Shown piece after piece: positions 1 through 64,000 of a stretch of DNA of 64,000 bases (positions are counted from its first letter, which is position 1; each line of letters opens with the position of its first letter). The notes under the pieces were generated by a model that was not told the DNA's origin, made no database searches, and was given only the letters and a program-made list of their open reading frames with translations. A program made the translations under genes and the position numbers. Origin of the DNA: Desulfamplus magnetovallimortis (GTDB taxonomy: Bacteria; Desulfobacterota; Desulfobacteria; Desulfobacterales; Desulfobacteraceae); the NCBI RefSeq assembly GCF_900170035.1, contig NZ_LT828551.1:1811-65810 (forward strand), given 5' to 3'.

Positions 1-79
1 TACTGTTCGATACAACAACATTCGGGTAATTTCGGCACGAGATATGACATTGAGTGAGATTGAAAGGTATGAACAATGA
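1..79 (+). CDS. brnT: BrnT-family toxin, C-terminal fragment (cut by window edge)
   Basis: Only the last 25 codons are visible, in frame 2 and ending with the TGA at 77-79. The peptide contains VRYNNIRVISARDMT and ends SEIERYEQ. This resembles the C-terminus of BrnT ribonuclease toxins, where an arginine-rich VISAR motif precedes a Glu/Arg helix. The stop overlaps the ATG of the next gene (ATGA), the usual toxin-antitoxin coupling in BrnT/BrnA. BrnT is an RNase neutralised by BrnA. The catalytic N-terminal part lies outside the window, so integrity cannot be judged. Confidence 0.6.
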   Translation, partial: TVRYNNIRVISARDMTLSEIERYEQ

Positions 80-351
80 CAAAAAAAATACCACAATTTA
101 AGACAGAGGAAGAAGAACGCCTTTTCTGGCAAAAACACGATTCATCGGAATATATTGACTGGTCTGATGCTGAAGAAATTGCTTTTCCTCGGCTTAAACC
201 CACAACCAGGAAAATATCTATCAGACTTCCTGAAATGATGCTGGATGAGTTAAAAACATTGGCAAACAAGCGGGATGTTCCCTATCAATCTTTGCTAAAA
301 ATGTTTCTTTCCGAACGCATTGATGCTGAAATGAATAGAAATTCAGTGTAA
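76..351 (+). CDS. brnA: BrnA/CopG-type antitoxin
   Basis: This is a 91-residue protein whose ATG overlaps the upstream toxin stop. The N-terminal half is acidic and flexible (FKTEEEERLFWQKHDSSEY), as expected for a toxin-binding arm. Residues about 45-85 (RKISIRLPEMMLDELKTLAN) form a ribbon-helix-helix DNA-binding segment of the CopG/MetJ type. Family knowledge says such antitoxins neutralise BrnT and repress their own operon. It is full length for the family, and it is the only apparently intact module among the toxin-antitoxin remnants of this island. Confidence 0.75.
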   Translation: MTKKIPQFKTEEEERLFWQKHDSSEYIDWSDAEEIAFPRLKPTTRKISIRLPEMMLDELKTLANKRDVPYQSLLKMFLSERIDAEMNRNSV

Positions 352-371
352 TTTTCAAACAGGTTATATAA

Positions 372-584
372 TCAGGCATACATCAACTTGCCTTTAGGTT
401 CAGGAATGTATCTATTTAATTCTTTTGCTGTTTCTATCCATTTGGCAATAATTACTTCCGCATTTGTTAAGGCTTCCTGGTATGTTGCTCCATCAGCCAT
501 ACACCCTGGCAGTTCAGGAACTTCGGCAATGTATGCTTCATCTTCCTGGCTCCAATATAATATAATTTCATATTTGGATTTCAT
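372..584 (-). CDS. hicB: HicB-family antitoxin, orphan
   Basis: This 70-residue protein has the HicB pseudo-RNase H-like fold signature: YEIILYWSQEDEAYIAEVPE followed by LPGCMADGATYQEALTNAEV. HicB proteins bind HicA, a double-stranded RNA-binding mRNA interferase. No HicA reading frame lies on either side, since the upstream spacer to 730 is non-coding. It may be an orphan, or a stand-alone HicB-like protein as is common in anaerobes. It has no C-terminal DNA-binding domain, which fits the short HicB subtype. It converges on brnA with a spacer of 20 bp. Confidence 0.8.
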   Translation of the reverse strand: MKSKYEIILYWSQEDEAYIAEVPELPGCMADGATYQEALTNAEVIIAKWIETAKELNRYIPEPKGKLMYA

Positions 585-730
585 CTGATTGACCTTTAAA
601 CAACTTTGTTAAAAATTTTTCAATTTTGCTCATACAGGCTCAATTCATAGTTAAATTTATTTTGTTAACCTACAAGGTGATATTCACTTGAGTTTATCCT
701 TGGTTTTAATGTTAATCTAATAGGGCAGAT

Positions 731-2191
731 ATGACAACCTTAAATCCAGAATACCTCCAATCAGAACTCCCAGCAATCCAACTGTTTGAGAAACTGGGAT
801 ATACTTACCAAAACGGCTCAACCAACGATGAGCGTTCATCCATCAACGATGTTATACTGGAAAACCGCTTAAAAGATGCCATTAAACGGTTAAATCCCTG
901 GCTGAACGAGAATAATGTCAATAACGCCTTTAAGGAAATCACCTCTGTATCTGCCACATCATTTATCGAAGCAAATGAGCACATCCATAAACTCATCAGC
1001 ACACAGGAATATACCCCAAAACAGATTATAGACGGTAAAGAGACCTACAGGGGCGTTTCTTATATCGACTTCATCAACATCGAGAACAATGACTTTCTCA
1101 TTGTCAATCAGATGAAGTTCAAGGGTAAGGAAAAGAACTCAATCCCAGATCTTGCTGTCTTTGTAAATGGCCTGCCCCTGGCCGTCATAGAGTGTAAATC
1201 TCCCACTGCCCAGGGTGCTTTTTCCGATTGTGTCAATGACCTTATTTATTATCAGATAAACAGTGAAAAACTGTTCAGATACAATCAGGTATGTGTCGGT
1301 ATTTACAAGGTTGGTGGTAAATACGGGGCTGTCGGGGCCAAAGAAGTTCATTATCAGCATTACAAATCAGATGAGACCCAAGACATTGAAGCATTACTGG
1401 AAAGAGACCCTACACATCAAGACATCCTCATCTATAACCTCTTTGAAAAAGAGAAATTCCTTGATTTAATACGCAACTTTGTCATATTGTCAATGGCCAT
1501 TAACAATCCCATACAGGCCACCTCCGTCAAACACTTAAAGAAACTTTTGAAAGATGATTACGGCAAAACCATCACCACCACCATACAGAAGTTTCAGGAG
1601 GTTGATGAAGATGGGAATATCATCAAAGTCTCCAAAGAGAAGATAGAAGCAGATGGTAAGCATGGGTTTAACAGGCCAGAAAAGAAAAGCGTATCTCACA
1701 ACTTGAGTTGTTTGAAGAGTTGGATAAGATTCAGCAGAAACTCGTCAATGAGAGCAATGAAGCCACTGCTATGGGATTTACTTCCCAGCGTGAATTTGCT
1801 GTATTCAAGACCTTAGAGAATGTTATAGACGGCGATGCCAAGGATATAACTCATACTATCTTTAAGGAACTAAATGGTGAACTTTCCATAGCGGGCTGGT
1901 GGGATAGAGCACAGGTTATGAAATCAATGCGTGTGAAAATAAAGGGTGTTCTAAAAGGAAAAGTTGAGGTAAAAGAGGCACAAAAATTGGCATCCTTCAT
2001 ATCAGCTCAAAAGTAGTTTACACTTTTCGGAAAATTTTGAACCATGATTAAAGGATTTAAGGATTAACATGATGAATAATCAAGAAAATCCCTTAATCAT
2101 GAAAATCATGGTTCAGAAAAGTGTAAACCGATAAATGAAAGATGCCCAAAAATTAACTGTATCTCTACTTGACCTCATTAAAAGGAATTAG
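731..2191 (+). pseudogene. hsdR: Type I restriction endonuclease HsdR, internally deleted, frameshifted and interrupted
   Basis: The N-terminal nuclease domain is preserved to about residue 255, including the PD-(D/E)xK core IPDLAVFVNGLPLAVIECKS. After FLDLIRNFVI the frame jumps to NPIQATSVKHLKKLLKDDYG, which in intact HsdR follows the Walker A helicase region. The ATP-binding segment is therefore missing. After KVSKEKIEADGKHGF a second jump removes the DEAH motif and the rest of the motor. A 1-base frameshift near 1680-1690 then separates this from the C-terminal helical domain (LELFEELDKIQQKL up to KVEVKEAQKL). The last 13 or so codons (TVSLLDLIKRN, stop 2189-2191) are cut off by element A1. 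The protein cannot be an active translocase. No hsdM or hsdS is visible; they may lie left of the window. Confidence 0.9.
1989..2146. mobile_element. MITE-like element, family A copy 1 (inserted in hsdR)
   Basis: This 158-bp element is bounded by the inverted ends GGCATCCTTCAT and ATGAAAGATGCC (11 of 12 match). It is flanked by perfect 8-bp direct repeats CAAAAATT at 1981-1988 and 2147-2154. Removing the element and one direct repeat restores the hsdR reading frame EAQKLTVSLLDLIKRN, so it is a true insertion into coding sequence. It is longer than other copies because the centre holds a second inverted repeat (around 2036-2116, AACCATGATT facing AATCATGGTT). No open reading frame is present. 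Confidence 0.88.
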
Positions 2192-2194
2192 AAT

Positions 2195-2890
2195 TTGCCC
2201 GTTGCCCAGTACGGAACCACAGAAATTCATTACTCCCACATCATCGACACATCGCTAAAACATGGCTACATCACCGTGGGTTTTTATGAAGGGGTGATTT
2301 TGAAAACTCCACCTATTGAGGATGATAAGGCAGATAAACTTATACTCAGTAAAGGCCGATGGATTGTGGAGAAAATTAAACTGGTGGAGCGTATCCCCCA
2401 GGGAGAAATTATTACAGGCTCAAGGCTTTTGTACCTTGGTAAGCGGTATTATGTTAAGATTACCAAAGACACTACTGTTAAAGATGCCAAGGTTCAATTC
2501 ACTCACTCCAGATTTAACATCACCATCAACCCGGATGTAGAAGATAGACAATCTGCCATAGACAAAGCACTGGAGACATTCTCACGGGATAAGGCTAAAG
2601 AAAAAATATTACCCCTTGTCAAGAATTGGAGTGAAACAATGGGACTTATCCCCAACTCCGTCAGTTTAAGGAAACTTTCTAAAAGGTGGGGAAGTTGTAC
2701 CAACGACAATGACATCCTTATCAATTTTGATGCCGTCAAACTGCCATTCAGCCTCATAGACTATATTGTTATCCACGAATTGACCCATATCAAACATAAA
2801 GACCACTCTAAAGACTTCTACCGAGAACTCGCCAAAGATGCCCCTGATTGGGAAGATATGGATGAAAGACTTGGGGATATAAAATTATAG
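2195..2890 (+). CDS. YgjP/SprT-like zinc metallopeptidase (DUF45)
   Basis: This 231-residue protein has the DUF45/YgjP signature WGSCTNDNDILINF followed by the zinc motif HELTHIKHKDHS, which contains HExxH. A TTG start at 2195 is preceded by AAAGG at 2181, and no ATG lies nearby. It starts 3 bp after the original hsdR stop. DUF45 genes are often found next to type I restriction genes, so it was probably co-transcribed with hsdR. The substrate is unknown for the family. All motifs are intact although hsdR has decayed, so it may be retained for its own sake. Confidence 0.85.
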   Translation: MPVAQYGTTEIHYSHIIDTSLKHGYITVGFYEGVILKTPPIEDDKADKLILSKGRWIVEKIKLVERIPQGEIITGSRLLYLGKRYYVKITKDTTVKDAKVQFTHSRFNITINPDVEDRQSAIDKALETFSRDKAKEKILPLVKNWSETMGLIPNSVSLRKLSKRWGSCTNDNDILINFDAVKLPFSLIDYIVIHELTHIKHKDHSKDFYRELAKDAPDWEDMDERLGDIKL

Positions 2891-2901
2891 AAGAGGAAGC
2901 G

Positions 2902-3360
2902 ATGACAGAAGCAAAACAATTTATTCAAAACTATACGGTTCCCATTGCCATGTTTTTTATTTTTAGTAGCATTCTTGCCTACCTTGTACATTTGGCATTT
3001 CAGAGTGGCGGTTGGATGTATTTGCTTTTGCTGATTGCGATAATTCCTGCCAACATTGTTTATCGTTTGGTAAAAGTTCTATTTTGTGGGCAGAAGTTGA
3101 TTATAGAGAATAATAAAATTATCAGAATTAAACACCGTTTTGAAGAAGAACACTCTGGTGAAATAGCAAAAACACTATCAGAAATTGTTCTTTACAAAGA
3201 CGGAGATATCCGAAGTTATCGGTTCAAGTTTGATGATGAAGAAAATATGATGATTCAAGTTTCTCCAGCGGTATACAAACAAAGAGAGGAATTGGAACGT
3301 ATTTTAGAACCGTTTGTATTGAATGGTGATATTCCTGTGCGTGATGATTTTTGGAGATAA
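2902..3360 (+). CDS. Small membrane protein of unknown function
   Basis: This is a 152-residue protein with two adjacent predicted transmembrane helices (about residues 12-34 and 37-57). A soluble domain follows, rich in beta-strand-forming residues (KLIIENNKIIRIKHRFEEEH). I do not recognise a family. The ATG at 2902 follows GAGGAAGCG, a good ribosome-binding site, 11 bp after the metallopeptidase stop, so the two are likely co-transcribed. The soluble part could be a PH-like fold, as in other bacterial proteins with two transmembrane helices and a C-terminal beta domain, but that is a guess. Confidence 0.6.
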   Translation: MTEAKQFIQNYTVPIAMFFIFSSILAYLVHLAFQSGGWMYLLLLIAIIPANIVYRLVKVLFCGQKLIIENNKIIRIKHRFEEEHSGEIAKTLSEIVLYKDGDIRSYRFKFDDEENMMIQVSPAVYKQREELERILEPFVLNGDIPVRDDFWR

Positions 3361-3373
3361 CACGGAGGGCGTT

Positions 3374-3495
3374 ATGGAGAGTAGATTTGATGCGTTTTTT
3401 GGCATAACCAACGTTGAAAATATTGATGAAGAGATAAAACACATTCGTGATGACTGGAAATAACTATGAAACAGTATCTCATCGACACCAATTAA
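3374..3495 (+). pseudogene. Remnant of a VapBC-like toxin-antitoxin pair
   Basis: A 29-codon frame (3374-3463, preceded by GGAGGG) encodes MESRFDAFFGITNVENIDEE and ends IRDDWK. Its composition resembles the C-terminal toxin-binding tail of VapB-like antitoxins. Two bases later, at 3466-3495, the nine-codon frame MKQYLIDTN begins. That is the canonical start of a VapC PIN-domain toxin (LIDTN contains the first catalytic Asp), but it stops immediately. The rest of the toxin is absent. The reading of the first frame as an antitoxin tail is inference; the VapC-like start is seen directly. Confidence 0.55.
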
Positions 3496-3604
3496 CTAAC
3501 GGTTTTTTACAATTTTTTGATTTTTGGCTTTTAACGAGGTGCTGTCAATCATCTGACCAAACAAGGTAATATACAAATTAAAACAATATTGCATTTGTCA
3601 ATGA

Positions 3605-3787
3605 AGAGCCATAGGTAATGGCATCCATGAGATCAAAATTGATTATGACCCAGGATACAGGATCTATTTTGCAAATCATGGAGATGTAATCATTGTATTA
3701 CTTTGCAGTGGAGACAAACGGACTCAAGATAAGGACATAAAGATTGCCCATGAGTATTGGAAAACATATAAAAAGGAATACAGGTGA
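3605..3787 (+). pseudogene. HigB/Gp49-like addiction toxin, N-terminally truncated
   Basis: The frame open from 3605 to the TGA at 3785-3787 encodes NGIHEIKIDYDPGYRIYFAN and then LLCSGDKRTQDKDIKIAHEY. This is the C-terminal half of RelE/HigB-type phage-derived addiction killers (Gp49-like family). An in-frame TGA at 3602-3604 and the lack of a start codon show that the N-terminal half is gone. It overlaps the next frame by GTGA, the expected toxin-antitoxin coupling. The upstream 110 bp (3496-3604) show no recognisable coding content. Confidence 0.75.
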
Positions 3788-3972
3788 TTAAAATGCCAGT
3801 TATAAGTTATGAAGAAGGCTTGCTTGAGCGGTTGCAAGATCCTGAATATGCATCTGCCTATATTGCGGAAGCGTTGATGGATGGAGATCAGGAGGTTATA
3901 CGTATCGCATTTCAGGATGTTATTAATGCCAACAAACTGTCTTTAGAGATCAACAGTAAGGAAGCCGCATAA
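3784..3972 (+). CDS. Addiction-module antidote, truncated HigA-like protein
   Basis: A 62-residue frame begins with GTG at 3784 (or ATG at 3793). It carries EGLLERLQDPEYASAYIAEA followed by ALMDGDQEVIRIAFQDVINA, the N-terminal signature of the antidote partner of Gp49-like toxins. Family members continue for about 35 more residues with a helix-turn-helix (around a LSREGLYR-like segment). Here the sequence diverges after NKLSLEI and stops. The antitoxin therefore seems to have lost its DNA-binding helices, and its partner toxin is also truncated. Both are probably relics. Confidence 0.6.
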   Translation: MIKMPVISYEEGLLERLQDPEYASAYIAEALMDGDQEVIRIAFQDVINANKLSLEINSKEAA

Positions 3973-4143
3973 ACCTTGAACAGCATTTCTTTGATATTAT
4001 GAAAAAGTTTTGAAAAAATCATCGACCTATCGGCCGAATGGCACTCACAAGCACATTTGTATCTGCTCAAGCTTTTTTCTCAAAAAGTATCGTCCAGATT
4101 GAAGATCTTGTGTTTGGGAAACTGGTGTAAAAGAGTGGAAATC

Positions 4144-4179
4144 AAGGGGTTACAGCCAATCGGTTGTAACCCTTTTTTT
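4144..4179 (+). terminator. Rho-independent terminator upstream of the helicase gene
   Basis: AAGGGGTTACAGCC pairs with GGTTGTAACCCTTTT around the loop AATC, with one G-U pair, and is followed by a T run. It closes the toxin-antitoxin island. The rest of the spacer 3973-4246 shows no gene. Confidence 0.75.
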
Positions 4180-4246
4180 GTTGGTATCTCTCCACATCCA
4201 GCAGATTAAGTTGCAAGATTTTTAAATTTGTGGTTTTATACCACCC

Positions 4247-6460
4247 ATGAAAAAACGATATTATAAAAACAGCAAACAAACCATTCGACACAATGACTTT
4301 CCCCACATAAAGCCTGCGGCTGACAAAGAGCTTAAAAGTGTCTTTTCAAAAATCGGAATTCCTGGCACCAGCAATTTCTCTCCTGACAGATTTCAACTTC
4401 AGGCAATCAGTGCAATTGGTGATTCAGATTGCCTTGTTACTGCGCCCACAGGCTCAGGAAAAACATGGATAGCTGAAGAGGCTGCCAGAAAAATCATTGA
4501 CAATCCCCAAAAAAAATCAACTGTTACCCAGGCAGGAAATCCTGAACAGCCTTTCTCAACAATAACAAATTCAGAGTCAAATGCGGAACCAAAAACAGAA
4601 AACCGAGGCAAAATCTGGTACGCAACACCGCTTAAAGCCCTCACAAACTCCATTTATATGCGCTTTGCCCATATTTTTGGAAAGGATAAGGTTGGCATTC
4701 TTACTGGAGACACCAAGGAAAATGCCGATGCTACCATTATAATAGGAACCACAGAGATACTGAGAAATCAGCTCTATGATGCCATGTTCACAGGGGAGAA
4801 TCTCAAGTGCGATCTTGTCATACTTGATGAAGCCCACTATCTTGGTGATACTGAAAGAGGTGTTGTGTGGGAAGAGATAATTATTTATCTGCCAGTGAGA
4901 ATCCCTCTTCTTATGCTCTCTGCAACCATTGGAAATCCGGAGCATCTTTCCGGATGGCTTGAGACAATCAGGGGAAGAGAGTGCAAGATTATTCAGGAAA
5001 ACAAACGACCGGTTCCACTTTTTCCTCTGTTTCTCCATCCATCAGGAACGCTTCAGCCACTTTTGAAAAACGGCTTTCAGCCAGGCAAAAAAGCCTTAAT
5101 GCACAAAACAACCCTTGATTTTCTGAAACTTGAATCCCCTCCCCAGATTGCACCTACTGGACGTCTCCCCCGTTTTTCGGATATTCTAAGGGTATTGAAA
5201 AAATTCGATCTTCTTCCTGCCATCTTTTTCCTGAAATCCAGAGCTGACTGTGACCACGCAATAAGGCTTTGCAACTCCGAATTAATATCAAAGGAACCTG
5301 ATCGGCAAGATGCCCTTTTCCGGCGGATGGCTGAACTGATAGGAGAGAATGGACACCTCTCAAGGCATCTCCAGCGGGAACAGGTGGAAAAAACCGCCAC
5401 GGCATCCCATCACAGCGGTCATCTCCCTGCATGGAAGGTGGTTGTTGAAACACTTATGTCAGAAGGACTTCTTGATGCCATGTTTGCAACATCCACAGTG
5501 GCAGCAGGGGTTAACTTTCCTGCCAGAAGCGTTGTCATTCTCAACTCTGACCGCTTTAACGGCAAGGATTTTCTGCCCCTTACAGCAAGTGAATTCCAGC
5601 AGATGACAGGAAGAGCCGGTCGCAGGGGAATGGACAATATTGGCTTTGCCATTGTTACGCCTGGAAAATTTATGGATATCAGGCATGCATCACGTATGGT
5701 GTCAGCCCCTCCTGCCGATGTCCAGAGCCAGTTGCGGATTGATTTTTCCATGGTACTGAACCTTTTGCTCTCCCATACCCCTGAACAGATAAGAGAACTT
5801 CTGAAAAAATCCTTTGCATCATATATGCTCAACAAAGGCAGCCGTGGAAAATATGCCAGAAAACTATACGGACGAGAACTTGAGTTTTTGTGGGACGACT
5901 TTCTTGCCCACTTAAGCTTTTTGAAGGACGAAGGATTTGTCACAGATGACGGCCAGTTGACAGAAGATGGCATCTGGGCATCCAAGCTCAGAATTGACTC
6001 ACCCCTTATGGTTGCTCACTGCATAAGGGAAGGTCTTCTGCCGCGAAGAGATCCGATGCTTCTTTGTGCTTTCATGGCCTCTTTTGTAAATGAAAAGGAG
6101 TTTGATGATTCACTTCTGCCATTGAAGCTGTTGCCAAGAAAATTGACACAGGGCTTTTCAAAACTGAAAAAAGAGCTGCGCCCCTTTACTTCAAGAATGA
6201 TAAGAAATGGTTTCCATGTACCAGGTATCTATCTTCAGCCCGCTGCAACAATGCTCTCATGGGCACAGGATGAACCCTGGGAAAATGCGGTAAAACGATC
6301 TTCCATGGCAGAAGGAGACCTTGCCCGCCTTGTACTTAGAACAGGTGAAAACTTAAGGCAGCTTTCAGGATTACGGCAAACATTTCCGGATATTGCAAAA
6401 AACAGTGAAGAGGCCTGCGAGCTTATCCTGAAAGAGCCTGTTGTAATCTCGTTTGTATGA
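4247..6460 (+). CDS. Ski2/Hel308-like DEAD/DEAH-box helicase
   Basis: This 737-residue superfamily 2 helicase shows the motifs in order. Motif I is TAPTGSGKTW near residue 65, followed by ATPLKALTNSIYMRF and motif II LVILDEAHYLGDTERGVVWE near 195. Motif III is MLSATIGNPEHLSGW, followed by FFLKSRADCDHA, ATSTVAAGVNFPARS and motif VI QMTGRAGRRGMDNIGFA near 455. The last 250 residues are a C-terminal region of the Ski2-like type. Such enzymes unwind RNA or DNA 3' to 5'; the substrate here is unknown. The gene stands alone between a terminator and a repeat relic. A lysine-rich stretch around residues 85-115 differs from the family core. Confidence 0.85.
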   Translation: MKKRYYKNSKQTIRHNDFPHIKPAADKELKSVFSKIGIPGTSNFSPDRFQLQAISAIGDSDCLVTAPTGSGKTWIAEEAARKIIDNPQKKSTVTQAGNPEQPFSTITNSESNAEPKTENRGKIWYATPLKALTNSIYMRFAHIFGKDKVGILTGDTKENADATIIIGTTEILRNQLYDAMFTGENLKCDLVILDEAHYLGDTERGVVWEEIIIYLPVRIPLLMLSATIGNPEHLSGWLETIRGRECKIIQENKRPVPLFPLFLHPSGTLQPLLKNGFQPGKKALMHKTTLDFLKLESPPQIAPTGRLPRFSDILRVLKKFDLLPAIFFLKSRADCDHAIRLCNSELISKEPDRQDALFRRMAELIGENGHLSRHLQREQVEKTATASHHSGHLPAWKVVVETLMSEGLLDAMFATSTVAAGVNFPARSVVILNSDRFNGKDFLPLTASEFQQMTGRAGRRGMDNIGFAIVTPGKFMDIRHASRMVSAPPADVQSQLRIDFSMVLNLLLSHTPEQIRELLKKSFASYMLNKGSRGKYARKLYGRELEFLWDDFLAHLSFLKDEGFVTDDGQLTEDGIWASKLRIDSPLMVAHCIREGLLPRRDPMLLCAFMASFVNEKEFDDSLLPLKLLPRKLTQGFSKLKKELRPFTSRMIRNGFHVPGIYLQPAATMLSWAQDEPWENAVKRSSMAEGDLARLVLRTGENLRQLSGLRQTFPDIAKNSEEACELILKEPVVISFV

Positions 6461-6472
6461 TTTTGCAGAATT

Positions 6473-6510
6473 GAATTTAAGGGCCTTTTAGGACATGCTT
6501 TTCCATAAAC
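6473..6510 (+). repeat. Degenerate family D repeat
   Basis: GAATTTAAGGGCC followed by CATGCTTTTCCATAAAC aligns with the start of family D (GAACTTAGCGCCC ... TGCTTTTCCATAACC, copies at 16147 and 28285). Like them it lies within 15 bp of a stop codon. Confidence 0.5.
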
Positions 6511-6533
6511 TCTTGATTTGAGACCATCAAAAC

Positions 6534-6818
6534 ATGAACAAAAAAATAAAATATATCCTTGAAAACTGGAAAATGATACTGCACCTTCTTTTCAGGACAA
6601 AAAGATTTGGAGTAAATAATATGGAATGGTCCCAACAGGATTCTCTGTTCGGACAATCTTGGATTATCGGGTTTGCAGGCCTACTCAAAAATTATAAAAT
6701 GATGAAAATCAGAGCCTTTTCTGGATTCATTCCATTAAACGATGCCATTGCCCTTTTTCCGGAACACGCAAGAAGGAACGGATACCATGCCATTAAACCC
6801 CCGTTGACAAAACCTTAG
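6534..6818 (+). CDS. Hypothetical protein, doubtful
   Basis: A 94-codon open frame that is basic and aromatic-rich, with no family I recognise and no clear ribosome-binding site before the ATG at 6534. A second ATG at 6621 is also possible. It lies between a degenerate repeat and a tandem repeat array. It may be a chance frame. Confidence 0.3.
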   Translation: MNKKIKYILENWKMILHLLFRTKRFGVNNMEWSQQDSLFGQSWIIGFAGLLKNYKMMKIRAFSGFIPLNDAIALFPEHARRNGYHAIKPPLTKP

Positions 6819-6917
6819 AGTCAGCATAAAATATGCCCCTTATATTCTGCGTAACAGCCAATACATCTCTATTTCACTTCTCCTCTGCTGATTAACAGAT
6901 ATTTAAGATGAAAACCA

Positions 6918-7089
6918 TTTTGAGGTTGTACACATAACTCTTTAAGCTTTTACTCATAATATTTTGCGGTTGAATCCTTAACTCTTTGAGCTTTTACACA
7001 TAAATTTTGAGGTTGGATCCTTAACTCTTTGAGCTTTTACACATAAAATTTTGAGGTTGGATCCTTAACTCTTTGAGCTTTTACACATG
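6918..7089 (+). repeat. Tandem repeat K, four units of 43-44 bp
   Basis: Units begin near 6918, 6962, 7005 and 7049. The consensus starts TTTTGAGGTTGGATCC and ends CTTTGAGCTTTTACACATAA. The last two units are almost identical and the first is most diverged. The array fills most of the spacer 6819-7145 and ends 56 bp before the ettA start, so it lies in the ettA 5' region. Confidence 0.85.
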
Positions 7090-7145
7090 ATGATTGCTGA
7101 TCAATCATCCCATTTTATCAAAAAAAACAACAGGAAATACCATAT

Positions 7146-8828
7146 ATGTCAGAAGATACCAAAAAAGTAATCTACTCCATGATCAAGGTGAGTAAGTTCT
7201 ACGACAAGAAGCCCGTTATCAAGGATGTCTCACTCTCCTATTTTTACGGTGCAAAAATAGGCGTACTTGGACTTAACGGTTCCGGAAAAAGCTCCCTGCT
7301 TAAAATCATGGCAGGTGTGGACAAGGAGTATAATGGAGAAACCATTCTATCCAAAGGATTTTCCGTGGGATATCTTGAACAGGAACCACTGCTTGATGAA
7401 AACCGAACAGTAAAAGAGATTGTTGAACAGGGTGTTCAAGAGACTGTTGATCTCATAAATGAGTATGAAGCCATAAGCGAAAAATTTGCAGAACCCATGT
7501 CTGATGAAGAGATGGATAAACTCATCCAGCGCCAGGGAGAGCTTCAGGACAAACTTGACCATATCAACGCCTGGGATCTTGACTCACGTCTTAAAATGGC
7601 AATGGATGCACTGAGATGCCCGCCGGAAGATACCCCTGTCAATATAATTTCAGGCGGTGAAAAGCGACGTGTGGCACTTTGCCGTCTTCTTCTCCAGAAA
7701 CCTGATATCCTGCTGCTTGATGAGCCTACCAACCACCTTGACGCCGCTTCTGTTGCATGGCTTGAACAGCATTTGAGTCAATATGAAGGAACAGTTATTG
7801 CCGTAACCCATGACCGCTATTTCTTAGACAATGTGGCAGGCTGGATACTGGAGCTTGACAGAGGAGAGGGAATCCCCTGGAAGGGAAACTACTCCTCTTG
7901 GCTGGAACAGAAACAAAACCGCCTGAAAAATGAAGAAAAAAAGGAGAGCAAACGTCAGAAGACACTTGAAAGGGAGCTTGAATGGATACGAATGTCCCCC
8001 AAGGGTAAACGCTCCAAATCAAAGGCAAGGCTATCATCCTATGATGAACTTCTAAAGCAAGCCGGTAAAGAGAGAGAACAGGATCTGGAAATTTTTATTC
8101 CACCAGGCCCAAGACTCGGGGACAAGGTTGTTATTGCCCAGGGAGTATCAAAGGCATTTGGGGAGAAGCTTCTTGTGGAAGATATGAGCTTTATCATTCC
8201 ACCAGGAGGAATCATAGGCGTTGTAGGTCCAAATGGGGCAGGTAAATCAACTCTTTTTAACATGATAACATCAAAAGAGAAACCAGATGCAGGAACCATT
8301 GAACTTGGAGAGACAGTAAAAATTGCCTATGTTGATCAGGATAGAAATATACTTGACCCTGAAAAGACAATTTGGGAAGTGATTTCAGGCAGTAATGAGA
8401 CCATCTCCCTTGGCGGAAGAGAAGTAAACTCCCGTGCCTATGTCTCCAAATTCAACTTTTCAGGTTCAGATCAGCAAAAAAAGGTCGGAGTTCTGTCAGG
8501 AGGAGAGAGAAACCGTGTTCATCTGGCAAGAATGCTGAAAGAAGAGGCAAATCTTCTGCTTCTTGATGAGCCAACCAACGACCTTGATGTCAACACCCTT
8601 CGGGCACTTGAAGATGCCCTTGAAAACTTTGCAGGATGTGCAGTTGTGATAAGCCATGACAGATGGTTCCTTGACAGAATAGCAACCCATATCCTGGCCT
8701 TTGAGGGTGACAGCACCACGGTATTCTTTGAAGGAAGCTACACTGACTACGAAAAAGACAGAAAAAAACGCCTTGGCATCAGTGCTGATCAGCCTGAAAG
8801 AATAAAATACAGGCATCTTACCCGATAG
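7146..8828 (+). CDS. ettA: EttA-type ABC-F translation factor
   Basis: This 560-residue soluble protein has two ABC domains and no membrane segments. The first domain has Walker A GLNGSGKSS (about 42-50), signature SGGEKRRVALCRLL and Walker B ILLLDEPTNHLDA. The second has GPNGAGKST, LSGGERNRVHLARML and LLLLDEPTNDLDV. Between them lies the basic linker with RMSPKGKRSKSKARLSSYDE, typical of EttA. EttA binds the ribosomal E site and gates the first elongation steps according to ADP/ATP ratio. Length and N-terminus match the family. It appears monocistronic, with tandem repeat K upstream and a strong terminator at 9009. Confidence 0.93.
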   Translation: MSEDTKKVIYSMIKVSKFYDKKPVIKDVSLSYFYGAKIGVLGLNGSGKSSLLKIMAGVDKEYNGETILSKGFSVGYLEQEPLLDENRTVKEIVEQGVQETVDLINEYEAISEKFAEPMSDEEMDKLIQRQGELQDKLDHINAWDLDSRLKMAMDALRCPPEDTPVNIISGGEKRRVALCRLLLQKPDILLLDEPTNHLDAASVAWLEQHLSQYEGTVIAVTHDRYFLDNVAGWILELDRGEGIPWKGNYSSWLEQKQNRLKNEEKKESKRQKTLERELEWIRMSPKGKRSKSKARLSSYDELLKQAGKEREQDLEIFIPPGPRLGDKVVIAQGVSKAFGEKLLVEDMSFIIPPGGIIGVVGPNGAGKSTLFNMITSKEKPDAGTIELGETVKIAYVDQDRNILDPEKTIWEVISGSNETISLGGREVNSRAYVSKFNFSGSDQQKKVGVLSGGERNRVHLARMLKEEANLLLLDEPTNDLDVNTLRALEDALENFAGCAVVISHDRWFLDRIATHILAFEGDSTTVFFEGSYTDYEKDRKKRLGISADQPERIKYRHLTR

Positions 8829-8842
8829 ATGCAGATAATTAA

Positions 8843-8949
8843 GGCATGTTTCATTTTCCGGTTTACGCTTTCTTGAAGCATAGCCCCCATTTTTCGAGCA
8901 GCTCACCCCAAAAAGTGTAAAGTACTTTTGAGTTGATATGAAAAATGTC
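8843..8949. mobile_element. MITE-like element, family A copy 2
   Basis: This 107-bp copy starts GGCATGTTTCATTTTCC and ends GATATGAAAAATGTC. The inner conserved motifs are GTTTACGCTTTCT and AAGTGTAAAGTACTTTTG. The flanks ATAATTAA (8835-8842) and AAAATTAA (8950-8957) match at 7 of 8 positions, consistent with an aged 8-bp target duplication. It lies 15 bp after the ettA stop. Confidence 0.78.
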
Positions 8950-9008
8950 AAAATTAACATGAAATAAATTCAATAAGTTACAAAAAAATAAACGAGTCAT
9001 AAGGATAT

Positions 9009-9040
9009 GAGGCAGGATTATGTAATCCTGCCTCTTTTTT
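9009..9040 (+). terminator. Rho-independent terminator after ettA
   Basis: GAGGCAGGATTA and TAATCCTGCCTC form a perfect 12-bp stem around TG, followed by TTTTTT. The remaining spacer to prfC (9041-9160) shows nothing else. Confidence 0.88.
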
Positions 9041-9160
9041 GAACAATTGATGAATTCCGCAATAGAGATCTTATGCGACCCTGTTTTTTTAATATTTAAT
9101 TGATTAATTATCCTGAATGATTTATAAAACTCACTTTACTGAAAATAGCAATAGAACCCT

Positions 9161-10870
9161 ATGGAAACCATGAACCCCGATTCAGCAACCCTAAATAGCG
9201 ACGCAGACTCAGAGCCCCTTATTCACCCCACAGATTCAGAGCAATCAAGTCAAACCTTTGAATCCACCCCCAAAAAGACCAGAAGTGATGTTCGGACACT
9301 CAGGGAGATCGGCAGACGCAGAACATTTGCCATAATAAGCCATCCCGATGCAGGCAAGACAACACTGACTGAAAAGCTTCTTCTTTTTGGCGGTGCAATC
9401 AAGCAGGCAGGCGCTGTGAAATCCAGGAAAACCGAACGAAAAGCCACAAGTGACTTTCTCTCCATAGAACAGGAGAGAGGCATCAGCGTATCCTCTTCCG
9501 TAATGAAATTTAACTACAAAGGCTATGAAGTAAACCTTCTGGATACCCCGGGCCACAAGGATTTTTCCGAAGATACCTACCGCGTACTCACAGCAGTTGA
9601 CTGTGCAGTCATGATAATTGACAGTGCAAAAGGAGTGGAGCCACAGACCCGAAAACTTATGGAGGTCTGCCGGATGCGCAACACCCCCATCATAACATTT
9701 ATCAACAAGCTTGATCGGGAGGGCATGGATCCACTATCTCTTTTTGAGGATGTGGAAGATAAACTCCAGATTGAGTGTACCCCCATAACCTGGCCAATTG
9801 GCATGGGAAAACGATTTAAAGGGGTATATCATCTCCAGAAACACTCGCTTGGACTCTTTGCCCCAGGATATTCACCAAAGGATGGAGACGGCATTCTTAT
9901 CAATGATCTTGACGATCCTCTGCTTGATAAAAGCCTTGGAAAACAGGCCGAAGAACTTAGGGATGATATTGAACTTATTGAAGGAGCATCTGACCCCTTC
10001 AACATGGAAGAGTACCTTAAAGGCTCCCAGACACCTGTATTTTTCGGAAGTGCCATCAACAATTTCGGTGTACGGGAGATGCTTGACTCTTTTGTGGAAA
10101 TGGCTCCACCACCTGGCATCCGAAAGGCATCAACAAGGGATGTTGCACCGGATGAACCTGCATTTACAGGGTTTACATTTAAAATACAGGCCAATATGGA
10201 TCCCGCACACAGGGACAGAATAGCCTTTTTCCGCATATGCTCAGGAAAGTTCACACGTGGTATGAAGGTACGTCACCACAGAATCAACAAAGATGTAATT
10301 CTATCCAACGCAACAATATTCATGGCACAGGAGAGAAGTAACATTGATGAAGCCTATCCCGGGGATATCATAGGCATCCATAACCACGGCACCATAAAAA
10401 TTGGCGATACCTTCACAGAAAAGGAACCGCTTAAATTCCTGGGAATCCCAAGCTTTGCCCCTGAACACTTCAGGCGGGTACTTCTTAAAAACCCCATGAA
10501 GACAAAAGCTCTTCAAAAAGGACTCCTGCAGCTTGCTGAAGAGGGTACAATCCAGGTATTCAGGCCAAAGATAAACAATGATTATATCCTTGGCGCAGTT
10601 GGTGTACTCCAGTTTGACGTCACCATGGCAAGACTTGCTGCCGAGTACAATGTTGATGCCGCCCATGAACCGGTTGATCTTTCTGTGGCAAGATGGATTA
10701 CCTGTGAAAACGAAGCAAAACTTAAGGAGTTCATCCGCAAAAACGAAGCATCAATTGCAATAGATTCAGAGGGTTGGATAACTTTTCTTACTACCAGCGA
10801 ATACCAGCTCGGCTTTGCAATTGAAGCATGGCCGGATATAAAATTTCATAAAACAAGGGAATATAACTAA
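9161..10870 (+). CDS. prfC: Peptide chain release factor 3
   Basis: This 569-residue translational GTPase recycles RF1/RF2 after termination. G1 is [10 protein letters not shown] (about 60-69), followed by [15 protein letters not shown] (switch I), G3 [16 protein letters not shown] and G4 NKLDRE. The RF3-specific C-terminal domain ends [20 protein letters not shown]. The first 45 or so residues are an acidic, serine-rich extension not found in the typical 525-residue RF3. A later start at Met4 would not remove it, so the extension is probably real, although an internal start cannot be excluded. Two family C hairpin repeats follow the stop. Confidence 0.95.
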
Positions 10871-10872
10871 AC

Positions 10873-10995
10873 GGGCATGATTGCGTATCAATCGCCCCCA
10901 AGTATAAAAATGATAGTCATTTTCCTGGTAAAGGGGCATGATTGATTACGTATCAATCACCCCCAAATATAGAAACGATAGTCATTTTCATGCTA
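10873..10995. repeat. Two tandem family C hairpin repeats
   Basis: Two units of about 60 bp share GGGCATGATTG, TATCAATC(G/A)CCCCCAA and GATAGTCATTTTC. The inner arms are imperfect hairpins. The same scaffold (GTAAA ... ATGG ... CCACCCCCGAATAT ... CATTTTCACG) forms the array at 12731-12997. They fill the prfC-serA spacer up to the serA ribosome-binding site. Confidence 0.7.
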
Positions 10996-11018
10996 AAATA
11001 GATAAAGGAGACAGAAAG

Positions 11019-12599
11019 ATGAAAGTTCTTGTCAGTGACAAGATGGGTGAAGCAGGTCTTGATATATTCAGGAATGAAGAGGGAATTGAATTAGATGTAA
11101 AAACAGGCCTTTCTCCTGAAGAACTAAAGGAGATAATCGGTCAGTATGATGGTCTTGCCATACGAAGCGCCACAAAGGTAACGAGCGACATTATAAATGC
11201 TGCCACCAATCTAAAAGTAATTGGAAGAGCAGGTATAGGGCTTGATAATGTGGATATTCCGGCTGCCACCCAGAAAGGTATCGCAGTCATGAATACTCCT
11301 GGCGGTAACACCAGAACCACAGCAGAACATGCCATTGCCATGATGATGTCCCTGACCCGCAATATTCCCCAGGGTACAGCCACTCTCAAGCAGTCTCTTT
11401 GGGAAAAGAAAAATCTCCAGGGACGTGAACTTTTCGACAAAACCCTTGGGCTTATTGGATTTGGAAATATTGGTTCTATTGTTGCTTCCCTTGCCCAGGG
11501 TCTTAAAATGAAAGTCATTATATTTGACCCCAATGTAACTTGCGAGCACATTGAAAAGTCTGGATATGAGTGTGTAACCTTAGAAGAGCTCTACCAGCGT
11601 TCTGACTACATAACAATTCATGTGCCAAAACTTGAAAGCACAACCAACCTTCTCAACAAGGCAGCCTTTGAAATGATGAAACAGGGGGTTATGATCATCA
11701 ACTGCGCAAGGGGTGGTATCATACACGAAGGGGATCTGTATGATGCAATTGTAAGTGGAAAGGTTGCAGGAGCCGCACTTGATGTATTTGAAACAGAGCC
11801 GCCAAAGGGCAATCCCCTATTGACACTTGACAGAGTTATTGCAACACCTCATCTTGGAGCATCAACCCAGGAGGCCCAGACCAATGTAGCGGTTGCTGTG
11901 GCAAATCAGATCATTGCCTATCTTAAATACAATACCATTATAAATGCCGTAAATGTTCCATCAGTAACTGGAGAGCTGTTAAAAAAGCTTCAGCCCTATC
12001 TCTACCTTGCAGAACGCATTGGAAAAATGCACACATTCATGACCCAGGGGCCCATCAAAGAGATCAACATTGAGTATGCCGGCAATTTTATGGATCTGGA
12101 TCTCAAACCTGTAACCCTTGCTGCTGTCCGTGGTATTCTTACTCCGCTTGTCAAGTATGAAGTAAACTCGGTCAATGCCAATGCACTTGCAAGGAATATG
12201 GGCATAAAAATATCTGAAAGTACAAGTCAGGAGAGCGCCCACTACATTAACCTAATCCGTATGCAGGTTACCTATGAAGATGGAACAAACCTTATTTCAG
12301 GAACCATCTTTGGAAAGGATGACGCAAGAATCATCAGAATCAACAAGTTCCGTCTTGAAGTGGTGCCAGAAGGATATCTCTCCCTTATCCATAACAAAGA
12401 TGTTCCTGGAGCCATCGGAGACATAGGAACATGCCTTGGCAAGCACAACATAAATATCGGAAGAATGATGGTCGGCAGGGAAGATGATGGAGACCGCAAT
12501 ATTATTTTCATCAGAACTGATACTCCTGTATCGGAAGAGGTCTCCAATGAGATTGAATCCCTTGACAAAGTTCATTCAATAATAAATTTTGAATTTTAG
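11019..12599 (+). CDS. serA: D-3-phosphoglycerate dehydrogenase
   Basis: This 526-residue enzyme is the first of phosphorylated serine synthesis (3-phosphoglycerate to 3-phosphohydroxypyruvate, NAD-dependent). The start at 11019 (MKVLVSDKMGEAGLDIF) follows AAAGGAG with good spacing; the upstream in-frame extension lies in a repeat. Visible motifs are GRAGIGLDNVD, NAD-binding GFGNIGSIVA, catalytic CARGGIIHEGDL and TPHLGASTQEA. An intervening ASB domain and a C-terminal ACT domain (DVPGAIGDIGTCLGKHNINI) follow, so it is the long, ACT-regulated type. Serine feeds one-carbon units to tetrahydrofolate, which links it to the C1 genes near 55 kb. Confidence 0.95.
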   Translation: MKVLVSDKMGEAGLDIFRNEEGIELDVKTGLSPEELKEIIGQYDGLAIRSATKVTSDIINAATNLKVIGRAGIGLDNVDIPAATQKGIAVMNTPGGNTRTTAEHAIAMMMSLTRNIPQGTATLKQSLWEKKNLQGRELFDKTLGLIGFGNIGSIVASLAQGLKMKVIIFDPNVTCEHIEKSGYECVTLEELYQRSDYITIHVPKLESTTNLLNKAAFEMMKQGVMIINCARGGIIHEGDLYDAIVSGKVAGAALDVFETEPPKGNPLLTLDRVIATPHLGASTQEAQTNVAVAVANQIIAYLKYNTIINAVNVPSVTGELLKKLQPYLYLAERIGKMHTFMTQGPIKEINIEYAGNFMDLDLKPVTLAAVRGILTPLVKYEVNSVNANALARNMGIKISESTSQESAHYINLIRMQVTYEDGTNLISGTIFGKDDARIIRINKFRLEVVPEGYLSLIHNKDVPGAIGDIGTCLGKHNINIGRMMVGREDDGDRNIIFIRTDTPVSEEVSNEIESLDKVHSIINFEF

Positions 12600-12651
12600 A
12601 ACTATACTTGATGCCCCTGTAAAAAGTCCAAACAGGCCAATTTGCTATTAA

Positions 12652-12729
12652 CTCAAAATAGACATCTTATTGCTTTTTCAGAAGTTATTGCATTTGTCTG
12701 AATCAGGATAAAAAGGATGTTCAGGATAG
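12652..12729 (+). mobile_element. Truncated family B element (B1)
   Basis: CTCAAAATAGACATCTTATT through CAGGATAG matches the left 80 bp of the 174-bp elements at 17641 and 40321. The right half is missing and the family C array begins at once. It is nested inside family H. Confidence 0.8.
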
Positions 12730-12730
12730 T

Positions 12731-12997
12731 CATTTTCACGGTAAACGGTCATGGCTGCCAGCCAGCCACCCCGGAATATTGAAAATTGTATCCATTTCCA
12801 CGGTAAACGGTCATGGCCGGCATCCAGCCCCCTCGAATATGGAAATTTGTATCTATTTCCACGGTAAACGGATATGGCTGTGACTCAGCCACCCCCGAAT
12901 ATGAAAATTTGTATCCATTTTCACGGTAAACCCTCATGGCCAAATGATATTTCGGCCACCCCCGATCATGAAAACAGAATGTGTTTTCACGGTAAAA
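12731..12997. repeat. Family C tandem array, four units of 61-66 bp
   Basis: The motif CACGGTAAAC recurs at about 12737, 12799, 12860, 12922 and 12988. Between copies are hairpin arms (ATGGCTG ... CAGCCAC) whose sequence changes while pairing is kept. The array fills the serA-rsmE spacer. A minus-strand open frame here is only a translation of the repeats. Confidence 0.85.
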
Positions 12998-13098
12998 AAA
13001 CTGCAATCGGACTTTTTACGACCCATCATACTAAAGCAAGCATGGCCGGATGAAAATCCGGCCAAATAGACTAAAAATACAGGACAAAACCAGCCAAA

Positions 13099-13833
13099 AT
13101 GAACATGATTATCCTTTTCCAAAGTGATTTCACAGGACCGGAGACCATTACGCTCTGGGGTAGAAGAAAAGCCCACCTTGAAAATGTAAACCGCGTAAAG
13201 CCAGGGGATACATTGAAAGTGGGGCTGCTCAATCACCAGATGGGAAAAGGCACAGTAACTTCCATCTCAGAAGACTCAATTCAAATGAGTGTTGACCTGA
13301 CATATGCCCCCCCTCTTCCCCTACCTCTGACCCTTATTCTTGCACTGCCACGTCCCAAAATGCTTAAACGGATACTACAGACAACAGCCTCCCTTGGGAT
13401 AAAGGAGATATATCTTATAAATACATGGCGTGTTGAAAAAAGCTTCTGGTCTTCTCCGCTTCTCTATCAGAAAAACCTTGAAAAAGAGCTGATACTTGGA
13501 CTGGAACAGGCAAAAGACACTCTTTTGCCCAAAATACATCTCAAGCGGCTGTTTATGCCATTTATCACAGAAGATTTACCAGATATTATTGAACAATCTT
13601 CCCAGATTGAATCCCCTCCCCTTCTTCTGACAACCCATCCAGGAGAACAACTGCCCCCATGTCCTGAAAAGGTCAAACAGCGCACAATCCTTGCCATGGG
13701 CCCTGAAGGCGGATTTATTGACAAGGAAATTGCATCTCTTGAAAAAGCTGGTTTTAAAACAGTACAGCTTGGCAACAGAATATTAAGACTTGAAACAGCC
13801 ATTCCTTATGTGACAGCCAGACTTTTTAAGTAG
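13099..13833 (+). CDS. rsmE: 16S rRNA (uracil1498-N3)-methyltransferase RsmE
   Basis: This 244-residue SPOUT methyltransferase modifies U1498 of 16S rRNA in the 30S subunit. The N-terminal PUA-like part contains HLENVNRVKPGDTL. The C-terminal knot has the signatures AMGPEGGFIDKEI and LGNRILRLETAIPYV, which bind S-adenosylmethionine. Length matches the family. The ATG at 13099 opens MNMIILFQSD; a second ATG two codons on is also possible. It is monocistronic between repeat blocks. Confidence 0.93.
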   Translation: MNMIILFQSDFTGPETITLWGRRKAHLENVNRVKPGDTLKVGLLNHQMGKGTVTSISEDSIQMSVDLTYAPPLPLPLTLILALPRPKMLKRILQTTASLGIKEIYLINTWRVEKSFWSSPLLYQKNLEKELILGLEQAKDTLLPKIHLKRLFMPFITEDLPDIIEQSSQIESPPLLLTTHPGEQLPPCPEKVKQRTILAMGPEGGFIDKEIASLEKAGFKTVQLGNRILRLETAIPYVTARLFK

Positions 13834-13904
13834 TTGTTGCAAATAACTTGAAATGCTCAAAAATCGGGCTGATCATTTTTTATATATTAACACAATTATT
13901 AGAT

Positions 13905-14130
13905 ACCCAGACATTACTATAGATTTCCAGAAAAACATTTTGGCATTTCAACTTTTGAAAGGGTAGTCACAAAGGGATGCCCCTACTGTATTGTCAAAGC
14001 TAAAAATTAGGGTTCGGTTAATTGTAGAGACAAGCCATGCCTTGTCTCTACGTTGCAGATAAGCCTAAAATTAAGTGTTGGCAGTGCACTACATTACGAT
14101 TGCCGATTTCATTATCTGGAAAACTATTAT
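13905..14130. repeat. Family J repeat with nested palindrome I1
   Basis: ACTATAGATTTCCAGAAAAA, then TTTCAACTTTTGAAAGGG, AGGGATGCCCCTACTGTA and finally CGATTTCATTATCTGGAAAA align with blocks at 20590-20808. The H insertion present there is absent here, so this copy represents the empty site. Within it, 14024-14051 is a near-perfect palindrome (GTAGAGACAAG facing CTTGTCTCTAC) that recurs at 55594-55621. This covers most of the spacer 13834-14149. Confidence 0.65.
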
Positions 14131-14149
14131 CATAAACAGGATATAAAAA

Positions 14150-14338
14150 ATGACAAAAAAAAAGATTGTCTCACAAAATCCCAAAACAGACCCTGAACGT
14201 CAAATGGCCTTTGAAAGCCTTCCACCCCATATAAAGAACAGTATGGATGAAACGGAAAAAGAGCTTTTTCTCCATGCAGAAGAGTGGCCGGAATCAATGT
14301 TCAAGAAACTTGAAGAATTCATAGTCTCAAGAGAGTAA
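14150..14338 (+). CDS. Small acidic hypothetical protein
   Basis: A 62-residue frame beginning MTKKKIVSQNPKTDPERQM and containing LPPHIKNSMDETEKELFLHA. It has a basic N-terminus, an acidic amphipathic C-terminus and no membrane segment. I do not recognise it. The ATG follows AGGATATAAAAA. The codon pattern looks coding, and it lies 72 bp before the chemoreceptor gene in the same direction, so the two may be co-transcribed. Confidence 0.5.
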   Translation: MTKKKIVSQNPKTDPERQMAFESLPPHIKNSMDETEKELFLHAEEWPESMFKKLEEFIVSRE

Positions 14339-14410
14339 TTCTTTACCCCTCTTGGTTTTAGTGTTAAAACCATCTCACTAAATACTAAACCCCAAAAAGG
14401 ATAATTAATA

Positions 14411-16129
14411 ATGGATTTTAAAAAAATCAGTATCAAATGGAAAATTTTTGGAATTGTCCTGGCAGGCCCCATTGCAGTAGCTTTGATACTTGCGGTTCAA
14501 AGGGTTAATGATATCAGGGTATGGGCTGAAAAATCCACCATTGAGAAGAGCCGCGCTGTGGTTCTTATGGCAGAAGCCGGCAGAAATGAGATGGCGTCAA
14601 AACTTAAGCTGGGGATAATGAAGCCTTTCAAGGAGATTGATAAAAGTAAAATTGTGGAGGCTGTTCCCATAATAACTGCAATTCACATGGCAAAAATCAA
14701 TGCTGAAAAGGCAGGATATGAATTCAGGGTTCCAAAATTCAATCCCAGAAACCCCCAAAACACTCCCACAGAACTTGAGAGCGCCATACTTAAGGAGATA
14801 AGCAATAATAATCTGGAAGAAAAAATTGTTATTGAAAAAGATCAAATCCGCTACTTTAAACCTGTACGCCTAACAAAGGAGTGCCTCTTCTGTCATGGAA
14901 ATCCAAAGGGACAAAAAGATCCAACAGGAGGCACAATGGAAGGCTGGAAAGAGGGAGAAATCCATGGAGCATTTGAGATAATAACCTCCCTTGATGCTGC
15001 CAATGAAGCTGTCTCAAAGGCCAGGCTGACAATTACCCTCTGGACATCTTCAATCCTTATTGTAATTAGTCTTATGGTGTGGCTGCTTATCAGAATAAAC
15101 CTTGTGAAACCCCTTGAAACTTCAAGAGAGTTTATCAAAAAAATCAGCAAGGGAGATTTGACCGACAGCATTCAAGAGAGTTCAAAGGATGAATTTGGCG
15201 AAATGTTTCACAACCTCAATGAGATGGCAGCAAACCTCAGAAGCATGATGACGGAGATATCCGGAAACAGCCAGGTTCTGTTCAACTCATCAAGCGGGCT
15301 TCAGGCCATTGCCGATTCATTATCTTCGGGTTCTGAAAAGACATCCGGTAATGCAAATACCGTGGCTGTTGCAGCAGAAGAGATGAGTGCCAACATGAAC
15401 TCTGTTGCTGCTGCTATGGAACAGGCATCCACAAATATCAGCATTGTTGCAACATCGGCAGAAGACATTACAAGAAATATTCACACCATCTCAAACAACT
15501 CAGATAAAGCAAGGGAAATTACCCTTAAAGCTGTGAAACAGGCAATGACAGCATCGGAAAGGGTTGACAAGCTGGGCAAGGCTGCCACAGAAATCGGAAA
15601 GGTAACTGAATCCATAAGTGGCATTTCAGAGCAGACAAATCTTCTGGCACTAAATGCAACCATTGAAGCTGCAAGGGCTGGAGAGGCAGGAAAGGGTTTT
15701 GCTGTTGTTGCCAATGAGATAAAAGAGCTTGCCAAGCAGACATCTGAAGCCACAAGTGAAATCAATAACATGATTGAAGGTATCCAGAAATCCACCATGG
15801 AGACTGTAAAGGATATTGAAGAGATCTCGGATGTTATCAACAATGTTAACACAACGGTTTCAGAAATTGCTGTCTCTGTTGAGGAGCAGTCAAAAACCAC
15901 AAGCGAAATTGCAGAAAATGTAAGACAGGCATCTTTAGGAATAAGTGAAGTAAATGAAAATGTATCACAGACATCTGCAGTATCAGAAGAGATTGCCCGG
16001 GATATTTCAGATGTAAATGAGTCCGCCCAGGAGATGTCGTCAAACAGTGCCAGACTCAATGAAAAATCAGGTGAGCTGTATGAAATTTCCGAAAAGATGA
16101 AAGCAACTGTTAGTCAGTTTAAAATTTAG
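14411..16129 (+). CDS. Methyl-accepting chemotaxis protein with heme-motif sensor (DUF3365/Tll0287-like)
   Basis: This 572-residue receptor has a first transmembrane helix at about 12-30. A periplasmic sensor of about 170 residues follows, with a second helix at about 205-228. The sensor contains [20 protein letters not shown], a CxxCH heme c motif in the context of the Tll0287-like (DUF3365) family, suggesting redox, oxygen or ligand sensing through heme. A HAMP domain ([18 protein letters not shown]) and the signalling hairpin tip ([20 protein letters not shown]) follow. No CheB/CheR pentapeptide tail is seen. A ribosome-binding site (AAAAGGATAAT) precedes the ATG. A family D repeat follows the stop. 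Confidence 0.9.
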
Positions 16130-16146
16130 ATTCATAGTTGTGTTTT

Positions 16147-16222
16147 GAACTTAGCGCCCTTCGGGCGTGCTTTTCCATAACCACTTGCTTTTGCAGGATA
16201 AAAATGGAAATTCCTATACTAT
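16147..16222 (+). repeat. Family D repeat copy 1
   Basis: A 76-bp unit opening GAACTTAGCGCCCTTCGGGC and ending GGAAATTCCTATACTAT. It is 18 bp after the chemoreceptor stop. The first part folds as GCCC-TTCG-GGGC followed by CTTTTCC, resembling a UUCG-capped terminator. Two tandem copies lie at 28285-28437. Confidence 0.85.
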
Positions 16223-16304
16223 CAAGTTTTAACTGTCGAATTGGCAACCAATCCTCCCCCTCTCCGGCAACGGAAAGGGGGTAAAGGATTGGCAATGGTA
16301 AGAA

Positions 16305-17222
16305 TCAATTACCCTTCATAGCTTCAATAAGATCTTTCAGCACATCATCTGCCTTTTCAACAGGAACCTGGCAGGTACCCACCTTTTTATGTCCTCCACC
16401 GCCATGCTGAAGCATCAGTGAACCAATATCCACCTTGCAGGTTTTATTTAAAATACTGTAACCGCAGGTCATGACAATGTTCTGTCGCTGGAAACCCCAC
16501 ATAACCTGAATTGAGACATTTTGTTCCGGATATAGGCTGTAGAGCAGGAAACGGTTACCTGTGTAAATCTCTTCCTGGTTTCTCAAATCCATCACAATAA
16601 CATTGTCGTGAATGGTTGTATTTTCCCTGACCATATCCTTGAAAAGTGCATCCTGTTCAAAATATCGACGAGTTCGCTCCTTTACATCCTCAATCTCAAG
16701 AATCTCATCAACGCTTTTACAGCGGCAGTAGTCGATCATGTCCATCATCAAATTGTAATTACTGATTCGATAATCCTTGTAGCGCCCAAGTCCTGTTCTT
16801 GGATCCATGACAAAGGAGAGCAGATCCCACCCTTTGGGGTTGAGGATTTCATCTGCTGTAAAATTGCCGGAGTCAGCTTTATCAACAGCCTTTACAAGCT
16901 CATTGACATGGGGGCTTGGAAATGCTGTTGAACCGCCGTAAAAATTATAAATAACACGTGCGGCACTTGGTGCAGAAGGATCGCTGTTACCATTGAAATC
17001 TCCGTAGGCCTGTCGTTCCATTTCACTTGAATGATGATCAAACCAGAGACCACAACCTGGAACATAGGGTATATTTGCAAGAATATCGTTTTCATTCACA
17101 TCAATCTTGCCATCCTGAATATCTTTGGGATGAACAAATTTAATATCATCAATTATCCCATTTTCCTTAAGCAATGCAGCGCAGCCCAGGCCATCAAAGT
17201 CTGAACGGGTCAAAAGTCTCAT
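16305..17222 (-). CDS. DHH-family phosphoesterase
   Basis: A 305-residue protein with a start at 17222 (MRLLTRSDFDGLGCAALL), preceded by AAAGGGAGATAACT. It has metal-binding DFDG and the DHH motif WFDHHSSEMERQ. The C-terminal region ends LQHGGGGHKKVGTCQVP, which matches the DHHA1 glycine-rich substrate loop (GGGHKKVG). Family members are phosphodiesterases or phosphatases of nano-RNA, c-di-AMP-derived pApA or polyphosphate; which applies is not decidable here. It is monocistronic and converges on the chemoreceptor. Confidence 0.8.
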   Translation of the reverse strand: MRLLTRSDFDGLGCAALLKENGIIDDIKFVHPKDIQDGKIDVNENDILANIPYVPGCGLWFDHHSSEMERQAYGDFNGNSDPSAPSAARVIYNFYGGSTAFPSPHVNELVKAVDKADSGNFTADEILNPKGWDLLSFVMDPRTGLGRYKDYRISNYNLMMDMIDYCRCKSVDEILEIEDVKERTRRYFEQDALFKDMVRENTTIHDNVIVMDLRNQEEIYTGNRFLLYSLYPEQNVSIQVMWGFQRQNIVMTCGYSILNKTCKVDIGSLMLQHGGGGHKKVGTCQVPVEKADDVLKDLIEAMKGN

Positions 17223-17470
17223 AGTTATCTCCCTTTTTCCTAAGCAGTGATGATTCATCTATTTTTTGCAACACAGTTTCATATTAATAAATGCTATTTG
17301 TACAAAATAATCAGTTGCTTTGCAACAGATAACACCTGTTTTTTTATATCTTGAAAATATTTGGCCTGTTCGAGTAAAGATTGCCTGAACTGAATACTTA
17401 ACGCTGCAAATAGTTGCTCCCTTTTTTGTTGTCTTTTGTTTCCCTGATGTTTATATTAAATATTAATAAT

Positions 17471-17554
17471 AACGTACATGGCGGATTACCGCCACAATCG
17501 AAGGGATGAAAGTCATTTTCAAAACAGGCTGTTACGGAGACTTTCATATAAAAT
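17471..17554 (+). repeat. Family E repeat copy 1
   Basis: AACGTACATGGCGGATTACC through GAGACTTTCATATAAAAT. The family recurs at 24161-24243 (reverse), 27117-27265, 49624-49830 and 54445-54528. The unit begins with a short hairpin (GGCGGAT-ACCGCC) and holds the block ATGAAAGTC...GACTTTCAT. The following stretch 17555-17640 ends in GACTTTCATACTTCGTTGT, another E/F fragment. Confidence 0.8.
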
Positions 17555-17640
17555 ATGAGGGCGCTCTTTGCCGCTTTACGCTTTCAGGAAAAACCTGTTC
17601 TTTAGAGAAACTCAATCCAGGACTTTCATACTTCGTTGTA

Positions 17641-17814
17641 CTCAAAATCGACATCTTATTGCTTTTTCAGAAGTTATTTCAGTTGTCTGAACCAGGATAA
17701 CCAGGATGGATAGGATGCTCAGGATAGAAAATCTTGCCTTATCTTGTTAATCTTGGGAATCCTGATTCAGACAGTGTTGACAAGGCTTACAAGATCATAG
17801 GTGTCGATTTTGAA
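17641..17814 (+). mobile_element. MITE-like element, family B copy 2
   Basis: This 174-bp element has inverted ends CTCAAAATCGACATC and GGTGTCGATTTTGAA. It has long internal complementarity (TCTGAACCAGGATAACCAGG facing CCTGATTCAGA). It is nearly identical to 40321-40494. TGTA flanks both ends, possibly part of a 4-6 bp duplication. It interrupts an E/F-type repeat fragment. Confidence 0.82.
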
Positions 17815-17863
17815 TGTAGATTGAGCTACCATGACCGTTTGTATGCACGGAAGAGAATTTATT

Positions 17864-17954
17864 GGTGGTGTCCCAAATATGTTGATGAGCTCTTCACAAA
17901 CCTTGATTCAGCAGGGCTTTCACAAAAAGATATCAACATTTTTATGACACTACC
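17864..17954 (+). mobile_element. MITE-like element, family G copy 1
   Basis: This 91-bp element has ends GGTGGTGTCCCAAAT and TTTATGACACTACC (inverted with mismatches). It is flanked by a perfect 8-bp duplication AATTTATT (17856-17863 and 17955-17962). A copy of the same length in opposite orientation is at 36340-36430. It lies 42 bp before the next gene. Confidence 0.9.
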
Positions 17955-17996
17955 AATTTATTTTCTTATATTATAAAATTGTTAATGAGGGAAACG

Positions 17997-18599
17997 ATGA
18001 CAAATTTAAAAGTTTTGAATTTTATGATATTTATATTGATATTTTTGGGTTGTCTGTCTCCGTTGTCAACCTTTGCACTTGAACCTGCACCTCCAATATC
18101 CGACCGTGAGATTACCGAAAAGCTTGCAAGATTAGAGGTAGGCCTGGAAGCACTTAGATCTGAGATGAAATCAACTAATGAAGCACTTAGATCTGAGATG
18201 AAATCAACCAATGAAGCTCTTAGATCCGAGATGAAATCAACCAATGAAGCTCTTAGATCCGAAATGAAATCAACCAATGAATCCCTTAGATCTGAAATGA
18301 AATCAAGCTATGAAGCCCTTAATACGAGACTGGATGATTCTTATAACACAATGCTTGTTTTTTTTGGTTCACTTATAACGTTGATTGTCGCTCTTTTTGG
18401 TTATATAGTCTGGGATCGAAGAACAATGGTTAAACCAGTTGCTGATCAACTCAATCGTCTTGAGCGTCAAGTTAACAACGATCTTGATTTGAATCATTCA
18501 GATGGTTCTCTTTTGAGAAGGCAGCTTCAGGCATTGAGACAGTTTGCAGGCAAAAATCCGGAGTTTGCTGAAATCATGCGGGGGTTAGCATTGCTTTAA
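17997..18599 (+). CDS. Membrane-anchored coiled-coil protein with 11-residue repeats
   Basis: A 200-residue protein that starts at 17997 after GAGGGAAACG. Residues about 5-28 form a signal peptide or membrane anchor (FMIFILIFLGCLSPLSTFA). A heptad/hendecad segment follows, with five copies of ALRSEMKSTNE (33-bp DNA units from 18147 to 18311). A second transmembrane helix (LVFFGSLITLIVALFGYIVW) and a charged cytoplasmic tail complete it. The layout resembles small DUF-type proteins with a periplasmic coiled coil; the function is unknown. The nearly identical 33-bp units could change in number by slippage without breaking the frame. Confidence 0.75.
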   Translation: MTNLKVLNFMIFILIFLGCLSPLSTFALEPAPPISDREITEKLARLEVGLEALRSEMKSTNEALRSEMKSTNEALRSEMKSTNEALRSEMKSTNESLRSEMKSSYEALNTRLDDSYNTMLVFFGSLITLIVALFGYIVWDRRTMVKPVADQLNRLERQVNNDLDLNHSDGSLLRRQLQALRQFAGKNPEFAEIMRGLALL

Positions 18600-18662
18600 C
18601 AGTTGGAAACCATTATCAATAACGGGTGAATCACCGAGACGAAAATCAAAAATGATAAAAAA

Positions 18663-18701
18663 AACAGGCCATGCAAAATTACAATAATTGCATGGCCTGT
18701 T
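18663..18701. terminator. Bidirectional terminator between convergent genes
   Basis: AACAGGCCATGCAA and TTGCATGGCCTGTT form a perfect 14-bp stem with an A run upstream and a short T-containing tail. It separates the coiled-coil gene from etfA, which converge here. Confidence 0.82.
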
Positions 18702-18790
18702 ACTTTAAAAAAATCAACATCAGGAAGGCACGAATATTGAGTATTCCCTCCTTAAAAGCCAAGAAGAACTCTACCCCCTAAAAGGTAAGA

Positions 18791-19759
18791 TTACATCTCT
18801 TTTATTGCCTCTGTCAGAGCCGGCATGAACTCAAGGATATCTTCAACAATACCCACATCAGCAACCTGGAAAATAGGAGCTTTGGGGTTTTTGTTAACAG
18901 CAACAATATAGGGATTTCCCTTTATGCCGCCCATGTGCTGGAAGGAACCGCTGATTCCCATGGCCATATATACCTTGGGTTTAACTGTCTGACCGGATGT
19001 TCCAACCTGGCGGGATTTTTCAAGCCATTTGGCATCAACAATGGGTCTTGAACATGAGACAACAGCACCCATGGCCTCTGCAAGCTCCTGGGCAATTTCA
19101 ATATTATCCTCTTCCTCAATACCACGGCCAATTGAAACAAGGACATCTGATTTGGTAATGTCAACATCACCAACCTCGGCCTCAACAACCTCAAGAAAAC
19201 GCCTTTTTGAAGTCAAATCGCCTGCATCACCTGATTTATCAACAACAGTTCCGCCTGCTGAACCTCCTTCTGTCGGAGCAAAAGCTCCCGGTCTGATGGT
19301 GATAACTGCACCTGCTGAAATATCACAGGTTACATGGGTGCTTACAGCACCTCCAAGTTCCTGTCGAACAAGTTTAAGTGAAGTTCCGTCAACACCTTCA
19401 AAATCCACAGCATCCGCGGCAAAGGCAGAATCAAGCTTGATGGAAAGACCAGGGCAAAGATCCATGCCAAAGGTGTTATGGGGAGCAAGAACAATTGCAG
19501 ATGCATCAAGGATATTGCAAAGAGCCTTTCTTACAACTTCAGCATTGGGGTATGCAAGGGCTTCGTTATCCACTTTAATAACTTCAGAATAAAGGGATGT
19601 AATAGATTGGGCAACCTTGTCAAGATCTGCACCGGAACCTGTCACAACAGCAGTTACAGAAGCAGAAGAGTCAATTTTCTTTGCAGCTTCAATGTATTCC
19701 ATTGCCACATCATCTGCAACGCCATCGGCATGTGTAACATATGCGTAAATTTTAGCCAT
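18791..19759 (-). CDS. etfA: Electron transfer flavoprotein, alpha subunit
   Basis: This 322-residue subunit binds FAD. The C-terminal FAD domain shows GQTVKPKVYMAMGISGSFQH and VAVNKNPKAPIFQVADVGIV, which are hallmarks of EtfA. The N-terminal half has the ETF fold. Its ATG shares a base with the etfB stop (TAATG), so the two are translationally coupled. ETF takes electrons from acyl-CoA dehydrogenases. The neighbouring membrane FeS oxidoreductase suggests delivery to menaquinone during fatty-acid or aromatic oxidation. Confidence 0.95.
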   Translation of the reverse strand: MAKIYAYVTHADGVADDVAMEYIEAAKKIDSSASVTAVVTGSGADLDKVAQSITSLYSEVIKVDNEALAYPNAEVVRKALCNILDASAIVLAPHNTFGMDLCPGLSIKLDSAFAADAVDFEGVDGTSLKLVRQELGGAVSTHVTCDISAGAVITIRPGAFAPTEGGSAGGTVVDKSGDAGDLTSKRRFLEVVEAEVGDVDITKSDVLVSIGRGIEEEDNIEIAQELAEAMGAVVSCSRPIVDAKWLEKSRQVGTSGQTVKPKVYMAMGISGSFQHMGGIKGNPYIVAVNKNPKAPIFQVADVGIVEDILEFMPALTEAIKEM

Positions 19760-20550
19760 TATGCAAGCCCTCCTTTGCTTTTGATTCTCTCAATAAGTTG
19801 AGCAATAATCTCATCTGTGGAGCCTTCAAGCATCTCTGCACCCTCTCCAAGATCCGGTACAAAGTAATCAACACGTTTGGTCTTTGCTCCTGCCTCTCCT
19901 ACATTTGAGGCATCAATACCAAGATCTGAAGCACTCTTTACAGGAATTTCAACCTGGGCAACCTTACGAATACCCCTGATACCCACATAACGTGGCTCAT
20001 TAATACCTGTCTGGATTGAAAGCACACATGGCAGATCAATCTCGTTCATCTCCTGATTTCCGCCTTCAATTTCACGTCCAACTTTAATTGTTGAATCGCC
20101 ATCAACCTCTATTTTATTCACAAGGGATGCATAGGGAAGATCAAGCATTGCGGCAAGCATTCCACCAACCTGACCTGCGCCCTCGTCTGCCTGGGCACCT
20201 GTAAGAATCAGGTCATATTTGCCTTTTTCCACTTCTGCTTTCAATATTGTGGCAATACCTTTTCCATCAGAACCTTCAAAAGCATCGTCAGAGAGCAGGA
20301 TACCATTATTTGCACCCATTGCCATTTCGCGCCTTAAAACCTCTTCTGACTCATCATCCCCAACAGTAACCACAGTAACGCTACCACCCACATTATCCAC
20401 AATCTGAATGGCCTCTTCAACTGCATAGTTATCCCATTCATTTACGGAATAGACCAGATCATCACGATCAAGATCATTGCCTTCACTGTTAAGCTCAAAT
20501 TCGTTCTCTGCAGTATCGGGAACGCGCTTGACACAGACTAAAATTTCCAT
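19759..20550 (-). CDS. etfB: Electron transfer flavoprotein, beta subunit
   Basis: This 263-residue subunit begins MEILVCVKRVPDTAENEF and carries the family motif YASLVNKIEVDGDSTIKVGR followed by the LPCVLSIQTGINEPRYVGIRG signature region. In non-bifurcating ETFs it binds AMP. Features that would mark a bifurcating ETF cannot be settled by eye. The ribosome-binding site GGAGGTAGCA precedes the ATG. It is followed directly by etfA, and the FeS oxidoreductase gene is upstream in the same direction, separated by 411 bp of repeats. Confidence 0.95.
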   Translation of the reverse strand: MEILVCVKRVPDTAENEFELNSEGNDLDRDDLVYSVNEWDNYAVEEAIQIVDNVGGSVTVVTVGDDESEEVLRREMAMGANNGILLSDDAFEGSDGKGIATILKAEVEKGKYDLILTGAQADEGAGQVGGMLAAMLDLPYASLVNKIEVDGDSTIKVGREIEGGNQEMNEIDLPCVLSIQTGINEPRYVGIRGIRKVAQVEIPVKSASDLGIDASNVGEAGAKTKRVDYFVPDLGEGAEMLEGSTDEIIAQLIERIKSKGGLA

Positions 20551-20589
20551 TGCTACCTCCAGGTTCAGTTAAAATAGATCTTTTATCAC

Positions 20590-20808
20590 TATAGATTGCC
20601 AGAAAATAATTTTGAAATCTCAACTTTGATGGTCTCGTAAAAAGCCAGATTTCAGCATTTTTTGAGTTGTAACATGCTTAAATTATTAATAGCGAGTTTG
20701 CTATTTCGGACTTTTTACAGGTTCATCAACTTTGGAGAGGAGAGCCCAATAAGGGCTGCCCCCTACAGTACGATTGGCAATTTCATTCATCTGGAAAACT
20801 ATAAAAAT
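20590..20808. repeat. Family J repeat carrying inserted element H2
   Basis: The outer parts (ACTATAGATTGCCAGAAAAT, CAACTTTGGAGAGG, GGGCTGCCCCCTACAGTACG, TTTCATTCATCTGGAAAACT) align with 13905-14130. The middle is replaced by element H2 between two copies of CAACTTTG. Confidence 0.7.
20629..20726. mobile_element. MITE-like element, family H copy 2
   Basis: A 98-bp insertion with ends ATGGTCTCGTAAAAAGCC and GGACTTTTTACAGGTTCAT, flanked by 8-bp duplications CAACTTTG (20621-20628 and 20727-20734). The uninterrupted family J copy at 13905 shows the corresponding empty site (TTTCAACTTTTGAAAGGG). Confidence 0.78.
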
Positions 20809-20844
20809 CCACAAAGATCATATAAAAAATTATGTTTGAATTTA

Positions 20845-20949
20845 GGCATCTTTCATTTGCCAGTTTACACTTTTCCGAACAGAAGCCCGTTTTTAGAAGC
20901 TCCTGTTCCGGAAAGTGTAAAGTACTTTCTGTATGATATGAAGAATGCC
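20845..20949. mobile_element. MITE-like element, family A copy 3
   Basis: This 105-bp element has ends GGCATCTTTCATTTGCC and GATATGAAGAATGCC and inner inverted arms ACTTTTCCGAACAG and CTGTTCCGGAAAGT. Perfect 8-bp duplications TGAATTTA lie at 20837-20844 and 20950-20957. It is 12 bp beyond the stop of the FeS oxidoreductase gene. Confidence 0.92.
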
Positions 20950-20961
20950 TGAATTTAGGCT

Positions 20962-23027
20962 TTATGCCAAATGCTCTTCAATAAGCTGGGTAAAATCCAT
21001 TGCGATAATTTCACCTTCCTTGCCTGCAACCTTGATTGCATCCTGAATATTTACAAGGCAGAAGGGACATGCTGTTACAATCACAGTGGCACCGGCTTCT
21101 GCTGCCATGTTTACACGCAAAACGCCCATTCTTGTCTCCTCTTCCGGCTCATAAAAGAGCATAAGACCACCACCACCACAGCAGAATGAACGATCACGGC
21201 TTTTTTCAAGCTCAACACGGTTGAGATTCTTTATGGCATCAAGGGCTTCTCTCGGGTCTTCATATACACCGTTATGACGTCCAAGATAACAGGGGTCATG
21301 ATAGACATAAACTGCATCCGGATCAATGGCAGGTTTAAGTGCCAAGGCACCGGATTTAATCTTTTCTGTAATAACCTGACTTACGTGTTTTACCGGTGGC
21401 AGATCACTGTAGTCATTTTTAAGGGCATTGTAGGCATGGGGGTCTGCTGTCACAATCTCTTTAACGCCTGAATCCAGAATAGCTGCTGTGTTCTGGGCTT
21501 TCAGATCCTGAAAAAGCATCTCTTCACCAAACCTTAACACCTCGTTACCACTATCTTTTTCCGCCTTGCCAAGGATTCCGAAATCAACCCCTGCCTTTTT
21601 GAGAATCTTTGAAGTATTCTGGGCAATTGTCTTTATATTGTCATCAAAGGATGTGATACTGTCCACAAAGAAGAGAGTATCTGCAACAGCGCCTTTTTCA
21701 AGGACCTTAACTTCACACTCAGCCTTGAACTCTTTTTCACTGCTCCAGTCCGCACGTTTTTTCTCCATGATGCCATATGGATTTCCACGTTTTTCAAGGG
21801 CTTTTAAAGGTTTCTGAAGGCTTTGGGGTACCATCCCTTCATCCACCATACCTCGTCGCATATCAACCATTTTGTCAATATACTCTATACCAAGGGGACA
21901 CTCCTCTTCACAGGCACCACAGGTGGTACATGACCAGATCTCATCCTCTGTATAGATATCCTGCACCAACATCTCGCTTTTGTAGATCTCTCCTGACAGG
22001 GGATAATTTCTGAAGATCAGATCCCTTGCCTTGATTGTGATAAATCTTGGAGAGAGCGGACGTCCCACAGCATTGGCTGGACATTGATCAGAACATCGGC
22101 CGCAGTCAGCACAGGAGTAGAAATCAAGCATGTGCTTCCATGTGAAATCCTCAAGATTTTTAACGCCAAATGATTCAAGATCGTCAAGCCCTTCCACAGA
22201 GACTCCATGTACAACCGGCTTGATATTGCCCTTTTTGACACGCATGAAAAAGACATTGAATATTGATGTAATAACATGGAAATGTTTTCCCATGGGAAGA
22301 AAGCAGAGAAAGAAGAAAAAGGTAAGATCATGTATATAGTACATGACAAGGTGCAGTCCCTGAAGGGTGCTGTGGGAAAATTCAGAAACCATGCCACGGA
22401 AAAACCAGACAAGTGAAAGCGGAGCTATGAATTCAGAATGTCCTGTATGCTGCATTTCTGCTGCAAGTTCTGTTGCCTCAAACATGCTTTCGGATATCAT
22501 GAGGGTTGAAATAACACCGAGAACAAAAACAGCTTCTGCTGTATGATCTTTTCCATATTTTTCAGGAACATCATACCTTGATGGTCTTACAATACCTCTT
22601 CGCACCGCTGCAACAATACAGGCAATCAACACTGCTGTTGCTGCATAATCCTTGAAAAAATTGTAGATATCCCCAATAAATCCATTAAAACCCGGTAATA
22701 CAAAATCGTGGGATATGCCAATTAATACAAGGGATATGGAGCGAATGGAAAGTACAAGAAAACCTGCAAAGATGACAATATGCAGAATACCCGCTGTTCT
22801 GTAACGTGGCTGACGGAGCTGGCCAAGCCAGATGAAAAAAAGATTTTTCAAACGGTCAACAATATTATCAAAGCGATTGTCAGGGGCTGCCCTTACAAGT
22901 GGTGCAATACGCCTTGCCATGATATAGGCAAAAAAGCCTATTCCTGCCACAGGTATGAGCACAGACAAAATAACAGCAGGGAAAAACCGAAAAACTTGAA
23001 ACTTGCTGGTCCAATCAATGGTGACAT
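20962..23027 (-). CDS. Membrane FeS oxidoreductase, ETF:menaquinone oxidoreductase type (apparent 1-base frameshift near N-terminus)
   Basis: This roughly 688-residue protein has an N-terminal membrane part of about six helices resembling NarI/HdrE-type subunits. Two 4Fe-4S motifs follow (CADCGRCSDQCPANAVGRP and CTTCGACEEECPLGI). Two CCG domains come next, with CYLGRHNGVYEDPREAL, FCCGGGGLMLFYEPEEETR and TACPFCLVNIQDA. This layout matches the DUF224 membrane oxidoreductases that pass ETF electrons to menaquinone in syntrophs and sulfate reducers. The continuous frame begins only at a TTG at 22968. A much better start is the ATG at 23027 (after GGAGTAACATC), encoding MSPLIGPASFKFFGFSLLLF. It joins the main frame if one T is added to the run at 22967-22970. 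Confidence 0.88.
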
Positions 23028-23281
23028 GATGTTACTCCATAAATAAAATTATTAATATTACGTGAACACCTTTTTCCTCTTTACTGAATATGGATTCACA
23101 TGTTTAATGAACAATATGCGAAACGTCAAGAAAAAAGGCTATTTAGCTTCTATATGCCATTCAGATCATATATGTTCCTATAAATTTCCACCAAAAAAGT
23201 TGTACACCTTAATTTCCAAGGTCAAAAATATGAGTTCTCCAGATAAAATATTTTTTTTAAAATAAACCAGGGCTGAAAAAC

Positions 23282-23388
23282 GACATCCTTACATATAATA
23301 CAGAAAGTACTTTACACTTTCCGGAACAGTATCCTCGAAAAACGGTCATTCTGTTCGGGAAAGTGTAAACTGGGAAATGAAAGATGCC
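23282..23388. mobile_element. MITE-like element, family A copy 4
   Basis: A 107-bp copy in reverse orientation to copy 3. Its ends are GACATCCTTACATATAATAC and AAATGAAAGATGCC, with perfect 8-bp duplications TGAAAAAC (23274-23281 and 23389-23396). It lies in the spacer between tetR and the oxidoreductase gene. The rest of 23028-23418 shows no gene. Confidence 0.92.
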
Positions 23389-23418
23389 TGAAAAACCATA
23401 TATTATGAGGCATTATTA

Positions 23419-24021
23419 TTATGCGGCATTGTTTTGAATGCCGTTCATATATAAATCCACAAGGGGGTCTGCCATGGATACAAGATCATATTTGCCATCT
23501 GCTGCAACCCAGGTGTTTATGACCCCTTCAACAGCACCAAGGATAAATCTCTTTACAAGTCCAACAAAAAGATCCTGACGCATTCGCCCTTCCATCTGCC
23601 CCTGTTCAATTATTTCCGAAAGAAACTCCAGATAGACCTTGGAGACATCCTTAAGGTGACTTTCAATACCTCTGCGATACCTCACCTCTGACTGAAAAAT
23701 AACCGCCATGTTAATATCATTCTGAAACTCCCTGAGATGACACTCAATTAGATTTCTGAGTTTCAATTCAGCGTTTTCAGCACCATTAACGGCATCTCTC
23801 ATTTTCTGGAAAAAATGGGTACTCTTAAAATTCAAAAACTGATACAGTATATCATCTTTATTCTTAAAATATAGATAGATAGTGCCATCTGCAACTCCTG
23901 CCTCAGCCGCAATCTGGGAGATAGTAGATTTATGAAAACCAAATCTGGCAAAGACTGCTCCGGCACCGTTTAAAATTGAATAGTATTTTTCTGTTTTTTC
24001 TCTTTCTCTCTCTTTCAGCAA
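23419..24021 (-). CDS. TetR/AcrR-family transcriptional regulator
   Basis: A 200-residue regulator. The N-terminal helix-turn-helix contains GAVFARFGFHKSTISQIAAE and AGVADGTIYLYFKNKDDILY. The C-terminal ligand domain resembles the FadR (YsiA)-type TetR proteins of Gram-positive and delta-proteobacterial fatty-acid regulons. It is the first gene of a minus-strand run followed by the FeS oxidoreductase and etfBA, so it probably senses an acyl-CoA and controls this electron-transfer module. That role is inferred from context and family. Confidence 0.88.
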   Translation of the reverse strand: MLKEREREKTEKYYSILNGAGAVFARFGFHKSTISQIAAEAGVADGTIYLYFKNKDDILYQFLNFKSTHFFQKMRDAVNGAENAELKLRNLIECHLREFQNDINMAVIFQSEVRYRRGIESHLKDVSKVYLEFLSEIIEQGQMEGRMRQDLFVGLVKRFILGAVEGVINTWVAADGKYDLVSMADPLVDLYMNGIQNNAA

Positions 24022-24094
24022 GGCTTCACCCCTTCAATTTGTGGAAATATACAAAAATAAACCCGTAAGCAGCCATCCGCCCAAGCCTTCTTTT

Positions 24095-24243
24095 TACTTT
24101 ACCGTGAAAATACCCTATCATTTTCATGATCGGGGGTTGCCGGAGTCCGTCCATGAAGGTTTTTATATGAAAGTCTCGGTAGCAGCCTGTTTTAAAAACG
24201 ACTTTCACTCCTTAGATTGTGGCAGGTATCCGCCATGTACGTT
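24095..24243 (-). repeat. Family C unit followed by family E copy 2
   Basis: TTTACCGTGAAAATACCC through CATGATCGGGGGTTGCCGG is one family C unit in reverse. TTTTTATATGAAAGTCTCGG through CCGCCATGTACGTT (24161-24243) is a family E unit in reverse. The rest of 24022-24553 is A/T-rich without a recognisable gene. Confidence 0.7.
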
Positions 24244-24553
24244 AATCAAAAACATAAGGATAAAACAATCACACCAGAAACCTCAAATGAATTTATATTC
24301 ATACACTATCAAATTTTTTTTCCATGTGTCAAGATGATATTTTTATTTTCATCGAAAAAAAAGTACTGCAAAAAAATCAATTAAAATCAGTGCATTAAAA
24401 CACATATTACAAACAGGATAGTTTAAATAAAATGAACAATCAACCCGAATAGTGCTTATGAGTATCAATTCATTTAAAAGCAAGTCCTTGATTTTTTTCC
24501 TGTTCCATGCAAAAACTTGAACAATAATAAAATATAGAATCAAGGAGGATAAC

Positions 24554-25843
24554 GTGCCCAACCATTCAATTAATACCAGGGATTTTACAAAAGCCCTTGA
24601 AGCAGGAAGACCGGAAAACATTAAATCGATTTTCCCCAACTCCCGCGCACTTATCGTCAGCGGCAAATATATTGACAGAGCCATGCTCACCAAAGGCAAA
24701 GCAATGACCATAGCAGCCAATGGAAGAAATTATTTTGTAATAAAAGGTTCTCTCATGGCTGCCCAAAGGGCAAATGCCGCCATTATTATCGAAATTGCCC
24801 GTTCCGAAGGAGGTACATCGGCATACTGCGCTGTAAACCTCTGGAACATTGCCCGTCATGTGGATGCACTTTGCAATGAACTTAATATCACCATCCCTGT
24901 AGCCATTCATGCTGACCACTTTGGAATTAAAAGTTCTGATGAAATTGAGCAGGCAAGCGTTGAGATTCCAACCCTTTTTGATGCAGGAGTAACATCCATT
25001 GCCATAGATGCATCCCATCTGCCTGATGATCAAAATCTTCTTGCAAACATTGCACTAAAACCATTTATACCTGACTGGGCTGGCCTTGAAACTGAAGTTG
25101 GTGAGATAAAAGGAAATCTTGGTCTCTCCACACCAGAAGAGGCACTTTTCCTTATTCAGGGTCTTAATGCCCACGGTATTTTCCCAAACTGGATTGCACT
25201 CAACAACGGAACCACCCACGGAATTGAATCAAGTGACTCAGGAATCAATGTTGAATTAACAGCACAAATTCATGATACCCTGAAGCCCTACAATGTTTCA
25301 GGTGCACAGCACGGAACCTCTGGCAACAGCTCCCAGCGGCTCAGAAACATTGCACAAAACACACTTACAACAAAGGCCAATGTTGCCACAGCACTTCAGA
25401 TGATCTCCTGGGGAGTTCAGGTAAATGATTATGGCAATGCAATACTTGATGACAACGGCAACTTTATAAAAGAGCCAGATCTTGGTGTTAATGAAAACCT
25501 GGCAAAAGATGCTGCAATATGCAGATGCGCATAAGCTTAAAGGCGGAGATTTTAAAAGCTGAATCTTCCATTTGAACCAGTTTTGCTTGCCCAGCCAAAA
25601 TCAATCCGTGAAAGAATGGCAAAGGGTGTTGAAGAGTTTGTGTACAATATTCTGGTCAATGTCTTTAATGCTGAAGATACAGCTTCCATTGCCATTGAAG
25701 ATATAATAAGGACAGGCACTCCTGATCCCGGTAATAAAACAGGAATAATTGAAAATCCCGAAAACTGGACAAAGGAACAAATCCTGGAAAAAGGCAAACT
25801 CATGGACAACCCCACTGGTCCATCCGGTGATTTTGATGACTAA
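24554..25843 (+). pseudogene. Class II fructose-bisphosphate aldolase-like gene with two compensating indels
   Basis: The GTG start at 24554 follows AAGGAGG. The frame encodes a zinc-dependent aldolase with PVAIHADHFGIKSSDEIE (zinc ligands), NWIALNNGTTHGIES and the second metal/phosphate motif VSGAQHGTSGNSSQR. After NENLAKDAA it stops at 25532. The adjacent frame then reads QYADAHKLKGGDFK, and the original frame resumes as LNLPFEPVLLAQPKSIRERM to the TGA-free end at 25843. One extra base (or two lost) near 25514 and one missing A in the run 25554-25557 explain this. Once repaired the protein is about 430 residues and complete. It could be an assembly error pair or a recently broken gene; both indels fall within 45 bp. 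Confidence 0.85.
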
Positions 25844-25962
25844 CAGAGTTAAAACTCACATTTGATATTTTGATTTTTGACATGAGCACCAGAAATTATT
25901 AAAAATAATCTTTCAGTTTACATCCTTCCGTGCCGATATAGAGGCTAAAGGAGAAAAATGAG

Positions 25963-26391
25963 ATGCAGGTACCTTCATATCAAATACAAAACGTACTGAA
26001 GGTTTACAGCAAGCAGTTGAGCCAGGGACGTATTATTGCCCGTAATGAAAAAGCTGGGAACCAGCAGCAGTCTGCTGACAGTGTCAGGATCTCTGCCGAA
26101 GGGAAAAAGGCCTCAATCATTGAAAAAGTGGCATCAGGAATTGTTGACAAGATTACAAAGGTCGGCCCCAGGGCAACAATGGAAAAAGAGATAGCAATTC
26201 AGACTGAAAAAGAGACTGGTGGCAAAAAAATAGAGTTCAGCCCCAAAAAAGGTGAAAAATTCATGTTCAATTCAATTGATGAGAATAATCAAAAATCCAC
26301 CAAAACTCTATCTGTTGAAGATTCACAGTTTATACTCAATCGCATGAATCAACTTGCAAAACAGGCTGTAAACATAGAAGAGGATATTTAA
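25963..26391 (+). CDS. DVU0524-like flagellar-associated protein
   Basis: A 142-residue protein opening MQVPSYQIQNVLKVYSKQL, which matches the DVU0524 family found beside flagellar regulators in sulfate reducers. It is hydrophilic and lysine-rich, with no membrane segment; the role is unknown. Two in-frame start choices exist (ATG at 25963, or the out-of-frame ATG at 25958). The strong AAAGGAG at 25948 serves 25963. It precedes flgM by 341 bp and belongs to the same small flagellar group. Confidence 0.75.
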   Translation: MQVPSYQIQNVLKVYSKQLSQGRIIARNEKAGNQQQSADSVRISAEGKKASIIEKVASGIVDKITKVGPRATMEKEIAIQTEKETGGKKIEFSPKKGEKFMFNSIDENNQKSTKTLSVEDSQFILNRMNQLAKQAVNIEEDI

Positions 26392-26732
26392 TATTATCCC
26401 GAGAGTACTTTTTAAATTTTATACACAGCATTGTTGTGCCTAATTTAGGAGCCGCTGGCTTCCACAATTATCATTAGTACTTAAAATTCCATATCATTCT
26501 AATGATGACTGCCATATCATTACTTAAAATGATGGATTTAAAGGATGCCAGCCATGAAGTTCAGCAAGAGGATATCAGCAATTTTCACTCATTTTTTACC
26601 TTTGAAAAAGCAACAGAATCTATTTGAGGCCAATACCGCAAGGCTTCTTTTTTAAAAACTAAGGTTCAAGAAAAAAGGCTTTTTGGCTCAAGAAGAAAAG
26701 CTTTTTGGTGTCAGAGAACTGAGAGGTGTATC

Positions 26733-27029
26733 ATGAAAGTCAATTATCCCGGCAGCATTATGATTCAGACGGCCTATTCCAATTCAGATGTGGGTCGTTC
26801 ATCAAAAAATACAGCAAATCAGCCTGTTGCCAGAACTACTGGAAAAAGAGACAGTGTAACGCTGTCGAACACAACCCGCCAGCTCCAGAAGGTTGCCTCT
26901 GCAATGGACACTCCCAGGACAGACAGAGCGGAAAAGATAAATGCCCTGAAAAGCGCCATTGCAAATGGTGAATACACTGTAAATCCGGATCAAGTGGCTG
27001 AAAAACTTTTAAACACATTTATGGGATAA
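26733..27029 (+). CDS. flgM: Anti-sigma-28 factor FlgM
   Basis: A 98-residue protein with the FlgM C-terminal signature: RDSVTLSNTTRQLQKVASAM, then RAEKINALKSAIANGEYTVN and PDQVAEKLLN. FlgM binds FliA (sigma-28) and is exported through the finished hook-basal body, coupling filament gene expression to assembly. A ribosome-binding site (GAGAGGTG) precedes the ATG. The 341-bp spacer before it contains direct repeats (AAGGCTTTTTGGCTCAAGAA) but no gene. A hairpin follows. Confidence 0.9.
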   Translation: MKVNYPGSIMIQTAYSNSDVGRSSKNTANQPVARTTGKRDSVTLSNTTRQLQKVASAMDTPRTDRAEKINALKSAIANGEYTVNPDQVAEKLLNTFMG

Positions 27030-27063
27030 CTCATGTCAACAATATTTTTAATCAAAAAACTAT

Positions 27064-27086
27064 ACCCGGAAACATATCCGGGTTTA
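27064..27086 (+). terminator. Probable terminator after flgM
   Basis: ACCCGGA and TCCGGGT pair around AACATA and are followed by TTAATGTTTT. The stem is short, so the confidence is moderate. Confidence 0.55.
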
Positions 27087-27116
27087 ATGTTTTATAAAAA
27101 AGTCCCCGTCTTTTAA

Positions 27117-27265
27117 GTCTCTAAAGGACTTTCATGCTTCGTTGTGGCAGATGGATCTTCCATGGCCGTTACATGAAAGCCTCAGTAATATCAATGCCTC
27201 AGTAAGTTGCTGTTTTTTTTAAACATCTTTCATCTCTTCGATTTTTGCGGTGATCCGCCATGTAA
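27117..27265 (-). repeat. Diverged family E/F repeats
   Basis: GGACTTTCATGCTTCGTTGTGG and CATGAAAGCCTCAGTAA, then CATCTTTCATCTCTTCGATTT and GGTGATCCGCCATGTAAATT, follow the family E scheme in reverse with substitutions. Beyond it, 27266-27600 is unremarkable A/T-rich DNA. Confidence 0.55.
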
Positions 27266-27612
27266 ATTATAGTGGATATAAATTCAAATTTAATGATCAG
27301 AAGAGGACGAAATCAGGCCATGGGTTATCAGATACCTTAAAAGTTACTCTCCTCAGCTTAACAAAAATATTCTGCTATCACTTTCCATCACCTCCAAATC
27401 TACATCTACTCACCAAAAATCTTTCCCAACCTTATCAAATAGATTTAATGATTAACATGATCTTAAAATCATGGTAAATATTATTATTTCACAAATCAAT
27501 CTGCCGATCTTAAACAAAATAGATCTCCTGATTTGCAAATTTCATTTGCCGTTTTGCAACGTCTGAAAAAACATGTACATTTTTCGGGAATATCAATCCA
27601 GACAGCTTAAAT

Positions 27613-27628
27613 CGGCATGCATATTGCA
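27613..27628 (+). promoter_or_regulatory. Candidate sigma-54 promoter (-24/-12)
   Basis: CGGCATGCATATTGCA fits TGGCAYR-N4-TTGCW at all but the first base, with GG and GC exactly 10 bp apart. It lies about 165-175 bp upstream of the gene at 27803 in a flagellar neighbourhood, where sigma-54 promoters are common. Confidence 0.5.
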
Positions 27629-27802
27629 TTTGTCTTCTATAAACAGAAGACCACAATAACAACAACCAATGCTGAAACAGTTATTATTTCTTATTTTAAA
27701 TCACTATCTCTTCCGTTAAATACAACTTGAAAAAGAAACCTGAAACATCAACTTACAAGAAATTTTTAACTGTTAAAGGCGCAGGGCAAGCAGGTGAATC
27801 CA

Positions 27803-28267
27803 ATGATTAATCCAATACACGCATACACGCCATCCACACAGACCAGCAGTGCTGCCGGAAAAACCACTGACACCGAGCAGGGACAGCTATTCAGGAACCT
27901 TCTGGAAAAGGCATCTGGTGAGGAATCAGGAAGAGTGGGACAGAACAATTTTTCCCCCTTGGGGGAAATTTCTTCCCCTTTTAACCTGACAATTGAGGAA
28001 TCTCCTGGAATTCTTGAAAGCCAGACAGATGAGCTTCTTTCAAAACTTGAGCTATATTCAAGAAAACTGGATAATCCTGAGGTTACTCTGAAGGAGATGA
28101 GCACACTTCTTGAAGATATCTATAAAAATGCCCAGAGTCTGCTACAGGAGACAGAAAATACTGAAGGGTTATCTGAAAATGATGCTGCCTTGAAAGATAT
28201 TGCCTGTCACTGTGCCATAACTGCACAGTCAGAGTATATCAAATTTCAAAGGGGGGATTATCTTTAG
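27803..28267 (+). CDS. Hypothetical protein, probable flagellar-regulon member
   Basis: A 154-residue soluble protein. The ATG at 27803 (MINPIHAYTPSTQT) has AGGTG upstream; a GTG at 27794 is an alternative. The N-terminal 40 residues are serine/threonine-rich and unstructured, and the rest is helical (DELLSKLELYSRKLDNPEVT and KEMSTLLEDIYKNAQSLLQE). I recognise no family. The disordered N-terminus with a helical tail, the sigma-54-like site upstream and the nearby flgM suggest a flagellar or secretion accessory role, which is inference. Confidence 0.6.
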   Translation: MINPIHAYTPSTQTSSAAGKTTDTEQGQLFRNLLEKASGEESGRVGQNNFSPLGEISSPFNLTIEESPGILESQTDELLSKLELYSRKLDNPEVTLKEMSTLLEDIYKNAQSLLQETENTEGLSENDAALKDIACHCAITAQSEYIKFQRGDYL

Positions 28268-28284
28268 ATTATGGAACCGGATAT

Positions 28285-28437
28285 GAACTTAGCGCCCTTC
28301 GGGCGGGCTTTTTCATAACCATCTGCTTTTGCAGGATAAAAATGGAAATTCCTATACTATGAACTTAGCGCCCTGCGGGCGGGCTTTTCCATAACCACTT
28401 GCTTTTGCAGGAGATAAAATGGAAATTCCTATACTAT
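28285..28437 (+). repeat. Two tandem family D repeats (copies 2 and 3)
   Basis: 28285-28360 and 28361-28437 are adjacent, almost identical units (GAACTTAGCGCCC ... CCTATACTAT). The first UUCG hairpin is intact (GCCCTTCGGGC), and in the second the loop has become TGCG. They start 18 bp after the preceding stop, like copy 1 at 16147. They fill most of 28268-28510. Confidence 0.88.
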
Positions 28438-28510
28438 CAAGTTAAGCCGGATTAGGCTTAACTTGACATTATCAGAAGGTGTTAATTAAAATTTACAAAA
28501 AGTGTATATT

Positions 28511-29287
28511 TTATGCTTTTCTAACTTTAATACCTTTATCGGTTAAGTGGGCCTTGATATCAGCAATGGTGTAGGTTCCATAATGAACCATTGAGGCAAT
28601 CAAGGCAGCATCTGCTCTGCCTTCTGTCAGTACATCAGCAAGATGTTCTGGAGTACCTGCCCCACCTGAGGCAATAACAGGAATGTTGACATTTTCTGAA
28701 ACAAGGCGAGTCAAATTCATTTCATAACCATCTTTTGTGCCATCAGCATCAATGGAATTGAGACATATCTCTCCGGCACCCAGTTTTTCACCTTTTTGTG
28801 CCCATTCAAGGGCATCCATTCCCATGTAGGTTCTGCCACCGTTGATTACAATTTCATACCCTGATTGAATACCCTCTTTCTCACCTACATATTTAACATC
28901 CATACCGAGAACAACACACTGGCTTCCAAATGCCCTTGCGCCCTGTGAAATGATATCCGGATTTTTAACAGCAGCAGAATTTACACTTACCTTTTCGGCA
29001 CCTGCGAGGAGTACGGCTCTCATATCTTCAAGAGTTCTGATACCGCCGCCTACAGAGAAAGGTATGAAAATGGTCTCAGCCACCCTTCTTACAACATCAA
29101 TCATGATGTTACGTTTTTCATGGGAAGCGGTAATATCATAGAAGACAAGCTCATCAGCTCCAGCCTCATAATAAAAACGTGCCATATCCACAGGATCACC
29201 GATATCCACATTGTTCTCAAACTTTATACCCTTGGTTGTTCTGCCCTCCCGTACATCTAAGCAGGGGATAATTCGTTTACTCAACAT
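28511..29287 (-). CDS. hisF: Imidazole glycerol phosphate synthase subunit HisF
   Basis: A 258-residue TIM-barrel cyclase that makes imidazole glycerol phosphate and AICAR from PRFAR and HisH-derived ammonia. It starts [20 protein letters not shown], with catalytic Asp in CLDV and DITAS. The phosphate-binding loops are [13 protein letters not shown] and [15 protein letters not shown]. Length is normal. It lies 6 bp after hisH, so the synthase subunits are co-expressed. The rest of the his pathway is not in the window. Confidence 0.96.
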
Positions 29288-29293
29288 GGCTCT

Positions 29294-29920
29294 CTATGGC
29301 TCCCATATACAAAAGTTCTTTAAAATTAAAAGTCCTGGCTTGCCGCTTTTTTCAAGATGAAACTGTGTGGCAAACAGATTTTTTAAGCCAACCGCAGAAA
29401 CAAACTCAACTCCATACTCAGTCACTCCAAAAACGTTGTTCCTATCCAGAGGCTCCGGAAAATAACTATGGACAAAATAGAACTCATCCTCCTTCCCTAC
29501 TCCATTAAAAAGTGGATGCGGCTGCACAACATTAAGACCATTCCAACCCATGTGAGGAACTTTTAATAATATTCCATTCTCTTCTTTCATACCTGAAGGG
29601 AAAGCCCTGGCCGTTCCTTTAATCAGACCCAGGCAGACAGCATCATTCTCCTCGCTTCCATCCATGATAATCTGACACCCAACACAGATTCCCAGCATTG
29701 GTATTCCTGATTTGAACGCCTTTTCAAGGGCATCATCAATTCCCCTTGCCTTCATCTCCTCCATGGCAGAACCAGCGGCTCCCACACCTGGAAAAATGAT
29801 TCTTTCAGCATTCACAATTTTTTCAGGCTCATTGGTGATCAACGATTCATATCCCAGATATGAGACAGCACGCTGCACGCTTGTCAGATTACCTGCACCA
29901 TAATCAACTATTACAATCAT
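29294..29920 (-). CDS. hisH: Imidazole glycerol phosphate synthase glutaminase subunit HisH
   Basis: A 208-residue class I glutamine amidotransferase. It has MIVIVDYGAGNLTSVQRAVS, the nucleophile motif MLGICVGCQIIMDGSEE and the catalytic His/Glu region ATQFHLEKSGKPGL. Family members usually have GQFHPEKS, so the Pro is replaced by Leu here. It passes ammonia to HisF, encoded immediately downstream. A family F repeat lies upstream. Confidence 0.95.
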   Translation of the reverse strand: MIVIVDYGAGNLTSVQRAVSYLGYESLITNEPEKIVNAERIIFPGVGAAGSAMEEMKARGIDDALEKAFKSGIPMLGICVGCQIIMDGSEENDAVCLGLIKGTARAFPSGMKEENGILLKVPHMGWNGLNVVQPHPLFNGVGKEDEFYFVHSYFPEPLDRNNVFGVTEYGVEFVSAVGLKNLFATQFHLEKSGKPGLLILKNFCIWEP

Positions 29921-29942
29921 ATATGCTCTCTTATGTATTTAT

Positions 29943-30105
29943 TAGAAAGTCTCCATAAGATGCTGATACACAACGACTTTCATGTTTCGTTGTGATGCGT
30001 CAGCAAACATGGGGGTTTATTAGAAAGTCTCCTAACATACTGACATATAAAGACTTTCATACATTGTTGTGATACCATCGCTATCATGAGGGTTTATTGC
30101 ATAAA
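29943..30105 (-). repeat. Family F double repeat copy 1
   Basis: Two related half-units: AGAAAGTCTCCATAAGATGC ... TCATGTTTCGTTGTGATGCG and AGAAAGTCTCCTAACATACT ... CATACATTGTTGTGATACC. The first ends CAAACATGGGGGTTTATT and the second CATGAGGGTTTATTG. A second copy is at 43391-43548. The layout is a relative of family E. It occupies the mazG-hisH spacer. Confidence 0.82.
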
Positions 30106-30135
30106 AGTCACGTATTACATAAAAAATTCATGCCA

Positions 30136-30972
30136 TCATATATTTTTTTTTGCCATATCCCACAATACTTCCAACTCCTGCCGCGGCACATCCTTTAAAG
30201 ATTGACCATTAATACCAAGTTGATGCTCCATGTATCTGAAGCGTTTCTCAAATTTTTCTGTTGAACCAGCCAAAGCTACCTCAGGATGTACACCTGCAAG
30301 GCGTGCAACATTGGTAAGGGTAAAAAGAATATCTCCAAATTCCATGGCAATATCTTCGGACTTTCCATTTTCAAGGGCATCTGCAAACTCTTTCCACTCC
30401 TCGAAAGCCTTTGTAGTAACCTCTTCCATATCTTTCCAGTCAAAACCTGCTCTCACAGCGCGCTCGGAAACCTTATATGCCCTCATTAGTGAAGGCATAC
30501 CTGCGGGTACAGAATCCAGAAGGGACTCTGGCTTTTTCTTGCCAGCCTCTTTTTTCTCCTCATTTTTTATGCGTTCCCATCGGTTCCAGAGTTCCTGTTC
30601 ATTTTTAAGGGTCTTGTCTCCATATATATGAGGATGACGGCGAATCATTTTTGCAGCACTTTTTGCAATGCTCTTACCAATATCAAAGGTGCCTTTTTCC
30701 CTGTAGATCTCTGCAATAAAAACAAGCTGAAACAAAACATCACCAAGCTCATCGCATATCTCTTCTGGCTCATCTCCCTCAATTGCTGAAAGGAGTTCAT
30801 ACATCTCTTCTGCAAGACATTTCCACATGGTTTTAGGGGTCTGTTTTCGATCCCAGGGGCAACCGTTCTCTCCTCTCAGTCTCTGGATGATTTCGATTAT
30901 AGTGTTAAGGTTTCCCATTTTATCATCAGATTTCTGCTTTTCATCACATATTTGTTGCATTTTTTTATTCAC
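30136..30972 (-). CDS. mazG: Nucleoside triphosphate pyrophosphohydrolase MazG
   Basis: A 278-residue protein with two MazG domains. It has the signature GENGCPWDRKQTPKTMWKCL and the metal-binding helices EEMYELLSAIEGDEPEEICD followed by ELGDVLFQLVF. A second set lies in the C-terminal half (EEWKEFADALENG ... MEFGDILFTLTNVAR). It hydrolyses NTPs to NMP and pyrophosphate and limits aberrant nucleotides and (p)ppGpp. The first 18 residues are an extra basic stretch; the ATG encoding MGNLNTIIEIIQ is an alternative start. It follows the cvpA-like gene by 27 bp in the same direction. Confidence 0.92.
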   Translation of the reverse strand: MNKKMQQICDEKQKSDDKMGNLNTIIEIIQRLRGENGCPWDRKQTPKTMWKCLAEEMYELLSAIEGDEPEEICDELGDVLFQLVFIAEIYREKGTFDIGKSIAKSAAKMIRRHPHIYGDKTLKNEQELWNRWERIKNEEKKEAGKKKPESLLDSVPAGMPSLMRAYKVSERAVRAGFDWKDMEEVTTKAFEEWKEFADALENGKSEDIAMEFGDILFTLTNVARLAGVHPEVALAGSTEKFEKRFRYMEHQLGINGQSLKDVPRQELEVLWDMAKKNI

Positions 30973-30999
30973 TTCAAGCCTTTTATTATCACTGTTAAA

Positions 31000-31575
31000 T
31001 CAAGCCCCTTTCAAAGGCAAATTTTTCTTCTGAATTTCCTGTATGGTTCCTTTCTGTTTTTCCCAAAATGCTTTCATTTTATCAAATTTTATCCTGAACT
31101 CACCCTTGAGCTCTTTGGATGCAAAAATTGCTGTCATTTCTGATAAATGTGCAACATAAGGGGCAGTACGAGAATTTTCAATCAATGATGCCCCCCCGGG
31201 CAATAGAGCTGTCAATATAATAAAGGCAACAGAAATAACAAGAAAACCTTTAAGTGCACCAAACAAAACACCACACGACCCATCGACCCATCCAAGAAAT
31301 GCAACATTGAGAAGAAGACGGATCAAATGGCCAATCAGGGATGTCAATGAAAAGATAACACAAAAAAGCAGAATAAAAGAGATTATATTGCCATATACAC
31401 CCAAATCCACCCAGTTGGCAAGATAGCTTGCCAACATGATGTAATATGTGTGAGCTGCATAAAAACCCGCAACGACCCCTACGATGGAAGAAATTTCCCT
31501 GATGAAACCCCTGAAATAACCCCTTATCAGACAAAAAGAGAGTACGATAACAACAAAAACATCAAATAGGTTCAT
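31000..31575 (-). CDS. CvpA-family membrane protein
   Basis: A 191-residue protein with four predicted helices: MNLFDVFVVIVLSFCLIRGY, then ISSIVGVVAGFYAAH, IISFILLFCVIFSLTSLI and LKGFLVISVAFIILTALL. It contains the CvpA/colicin V production motif pattern with RGYFRGFIREISSIVG and WVDGSCGVLFGALKGF. The exact role of the family is unsettled (envelope and stress phenotypes). The charged C-terminus follows the last helix. It lies upstream of mazG in the same operon. Confidence 0.85.
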   Translation of the reverse strand: MNLFDVFVVIVLSFCLIRGYFRGFIREISSIVGVVAGFYAAHTYYIMLASYLANWVDLGVYGNIISFILLFCVIFSLTSLIGHLIRLLLNVAFLGWVDGSCGVLFGALKGFLVISVAFIILTALLPGGASLIENSRTAPYVAHLSEMTAIFASKELKGEFRIKFDKMKAFWEKQKGTIQEIQKKNLPLKGA

Positions 31576-31819
31576 ATATATTTCCTACATCAATTATATT
31601 TCCTACATCAATCATAGATTAAGAGTCGTAAGTTCCCAGATCGGCCACCATATGTTGTGTTTTTATTTCTTATAAATACCATTGGTAGATATCATTGAAA
31701 AAACTTATAACTGACGAGTAATAGATAATACAGCAGAACAGGGGATTAATTATCAGTTGCATCTATTTTCAGTCAAGTTTTTATTGACCTTTTGTGGAAT
31801 AGCGTGCAATCTATGGGGC

Positions 31820-32776
31820 ATGAAAGAGATCACCTTTGACAATGCCGGTGCGGCAAGGGATCTGTTTGGTCATCACAACGATAACCTGGCACGGATTTCA
31901 GAAGCAACCGGGGTCAGAATAGACAGCAGAGGAACCACCCTTGTCATCAAGGGTTCCCAGGAATCTGTCAACCTTACAGAAAAAATCCTCAACCAGCTCT
32001 ATGAACTGGTAAAGGAAAAATTTACCATCCATCCGGCAGACATTGAATCAGCCGCACTTGCCCTTAAAAAAGACCATTCATGCAGCCTCAGAGACATTTT
32101 TCTGGACACAATCTTCACCACTTTCAGAAAAAAAAATATCTCCCCAAGGAATCCTGCCCAGAAAAAATATGTTGATGCTGCCCGACGCCACGATATTGTA
32201 TTTGCCATAGGACCTGCCGGTACAGGCAAAACCTACCTTGCCATGGCCCTTGCTGTGGCTGCCCTTGGCAAAGGAGAGATAAACCGTATTATTCTGACAC
32301 GCCCCGCAGTGGAAGCAGGAGAAGCTCTGGGTTTTCTGCCGGGTGATCTTTCTGATAAAATCAACCCCTATCTAAGACCTCTCTATGACGCTCTGCACGA
32401 CATGCTATCATTTGACAGAGCAAGGGAACTTATTGAACACGGTACCATTGAAATTGCCCCACTTGCATTTATGCGTGGAAGAACACTGAACAATGCATTT
32501 ATCATACTTGATGAAGCCCAGAATACAACCTCAGAACAGATGAAAATGTTTTTGACACGTATAGGTTTTAGCTCAAGGGCTGTAATCACAGGAGATGTTA
32601 CCCAGACTGATCTCCCTGCCGGCAAGAGATCCGGCCTTGTTGAAGCAGAGCACATTCTCCAGAACATTGAAGGTTTAAAATTCAGTTACTTTACAAAAAA
32701 TGATGTTGTACGGCATAAGTTGGTATCCAAAATAATAGATGCCTATGATAAAAATTGTAAAAAAACACACAAATAA
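31820..32776 (+). CDS. phoH: PhoH-family ATPase
   Basis: A 318-residue protein. The start at 31820 (MKEITFDNAGAARDLFGHHN) matches the family N-terminus; a TTG at 31757 would add 21 hydrophobic residues and is less likely. It has a KH-like segment (LARISEATGVRIDSRGTTLV), Walker A AIGPAGTGKTYLAMALAV and Walker B NAFIILDEAQNTTSEQMKMF. The PhoH family is linked to RNA metabolism and ribosome quality. It is the first gene of the conserved phoH-pgpH-ybeY cluster; pgpH follows 18 bp later. Confidence 0.93.
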   Translation: MKEITFDNAGAARDLFGHHNDNLARISEATGVRIDSRGTTLVIKGSQESVNLTEKILNQLYELVKEKFTIHPADIESAALALKKDHSCSLRDIFLDTIFTTFRKKNISPRNPAQKKYVDAARRHDIVFAIGPAGTGKTYLAMALAVAALGKGEINRIILTRPAVEAGEALGFLPGDLSDKINPYLRPLYDALHDMLSFDRARELIEHGTIEIAPLAFMRGRTLNNAFIILDEAQNTTSEQMKMFLTRIGFSSRAVITGDVTQTDLPAGKRSGLVEAEHILQNIEGLKFSYFTKNDVVRHKLVSKIIDAYDKNCKKTHK

Positions 32777-32794
32777 TATTTTATACTTTCTACT

Positions 32795-35167
32795 ATGAAA
32801 CAAGGTAAATCAATCCAGGCAGTAAGTACATTTTTCCAGAGTCATCCCTCGGTAATATGGGGCATGCTGGTTTTCATAACAATGTTTTCGGCTTTCCTGT
32901 TGTATCCACACAGCGGAAAAATCAGCTACCTGTACGAACAGGGTGACATTGCAGAAAGAGACATCAAGGCGCCCAGGGATTTTTTCATTGAAGATCGTGA
33001 AGCAACCCAGGAAAATCGCCACAAAGCCGGAAACAACATACAAATTGTATATGACTATGATCCTGCATTGCACCAGCAGCTTTCTGACAAAATTGATCAG
33101 GCATTTTCAATTCCCCGCAAACTCTACACTATAGACCCCCTGACAACAGAGACAACTTCCCCTTCCTTTGAAACCATAATGACCACAAAAGATAAATTTG
33201 AAAGCATTCTCGGCATTCCAATTGGGAAAGGGGCATTCAACATACTCTATAAGTATAACTTTGATACAGAAATCTCCGATAAAATAAAGATCATACTGAC
33301 AGAGATCCTTAAAAATGGCGTTGTGGCAAACAAGGATCTGCTTTTAAAAGAGGATGGTAAGGGAATTATACTCAGAACCATTGACTCGTCATCGGAAAAA
33401 GTGGTGGATAATCTGAAAATATTCTATGGACCTGACCAGTCAAAAACCATGGTGAGAATAATAGGAGACCCACTTCTTAAGGGAATCAACTACAATTTAA
33501 GCAACCTTATTGTTGATATCTGCCAACAGATGCTAAGACCTAATATCACAATGAACCGCAATGAAACGGAAAAAAGAATCAAGGCAGCAGAGGATACAAT
33601 AAAACCTGTCCTATACAAAATCAAACAAGGGGAGATGATTTTAAGGGAAGGAGAGCGGGTGGATGAGATTAAAATCATCAAGCTCAATGCACTGACAAGC
33701 CAGATCAAGGAAAAAAATGTGATGCTTGCCCGGGGCGGAGTGGCAATTGTGATTTTTTTATCACTTCTTGTTATCTATATTGTATCCCTTAGACACCACC
33801 AGTCAATTGAAAAATACCACAACAAAAATATCATTTTTCTATCACTTATGCTCATTCTGTTTCTAAGTATTGCCAGAATTGCAGCTCCCATTGCAGGAAA
33901 AGTTCCCCTTGACATGCCACTTAGCATAACAGTCGAATCCCTCTACCTTGTGGTGCCACTTGCTGCCGGAGCCATGACTGTCTGTCTTTTTCTTGAGTTT
34001 CAGGTTGCAATGTGCTTTTCCCTGATTCTATCACTTATGTGTACCATAATATTTGCCAGCAAAATGGAAGTATTCATTTTTATTTTGATGAGCAGCATTA
34101 CAGGTGCATACTGGATAAAAGAGTGCAGGGAGAGAAAAATTTTTATTACAGCTGGCCTTAAACTTGCCCTTTTCAATGCCGTACTTGCCATTGCCCTTGG
34201 CATATATTCAGCTCAGCCCCAACCGGACATTACAGTGTTACTTAAAAACACAGCCCTTGCAGCTATTGGGGGAATCACGGCAGGAATAATCACAGCAGGA
34301 CTTACCCCTGTAATTGAAATTGTCTTCTCCTATACAACCGAGATCAAGTACCTTGAGCTCTCCAACCTCGATCAGCCAATAATGAGAAGACTTATGATAG
34401 AGGCACCTGGCACCTACAACCACAGTGTAATTGTTGCAAATCTTGCAGAAGCTGCCGCATCGGCCATTGGAGTAAGCGGCCTTAAAACCAAGGTGTGTGC
34501 ATTTTATCATGATATAGGCAAACTTGATAAACCGCTCTACTTTATTGAAAATCAAAGTGATGGTAAAAATCGCCATGACAAGATATCTCCTTCAATGTCA
34601 GCGCTTGTTTTAATCCAGCATACAAAAAAAGGGGTAGAGTATGCCAGGGAGTACAAGCTGGGTCAGGATATAATGGATACAATCCAGCAGCATCACGGCA
34701 CAAGCCTCATTCGCTACTTCTACAACAAAAGCATCAAAATACACGGAGAAGATGGAGTTAAAGAGAGCGATTTCAGATACCCCGGCCCTAAACCCCAGAC
34801 AAGGGAGACCGGAATTGTCATGCTTGCAGATGTTGTTGAAGCTGCTCTCAGAACCCTTGAAAGGCCAACTCCGGCAAGGATTCAAGGCAGGGTGCAGGAG
34901 CTGATAAACGCAATTTTTGCAGACGGGCAGCTTGAAGAGTGTGAACTTACACTAAAAGATCTTCACCAGATTGCCAAAAGTTTCAACAAAATTCTTACAG
35001 GGCTTTACCACCACAGAATAGAGTACGACAATAAACCCCAGGAGCCTAAAAAAGAGAAAAATGGAAAACCGGAACATACAGATTCAGAACCTGCAAAAGT
35101 TGCCAAAGATCAGCCTCAGCCGGATAAAACAAAAAATCAGGCAAATCTTAAGCGCCTTGGGATATGA
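32795..35167 (+). CDS. 7TM-HD domain phosphohydrolase (PgpH-type)
   Basis: A 790-residue protein with a first helix at about 18-38 and a large extracellular 7TMR-HDED domain (DIAERDIKAPRDFFIEDREA). A cluster of seven helices lies at about 310-510, followed by a cytoplasmic HD domain (TYNHSVIVANLAEAAASAIG, then FYHDIGKLDKPLYF). In Gram-positive bacteria PgpH hydrolyses c-di-AMP; the substrate here is inferred. The last 38 residues (from KKEKNGKPEHTDSEPAKVAK) form a charged disordered tail. The gene overlaps the start of ybeY by 107 bp in another frame. Confidence 0.9.
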   Translation: MKQGKSIQAVSTFFQSHPSVIWGMLVFITMFSAFLLYPHSGKISYLYEQGDIAERDIKAPRDFFIEDREATQENRHKAGNNIQIVYDYDPALHQQLSDKIDQAFSIPRKLYTIDPLTTETTSPSFETIMTTKDKFESILGIPIGKGAFNILYKYNFDTEISDKIKIILTEILKNGVVANKDLLLKEDGKGIILRTIDSSSEKVVDNLKIFYGPDQSKTMVRIIGDPLLKGINYNLSNLIVDICQQMLRPNITMNRNETEKRIKAAEDTIKPVLYKIKQGEMILREGERVDEIKIIKLNALTSQIKEKNVMLARGGVAIVIFLSLLVIYIVSLRHHQSIEKYHNKNIIFLSLMLILFLSIARIAAPIAGKVPLDMPLSITVESLYLVVPLAAGAMTVCLFLEFQVAMCFSLILSLMCTIIFASKMEVFIFILMSSITGAYWIKECRERKIFITAGLKLALFNAVLAIALGIYSAQPQPDITVLLKNTALAAIGGITAGIITAGLTPVIEIVFSYTTEIKYLELSNLDQPIMRRLMIEAPGTYNHSVIVANLAEAAASAIGVSGLKTKVCAFYHDIGKLDKPLYFIENQSDGKNRHDKISPSMSALVLIQHTKKGVEYAREYKLGQDIMDTIQQHHGTSLIRYFYNKSIKIHGEDGVKESDFRYPGPKPQTRETGIVMLADVVEAALRTLERPTPARIQGRVQELINAIFADGQLEECELTLKDLHQIAKSFNKILTGLYHHRIEYDNKPQEPKKEKNGKPEHTDSEPAKVAKDQPQPDKTKNQANLKRLGI

Positions 35168-35528
35168 TAATCATGAAATTTCCATTGTCATAACCGATGA
35201 CGATCATATGCGGGAATTAAACAGTTCCTACAGAGGCATTGACAATACAACCAACGTACTTTCATTCTCCATGATCGAAGGTGATTTTCAGGATATGGGG
35301 GCAAACCTTCTTGGTGATCTTGTAATATCTCTTCCAACTGCACAAAAAGAGGCCATTGAATCAGGAATCACTCTTGAAGAGCGTCTCTCCCAGCTTCTGG
35401 TACACGGAATTTTGCACCTTGTCGGCTATGACCATGAAACAGGGGAAGATCAAGAGAGAAAAATGGTTGAAAAAAGCCTTGAACTTCTGAAACTGATAGA
35501 ACCAGAAAGCGAACTTGACTATTTTTAG
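35061..35528 (+). CDS. ybeY: Endoribonuclease YbeY
   Basis: A 155-residue single-strand-specific metal-dependent RNase for 16S rRNA 3'-end maturation and ribosome quality control. It has the zinc motif HGILHLVGYDHETGEDQE (H-x3-H-x5-H) and RGIDNTTNVLSFSMIEG. The only in-frame start giving the N-terminal strands is the ATG at 35061, inside the pgpH C-terminal tail region; the next in-frame ATG (MRELN) would remove a third of the protein. The start has GAAAAATGG without a strong Shine-Dalgarno, so it is probably coupled to pgpH translation. Confidence 0.93.
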   Translation: MENRNIQIQNLQKLPKISLSRIKQKIRQILSALGYDNHEISIVITDDDHMRELNSSYRGIDNTTNVLSFSMIEGDFQDMGANLLGDLVISLPTAQKEAIESGITLEERLSQLLVHGILHLVGYDHETGEDQERKMVEKSLELLKLIEPESELDYF

Positions 35529-35536
35529 GAGGCAGC

Positions 35537-36256
35537 ATGGCACAACTTGCAGTTAATGTTGACCACATAGCAACAATCAGAGAGGCAAGAAAGATAAACT
35601 ATCCTGACCCTGTTGCAGCAGCCTTTGCTGCTGAAACAGCAGGCGCAGATGGTATTGTTGTTCATCTCAGGGGAGATCGACGTCATATACAGGAGCGGGA
35701 TGTTAGAATTCTTAGGCAGACTGTCAGAACAAAACTTATACTTGAAATGGCATCGACTCCGGAAATGCTTGACATTGCGGCAGATATCAAGCCTGATCTT
35801 GTCACCCTTGTCCCTGAAAGAAAAGAGGAGATAAGCACAGAAGGTGGTCTTGATATAATAACCCACAAAGATGCCATAAGCAGAACTATTGAGCAACTTC
35901 AAAGCTTTAAAATCCTGGTCAGCATTTTCATTGACCCTGATTTAGAGCAGATAAAAACTGCCAAGAAACTAAACGCAGATATGATTGAAATTCATACAGG
36001 TGCTTTCTGCGATGCAAAGACCGAAAAGGAGCGGGAAGAGGAGTTTGGACGCATTGTGGAGGCCGCAAAGATTGCAAAAGAGCTTGAACTTGGTGTAAAT
36101 GCCGGTCACGGCTTATGCTACCACACCATAAAACGCTTCAGGGGGCTAAATGCCATTGATGAGTTCAGCATAGGTCACAGCATAGTTGCACGTTCCACCA
36201 TAACAGGTATGGAACAGGCTGTCCGTGATATGGTGGCACTTGTAAGAGAACTTTAA
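35537..36256 (+). CDS. pdxJ: Pyridoxine 5'-phosphate synthase
   Basis: A 239-residue TIM barrel that condenses 1-deoxy-D-xylulose 5-phosphate with 3-amino-2-oxopropyl phosphate. It starts MAQLAVNVDHIATIREARKI, followed by GIVVHLRGDRRHIQERDV, VTLVPERKEEISTEGGLDI, IEIHTGAFCDAKT and LGVNAGHGLCYHTIKRF. All family motifs are present. It starts 8 bp after ybeY, preceded by AGGAGG, so it is part of the phoH-pgpH-ybeY operon. Confidence 0.96.
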   Translation: MAQLAVNVDHIATIREARKINYPDPVAAAFAAETAGADGIVVHLRGDRRHIQERDVRILRQTVRTKLILEMASTPEMLDIAADIKPDLVTLVPERKEEISTEGGLDIITHKDAISRTIEQLQSFKILVSIFIDPDLEQIKTAKKLNADMIEIHTGAFCDAKTEKEREEEFGRIVEAAKIAKELELGVNAGHGLCYHTIKRFRGLNAIDEFSIGHSIVARSTITGMEQAVRDMVALVREL

Positions 36257-36339
36257 ATTTTCTCTTGAGAATATCTGTTTTTATCTTTATAACAGCATAG
36301 CAAAACTTTTGCCTCAACAAGGCAACAATCATTATAGAC

Positions 36340-36430
36340 GGTAGTGTCATAAAAGTGTTGATATCTTTTTGTGAAAGCCCTGCTGAATCAAGGTTTGTGA
36401 AGAGCTCATCAACATATTTGGGACACCACC
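36340..36430 (-). mobile_element. MITE-like element, family G copy 2
   Basis: A 91-bp reverse copy of 17864-17954. Its ends are GGTAGTGTCATAAAAG and TTTGGGACACCACC, with perfect 8-bp duplications TTATAGAC (36332-36339 and 36431-36438). It lies in the pdxJ-ppaC spacer. Confidence 0.93.
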
Positions 36431-36521
36431 TTATAGACAATCCACAAAAACACTGATGATCAATTGTCCCATTGATCATCGCTTTATATTAACCAAAGAG
36501 ACAATTTACTTAGGAGGTTTT

Positions 36522-37442
36522 ATGTCAATTTTAACGTTTGGTCACAAAAATCCAGATACAGACTCTGTCTGCGCTGCAATTGCACTTGCAGATCTTAAAA
36601 AGAAACTTGGTGAAGATATTGCTCCTGCCATGCAGGGTGAGCTGACACCTGAATCAAAGTTTGTTCTTGAAAAATTTGGTGTAGCTGCTCCGGAAGTTGT
36701 TACTTCATATGCAGGCAAGGATGTTTACCTGGTTGACCATTCAGATCTTGCTCAGAGTCCTGATGATCTTGGAAAGGCCAATATTCTGGGTATTGTTGAT
36801 CATCACAAACTTGGTGATGTCACAACATCACAGCCCTTAGAGTGCTGGATCTGGCCTGTAGGATGTACCTGCACCGTGATCAAATCAATGTATAACTTTT
36901 TTAATGTGGAGATTCCACAGGATATTGCAGGTATCCTGCTTTGTGCAATCCTCAGTGATACCGTTATTTTTAAATCTGCAACCTGCACAGATAAAGATAA
37001 GGCGGCATGTGAAGATCTTGCAAAGATTTCAGGTGTTGATGATGTTCAGGCACTTGGAATGGATATGTTCAAGGTTAAATCAGCAGTTGAAGGAACTCCA
37101 ATAAGAGACCTTGTAAAACGTGATTACAAAGACTTTGACATGAGTGGAAATAAGGTTGGTATTGGACAGCTTGAGGTTGTGGATCTTTCCATCCTTGACG
37201 GTGTTAAAGCTGATCTTGCTGCTGACATTGCCACCCTGAAAAAAGAGGGCGGACATCACAGTATATTCCTGCTTCTTACAGACATTATCAAAGAGGGTTC
37301 TGAAGTTCTTATCGTTTCTGATGATGACTCTGTTATTGAAAAAGCTTTTGGCGTAAAACCTGCCGATGGAAAAGCATGGCTTGATGGCGTTATGAGCCGT
37401 AAAAAACAGGTTGTTCCAAACCTTGAGAAAGCCTTTGCATAA
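36522..37442 (+). CDS. ppaC: Manganese-dependent inorganic pyrophosphatase
   Basis: A 306-residue family II pyrophosphatase of the DHH superfamily. The start at 36522 (MSILTFGHKNPDTDSVCAAI) follows TAGGAGGTTTT. Metal ligands are visible in GHKNPDTDS, LVDHSDLAQ and GIVDHHKLGD. The C-terminal DHHA2 domain contains KKEGGHHSIFLLLTDIIKEG. There is no regulatory CBS insertion. Sulfate reducers need pyrophosphate removal for sulfate adenylylation, which fits the proposed lifestyle. A strong bidirectional terminator follows. Confidence 0.95.
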   Translation: MSILTFGHKNPDTDSVCAAIALADLKKKLGEDIAPAMQGELTPESKFVLEKFGVAAPEVVTSYAGKDVYLVDHSDLAQSPDDLGKANILGIVDHHKLGDVTTSQPLECWIWPVGCTCTVIKSMYNFFNVEIPQDIAGILLCAILSDTVIFKSATCTDKDKAACEDLAKISGVDDVQALGMDMFKVKSAVEGTPIRDLVKRDYKDFDMSGNKVGIGQLEVVDLSILDGVKADLAADIATLKKEGGHHSIFLLLTDIIKEGSEVLIVSDDDSVIEKAFGVKPADGKAWLDGVMSRKKQVVPNLEKAFA

Positions 37443-37486
37443 AAACTTTGGTGATTGATTTTAAATCTTATCCCAATTCATAAATC

Positions 37487-37522
37487 AAAAAGGGGCAGAT
37501 CCCGAAGGATCTGCCCCTTTTT
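37487..37522. terminator. Bidirectional terminator between ppaC and the RnfB fusion gene
   Basis: AAAAAGGGGCAGATCC and GGATCTGCCCCTTTTT form a perfect 16-bp stem with a CGAA loop, and A and T runs are at the two ends. It serves both convergent genes. Confidence 0.95.
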
Positions 37523-37557
37523 AGTTTTTAAATCAAACTGTTATCATAATCATCACA

Positions 37558-39813
37558 TCACGCAGCAGATTTTTCAGGAGTACTCTTTTCAGGAGTGTTC
37601 TTTTCAGATGCACTCTTTTCATTTACCTCATCCACCTCTTCCTGAATCAAAGTTCTTTCATAGCAGAGCAATCCGCATTTAAGGCATCTTTCTGCCTCAT
37701 TCTGAGCCTTTTCAGGAGTGTAGCCATTATAAAGCTCAGCTACTTTGCCATTTTTTCCAGCCTTTAATGCACCAGATTCATTAAGAGGCATAAAATTTCT
37801 TGGCATTATCTGGACATTTTCCACAGAGGTTACTCCCTGCAGGATTGAACGCTTTGTCACAGGTCGTTTTACATCATTTACAGGAAGGCCATACATAAGC
37901 TTGTGAATTGTTGCAGCAGCACGCCTTCCGCCATTAATGGCAACAACAGCAGCACTGTATCCGCTCAATTCATCTTCAGGGGACAGAAAGCCAAGCTCTG
38001 CTTTATTTGAAGGTGCTTTATAAATTTCATAACCCTCCCAGAAAATAGGCTGTTGCTTTTTATCTGATGACGCACCCTGATCTGACAATTCATCTTTATC
38101 AGCAAAAGCAGTACCATTATCAGTTGAAGAGGTGGAAGAATTGTCAGAAATTTCCTGCACTTTAACAGCCTCATTTTCCTCACCTTCCTGCTCATTGAGG
38201 TTTGTCCTGATAAAAACAAGTTCAGGAAACCTTCCGGCAGATAGAATAACAGTCTGGGCATCAATCAACGTCTTGTTTCCTGTGGCAAGATCTGTACATT
38301 CAATCTGGCAAAGCTTTTCATCCTGACCAATTACTTTGGTAAGGCCGGCAGAATAAATAATTGTGGCTCCATTTCCGGTCATTGAATCAACAGAATCACT
38401 GTCAAAGTTAGATAATTCAGCAGTTTTTCTTGAAAGCACTGTAATATTTTCAGCACCCTGCTCACGACACACCTTCACAGCTTCAGAAGCCATGGAACCG
38501 CCACCGACAATCACCACGTTTCTGCCACATGGAATTCTCTGGGACTTCTGAATATCAGCCCTCAGAAGGTCAATCATGAGATATCCACCTGGAAAAACGG
38601 TTGTAATTTCAGAGATTTCACCCCTTGACAACCTGCTGTCCCATCCACCTGTGGCGGTAAATACAGCCTCGTATCCTTTTGCAAGCAGAGAAGGAATTGT
38701 AAAGTTTTCACCTGCTTTCATACCGGTTTTAACATTGACACCCATTTCAAGGATACCTTCAATATCCCAGTCAAGGACATCCATTGGCAATCTTTCATCA
38801 GCAATGGCAATTCTTAAAAGTCCACCAAGAATTGATGTTGCCTCAAATACAGTAGGCTCATGACCCAATCGTGCTGTAAAAAATGCAGCAGACAAACCTT
38901 CAACACCACCACCTATAACAGCAACTTTTCTACCGGTTGCAGGTGCTTTATATGGTTGAACTCTTTTACCGAGATCCATCTCTATGTCGCAGACAAAACG
39001 TTTCAGATTGTTAATGGCAACGGACTCATCAACAAGTTGCCTTCTACACTCAGATTCACAGGGAGCTGGGCATATTCTTCCTATTACAGTTGGAAAAGGA
39101 TTTCTCTCCTTGATTACCTGAACAGCACCCCCATTGTCGCCCTGACGGATTCTCGCCAGATATTCACGGATATCAATTCCAGTGGGACACGCCCTCTGAC
39201 AAGGTGTAATGCACTTATCCTCTGTATATTCCTTCATGATACGCATGGAAACAGAGGTGATTCTAATAATGTTCTTGGGGCATATTTTCTCGCATGTACC
39301 GCAGGCCGTACACTTTTCAACATCAACAACAGGAAGGCCATGTTCACCCATCTCCAGGGCACCAAACGGACATGCAGCAACACAGGTTCCCATGCCAAGG
39401 CAGCCAATATTGCACTCCTTCATGCCACCAAATACCATTGCAGCAGCACGGCAGTCATTTATGCCATCATACAGATATTTAACATCAGCATCTTTTGTTC
39501 CATAATAACATCCAGAACGGGCAATTTCAGGCTCCTTTTCTCCAATACTTACTCCCATAAGAGCGGCAATTGCAATGGCAACATCAGGCCCTGCAGCAAC
39601 GCATGAATCCGGAGATGATTTCCCGCTTGCAATGGCTTCTGCATTTGGAGTACATCCAGGATAGCCGCATCCTCCGCAGTTTGCCCCTGGAAGAACATCA
39701 TCTATTGCCGCAACAAGCGGATCCACATATACATAAAAAATTTTGGACGCAAACGCAAGCGCACCACCGATAACCAAACCCAGGCCACCCATCATAATTA
39801 CCGACTGTATCAT
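37558..39813 (-). CDS. RnfB fused to GltD/NfnB-like NAD(P)H oxidoreductase
   Basis: A 751-residue protein. The start at 39813 (MIQSVIMMGGLGLVIGGALA) follows GAGAGGAGAAAA. Domain order: membrane anchor (about 1-25), RnfB FeS motif GANCGGCGYPGC, a two-cluster ferredoxin (CNIGCLGMGTCVAACP, CTACGTCEKICP), the GltD N-terminal FeS domain (PCQRACPTGIDIREYLARI, CPAPCESECRRQL), FAD motif VIGGGVEGLSAAFFTARLGH and NAD(P) motif VIVGGGSMASEAVKVC. A roughly 50-residue acidic, serine-rich insert lies at about 555-605. CLKCGLLCYE comes near the end, followed by a repetitive EKSTPEKSA tail. It likely links ferredoxin and NAD(P)H pools at the membrane. No other rnf genes are present here. Confidence 0.9.
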   Translation of the reverse strand: MIQSVIMMGGLGLVIGGALAFASKIFYVYVDPLVAAIDDVLPGANCGGCGYPGCTPNAEAIASGKSSPDSCVAAGPDVAIAIAALMGVSIGEKEPEIARSGCYYGTKDADVKYLYDGINDCRAAAMVFGGMKECNIGCLGMGTCVAACPFGALEMGEHGLPVVDVEKCTACGTCEKICPKNIIRITSVSMRIMKEYTEDKCITPCQRACPTGIDIREYLARIRQGDNGGAVQVIKERNPFPTVIGRICPAPCESECRRQLVDESVAINNLKRFVCDIEMDLGKRVQPYKAPATGRKVAVIGGGVEGLSAAFFTARLGHEPTVFEATSILGGLLRIAIADERLPMDVLDWDIEGILEMGVNVKTGMKAGENFTIPSLLAKGYEAVFTATGGWDSRLSRGEISEITTVFPGGYLMIDLLRADIQKSQRIPCGRNVVIVGGGSMASEAVKVCREQGAENITVLSRKTAELSNFDSDSVDSMTGNGATIIYSAGLTKVIGQDEKLCQIECTDLATGNKTLIDAQTVILSAGRFPELVFIRTNLNEQEGEENEAVKVQEISDNSSTSSTDNGTAFADKDELSDQGASSDKKQQPIFWEGYEIYKAPSNKAELGFLSPEDELSGYSAAVVAINGGRRAAATIHKLMYGLPVNDVKRPVTKRSILQGVTSVENVQIMPRNFMPLNESGALKAGKNGKVAELYNGYTPEKAQNEAERCLKCGLLCYERTLIQEEVDEVNEKSASEKNTPEKSTPEKSAA

Positions 39814-39882
39814 TTTTCTCCTCTCTACAGTTTCCAGAAAAACCGATTGTGCAAAAAAACACATTTGGTAAAATTTGATGGT

Positions 39883-40021
39883 TTCGTAAAAAGTAAAAAT
39901 CTGCAAAATCGCAATTATTAATTTCAGTATTATAATATTTAATTTCAGTATTATAATCTATATTATATTATATTATAATTGCAAAAATGCGATAAACTGA
40001 CCTTTTTACAGGTTCATCAAA
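39883..40021. mobile_element. MITE-like element, family H copy 3
   Basis: The left end TTGATGGTTTCGTAAAAAGT and right end CTTTTTACAGGTTCATCAA are inverted and match H2 at 20629. The interior is A/T-rich with a direct repeat (TTTCAGTATTATAAT at two places). No clear target duplication is visible. The following 40022-40320 shows no gene. Confidence 0.65.
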
Positions 40022-40320
40022 CTTGATATCCTGGCAACTATATCTGCTCGATTTTCCACCAAGAAGCTCCATAAATTTAATAACTCAATTCTTATAACCA
40101 TCTGAAAAGTAAAAAGTCAAGATATGCATCAAAAATGGAGAGATCAAAATGGAGTACATTCATTGACATTGCAAAGATTATCCTGTACTTAATTCTGTTA
40201 ATATACTGTTTTTTTCTTGTTCAATTTCAATCAACTTAGGAACAGAGTCTAAATAACTTGCCCATACGCCTCAATTCCAGCACTCTTTTTATGGCTGTAG
40301 AGAGGAAGTTTGGTTAAGTT

Positions 40321-40494
40321 CTCAAAATCAACATCTTATTGCTTTTTCAGAAGTTATTGCCATTGTCTGAACCAGGATAACCAGGATGAATAGGATGCTA
40401 AGGATAGATAATCCTGCCTTATCCTGTTAATCTTGAGCATTCTGATTCAGACAGTGTTGACAAGGCTTACAAGACCATAGGTGTCGACTTTGAG
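40321..40494 (+). mobile_element. MITE-like element, family B copy 3
   Basis: This 174-bp element has ends CTCAAAATCAACATC and GGTGTCGACTTTGAG, flanked by 6-bp direct repeats TAAGTT (40315-40320 and 40495-40500). It ends 34 bp before the formate dehydrogenase start, so it lies in that gene's 5' region. Confidence 0.88.
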
Positions 40495-40528
40495 TAAGTT
40501 ATTTAAACCCATTACTTAGGAGCAATTC

Positions 40529-43303
40529 ATGGGTAAAGAGAATATCATACAAATTGATAATCATCCGTTTACCTTTGAGCCTGGAGAGACCCTCCTGGAG
40601 GTGGCTGAGAGGAATAATATTTTTATCCCCACACTTTGCCATCTTAAAGGTACCACTCCAACAGGCGCATGTCGGGTATGTGTTGTTGAGGTGGAAGGCG
40701 CAAGGGATCTTGTCCCCTCATGTGCCACACCAGCCGCACCAGGCATGAAGGTACACAGCGAATCCCGGGAAGTCATCAAAGCCAGGAAAAATATCATCCA
40801 GTTGATGCTCTCATCCGGTAACCACAACTGTGCAATCAGAAAATTTGATCCGGATGACTGGACTTCATTCCATCTCAAGGTTCTCAATGATGACCAGTAC
40901 AATGAACTATGTCCTGTTTGGGGAGACTGCAAGCTTCAGGATCTTGCATACAGGTATCAGGTTATCACAAAAGAGATGCCAATATCAGAATCCAAATACC
41001 CAATGGAGCGGGTAAATCCATTTATATTGAGGGATTTTTCCCGGTGCATTCTTTGCGGTCGATGTGTGCAGGCTTGCCGAGAGATACAGGTCAATAATGC
41101 AATTGATTTTGGTTACAGAGGAGCAGATGCCAAAATTGTTGCAGGTACTGATGTGCCGCTTAAGGATTCAGAGTGTGTCTTCTGCGGAGAATGTGTGCAG
41201 GTCTGCCCCGTGGGAGCACTTATCCCCAAAGAGACACTGGCAACAAAAAAACGCTTTGATGAATCAACTACAAACACAGTTAGAACAACCTGCTCATACT
41301 GCGGTGTTGGATGCCAGCTCAACCTTACAGTCCAGGACAATAAAATCGTTGAAGTCAACGGTGTTGATAATTGCCCTCCAAACAACGGCAGCCTGTGCGT
41401 AAAGGGTAGATATGGGTATCACTTTGTAAGCTCTGAAAACCGACTTACAACCCCTCTTATAAAGAAAAACGGCTCTCTTGAAAAAGTTGGCTGGGATGAA
41501 GCTCTTTCATTTGTTGCAGAAAAACTCAAAGAGATCAAGGAGAAGCACGGGGCAGATAAAATGGGCGTTCTCACATCTGCAAGAGTAACAAATGAAGATA
41601 ATTACATTGCCCAGAAATTCACCAGAGCAGTTCTTAAGACCAACAATATAGATCATTGTGCACGACTTTGACACTCCTCCACAGTGGCCGGTCTGGCCGC
41701 AGCATTTGGAAGTGGCGCAATGACAAACACCATTGCTGATATTGAAACTGCGGATGTGATTCTTGTTACAGGTTCAAACACCACTGAAAATCATCCGGTA
41801 CTTTCAACCTTTATAAAACGGGCTGCCATGAAGGGCACAACCGTTATTGTTATTGACCCAAGAAAGATAAAACTGACCGAACACTCTGCAAAATGGCTGC
41901 GTCCTACTCCTGGAACTGACATTGCGTGGATAAACGGCCTTATGCATGTCATAATTGAAGAAAATCTTATGGACAGCGATTTTATATCAAATCGCACAGA
42001 AGGTTTTGATGCTCTTCAAGAAACCGTAAAAAAATATACTCCTAAGTATGTTGAAGATATAACAGGTATTTCTTCAGATGATATAATTCAGACAGCCCGT
42101 ATATTTGCAAAAGCCAAAAGAGCAAGTATATGTTACTGTATGGGTATAACCCAGCACACCTGTGGCACAGATAATGTAAAATCTCTTGCCAACCTCTCCA
42201 TGCTCTGTGGACACCTGGGAAAACCCGGCGGTGGTGTCAATCCTCTCAGGGGGCAGAACAATGTTCAGGGTGCATGTGACATGGGCGGCCTTCCAAACGT
42301 TCTCACTGCATACCAGAAGGTTGATGATGCAGGAGCCTTGAAAAAATTTGAAACATCATGGAATATTACAGGATTATCATCAAAGCCTGGCCTTGCTGTT
42401 ACAGAGATGATACAAAAAGCTGAACATGGTGATTTTAAGTCTCTTTATATAATTGGTGAAAATCCTCTGGTCTCTGACCCTGATCTAAACCACGCTGAAA
42501 AAGCCTTCAAAAATCTTGAATTTCTTGTGGTTCAGGATATTTTCCTTACGGAAACCGCATCCTTGGCAGATGTTGTTCTCCCATCCTTCTGTTTTGCTGA
42601 AAAAGACGGCACCTTTTCCAATACAGAAAGACGGGTTCAAAGGATAAGAAAAGCTGTTGAAGCCCCTGGATTTGCAAGGGAAGACTGGAAAATCATATGT
42701 GAAATTGCAACTCGCATGGGTACCCCCATGAAATATGACAATGCAGAGGAGATTTTTGAAGAGATAAGAAGTGTCACACCATCCTATGCCGGCATAACAT
42801 GGGAACGCATTGATAAAATAGGCATTCACTGGCCATGCCCGACATTAGATCACCCTGGAACTCCTATTCTCCATACAGTTCAGTTTACAAGGGGAAAAGG
42901 GCTTTTCCATGCCATTGATCATCAACCTCCTGCAGAGCTTCCAGACAATGAGTATCCGTTGATGCTCACCACAGGAAGGGTAATATACCATTACCACACC
43001 GGTACAATGACAATGAAGTCCGAAGGGCTAAACATTATGTCACCAGAGTGTTTTGTTGAAATATCTTCAGGAGATGCAGACAGAATGGGCATTGCCAACG
43101 GTGAAATGATAAATGTCTTTTCAAGAAGAGGTAAAATAAAGGCAAGGGCACAGATTTCACCAAAAGCCGTCAATGGAACAGTTTTTATCCCGTTCCATTT
43201 TGCAAAGGCCGCTGCAAACCGTCTGACAAACGCCAAAATTGATCCAGTTGCCAAAATACCTGAATTCAAGGTATGTGCAATTACAATAGAAAAGGCAGCT
43301 TGA
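40529..43303 (+). CDS. fdhA: Formate dehydrogenase alpha subunit, selenocysteine-containing
   Basis: A 924-residue enzyme if TGA 41669-41671 is read as selenocysteine 381 (DHCARL-U-HSSTVAGLAAA); the frame is identical on both sides. The N-terminal NuoG-like part has a [2Fe-2S] domain (CHLKGTTPTGACRVCVVE), SGNHNCAIRKF, and two 4Fe-4S motifs (CILCGRCVQACREIQ, CVFCGECVQVCPVGAL). The catalytic part starts with CSYCGVGCQL for the proximal cluster, followed by bis-MGD binding regions (VTGSNTTENHPV, GMGITQHTCGTDNVKS) and a C-terminal MopB domain. It resembles cytoplasmic Sec-FDH of acetogens. It interconverts formate and CO2, the first methyl-branch step of the Wood-Ljungdahl route. No partner subunits lie nearby. 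Confidence 0.94.
41669..41700 (+). promoter_or_regulatory. Bacterial SECIS element in fdhA
   Basis: After TGA (41669-41671), 41684-41700 folds as GTGGCC and GGCCGC (six pairs, one G-U) around the loop GGTCT. A GGUCU loop about 18 nt after the UGA is the hallmark of the SelB-binding hairpin in E. coli fdhF mRNA. Confidence 0.88.
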
Positions 43304-43325
43304 AAATAAATTGACCTGATCTATG

Positions 43326-43363
43326 AAAAACTCCCTATCCATATACGGAGAGGGAGTTTTTTT
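43326..43363 (+). terminator. Rho-independent terminator after fdhA
   Basis: AAAAACTCCCT pairs with AGGGAGTTTTT around a short internal mismatch and the loop ATATACG, with a long T run after. Confidence 0.88.
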
Positions 43364-43390
43364 ATTTGATTTCGATTATTACAAGTTTTA

Positions 43391-43548
43391 TTATAAAGCC
43401 TCCATAACATGCTGACATAAATAACCTTTTATGTATCGTTGTGATGCGTTAGCAAACATGGGGGCTTATTAGAAAGTCTTCATAACATACTGATATATAA
43501 ATAATTTTATGTATCATTGTGATACCTATCAGTCATGAGGGTTTATCA
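43391..43548 (-). repeat. Family F double repeat copy 2, overlapping the rluD 3' end
   Basis: AAAGCCTCCATAACATGCTG, GTATCGTTGTGATGCG, CAAACATGGGGGCTTATTAG, AGTCTTCATAACATACTG and TCATGAGGGTTTATCAG align with 29943-30105. The last part runs into the rluD coding end at 43529-43548. Confidence 0.82.
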
Positions 43549-44566
43549 GCAATTCACCTCTCATATACTTTCTCATATCTTCAGGCACAGGTGCAGTAAA
43601 AAACATCCTACGCCCTGTCCATGGATGACGAAAGCTTAGTTTCCATGCATGCAGAAGATGCCGTTTAGCCTTATTTTTCATATCATCCACAATATCATAA
43701 TTATATATATCTTTAACCCTTCTCGACTGTCCACCCTGACACAGTCCACCTGATCTCTTTCTGAAGTCACTTTTAAACCCATAGACACTATCCCCTATTA
43801 ATGGGTGGCCCAACGCCTTAAAATGTACCCTGATCTGATGGGTTCTTCCTGTTTTCAGCTCTGCCTCAACAAGATCAGTACCATCATGCCGCTCTAATAC
43901 CCGCCAAATTGTTTCTGCATAACGTCCCCGTTCAGCTTCATTAACAACTGACATCATTTTTCTCTTTACAGGATGGCGCCCTATGGGCATTACAACCCTC
44001 CCACTCATCTGCTCCAGGTTACCAGAAATAAAAGCAAGGTATTTTTTTTCAACTCTTCTGAACATGAACTCCTTCTTAAGAAATTCAAATGAAGGATTAG
44101 TGAGGGCAACCACCATTACACCACTTGTATCTCTGTCCAGCCGATGCACAATACCGGGTCTTAGAAAGTCATCTCCCACAGAAGATATCTCAGGGCAATA
44201 ATCAAGCAAAGCATTTACAAGGGTTTTTTCAGTATTTCCTGGAGCAGGATGAACAACCATACCAGGAGGTTTATCAATCACTAATATGTGGGAATCCTTA
44301 TAAAGAATGGATAGTTGAATGGGCTGAGGAACCGGAACCCCTTCATCGCCATTCGAAGAACAAATAGAGCCAGATACAATATCACCAACACTTACTTTAT
44401 ATGAAGCTTTTTTCCTCTCATCACCAACAAGAATGGCGCCCTCTTTCAACAGAGCAGAAATTCTTGATCTGGAATAATCAGGGCATTGAGCTGCCAAAAA
44501 CAGATCAAGGCGCACCCCATGATAGTCTGACATGACAACAAATTTAATATCCATGGAATAACTCAA
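43529..44566 (-). CDS. rluD: RluD-family 23S rRNA pseudouridine synthase
   Basis: A 345-residue protein with an N-terminal S4 domain (VRLDLFLAAQCPDYSRSRIS) and catalytic GIVHRLDRDTSGVMVVALT, in which the Asp is the nucleophile. ELKTGRTHQIRVHFKALGHP and LLHAWKLSFRHPWTG follow. RluD makes pseudouridines 1911, 1915 and 1917 in helix 69; the related RluA/RluC specificity cannot be excluded. An insertion of about 28 residues lies before LLHAW (RKRSGGLCQGGQSRRVKDIY). The last codons (INPHD and stop) are encoded by a family F repeat, so the natural C-terminus may have been altered. Confidence 0.9.
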   Translation of the reverse strand: MSYSMDIKFVVMSDYHGVRLDLFLAAQCPDYSRSRISALLKEGAILVGDERKKASYKVSVGDIVSGSICSSNGDEGVPVPQPIQLSILYKDSHILVIDKPPGMVVHPAPGNTEKTLVNALLDYCPEISSVGDDFLRPGIVHRLDRDTSGVMVVALTNPSFEFLKKEFMFRRVEKKYLAFISGNLEQMSGRVVMPIGRHPVKRKMMSVVNEAERGRYAETIWRVLERHDGTDLVEAELKTGRTHQIRVHFKALGHPLIGDSVYGFKSDFRKRSGGLCQGGQSRRVKDIYNYDIVDDMKNKAKRHLLHAWKLSFRHPWTGRRMFFTAPVPEDMRKYMRGELLINPHD

Positions 44567-44734
44567 AATCTCGGTTAGAGTAAGGCATCTCTATGAATTT
44601 AAAAAACAAAAAACCGGCATCACTCATGTATTAGAGTAAGGCCGGTCTCAAAACTATATATTGGACTCAATTTTCTTCATTCTATAGTATTCCAGATAAT
44701 ATAATTGGCAAAAAAATTGTGGGTGCACTCCTTT

Positions 44735-44790
44735 TTGCTTGCCCTTCAAAATTGAGATGCCAAAATATTTTTCTGGAAATCAACATTGCC
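44735..44790 (-). repeat. Family J fragment
   Basis: CAAAATTGAGATGCCAAAAT and ATTTTTCTGGAAATCAAC match, in reverse, the start of family J at 13905 (GATTTCCAGAAAAA ... TTTTGGCATTTCAA). The remaining 44567-44815 spacer has an imperfect hairpin (AACCGGC facing GCCGGTC) around 44610-44648 that may end upstream transcripts. Confidence 0.5.
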
Positions 44791-44815
44791 AAAAGGTGAC
44801 AAAAATTAAAAACCA

Positions 44816-45325
44816 TCAGGCAAACAGATTTTCAATCTCAACAATCATCTCTTTTTCATCAACAGATTTTGCCATGGAAAGCTCTTGCACAAGAAGACTC
44901 TGAGCAGTATCAAGTAACTTTCTCTCACCAAATGATAGATCCTTCTCAAGTTTCAGTTGAAACAGATCCCTATAAACTTCTGCAACATCATATATGGAAC
45001 CCGTTTTTATTTTATCCATATATTCACGATACCTTCGATTCCAAGTCTGGTTATCAGGCACCTGCGCCTTCTCCTGCATGACTTTGTAAACCTGGGGAAT
45101 CTCCTGTTCAGCAATAACTTCTCTCAGTCCCACAGAATCCACATTTGAAGTAGGAATCATGATAACCATTCCATTTTCAATGATTTTCATCATATAGAAG
45201 TTCATGTTCTCGCCATTAATTTCCTTACTCTCAATGGACTCAATACACCCCACCCCATGTGCAGGATAAACAGCCAGATCTCCCTTGTTGAATTCTTTTT
45301 TGCCAAGTTCACGAACAACTGTCAT
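44816..45325 (-). CDS. CarD/CdnL-type transcription regulator
   Basis: A 169-residue protein with an N-terminal RNA polymerase-interaction domain (FNKGDLAVYPAHGVGCIESI) and a helical C-terminal domain (IPQVYKVMQEKAQVPDNQTW, then NRRYREYMDKIKTGSIYDVA). CarD/CdnL proteins bind the RNAP beta subunit and stabilise open complexes at rRNA and other promoters. Length and domains are complete. GGGGGTAAGTCATA precedes the ATG. It precedes rluD in the same direction, separated by a repeat-containing spacer. Confidence 0.92.
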   Translation of the reverse strand: MTVVRELGKKEFNKGDLAVYPAHGVGCIESIESKEINGENMNFYMMKIIENGMVIMIPTSNVDSVGLREVIAEQEIPQVYKVMQEKAQVPDNQTWNRRYREYMDKIKTGSIYDVAEVYRDLFQLKLEKDLSFGERKLLDTAQSLLVQELSMAKSVDEKEMIVEIENLFA

Positions 45326-45463
45326 TATGACTTACCCCCTATAGTTAAGCACCAGTATTTTGTTGTGATTATTCACCAAACAGTACTGCTATCATCGAAT
45401 AATATACCACAAGCTCATATTCTTATCAAACAAAAAAAGGGATATAAGAATCCAGAGAAAAAT

Positions 45464-45640
45464 CAGTGTCTTGAAAAAACACTATTTGAAGGACAAATCA
45501 GGAAGCAGTGTCTTCAAAAAATACTATTTGAAGGAGAAATCAGGAAGCAGTGTTTTGAAAAAAACAACATTTGAAGGAGAAATCAGGAAGCAGTGTTTTG
45601 AAAAAAACAACATTTGAAGGAGAAATCAGGAAGGAGGGTT
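45464..45640. repeat. Tandem repeat L, four units of 42-43 bp
   Basis: Units start at 45464, 45506, 45548 and 45591 with consensus CAGTGT(T/C)TTGAAAAAA, then CATTTGAAGGAGAAATCAGG. The last two are nearly identical. The final unit overlaps the pth stop codon (45626-45628). A plus-strand open frame through it is repeat translation. 45326-45463 shows nothing else. Confidence 0.88.
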
Positions 45641-46219
45641 AGTATTAATGGTGTTCATGGCATGTTGAACGCCTTTTGAAATTATAATCTCACAAGCATC
45701 TGCTGCTTTAGAAACAATATTGGTAATCTCTGCTTTTTCTTCATTTGAAAATCTTCCGAGCACATGTGATGTCACGTTTTTTTCGCCACAATGGTCGGGA
45801 CGGCCAACTCCAAGGCGTACCCTTATAAAATTTCTGCTGCCAAGAAGATCAATCAAAGAGCGGATTCCATTGTGTCCGCCATGACCACGATCTTTCACAA
45901 TCATTATACGTCCGAGTTTAAGGTCAAGCTCATCATGAACAACAATTATACTGGGAAGATCAATGTTAAAGTAGGCAGATACTTTCTGTACAGGAAAGCC
46001 ACTTCTATTCATGTAGGACATAGGCTTAACAAGAACAACAGAATCACCTGCAATCCTACCCCTTGCAGTCAGGGCATCAAAACGTGATTTACTGAAGGAT
46101 AAAGAGTAGCGTCGGGCAAGCTCATCAGCCACAAGAAACCCCATATTATGACGGGTCTGGGAATACTCCTGACCAGGATTTCCCAGCCCCGCAATCATGT
46201 ATGTCTTGTTTCTGATCAT
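45626..46219 (-). CDS. pth: Peptidyl-tRNA hydrolase
   Basis: A 197-residue enzyme that releases peptides from stalled peptidyl-tRNA. It has GLGNPGQEYSQTRHNMGFLV (catalytic His), MSYMNRSGFPVQKV, VVHDELDLKLGRIMIVKDRG and GHGGHNGIRSLIDLLGSRNF. Length is normal. The final residues NTNPPS and the stop lie at the edge of the tandem repeat. It starts 9 bp after the rplY stop, forming the common prs-rplY-pth operon. Confidence 0.95.
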   Translation of the reverse strand: MIRNKTYMIAGLGNPGQEYSQTRHNMGFLVADELARRYSLSFSKSRFDALTARGRIAGDSVVLVKPMSYMNRSGFPVQKVSAYFNIDLPSIIVVHDELDLKLGRIMIVKDRGHGGHNGIRSLIDLLGSRNFIRVRLGVGRPDHCGEKNVTSHVLGRFSNEEKAEITNIVSKAADACEIIISKGVQHAMNTINTNPPS

Positions 46220-46228
46220 TACCCTTGA

Positions 46229-46849
46229 TTATGCCTCAAGTTCTTCCTCTTCTTCTTCAACCTCTTCATCTGAATCAGAACCTGAAGTGACAGGTGGAAC
46301 CACAGTAATTACAGTAAAATTAACCTCATGCGGAATCTCAATATCACTGCCAAGATCAATATCTTCAACATGAACTGCATCGCCCACATTAAGAGAAGAG
46401 ACATCCACTGAAACAGATTCAGGGGTATCTGCAGGACGGCACCACAACTCAAGCTCCCTTCTGATAACCTGAAGAAGACCACCTGCTTTAACTCCAGGAG
46501 ATGCACCCACAGGCTCAACAGGTACCATAACTGAAACCTTTTCATCCATGTCAATTTCCTGAAAATCAGCGTGAAGATAGTTCAGTCTGAATGTATCCAT
46601 CTGAACTTCTTTCAGAAGTACGGTTCTGGAAGGTTTAGTGTCACCCGCTATATTAAGATTGATAAAAAGACCACTTGAGCCATTTTTTCTTATAAGCTCC
46701 GAAAATTCGTATGTATTGACTGCAATTGATTGAGGTTCAATTTTTGAGCCATAAAGAACCGCAGGTACTGACTTGTTTTTTCTCAAAGCACGAGCTGCTA
46801 TTTTACCACTGCCTTTTCTGATTTCAGCTTTCAAATCAATAAGTTCCAA
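46229..46849 (-). CDS. rplY: 50S ribosomal protein L25 (CTC type)
   Basis: About 206 residues. It has an N-terminal 5S rRNA-binding domain (ELIDLKAEIRKGSGKIAARA, then VPAVLYGSKIEPQSIAV) and a C-terminal TL5-like domain (VMVPVEPVGASPGVKAGGLL), ending in an acidic tail (SDEEVEEEEEELEA). A TTG at 46849 with GGAGGAAAG before it gives the family N-terminus MELIDLK. The upstream ATGs at 46864 and 46888 would place the Shine-Dalgarno inside the gene. It binds 5S rRNA in the 50S subunit. Confidence 0.9.
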   Translation of the reverse strand: MELIDLKAEIRKGSGKIAARALRKNKSVPAVLYGSKIEPQSIAVNTYEFSELIRKNGSSGLFINLNIAGDTKPSRTVLLKEVQMDTFRLNYLHADFQEIDMDEKVSVMVPVEPVGASPGVKAGGLLQVIRRELELWCRPADTPESVSVDVSSLNVGDAVHVEDIDLGSDIEIPHEVNFTVITVVPPVTSGSDSDEEVEEEEEELEA

Positions 46850-47059
46850 TTTTCTTTCCTCCATGTCTGCATTCAAAGAAGGCAGCACTACAAAATATAT
46901 TAAATCAACATACGTTAAACATCATTGTAGATTTTATTCCAAATGATCTTCCAAAAGAGATTGTTCCCAAAACGCAAATATGCAATCCCACCCTTCCCTT
47001 CAAATCTTGTCTTATATAAGATATTGGATATATCATCAACATAAAAAATTAAGCTGAAC

Positions 47060-47117
47060 CGTTATGGCCTGATCGACACCGGTATCATGAACATAATAGA
47101 AAAATTTTCACGGTAAA
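47060..47117 (-). repeat. Family C-like single unit
   Basis: TTATGGCCTGATCG ... CGGTATCATGAACA ... ATTTTCACGGTAAAG follows the family C scaffold once, diverged. It lies in the spacer between prs and rplY (46850-47207), which otherwise shows no gene. Confidence 0.5.
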
Positions 47118-47207
47118 GCAGAGATTATTTTAATGTCAAATCACAATACATCATATAAACAAGTGCAAAAAAGGATTAAAAAGATTGCATACAATCGAAA
47201 TAAAAAT

Positions 47208-48146
47208 CTAAACAAAAAGTGAATTTACTGAATCGCCTCTGTAACTTCTTATTATGGCCTCACCAACAAGCTTTGCAATGGAGAGCTGTCTAATTTTACT
47301 GCACTCCTGGGCTTTGGGTGCAAGAGGAATTGTATCAGTTACTGTCAAGGTTTTAAGGGAGGATTGCTCTAATCTGTCAACAGCCGGACCCGAAAGAACA
47401 GCATGAGTACAACAGGCATGGACTGACTTAGCACCCTTGGCTTCAAGAACCCCTGCTGCCTCTGTCAATGTTCCTGCCGTATCAACCATATCATCTAAAA
47501 TAACTGCAACCTTATTTTCGACATCACCAATAATTGCCATGGCCTTTGCCTGATTTGGTGCGCTGCGGCGTTTATCAACAATTGCAAGTCCTGCATGCAA
47601 ACGCTTTGCAAATGCCCTTGCACGCTCAACACCCCCTGCATCAGGAGAGACAACAACCAGTTCATCCTGAAAATTTGTTTTTATATAGTCAAGAATCACA
47701 GGAGCGGCATAAAGATTATCAACAGGAATATTAAAAAAACCCTGTATCTGGCCTGCATGAAGATCAAGGGTAATGACGCGGTTCACACCTGTATTTGTAA
47801 GCAGATCCGCCACAAGTTTGGCACTGATGGGGACCCTTGGCACAACCTTTTTATCCTGACGTGCATACCCGTAATAAGGGATAACCGCTGTAATATAGCT
47901 TGCAGAAGATCGTTTTAACGCATCAATCATCAACAGAAGTTCAAAAATAGTATCATTTACAGGGTGACAGGTTGATTGAATTACAAAACACTCCTGTCTT
48001 CTTACATTTTCCTGAATCTCAACCTGAATCTCTCCATCACTGAAACGGGTCAACTTTGTATTACCAAGGGGCCTTGAAAGATAATCGGATATTTTCTGGG
48101 CAAGGGGTAGATTTGAATTCCCTGAAAATATTGACATTGAATTCAT
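47208..48146 (-). CDS. prs: Ribose-phosphate pyrophosphokinase
   Basis: A 312-residue enzyme making PRPP from ribose 5-phosphate and ATP. It has MSIFSGNSNLPLAQKISDYL, ATP flap YYGYARQDKKVVPRVPISAK, metal site VITLDLHAGQIQGFFNIPVD, VVSPDAGGVERARAF and the PRPP loop VAVILDDMVDTAGTLTEAAG. Complete. PRPP feeds the his and nucleotide genes. It lies just downstream of tRNA-Gln and upstream of rplY. Confidence 0.96.
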   Translation of the reverse strand: MNSMSIFSGNSNLPLAQKISDYLSRPLGNTKLTRFSDGEIQVEIQENVRRQECFVIQSTCHPVNDTIFELLLMIDALKRSSASYITAVIPYYGYARQDKKVVPRVPISAKLVADLLTNTGVNRVITLDLHAGQIQGFFNIPVDNLYAAPVILDYIKTNFQDELVVVSPDAGGVERARAFAKRLHAGLAIVDKRRSAPNQAKAMAIIGDVENKVAVILDDMVDTAGTLTEAAGVLEAKGAKSVHACCTHAVLSGPAVDRLEQSSLKTLTVTDTIPLAPKAQECSKIRQLSIAKLVGEAIIRSYRGDSVNSLFV

Positions 48147-48193
48147 AGCATCTCTCTTTGAAGCGCATTCTTTTTAAAAAATCTTTAGTTTTA

Positions 48194-48268
48194 TGGCTGG
48201 GGCGGGAGGATTCGAACCTCCGAATGCAGGAATCAAAATCCTGTGTCTTACCGCTTGACGACGCCCCA
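48194..48268 (-). tRNA. tRNA-Gln (anticodon TTG)
   Basis: A 75-nt cloverleaf on the minus strand. The acceptor TGGGGCG pairs with CGCCCCA and the CCA end is encoded. The anticodon loop ATTTTGATT gives TTG, and the T arm is GGAGGTTCGAATCCTCC. A D loop with AAGCGGTAAGAC is present. The order ispE-tRNA-Gln-prs-rplY-pth is common in delta-proteobacteria. Confidence 0.95.
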
Positions 48269-48350
48269 GTATTTTTGACATGGACTTATGCATTAAGTCG
48301 CAATTATTGAAAGGACATTACCTATTATTGCTTACTCCTTGATTGATATA

Positions 48351-49238
48351 TTATACAACAAAACTTGTCATAAAAACCCTTTTTCCGGTCTTATTCCATC
48401 TTTTGGCCAAAGCCTCATAGCAGTGTTTTGCCTTTATATAATCATCGAACAGTGCAAAAAAAGTTGAACCGCTTCCTGTCATCATTATCTTTTGCGGCAC
48501 GCTTTCTATCAGCTCTTTCCTGAATTGTCCAATTTCGGGATACAGTGCACATGCAGAAATTTCAAGGTCATTGTGCATAATTCCATCAATATCCGACATC
48601 TTATTGTTGCCTGATGTTTTTAAGAGGGAGTTAATATTAAATTTAATCTGTTTTGTCAATCCCAAATCCAGATTTTTATATACTTCTGCAGTAGAAGCTG
48701 CGACTCCAGGATAAAACAGAAGTATAGATTCGGGCAAATCAGAAAGAGCTCCGATTGGGCAAATCTGCTCTCCGAACCCCTTTACAATCGAAGTACGGGC
48801 ATCAATAAAAAACGGGATATCAGCTCCGATTTTAAAAGCAATCGTCATCAGTTCCTGCGGGGAAAAAGGCTGACCATAATAATGGTTCATGACTTTTAAA
48901 ACTGCTGCTGCATTACTGCTTCCTCCACCAAGTCCGGCTCCAACAGGAATATTTTTCTCTATGGTTACACGAATTCCTTGGCGGTTGAGATAACCTGTTT
49001 TGCATGTCAAACTGCTAAAAAAAATACTGACAGCTTTAAATACAAGATTTGATTCATTTTCCGGAACATCAGGATGATCACAAATCACTGTGATTTCAGA
49101 CTGATCAAACTCCACCGTCAATTTATCATGAAGCTCAATGCAGCTCATCAGCATTAGCAGTTCATGATAGCCACTTGGTGCTCTTTCTGTCACATAAAGA
49201 AACAGATTAATCTTTGCATAGGATTTTACCTGATGCAT
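48351..49238 (-). CDS. ispE: 4-diphosphocytidyl-2-C-methyl-D-erythritol kinase
   Basis: A 295-residue GHMP kinase of the MEP isoprenoid pathway. It has VKSYAKINLFLYVTERAPSG, the ATP loop NIPVGAGLGGGSSNAAAVLK and MMTGSGSTFFALFDD. The ATG at 49238 overlaps the DUF1844 stop as TGATG; a GTG at 49244 is the alternative start. Normal length. It is translationally coupled to the upstream small gene. Confidence 0.95.
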   Translation of the reverse strand: MHQVKSYAKINLFLYVTERAPSGYHELLMLMSCIELHDKLTVEFDQSEITVICDHPDVPENESNLVFKAVSIFFSSLTCKTGYLNRQGIRVTIEKNIPVGAGLGGGSSNAAAVLKVMNHYYGQPFSPQELMTIAFKIGADIPFFIDARTSIVKGFGEQICPIGALSDLPESILLFYPGVAASTAEVYKNLDLGLTKQIKFNINSLLKTSGNNKMSDIDGIMHNDLEISACALYPEIGQFRKELIESVPQKIMMTGSGSTFFALFDDYIKAKHCYEALAKRWNKTGKRVFMTSFVV

Positions 49239-49558
49239 CAGCACTTTGCCTTTACATATGCAAGTTTAAGCTCATGATTGAGGCTCTTCATGAGTTTCTC
49301 TTCTTCAGAATCCAGGTTTCCATGAGTCTTTTGGGCCAGCATATCGATCATGTCAATGGTCTGCCTTGCCACTGAGAGATTTTTACTTCTGGAGCCTGTG
49401 GATGGATCAGGCATCTCTCCAAGCTGGACCAAAGCCGATGAGTATAACGATATCATAAATGTGGAAAAATCAACCGCAGGAAGGGAGTTGCATTGACATT
49501 TCTCCGGACCCGGCTCTGCACACTCGTTCATTACAAAATCCTTTCCCTGTGCTAACAT
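49238..49558 (-). CDS. DUF1844 domain protein
   Basis: A 106-residue protein with the DUF1844 core: VDFSTFMISLYSSALVQLGE, then LSVARQTIDMIDMLAQKTHG and NLDSEEEKLMKSLNHELKLA. The ATG follows AAGGAGG with ideal spacing. The N-terminus has a cluster of cysteines (CAEPGPEKCQC). The function is unknown for the family. It is widely found next to ispE or translation genes in delta-proteobacteria. The stop overlaps the ispE start. Confidence 0.85.
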   Translation of the reverse strand: MLAQGKDFVMNECAEPGPEKCQCNSLPAVDFSTFMISLYSSALVQLGEMPDPSTGSRSKNLSVARQTIDMIDMLAQKTHGNLDSEEEKLMKSLNHELKLAYVKAKC

Positions 49559-49623
49559 ACAAAACCTCCTTATCAGGAATGTGTATTAGATAATATTCCT
49601 CTATAACGGCCATAGCAGACACC

Positions 49624-49830
49624 CCTGCCACAACGAAGCATGAAAGCCCTGAAAAAAACCTTGAAATACGGGGACTTTCTTATAAAACGTACATGGCTGA
49701 TGATAGCCACAATCGAAAAGATGAAAGTCGTTTTTAAAAACAGGCTGTTACCGAGACTTTCATATAAAAACGTACAGGCGGGTAGCCACCACAATAGAAG
49801 CGTTGAAAGCCATTTAAAAAAAAGCTGTTA
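49624..49830 (+). repeat. Family E repeats, about two and a half units
   Basis: CACAACGAAGCATGAAAGCCC is a partial unit. AAACGTACATGGCTGATG through CGAGACTTTCATATAAAA is a full unit, and AACGTACAGGCGGGTAGCC through GCTGTTACGGGAACC is a diverged unit. An H-type end (CACTTTTTACAAGGCCATCAA) follows at 49922-49942. These fill the spacer 49559-49974. Confidence 0.78.
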
Positions 49831-49974
49831 CGGGAACCTTGATGAACATGTAAAAAAAGTACAATGGCGAAAATTGATCAGTCAGAACCAACTAAAAATA
49901 TTAATCTCAATTTTGGCATTCCTCACTTTTTACAAGGCCATCAACAATCATAAGCAGTAATAATCTTCAAACAC

Positions 49975-50574
49975 TCAGTATAACAAAACAGAACAATTCA
50001 ATTTATTGTATTCCTCAGAAGCAGTTGCAATAGAGAGTACATGCTCTTTATAATAAAAATTCTTTACGCAATAATACCCTCTATTTTCCCCATTAAATTC
50101 ATTATAAAAAAGCAACATACTCTCACTGTCAGGTACCTTTGCGACCTTTACATATGAAAGATGTGAAATGCCTCTGCCCCTGGATTTCAGAACCGCTTCC
50201 TTGGCTGTAAAGACTCTAAAAAAAACTGTCTCTTTTTCATAAATGTTATCAAAAAATTCAGACTCTTCATCACTGCATATTTTTCTGAAAAGTGAAAGTC
50301 TAACTGGCTTTATCTCTTCAATATCAATGCCAACAGGAAATCTTGCAGCAACTCCTGCAACATATTTTGACTTATGGGTTATTGACCAATATACCCCTTC
50401 ACACGGCAGAGGCTCCCCAAATTCTCCCTTTTTAAGGTGTTCAAGTGAAATATTTGAAGCTTCTGCCGAAACTAAAAGGGATCTTCGGGCACATACAGAA
50501 AGTGCCCTGTTTTTTTCCCGCACTTTAAGCCCGGCAACAAAGTCAGGCACCTTTAATATTGCAGGATAAAGCAC
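49975..50574 (-). CDS. 4'-phosphopantetheinyl transferase (Sfp/EntD type)
   Basis: A 199-residue protein with the three family motifs. Motif 1 is VYWSITHKSKYVAGVAARFP, motif 2 is VGIDIEEI (metal-binding Asp and Glu), and motif 3 is FFRVFTAKEAVLKSRGRGI. It transfers the phosphopantetheine arm of CoA to carrier proteins. There is no polyketide or peptide synthetase gene in the window, so the target may be an acyl carrier protein or a distant cluster. Length fits the compact Sfp-type subfamily. Confidence 0.88.
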   Translation of the reverse strand: MLYPAILKVPDFVAGLKVREKNRALSVCARRSLLVSAEASNISLEHLKKGEFGEPLPCEGVYWSITHKSKYVAGVAARFPVGIDIEEIKPVRLSLFRKICSDEESEFFDNIYEKETVFFRVFTAKEAVLKSRGRGISHLSYVKVAKVPDSESMLLFYNEFNGENRGYYCVKNFYYKEHVLSIATASEEYNKLNCSVLLY

Positions 50575-50754
50575 TATGCAAGCTCCTGAGATTCCAGCAT
50601 GATATCTTTGGCAACCACCATATTAATTAATGCTTCTTCAAGTTTAAACTGTCGGGTGATTTTACAGGCAATGCAAAGCTAAGAGGCATTTTCTACCCGA
50701 TAATCAAACCTTGAAAGAACACTAGTCAGTGATAAGTTCATCAATTAGGAGCAG

Positions 50755-52878
50755 CTAATCCACGGGCTCAAGTTTGATAATAATGTCTGCAACAGTTGTA
50801 CCCTCTCCCTCTTTATGCACAAAAAGCGGATTGATGTCCAGCTCCTTTATAACCGGATGGTTTTTAACCATGGCTCTGAGACTTACAAGATTTTTTTCAA
50901 GGGTTTCTATATCGGTTTTAGGCTCCCCCCGAAAACCATTTAAAATTGGATAACCTTTTATGCTTTTAATCATCCTTCTAACTACATTTCTTCCCATGGG
51001 GGCCATACGGAATACAACATCTTTGTAGAGTTCAACAAAGATTCCACCAAGGCCGAACATAACAGCATGACCAAAACCCGGATGACGGCTGACCCCAAGA
51101 ATAACCTCTTTACCCTGTTTAGCCATCTGCTGTACAAGTACGCCATCAAGTTCAGCATCAGGCTTGTAGGCTCGTGCCCTTTCCATGATCATATTAAAAG
51201 TAGCCACAACATCAGAAGAATTTTCTATGCCAACCTTGACTCCACCTGCATCGGATTTGTGCAGAATCTGGGATGAAACAATTTTCATGACAACAGGATA
51301 TCCAATGGATTCTGCGATACGAACAGCCTCTTCAGAAGATCGGGCAATCTCCATATCAAGAACATTAAATCCGTAACATTTAAGAAGGCGACTTCCCTCA
51401 AGCTCTCCCAGAACTGTCATACCCTTTTCCATACACTCATTTATAATTGCCTCTCCCTTTACCTTGTCAAATTCAATGTTGTACTGGGGAAGCACTCTTC
51501 TGGAGAGCCAGCGTGTCTGTGCATAAAGAGCACCCAGAGCACGGGCAGCACTTTCCGGAAACTGATACACTGGTACGTGATTTTTTTGAAGTAATCCAAC
51601 ACCATCGGAAACATCCACAACACCCATAAATGCACATACAATTGGCTTTACCGCTGACCTGGCAATCTTGACAATTGCCTCGGCAGTACCTACAGCGTCT
51701 GTCATTGACTGTGGTGTCAAAATAATCAGGACACTGTCAACTCCAGGGTCGCTTATTACGGTGGCAAGGGTGTTTTCATACCGATCCCTTGCAGCATCTC
51801 CTATAACATCAACTGGATTGTGAAAATTGGCAGTGGGTGGAAGATACTTATGCAACTCCTTAATGGTTTCCTCGGAAAACACAGCCAGTTTCAAGCCAGA
51901 ATGCTCGCTCATATCTGTGGCAATTATGCCAGGGCCGCCTGCATTGGTGACAATTGCAATTCTGTCACCCTGGGGAACCTTTTTTGAAGCAAGCACTTCG
52001 GCATAATCAAAAAGCTCGTTAACTGTGTGGCAACGTATGATTCCTGACTGCTCAAATATGGCATCATAAATCGTATCAGAACCCGCAAGTGATCCTGTAT
52101 GGGATGCAGCAGCCGCAGCCCCAGCATCGGATGTTCCTGATTTTATTACAATAACAGGAGTGGGGTTGATACCAGATGTCATCTCTCTTACCTCGGAGAT
52201 AAACTCTTCGGCGCTCCTTGAAAGCTCCTCCATATAAATCATCACAACATCTGTATTGGGGTCTTTGTGGTAATAGCGCAGCAGATCCAGCTCGTCAACA
52301 TCGGCCTTATTACCAATGGATATAAACTTTGAAAAACCAAAACCCTTGTCAGCGGCAAAGTCAAGGACTGCGGTACAAAGAGCACCACTTTGGGATATAA
52401 ATGATATATTGCCGGCAGAAGGCATTCTTTTGGAAAAACTTGCATTAAGAGAAACTGACGGGGCAGGATTTATAACTCCAAGGCAGTTAGGCCCAACCAG
52501 TCTGATATTAGCTTCCCTACACATATTCTGTATCTTTTTTTCAATTTCAAGCCCCTCTCCACCAACCTCCTTAAATCCTGCTGAGACAATCACAACCCCT
52601 TTTACACCTTTGGCAATACAGGTTTCAACTGCATTTAATGAGAGCCTCGGCGGTAAAATGATCATGGCAAGATCCACAGGGTCCGGAATATCAGTAATGC
52701 TTCCGTAACATTTAACACTTAATATTGATTTAGCTTTGGGATTAACAGGGTAAAGGGTTCCCTGGTAACCTCCATAAAGGATATTTGCAAAAATATCATG
52801 ACCAACTTTGCCTTTCTGGGTGGAAGCCCCAAGAACAGCTATGGAATCAGGTGCAAATATGGCATCAAGCTTATCCAT
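50755..52878 (-). CDS. Acyl/acetyl-CoA synthetase (ADP-forming), fused alpha-beta
   Basis: A 707-residue protein. It has an N-terminal CoA-binding domain (MDKLDAIFAPDSIAVLGAST, then GPNCLGVINPAPSVSLNASF) and a ligase domain with the likely phosphohistidine (AAAAASHTGSLAGSDTIYDA). A C-terminal ATP-grasp domain follows (GYPVVMKIVSSQILHKSDAG, then VLVQQMAKQGKEVILGVSRH). It interconverts acetyl-CoA, ADP and phosphate with acetate, CoA and ATP. Adjacent to cooC (13 bp) in the C1 cluster, it would connect acetate to the acetyl-CoA pathway. The acyl specificity is inferred. Confidence 0.9.
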   Translation of the reverse strand: MDKLDAIFAPDSIAVLGASTQKGKVGHDIFANILYGGYQGTLYPVNPKAKSILSVKCYGSITDIPDPVDLAMIILPPRLSLNAVETCIAKGVKGVVIVSAGFKEVGGEGLEIEKKIQNMCREANIRLVGPNCLGVINPAPSVSLNASFSKRMPSAGNISFISQSGALCTAVLDFAADKGFGFSKFISIGNKADVDELDLLRYYHKDPNTDVVMIYMEELSRSAEEFISEVREMTSGINPTPVIVIKSGTSDAGAAAAASHTGSLAGSDTIYDAIFEQSGIIRCHTVNELFDYAEVLASKKVPQGDRIAIVTNAGGPGIIATDMSEHSGLKLAVFSEETIKELHKYLPPTANFHNPVDVIGDAARDRYENTLATVISDPGVDSVLIILTPQSMTDAVGTAEAIVKIARSAVKPIVCAFMGVVDVSDGVGLLQKNHVPVYQFPESAARALGALYAQTRWLSRRVLPQYNIEFDKVKGEAIINECMEKGMTVLGELEGSRLLKCYGFNVLDMEIARSSEEAVRIAESIGYPVVMKIVSSQILHKSDAGGVKVGIENSSDVVATFNMIMERARAYKPDAELDGVLVQQMAKQGKEVILGVSRHPGFGHAVMFGLGGIFVELYKDVVFRMAPMGRNVVRRMIKSIKGYPILNGFRGEPKTDIETLEKNLVSLRAMVKNHPVIKELDINPLFVHKEGEGTTVADIIIKLEPVD

Positions 52879-52891
52879 AAAAAAATCTCCA

Positions 52892-53674
52892 TCAAGGGGC
52901 TTTTGTGCCGGAATTTATTGTTGACAACACCTTTTCCATCATCAAATCTACAGAAGTTACTGCTGGGGAATCATCAGGCAGTTCAATAAGGGATCTTCTA
53001 TCCATGTCAAACTCAAGAAGTGAGTCATCAGAAGGTATGGACGCCACAACAGGAATACCTATTTTTGTAACCTCATCCATAAAAGTGATGCCAAGCTTTT
53101 CAGGAGCTCTATTGACAACAAGACCAACATTTCCAACAGTCAGTTTCAGGTCACCAAGCATTGAGTGAATCCTCCCAACAGCTCTCAATCCCCTCAAGGC
53201 ATAGTCAGTCACCAAAAGCAACATATCCACCTTGCCTGAAGTGCGCCTGCTTAAATGCTCCATGCCAGCCTCATTATCCACAAGAAGATATTTGTAGTTT
53301 TTCTCAAGCTCTTCTGTAAAACGATTAAGGATATTGTTAACCATGCAGTAACATCCCTGGCCCTCCTGACGTCCCATAACAAGAAGGTCAAACTCTTTTC
53401 TCTCCATCAATACCTGATTCATGAGCATCTCAAGATAAACAATCTTGTCCATCCCTGAAGGAACGCCCTGGGGATCCTTCATAAAATTTTCACGGATATC
53501 TCCGACTGTCTTTTCAACATTCATTCCAAGGGTTTCTCCAAGATTGCTGTTGGGATCAGCATCAACAGCTAAGATAGGAGAGTGTCCCCTCTTTGACAGG
53601 TAGCGCAGAACAAGGGATGCCACAGTTGTTTTACCAACTCCACCTTTACCGGCAAGTGCTATAATTTTACTCAT
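52892..53674 (-). CDS. cooC: CooC/AcsF-type nickel insertion ATPase
   Basis: A 260-residue MinD-type ATPase. The start at 53674 (MSKIIALAGKGGVGKTTVAS) follows GGAGACGTA; an upstream in-frame extension lacks a ribosome-binding site. It has the deviant Walker A GKGGVGKTT, AVDADPNSNLGETLGM, and EGQGCYCMVNNILNRF, which holds the CooC-type CxC metal-binding cysteines. Such proteins mature the Ni clusters of CO dehydrogenase or acetyl-CoA synthase, whose genes lie 5-10 kb to the right on the other strand. Confidence 0.9.
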   Translation of the reverse strand: MSKIIALAGKGGVGKTTVASLVLRYLSKRGHSPILAVDADPNSNLGETLGMNVEKTVGDIRENFMKDPQGVPSGMDKIVYLEMLMNQVLMERKEFDLLVMGRQEGQGCYCMVNNILNRFTEELEKNYKYLLVDNEAGMEHLSRRTSGKVDMLLLVTDYALRGLRAVGRIHSMLGDLKLTVGNVGLVVNRAPEKLGITFMDEVTKIGIPVVASIPSDDSLLEFDMDRRSLIELPDDSPAVTSVDLMMEKVLSTINSGTKAP

Positions 53675-53941
53675 TACGTCTCCAAGATGTATCTTTTTAT
53701 ATATTTTCGGAAAATAAAAAAAGTCTAATAAATAATAATCCGACCTTTGTCGCAGTGATTCTTCTCCCATAAAAAATATAAAATAACAAGATGTTCGTGA
53801 AAATCAAGCCTCAAGCTCTCCACTTTCAGATTTACCTTGCACAGATATATGGCAATATACTATTCTCCATACTTACTCAAAATCGACATTTTGATGGTTT
53901 TTTAAATACTAAATAAAAACAAAATAGAAACGGATATTAAA

Positions 53942-54370
53942 ATGGGTTTAACAACACAGGATATTTTAAAAAAAATCAACTACATTGAAGCAGATATGGA
54001 GATTCACAGACAGATTATTTTTTCCATTCCTTCAGATAATAAACAGGAGATCGAAAACACTCTTCGTCTCATTTCGCAAAAAAAGGATCAGGTAGCTAAA
54101 CTGAGAACACAAATAAAAGAGATCGATCCGGAAGAGTTTGAGAGGATTGTGCGTTTTGAAGAAGCATCCGCAAAATTCAAGAAACTTGCTTCTGAAAAAA
54201 AATTCAAGGAGATTATAGCCCTGAGTGAGTCACAGGAGTGCATATTAAAATTAAAAAACAATGACAGCCTACCATGCCTTGTAAAAGCCAAGGATGAGTC
54301 AGGGGAGTGGACTGTTTTGACATTTGACGGGGAGATAAGAACTTACTCTGGGGATGAGGTTGAGATTTAG
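53942..54370 (+). CDS. Hypothetical coiled-coil protein
   Basis: A 142-residue charged protein. A helical first part (LRLISQKKDQVAKLRTQIKE) is followed by a small beta domain (LVKAKDESGEWTVLTFDGEI, then RTYSGDEVEI). There is no membrane segment. I do not recognise the family. The ATG at 53942 has only a weak upstream site. Terminated by the hairpin at 54388 and flanked by the minus-strand C1 genes. Confidence 0.6.
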   Translation: MGLTTQDILKKINYIEADMEIHRQIIFSIPSDNKQEIENTLRLISQKKDQVAKLRTQIKEIDPEEFERIVRFEEASAKFKKLASEKKFKEIIALSESQECILKLKNNDSLPCLVKAKDESGEWTVLTFDGEIRTYSGDEVEI

Positions 54371-54387
54371 ATTCTTATCAGGCTTTT

Positions 54388-54427
54388 AAAAAAGGGCAGG
54401 CATTTAAAAATATATACCTGCCCTTTT
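54388..54427 (+). terminator. Rho-independent terminator
   Basis: AAAAAAGGGCAGG and CCTGCCCTTTT pair around an A/T-rich loop of about 16 nt, 18 bp after the hypothetical gene. Confidence 0.82.
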
Positions 54428-54444
54428 GATCTGAATCTCAATAT

Positions 54445-54528
54445 AACGTACATGGCGGATGCCCGCCACAATCGAAGGAATGAAAGTTGTTCTAAAAACA
54501 GCTATTTATTGAGACTATCATATAAAAT
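54445..54528 (+). repeat. Family E repeat copy 5
   Basis: AACGTACATGGCGGATGCCC through GAGACTATCATATAAAAT is the clearest full-length family E unit. It lies between the terminator and the folD stop. Confidence 0.85.
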
Positions 54529-54593
54529 AAAATCAGCATCTTAAGACTTAAAACACTAATTATCGACTTTTTTACACATTCAACTAAATTGCT

Positions 54594-55493
54594 TTATGCT
54601 TTTTTCTTGATGGCATACTGTGCTGATTTCAGAGTATTTTTCATGAGCATGGCAATGGTCATTGGCCCTACGCCACCTGGTACAGGTGTAATTTTCCCTG
54701 CAATCTCTTTGGCTTTCTCAAAATCAACATCGCCCTTGAGAATTGCCTTACCTGTTTTTTCATTCATACCAACACGATTCACACCAACATCAATAACTGT
54801 GGCACCAGGTTTTATCCACTCTGGTTTTACAAGATCCGGTACACCGGCAGCAACTATCAGAATATCAGCTCTTTGGCAGTGAGCTGCCAGATCTTTTGTT
54901 CTTGTATGAACGATGGTGACAGTACTGTTGGCACCCACACCTTTCTGGGCCATCATCATTGCAATGGGTTTACCCACAATATTTGAACGCCCAACAACAA
55001 CAACCTCAGCTCCTGACGTCTCAGTACCGGAACGAACTATCATCTCCTGGATACCGGCAGGTGTACAGGGAAGGAAAATAGCCTCATCTCCGCCAATCAT
55101 AAGTCGTCCGACATTAACAGGGTGAAATGCATCCACATCCTTGTCCGGGTTAATGGCGTTGAGAATCTTCTTATCATCAATATGCTTTGGCAGTGGAAGC
55201 TGCACAAGAATTCCGTGGATTTCTGGATCATTATTGTATTTATCAATAAGTGCCAGCAGATCCGCTTCTGAAATATCATCAGGCTGATCATCCTGAATCT
55301 CTTTAAAACCAACACTTAAAGCTGTTTTAACCTTGAGAGTCACATAACTAATAGATGCTGGACTGCTACCCACAAGGATAGTTACAAGGCCCGGAACCAT
55401 GCCATGTTTAGCCTTCATCTCTTCAACTTCTGCTTTAACTTCTGCAAGGATATCCTTGCGTATCTCGGTACCACTTATAAGTTCTGCGGTCAT
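54594..55493 (-). CDS. folD: Bifunctional methylene-THF dehydrogenase/methenyl-THF cyclohydrolase FolD
   Basis: A 299-residue enzyme. It has the substrate-binding region VGSSPASISYVTLKVKTALS (catalytic Lys in YVTLKVK), the signature HGILVQLPLPKHIDDKKILN, KDVDAFHPVNVG, the NADP fold VVVGRSNIVGKPIAMMMAQK and ITPVPGGVGPMTIAMLMKNT. It interconverts methylene-, methenyl- and formyl-THF, the step next to Fhs. Complete. It shares direction with fhs, separated by 243 bp. Confidence 0.96.
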   Translation of the reverse strand: MTAELISGTEIRKDILAEVKAEVEEMKAKHGMVPGLVTILVGSSPASISYVTLKVKTALSVGFKEIQDDQPDDISEADLLALIDKYNNDPEIHGILVQLPLPKHIDDKKILNAINPDKDVDAFHPVNVGRLMIGGDEAIFLPCTPAGIQEMIVRSGTETSGAEVVVVGRSNIVGKPIAMMMAQKGVGANSTVTIVHTRTKDLAAHCQRADILIVAAGVPDLVKPEWIKPGATVIDVGVNRVGMNEKTGKAILKGDVDFEKAKEIAGKITPVPGGVGPMTIAMLMKNTLKSAQYAIKKKA

Positions 55494-55593
55494 TCTTCAT
55501 CTCCCTATGCTCAACACAGAAATAATGAACACTGTTGATTTCACAAACTGCATAAAGCAATAATTACAAATATCCCATATTAAAAACATAATT

Positions 55594-55621
55594 GTAGAGA
55601 CAAGGCATGCCTTGTCTCTAC
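55594..55621. repeat. Palindrome I, copy 2
   Basis: A perfect 28-bp palindrome of GTAGAGACAAGGCA and its reverse complement. A near-perfect copy is at 14024-14051. Direct repeats (TTTTCTCAAGC, AAGCTGCTGTTTTTCTCAAG) lie right after it at 55628-55707, upstream of folD. Confidence 0.85.
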
Positions 55622-55736
55622 ATTATGCGTTTTTTTCTCAAGCTGCTGTTTTTCTCAAGCTTATATAATGACAAAGCCTGAAACAAGCTGCTGTTTTCTC
55701 AAGCTTTTATAATGAGAAACCCTGAAATAACGTGGT

Positions 55737-57512
55737 TTAGAATACACCTTCAACCTTGCCTGTTTCAAGGTTAACGTCAACCCGTTTGAAAGCAGGATTG
55801 GAACCTGTACCTGGCATAAGACTTATGGTACCTGCAACAGGCACGATAAATCCGGCTCCACCATATGTGAGAACCTCCCTGATTTTGAGGGTCCAGCCAG
55901 TGGGAACTCCCTTGAGGGCAGGATTGTCTGAAAGTGACAGATGTGTTTTTACCATGCACATACCCATTTTTGACAGCTCAGGATCGGCCTGGATTCTGTC
56001 AATGGCAGCATTGGCTTCGTTAGAGTATTCAACACCGTCTGCGCCATAAACTTCTTTGGCAATGAGGCCGATTCTCTCTTTAATGGGCATATCAAGCTCA
56101 TAGAGGAATTTAAACTCTGTCTTCTCTTCACAGGCTTCAATAACTGTCTCTGCAAACTCAATGGCTCCGTCACCACCTTTTTCCCAGTGACGGGAGAGAG
56201 CAACCTTGGCGCCTTCTGCCTCACTCAGCTCACGAACCTTGGCAATCTCAGCATCGGTATCTGTATAAAATGCATTGATACATACAACAGGAGAGATACC
56301 AGCTTTTCTAACGTTTCTGATGTGATGAATAAGGTTTGCACAACCTTTTTCAACCCACTCAACATTCTCTGTAAGATACTCCTGGGGCATTGGTTTTCCT
56401 GGTACAGGCACAGGAGCACCACCGTGGCATTTCAATGCCCTGATTGTGGCAACAACAACTGCACAGTCAGGTACAAGGCCACTGAAGCGGCATTTAAGGT
56501 TCCAGAACTTCTCAAATCCGATATCAGCACCAAATCCAGATTCTGTTACATGGTAATCAGCAAGTTTGAGACCAACTCTGTCAGCAATAATTGAACTCTG
56601 GCCAATTGCGATATTTGCAAAAGGACCTGCATGGACAATAACCGGCTGACCTTCAAGGGTCTGCATCAGAGACGGATTAAGAGCATCAACCATCCAAGCT
56701 GTCATTGCACCTGCAACCTGAAGATCTTCTGTGGTAACAGGTTTGCCTTTTTTGGTGTATGCAACAACTATCTTGCCCATTCTTTCACGCATATCCTTAA
56801 GATCACGGGATACGGAAAGAATTGCCATAACCTCTGAAGATACGGCAATACCGAATTTTGATTTCATCATGAAACCATCGGATTTTCCATTAACACCATC
56901 AATACCAATAATGATATTTCGCAGTGCCTGGCAGCAGAAATCCATGATCCAGCCCATCTCAACCCTTGTGGGATCAATGTCAATGCGTTTCATGCCGGAG
57001 AGTCTTTCAAGCTGTTCGTCAGTGTAGTTTCTCTCATGCTGCAGACGGGATGTAAGTGCAACCATTGCAAGGTTATGTGCATTCATGATGGCATTGATAT
57101 CGCCGGTGAAACCAAGGGAAAAAGGTGTAAGAGGGATACACTGTGCAAGGCCTCCACCTGCGGCAGAACCCTTGATATTCATGGTAGGTCCGCCTGAAGG
57201 CTGACGAATGGCCGCACAAACGTTCTTCCCAAGTTTGCCAAGTCCCTGCACAAGACCCATGGAAGAAGTTGATTTTCCTTCTCCAAGTGGAGTCGGAGTA
57301 ATAGCTGTCACATCAATGTATTTTCCATTAGGCTTGTCTTTAAGACGCTCAAGCACAGCCCTGAAATCAATTTTCGCGATGTAATGTCCCTGGGGAAGAA
57401 GTTCTTCCTTTGTGAGCCCAAGCTTTTCACCGATTTCATAGATGGTCAGCATGTCTTTTTCTGCATCCTGTGCAATTTCCCAGTCAGCATGTTTGGTTGG
57501 ATCTAATGCCAT
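55737..57512 (-). CDS. fhs: Formate-tetrahydrofolate ligase
   Basis: A 591-residue enzyme. The start at 57512 ([20 protein letters not shown]) follows AAAGGAG; an 18-residue upstream extension is less likely. It has the ATP loop [58 protein letters not shown] and the C-terminal [20 protein letters not shown]. It makes formyl-THF from formate and ATP, linking FdhA to FolD in the methyl branch. The reverse direction can yield ATP in acetate oxidisers. Confidence 0.97.
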
Positions 57513-57669
57513 TTTAAAACTCCTTTTTTGAAAATAATGTTTAAGCTCATCATAACAGATGATCACATCATAAATAACATAATTTAACTTGCCATTACAA
57601 AACCCTGTCTCATTTTCATGATATAGGGTAGCCGATTAAAGCCAAGAGCATCAGCAAGTAAATTTAATT

Positions 57670-57770
57670 GGCATACTCCACTCTACACTTTAAAAAGGGC
57701 TTTTCTCCTTATAATTAGTATTCTTGATCAAAAAAGTGTAAACTACTTTTATGATCATATAAAGGGTGCC
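57670..57770. mobile_element. Family A copy 5 (aged)
   Basis: GGCATACTCCACTCTACACTTT ... AAAAGTGTAAACTACTTTTA ... AAAGGGTGCC keeps the family A ends and inner arms, but no target duplication is visible. A more decayed relative starts at 58286 (GGCATCCTAAAAAACAG). Confidence 0.7.
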
Positions 57771-58697
57771 CTATTTTGTAGTGAATATGAAAAAACCATT
57801 TAATTTTAATAAAATTACAAAAATAATCCGTGATCAGATATTGAAATGAGCCATTCCAGAAGCCTGCAAACGTTGAAGCCTACAATAATTTATTTAAAAG
57901 TATTATTAGCGGTTATACGTACCATAAATACATTTCGGACAAAATGTTAATGAGAAGTGAGTTTTCGGAATAATCTTATAATGAGCATTGACAGTCAAGA
58001 AATATTTGCACAATCAGCCAAAAAAAATCTCTATGGCACCTATCATCAACAATAGAATTGAGCCAATGCTTTTAAAAAAATCAACTGAACAGAATTCATT
58101 TATTAATCATATCAAATATTTTCAACATAGAATTAACATTCTACTGCTTTCATTTTCATCAAGAATTAATGCACTCATCTATTGACAAAAGGTTACCCTG
58201 CCTGTAAATATTCTGATGGTTAATTCAGGAGACACCTTTTGCAGCCATGAAGTTAAATGAACATAATTTAAATATACATAAAAGGGGCATCCTAAAAAAC
58301 AGTACATTTACATGAGCAGGAATTCCTTTTTTTTCTCTACTACCTGTTCAAAATAATGTAAAGCATTTCGGCACTCTTCAGATTACTTTATGATCAAGTT
58401 TCATTTTTTTTAGATTTATCCACAACAGCATATGTTTAATCCAAAAAATGGAATGTTGCAGGTGAAGGATGCCAGAGTATTTCAGGATGATTTGAAAGAT
58501 ACCCACAATTTTAAGGTTATTAAACAGATCAATTATGAATATATCTCCAAAATACTGTTTTTTAAAAACTTTCAATCCCCTTTGTGCAATCCCCGGTCAA
58601 GCTCTTTTTTTGGCTTTCCATATGATTTAGTTATAAACAATCATATTACTGATAGTAACCCGCAACCATTTAATAATCTATCCATAAGGAGGTAAAA
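57771..58697. other. Long non-coding spacer between divergent fhs and acsD
   Basis: About 930 bp of A/T-rich DNA. Short open frames (57988-58185, 58432-58695) have no ribosome-binding site and no family resemblance. From 58286 to about 58375 a decayed family A element is visible (GGCATCCTAAAAAACAGTAC, CTGTTC ... ATGTAAAGCATTTC). The spacer must hold the divergent promoters for the two halves of the C1 cluster. I see no riboswitch. Confidence 0.5.
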
Positions 58698-60251
58698 GTG
58701 GGATTTGAAATTACTAAAGAATCCTATGCCGGCGCAATCAAAGGTATTACCATTGGAAAAGGTGACAATACCCTCACAATTGGTGCCGAATCATGTTATC
58801 CTTTTTACCAGTTTGAAGGAGACATGCCAAACAAACCCGTCATCGCCATGGAAATATGGGACATGGAACCCCAGGACTGGCCAGCAAGTGCCCTGGCACC
58901 TTTTAAGGATGTTATATCAGATCCGGCTGCCTGGGCAAAAAAATGTGTGGAAGAATTTGGGGCACAAATTATTGTTCTTCAGTTGAAAAGTATTGATCCC
59001 AATGATCAGGACGCTTCTCCAGAAGATGCTGCCGCAACTGTCCAGAAAGTCATTTCAGCCATCAATGTCCCTCTGGTTGTCTGGGGATGCACCTCACCTG
59101 CCAAAGACGAAGCTGTTCTTAAAAAAATCGCAGAGGTATGCCAGGGAGAAAACCTGATTCTCGGCCCTGTGGAGGAGAAGAACTACAAAGGTATTGGCGC
59201 TGCTGCTATGGGATATGGCCACACAGTGATATCCTCATCTCCCATTGATGTCAACCTTGCCAAGCAGGTTAACATTCTTCTTGAAAACCTCGGAGTTCCC
59301 TTAAACAAGGTAATTGTTGATCCCACAACCGGTGGTCTAGGGTATGGTCTTGAATACACCTACTCTGTTATGGAGCGTCTAACAATGGCTGCCATGACCC
59401 AGGGTGACGATAAACTCCAGAACCCCATTATAAACAACCTTGCAAACGAAGTATGGAAATGCAAGGAGGCCAAACAGACCGCAGAAGAGGCACCTGAACT
59501 TGGTGACCCTGAACGTCGTGCCATACTGATGGAAGCTGTTGGTGCTGTATCCTACTTTATGGCTGGTTCCAATATCATGATAATGCGCCATCCAGAAGCA
59601 ATCAAGCTTGCAAAAGCCTTTATTGAACTTATCAGCAATGGCGGCTCTGCAGCAGATATTGCTCCCATCGCCAAACGCCTTGACGATGTTGAGATTGACT
59701 TTGCAGCTCTTGCACCAGCTCCGGATCTTTCAATTGAAGAGGCCAAGGCTGCGGCTCCTGCTGCCAAACCTGCTGCTCCAAAAGCAGAAGCTCCAAAACC
59801 TGCTGCCGCTGCCGCTCCTGCTGCTCCAAAGGCTGAAGCTGCTCCTGCACCAAAAGCTGAAGCTGCTCCTGCTGTTGATGCAAAGGCACAGGCTGAAGCT
59901 GAAGCAAAAGCAAAAGCTGAGGCAGAAGCAAAGGCAAAGGCTGATGCAGAAGCAAAAGCAAAAGCTGACGCTGCTGCCAAGGTAAAAGCTGAAGCCGACG
60001 CAAAAGCAAAAGCTGAAGCTGATGCAAAAGCCAAAGTTGAAGCAGAGAAAAAAGCTGCATCTGATGCTGCTGCCAAAATTGAGGCTGAAGAGCAGGCTCT
60101 CAGGGAAAAACGCGCTGCGGAACAGGCAAAACACAAGACAGCACAATCTTCGGCACCTGCTGCCCCTGTAAGCATGACCCCTGCCAAAGAGCAGTTGTCG
60201 GAACTTGACAAGATTCTGAAGGGTCTTGATAGAGTACACAAGAGAGTGTAA
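58698..60251 (+). CDS. acsD: Corrinoid/FeS protein delta subunit of CODH/ACS, with long C-terminal helical tail
   Basis: A 517-residue protein starting with GTG after AAGGAGG. Residues 1-345 or so match the AcsD/CdhD subunit of the corrinoid iron-sulfur protein: GITIGKGDNTLTIGAESCYP, LQLKSIDPNDQDASPEDAAA, LGPVEEKNYKGIGAAAMGYG and VIVDPTTGGLGYGLEYTYSV. The protein carries methyl groups between methyl-THF and acetyl-CoA synthase. Residues about 345-485 are an unusual tail: Ala/Pro/Lys-rich, then a repeating KAEAEAKAKA helix like TolA. It ends with a more normal helix (LSELDKILKGLDRVHKRV). Family members are usually about 310 residues. The acsA gene follows 74 bp later. Confidence 0.92.
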   Translation: MGFEITKESYAGAIKGITIGKGDNTLTIGAESCYPFYQFEGDMPNKPVIAMEIWDMEPQDWPASALAPFKDVISDPAAWAKKCVEEFGAQIIVLQLKSIDPNDQDASPEDAAATVQKVISAINVPLVVWGCTSPAKDEAVLKKIAEVCQGENLILGPVEEKNYKGIGAAAMGYGHTVISSSPIDVNLAKQVNILLENLGVPLNKVIVDPTTGGLGYGLEYTYSVMERLTMAAMTQGDDKLQNPIINNLANEVWKCKEAKQTAEEAPELGDPERRAILMEAVGAVSYFMAGSNIMIMRHPEAIKLAKAFIELISNGGSAADIAPIAKRLDDVEIDFAALAPAPDLSIEEAKAAAPAAKPAAPKAEAPKPAAAAAPAAPKAEAAPAPKAEAAPAVDAKAQAEAEAKAKAEAEAKAKADAEAKAKADAAAKVKAEADAKAKAEADAKAKVEAEKKAASDAAAKIEAEEQALREKRAAEQAKHKTAQSSAPAAPVSMTPAKEQLSELDKILKGLDRVHKRV

Positions 60252-60325
60252 TAAGAGTATCCAATACTATTTTACTTGTTCATAGCTCATGACAAGTACT
60301 TACATAACAGGAGGAGGAACCTCTA

Positions 60326-62344
60326 ATGGCAGAAGTAAAAAAAGATAAGGGTCCCAAATTAGCAGACCCCATTGAATCCACAATTGATTTAGCTACCCAG
60401 GAAATGATCACAAGATCCCATAAGCTTGGTGTTGAAACTGTCTTTGACAGAGCCTTGAATATGAAACAGTGTAATATCGGACTTCAGGGTATATGCTGCA
60501 AAAACTGTGCAATGGGACCATGCAGACTGCCCCTTCCCAAAGGCGGCATTGAAGGTGAGGATACCCGTAAGGGACTTTGCGGTGCCACTGCAAATACAAT
60601 TGCTGCAAGAAACTTTATCAGAATGATCGCAGGTGGTGCTGCCGCCCATTCAGATCACGGAAGATCTGTTGCTGAAGTGTTTATGGCTGCTGCAAGAAAA
60701 GAGAGCGATGCATACACAATAAAAGATACTGAAAAACTCCTTGCTGTTGCACCTCACCTTGGAGTTGCAGTTACCGTTGAAGTTGACGGTGAAACCCTTG
60801 ACAGAGATATTGACGAAATAGCCCTTGAAGTTGGTGAAAAAGCACTGAATGAATGGGGTAAAGCCGACGGCGAACTTCTCTATCTGAAACGTGCACCCCA
60901 GCCTCTTTATGAAAAATGGGAAAAATATGGTGTAAAACCAAGAAACATTGACAGGGAAATTGTTGAGATCATGCACCGCACACACATGGGTGTTGACCAG
61001 GATTACAAAAACCTCATCAAGCAGGGTACAAGAGCATGTCTGGCTGATGGATGGGGCGGCTCAATGCTGGCAACGGATCTTCAGGATATCCTCTTTGGAA
61101 CACCATATCCGCTCCAGTCTGAAGCCAATCTTGGTGTAATGAAAAAAGATCATGTAAACATCATCATTCATGGACATGAGCCTGTACTGTCCGAGGTTAT
61201 TGTTGCTGTTGCACAGTCCCAGGAGATGATTGACTATGCAAAAAGCAAAGGCGCAAACGGTATCCAGCTTGGCGGTATCTGCTGTACAGCCAATGAGATG
61301 CTCCAGCGTCACGGTGTCCCCACAGCCGGTAACTACCTCCAGCAGGAACTTGCAATTATAACTGGTGCCTGCGATGCAATGGTTGTTGATATCCAGTGTA
61401 TATTCCAGAACCTTGCAAATGTAGCAAAATGCTTCCACACAAAACTTATCACAACCCACCCAATTGCCAGAATGGAGCAGGAAAACGTTATCCACATCGA
61501 ATTCAATGAGCACTATGCACTTGAAGATGCCACACGTATTGTAAAAATGGCAATTGATAACTTTGAGAACCGTGATGCAGATGTCATGATTCCCCAGCAC
61601 AAGTCAGCCCAAATTGCAGGCTTTGGCGTGGAATCCATCAAATACCACCTTGGTGGAACATTCCGTGGAACATACTACACCCTCAATGATAATATCATCA
61701 ATGGCCGAATCCGTGGTATTGCAGGTGTTGTAGGATGTAACAATGCCAGAACAAAACATAATGAACATCACATCACTATCATAAAAGAGCTGATCAAAAA
61801 CGATGTAATTGTTCTCAGTACCGGATGCAGTGCTATTACTGCTGCTATGCACGGCCTTCTCACCCCTGAAGCTGCTGCGGTTTACTGCGGGCCAGGCCTT
61901 GCAGAGATCTGTGAAACTGTTGGTATTCCACCTGTTCTTCATCTTGGCTCATGCGTTGATAACAGTCGTATTCTTCTTGCTGCAACAGAGGTTGTCAAAG
62001 CTGGCGGCCTTGGAAATGATATTGCTGACCTGCCTGCTGCCGGAAGTGCTCCCGAGTGGATGAGTGAAAAAGCCATCTCCATTGGCCATTATTTTGTAAC
62101 ATCTGGTGTCTATACAGTATTTGGCGGTACTCTGCCTACATTTGGAGCTCCTGTATTCCAGGATTATCTTTTCAAAGAGATGGAGAAGATGTACGGAGGA
62201 ATGTGGGATGTGACTGAAGACCCAATTGAACATGCACATAAAATGATTGCCCATATTGACAAAAAGCGTAAAGAGCTTGGCATTGACAAGGCCAGAGAAA
62301 GAGTTCTCATGGATATGGCGGATCGCCAGAAACTTGAAGCCTAA
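60326..62344 (+). CDS. acsA: Anaerobic carbon monoxide dehydrogenase catalytic subunit
   Basis: A 672-residue Ni-Fe-S enzyme for CO/CO2 interconversion. It has the N-terminal cluster cysteines CNIGLQGICCKNCAMGPCRL (B and D clusters), GGICCTANEMLQRHGVPTAG (C cluster), GVVGCNNARTKHNEH, VLSTGCSAITAAMHG and LGSCVDNSRILLAATEV. All expected Cys and His ligands are visible. GGAGGAGG lies before the ATG. It lies between acsD and acsB, so it supplies CO to the acetyl-CoA synthase as in the bifunctional complex of acetogens. CooC in the same cluster would load its nickel. Confidence 0.97.
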   Translation: MAEVKKDKGPKLADPIESTIDLATQEMITRSHKLGVETVFDRALNMKQCNIGLQGICCKNCAMGPCRLPLPKGGIEGEDTRKGLCGATANTIAARNFIRMIAGGAAAHSDHGRSVAEVFMAAARKESDAYTIKDTEKLLAVAPHLGVAVTVEVDGETLDRDIDEIALEVGEKALNEWGKADGELLYLKRAPQPLYEKWEKYGVKPRNIDREIVEIMHRTHMGVDQDYKNLIKQGTRACLADGWGGSMLATDLQDILFGTPYPLQSEANLGVMKKDHVNIIIHGHEPVLSEVIVAVAQSQEMIDYAKSKGANGIQLGGICCTANEMLQRHGVPTAGNYLQQELAIITGACDAMVVDIQCIFQNLANVAKCFHTKLITTHPIARMEQENVIHIEFNEHYALEDATRIVKMAIDNFENRDADVMIPQHKSAQIAGFGVESIKYHLGGTFRGTYYTLNDNIINGRIRGIAGVVGCNNARTKHNEHHITIIKELIKNDVIVLSTGCSAITAAMHGLLTPEAAAVYCGPGLAEICETVGIPPVLHLGSCVDNSRILLAATEVVKAGGLGNDIADLPAAGSAPEWMSEKAISIGHYFVTSGVYTVFGGTLPTFGAPVFQDYLFKEMEKMYGGMWDVTEDPIEHAHKMIAHIDKKRKELGIDKARERVLMDMADRQKLEA

Positions 62345-62529
62345 TCTGTTTATGGGTATGTCAGATCCCAGGGCACCTGAAGCTTGATTTGTTTATGGAT
62401 ATCTCAAATCTCCGGATACAGAGATGTTTGATTTGCTTATGAGTACCCCACTGTTTATGGATATCTCAAATAACCGGAATACTTGAAGCTTTGTTTATTC
62501 ATGGACAGGACTAAAACGTAAGAATTTTG

Positions 62530-62651
62530 ACTATCAAGCTTTTGATTACTATCAAGCTTTTGATTACTATCAAGCTTTTGATTACTATCAAGCTTTGATT
62601 ACTATCAAGCTTTGATTACTATCAAGCTTTGATTACTATCAAGCTTTGAAA
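62530..62651 (+). repeat. Tandem repeat M, about seven units of 17-18 bp, between acsA and acsB
   Basis: Three 18-bp units ACTATCAAGCTTTTGATT are followed by about four 17-bp units ACTATCAAGCTTTGATT, the last ending GAAAT. Upstream, 62380-62500 holds looser repeats (GTTTATGGATATCTCAAAT twice, with variants). The array is 54 bp before the acsB start and inside the same transcription unit. Confidence 0.92.
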
Positions 62652-62704
62652 TAAAAAATAATAAATGCAAAAAATAATAAATCCTCAACGAAGGAGGAAT
62701 ATAT

Positions 62705-64000
62705 ATGTCTAAATTAATAGCATTTGCAGCTATTCAGGGTGGATATAAAGTAGTTTCGGAAGTCGAGGGGCTTTACAGAAAAGCTCTGCAGACCTATAAT
62801 GCAGATACAAAAGTTGAATTTCCCAATACAGGGTACTACCTTCCTGTCATTTACTCCTTGACAGGCCTTAAAGTTACCAATCTTGAAGAGTTGAAAAAAC
62901 CACTTGATTTTGCCCGTGGACTTTTGCCACCACACGTGAAAAGCAAAAATCACCTTCCCTATCTTGGCCCACTCCTTGACGCAGGTATGGCAGGTATTAT
63001 TGCATACGAAATCAAGGAAGCTTTACGAGCTGTTACAGATCCTGATTTCTATTATCCCCATGAAGATCCTGATCTTGAAGCCGGTAAAATCTGGACAGGC
63101 CCTGCTGATGATACCATCCTGAGAAAAAGAGGTGTTGAGTTTGTTGATGGTTCAGCCCCTGGATTTGCTGCTATTGTTGGTGCTGCTCCAAATCCTGAAA
63201 TCGCCAAAATGATCGTGGAGGATTATCAGCGAAAGAGTCTCTATATTTTCTGTGCTGCAAACCATAATGGCCAGACTGTTATTGAGCAGCTTATTGAAGC
63301 CGGTGTTCAGGTTGGATGGAACACACGTATTGTTCCATTTGGGCCTGATATCTCATCTGCTGTATTTGCCCTTGGTTTTGCCAACAGGGCTGCAATGGCT
63401 TTTGGTGGCGTACAGCCCGGTGACTACAAGACTATACTTAAATACAACAAGGACAGAATTTTTGCCTTTGTCAACGCTCTGGGTGATATTGGTACCGAGT
63501 GGGGTGTTGCTGCGGCCGGTTGTGTTAACTGGGGTTTTCCGACTCTGGCTGATACTGATATTCCACAGATTCTGCCTACTGGTCTCTGTACATACGAGCA
63601 TGTTGTTACCAACGTTAAGCATGATGAAATGTGCCAGAAATCCATTGAGACTCGCGGCCTTAAGGTCAATGTAACTGAAATTGACATCCCCATGGCATTT
63701 GGTCCTGCATTTGAAGGTGAGCGTGTTCGCGGTGCAGATCTCCATGTCCAGTGCGGCGGTGGAAAGACCCAGTGTACAGAGCTTGTGAAAATGGCTCAGA
63801 TGAACGAGATCGAGGATGGCAAAGTGATTCTGGAAGGTCCGGATGTAACAGACCTTAAAGAAGGCGAAACCTTCCCACTTGGCATCTATGTACAGATTGC
63901 AGGTCGTGAGTTCCAGGAAGATTTTGAACCCATCATGGAACGCCAGATTCATCACCTTGTAAACTATATACAGGGCATCATGCATATTGGCCAGCGAGAT
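62705..64000 (+). CDS. acsB: Acetyl-CoA synthase (CODH/ACS beta subunit), truncated by window end
   Basis: 432 codons are visible and the frame is open to the window end. The ATG at 62705 follows GAAGGAGGAA. The N-terminal part matches AcsB/CdhC: KVEFPNTGYYLPVIYSLTGL, YLGPLLDAGMAGIIAYEIKE, FCAANHNGQTVIEQLIEAGV and FGPDISSAVFALGFANRAAM. VNALGDIGTEWGVAAAGCVN and the start of the next domain (ADLHVQCGGGKTQCTELVKM) follow. The A-cluster cysteines lie beyond the edge. The enzyme joins CO, the corrinoid methyl group and CoA. The start resembles the AcsB type, which has an N-terminal CODH-contact domain, rather than archaeal CdhC. Confidence 0.96.
   Translation, partial: MSKLIAFAAIQGGYKVVSEVEGLYRKALQTYNADTKVEFPNTGYYLPVIYSLTGLKVTNLEELKKPLDFARGLLPPHVKSKNHLPYLGPLLDAGMAGIIAYEIKEALRAVTDPDFYYPHEDPDLEAGKIWTGPADDTILRKRGVEFVDGSAPGFAAIVGAAPNPEIAKMIVEDYQRKSLYIFCAANHNGQTVIEQLIEAGVQVGWNTRIVPFGPDISSAVFALGFANRAAMAFGGVQPGDYKTILKYNKDRIFAFVNALGDIGTEWGVAAAGCVNWGFPTLADTDIPQILPTGLCTYEHVVTNVKHDEMCQKSIETRGLKVNVTEIDIPMAFGPAFEGERVRGADLHVQCGGGKTQCTELVKMAQMNEIEDGKVILEGPDVTDLKEGETFPLGIYVQIAGREFQEDFEPIMERQIHHLVNYIQGIMHIGQRD

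Follow-up and report, generated by a model that had tools for sequence, protein, structure and literature searches.

A 158-bp MITE in an hsdR pseudogene of Desulfamplus magnetovallimortis and the probable partner IS of its family

The 64,000-nucleotide stretch of the Desulfamplus magnetovallimortis genome analyzed here (the window) carries a MITE in the 3' part of an hsdR pseudogene, and this element is one of several hundred related elements in the genome. It is classified as a MITE on the basis of its 158 bp of non-coding DNA, its terminal inverted repeats, a duplication of fixed length (8 bp), its multiple copies, the existence of empty sites, and an IS with matching ends. We consider it highly probable that the element was moved in trans by an IS-encoded transposase of a putative DDE type that recognizes both end modules and makes an 8-bp staggered cut. 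The features of the window that are relevant to this analysis are compiled in Table 1.

Table 1. Coordinates of the MITE, its component parts, other family members and the surrounding genes in the window
Feature	Position	Strand	Remark
hsdR pseudogene, 5' part (HSDR_N, start of SWI2/SNF2 region)	731..1674	+	
hsdR pseudogene, 3' part (C-terminal region)	1675..2191	+	MITE inside; about 950 bp of helicase region missing ahead
Left target-site duplication CAAAAATT	1981..1988	+	Single copy in empty paralogue L335
158-bp MITE, imperfect hairpin over full length	1989..2146	+	Thirteen identical copies, that of the window included, among the own-genome DNA sampled
Left end, 39 bp, with tip GGCATCCTTCAT, a spacer of 16 bp and TTTACACTTTT as inner motif	1989..2027	+	Conserved across genera and phyla; adjoins transposase gene in relatives
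Interior palindrome GAACCATGATT...AATCATGGTTC	2028..2116	+	Subfamily-specific; unrelated interiors in other genomes and subfamilies
Right end, 30 bp: inward GGCATCTTTCAT, 7-bp spacer, TTTACACTTT	2117..2146	-	Agrees with the D. magnum IS right end at nearly all bases
Right target-site duplication CAAAAATT	2147..2154	+	Flanks element 1989-2146
YgjP-like metallopeptidase gene	2195..2890	+	Follows hsdR in window and in paralogue locus
107-bp family member	8843..8949	-	8-bp duplication with one mismatch
105-bp family member	20845..20949	-	Perfect 8-bp duplication
Decayed family member, about 106 bp	23283..23388	+	No clear duplication
Solitary left end of the MITE family	57732..57770	-	

The sequence CAAAAATT is present twice, at positions 1981-1988 and 2147-2154, and both copies are perfect and abut the element at 1989-2146, which starts with GGCATCC and ends with GATGCC. 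A first-pass annotation of this DNA had described a GGCATC-ended element of 158 bp between two copies of an 8-bp repeat and had read it as a small, non-coding mobile element; the arrangement was confirmed, and the reading is supported by the empty site and the genome-wide family reported below. With 158 bp and no ORF of its own, the element is within the range of 50 to 500 bp without coding sequence that characterizes MITEs. Its terminal inverted repeats comprise the tips GGCATCCTTCAT and GGCATCTTTCAT as well as an inner TTTACACTTT repeat. The left end is composed of the tip GGCATC(C/T)TTCAT, 16 bp and TTTACACTTTT, which holds the inner TTTACACTTT motif, whereas the right end, read inward, is composed of GGCATC(C/T)TTCAT, 7 bp and TTTACACTTT. 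At 9 bp, the difference in spacer length is about one helical turn, and it would set the left/right distinction of the ends.

As single-stranded DNA, the whole 158-bp element takes the form of a single long hairpin with imperfect pairing (-32.9 kcal/mol, z = -8.4 relative to shuffled sequences). A hairpin that spans the entire element, together with its high repetitiveness, would fit a REP-like or BIME-like palindromic repeat that is not a TIR transposon and owes its spread to a Y1 (REP-associated) transposase or to other replication-linked copying. We give this explanation almost no weight because the exact 8-bp duplications and the empty site denote insertion by a staggered cut, and because these ends are also those of a protein-coding IS. 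The REP-like repeats of Y1 transposases, which form one hairpin unit and lack a target duplication, are refuted as a model for this element by the same duplications and empty site.

Joining the flanks of the MITE over one copy of the repeat results in EAQKLTVSLLDLIKRN, with the stop codon at 2189-2191 and the TTG of the metallopeptidase gene at 2195. The empty site in an intact hsdR, for which a search had been proposed at first pass, was found in the same genome at a second hsdR-metallopeptidase locus (contig C33, locus L335). The hsdR frame at this locus has 1012 codons, its C-terminus is 91% identical to that of the window hsdR over 102 aa, and the DNA at the corresponding site reads AAAGAGGCACAAAAATTAACTGTATCT, with CAAAAATT present once and no element. 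Alignments extend through this C-terminus for the paralogue as well as for G007 and G117, two full-length HsdR homologues of 1008-1015 aa.

The window hsdR is a pseudogene apart from the MITE. With respect to the paralogue, about 950 bp are absent between positions 1674 and 1675 (about 1850-2804 in L335), the break being at a short shared TAACAG/TAA-AG sequence, and a frameshift near 1675-1708 causes the C-terminal frame to differ from the N-terminal frame. Since the full-length HsdR homologues have frames of 1008-1015 codons, the loss of about 950 bp belongs to the window copy. Removal of the MITE would thus not restore HsdR. The earlier claim that excision restores the HsdR C-terminus holds for the C-terminal frame, which becomes continuous up to its stop, but not for the gene, which stays deleted and frameshifted; the view that the element was caught in an intact hsdR is therefore too simple.

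It might be argued that the direct repeat is fortuitous, as AT-rich 8-mers recur by chance, or that the element belonged ancestrally to the 3' end of hsdR and was lost by the paralogue. At the fetched loci, however, element-length end pairs gave 58 exact 8-bp matches, as compared to 3 in shifted controls, which excludes a chance origin of the duplication. Furthermore, identical copies of the element, each bordered by a repeat of its own, occupy unrelated sites, and the paralogue and both HsdR homologues align through the C-terminus. These data refute both versions of the argument, which we regard as having a negligible probability.

We subsequently consider the family in its own genome (G000, 6.68 Mb, 108 contigs). 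When the element was used as query, full-length or nearly full-length copies made up the best 40 of 555 first-look candidates. When 2 or fewer mismatches were tolerated, AAGTAGTTTACACTTTT, the motif of the left end, was detected about 374 times genome-wide, as compared to 12 times for the reversed control. The 800 kb of contig C1 that were scanned contained 54 left and 56 right ends when up to 10 and 8 mismatches, respectively, were allowed, and none for the reversed control. The genome-wide search for GGCATC...GATGCC elements with 8-bp repeats that had been suggested earlier was productive: after deduplication, the sampled own-genome DNA contained 101 paired elements, for which pairing required at most one mismatch in the 8-bp duplication. 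The duplication was exact in 89 of them and had one mismatch in the other 12. Most of the paired elements were 104-107, 157-161 or 184 bp long, and a few were larger and nested. The duplicated 8-mers had an A+T content of 77%, compared to 66% in the flanks, and their left half was A-rich and their right half T-rich.

Thirteen 158-bp copies in the sampled DNA, including that of the window, were identical to the last base and were all located at different sites, which indicates that movement was recent. One of these copies (L014) has an N gap at one flank, which hides its duplication. The joined flanks of 33 elements, not each of which was inspected, matched contiguous DNA elsewhere in the own-genome sample. 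These matches are probable empty sites in other repeats, and a few may be contaminated by neighboring copies. The insertion, its duplication and its empty site, and likewise a multicopy family with identical recent copies, are direct observations.

An autonomous IS with matching ends was identified in Desulfonema magnum and, in the form of fragments, in the genus Desulfamplus itself. The complete chromosome of D. magnum (NZ_CP061800.1) contains 39 left ends of the family. About 18 of them belong to near-identical MITEs of 306-308 bp with perfect 8-bp duplications. The same chromosome harbors four identical copies of a 1923-bp IS (L370, 145-2067) that possesses the left and right ends of the family, with perfect 8-bp duplications in three of the four copies (CTCCGAGC, GAGAAATT and TCCGATTC) and none at the fourth. 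This IS encodes a single DDE-like protein of 533 aa, the direction of transcription leading from right end to left end. The IS and MITE of D. magnum are thus directly observed to reside together, with the same ends and the same duplication of 8 bp.

Fragments of transposase homologues were present in two Desulfamplus genomes (G002 and G008) and in G015, G095 and G096. At 8 of the 10 fragment loci, an end of the family was found in the expected position and orientation, namely, a left end after the C-terminus (n = 5) or a right end before the N-terminus (n = 3); two short G096 fragments had neither. The same transposase was seen beside the same ends in both Desulfamplus genomes. In addition, G713 contains a full-length homologue (36% identical) with a similar left end adjoining. 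All five transposase-positive relatives also contained MITEs, as compared to 28 of 97 relatives overall (hypergeometric p 0.0015, uncorrected for genome size and completeness). In most MITE-bearing genomes, many of which are incomplete drafts, no transposase was seen.

Three lines of evidence point to the D. magnum-type transposase as the likely mover: both end modules match, and not the tips alone; D. magnum harbors both the IS and the MITE, with duplications of equal length; and all transposase-positive relatives carry MITEs. This transposase is very probably the mover of the family, including the window copy, for which we infer its action, as we do the catalytic mechanism. The IS-encoded DDE-type transposase would be supplied in trans to the non-coding passenger MITE and would recognize two end modules, the GGCATC(C/T)TTCAT tip and the inner TTTACACTTT, at spacings that differ by 9 bp. 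The element would then be inserted into AT-rich DNA through an 8-bp staggered cut, which would give rise to the target duplication.

In the own genome, no transposase of this family was detected at E <= 1e-10 in the readable DNA, and 60 contigs (0.5-1.8 kb, 53 kb together) consist entirely of N. No long element was found in 800 kb of contig C1 when ends were paired up to a distance of 8 kb. The source IS has presumably been lost from this genome or is located in the unreadable small contigs, where multicopy ISs of draft assemblies commonly end up.

There is a small probability that the mover of the MITE belongs to another IS family (IS1595, ISL3, IS256, IS1 or IS4-type) and that 8-bp duplications and GG tips are shared fortuitously. 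IS1595, ISL3, IS256 and IS1 are known for duplications of about 8 bp and for GG ends, and the transposase found here is marginally similar to IS256 and ISL3. However, PF12762, PF01610, PF00872 and PF03400 had no match in the own genome, none of its six PF01609 matches was bounded by MITE ends, and the IS of D. magnum carries both end modules and not the tip alone. The PF01609 locus L066 was rejected as a partner; by inspection, it appears to bear its own tips of the TCGGACAG type.

Searches of the 533-aa-type transposase against the Pfam, NCBIfam and PHROGs profiles retrieved no family above the cut-off. For single family members, scores of 12.9-17.3 bits were obtained with the IS256 model NF033543 (cut-off 150, best E 0.0018) and of 12.3-16.6 bits with the Mutator/IS256 model PF00872 (gathering score 21, best E 0.0039), and one member scored 17.3 bits with the ISL3 model NF033550 (cut-off 180, E 0.0019). 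Sequence searches of the PDB gave no match. An alignment of the transposases (A1) revealed conserved SDEIF, (S/T)D-G and SS-VE--NS motifs, which could be the candidate D, D and E residues of an RNase H-like DDE fold. The likeness to IS256 (Mutator) and ISL3 is marginal at the profile level (E about 0.002), where it is located around the first two catalytic positions, and it includes GG tips and duplications of about 8 bp, the latter two features fitting such a kinship; in contrast, 17 bits fall far short of the 150-180 set as cut-offs by NCBIfam, and the Pfam gathering scores are not reached. We conclude that the transposase is probably a distant relative of the IS256/ISL3 kind. It represents a family for which Pfam, NCBIfam and PHROGs hold no model and which may bear a name in ISfinder; naming it would enable annotation pipelines to find further members. 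No description of this MITE/IS family was found in the literature searched.

The end modules were present in 29 of the 98 relatives searched, own genome counted, and at least 99 stretches were detected when each species was represented by one genome. Among the matches listed, most were from Desulfobacterales, across which the MITE family is very abundant, but the ends also occurred in assemblies of Achromatium, Methyloprofundus, Nitrosomonas, Campylobacteraceae and, among the Bacteroidota, Draconibacterium and Cytophagales. Many of these assemblies are metagenome bins, and single odd matches could be contamination. In other genomes, 83 paired elements were similarly flanked by 8-bp duplications (pairing allowed up to one mismatch). 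The viral contigs searched contained neither an exact match to the end patterns nor a relative of the transposase, the phages searched contained no transposase relative, and the plasmids searched gave no convincing MITE match. One distant transposase homologue, annotated as 'hypothetical protein', was found on the cyanobacterial plasmid pREC4 of Acaryochloris marina. This plasmid carries two similar copies of about 1.7 kb (L389, 1257-2960 and about 15.6-17.3 kb) that share the GGC tips GGCACTGTTCA...TGAACAAAGCC, and no target duplication was seen.

Whereas the ends are constant, the interior is not conserved between genomes, and by inspection the ends enclose unrelated hairpin or tandem repeats (L196-L294, L340-L358). 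These include TGAATCAGGATT-type palindromes (L214, L239), GTTTCAGTGTTCAG repeats (L273, L275), GTCCCTACGGGAC palindromes (L206, L270), GCTGAACCGAAGGTTTAGC hairpins (L238, L271) and CTTTGCGAAACTCTGCG repeats (L227), among others. The commonest form across the family is a basic element of 103-107 bp with a short hairpin. Within the own DNA sampled, the interior palindrome of the 158-bp element was nearly confined to places with family ends nearby; in some other genomes, a similar interior palindrome was matched, with the ends missing from the blastn match. As the interior of the 158-bp element does not represent a remnant of the IS, it lends no support to descent by internal deletion. To judge from this inspection, two routes can be envisaged, namely, capture of hairpin repeats by the ends or insertion of such repeats into the central part of an element. 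We tentatively propose, with considerable reservation, that an IS family outside the standard model libraries drives modular MITEs across phyla, the ends of which shuttle palindromic repeats of the host as the interior is repeatedly replaced. The exchangeable interiors make the acquisition of MITE cores directly testable.

Taken alone, the window copy is a textbook MITE insertion of a kind already known; what is added here is a probable partner IS family that no library model covers, the wide spread and the modular interiors. A comparable bacterial type II MITE is MITEAba12, with 113 bp, 9-bp duplications and the proposed partner ISAba12 (PMC6382973). Both kinds are short, AT-rich and non-coding, have terminal inverted repeats and target duplications, are found inside a gene and resemble an IS at their ends only. 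The present family differs in its estimated several hundred elements per genome, its several size classes, its 8-bp duplication, its bipartite ends with an asymmetric spacer and its fully variable interiors. ERIC and further palindromic, MITE-like repeats of high copy number (reviewed in PMC10969869) similarly have hundreds of copies and a hairpin structure, whereas for the present family the duplications, empty sites and partner IS are seen directly.

The window contains further repeats. Palindromic TGTCTGAA(T/C)CAGGAT repeats, which are similar to the interiors of certain MITEs from other genomes, stand alone at 12695-12728, 17640-17813 and 40320-40493. A second, unrelated intergenic family, GACTTTCATATAAAA...ACGTACATGGCGGAT..CCGCCACAATCGAAGG.., is abundant, with copies at 17460-17555, 24154-24244, 27215-27279, 49684-49776 and 54439-54529. 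Finally, a coding region includes, at 59754-60090, a long in-frame run of AKAEAEAKAKA-like repeats.
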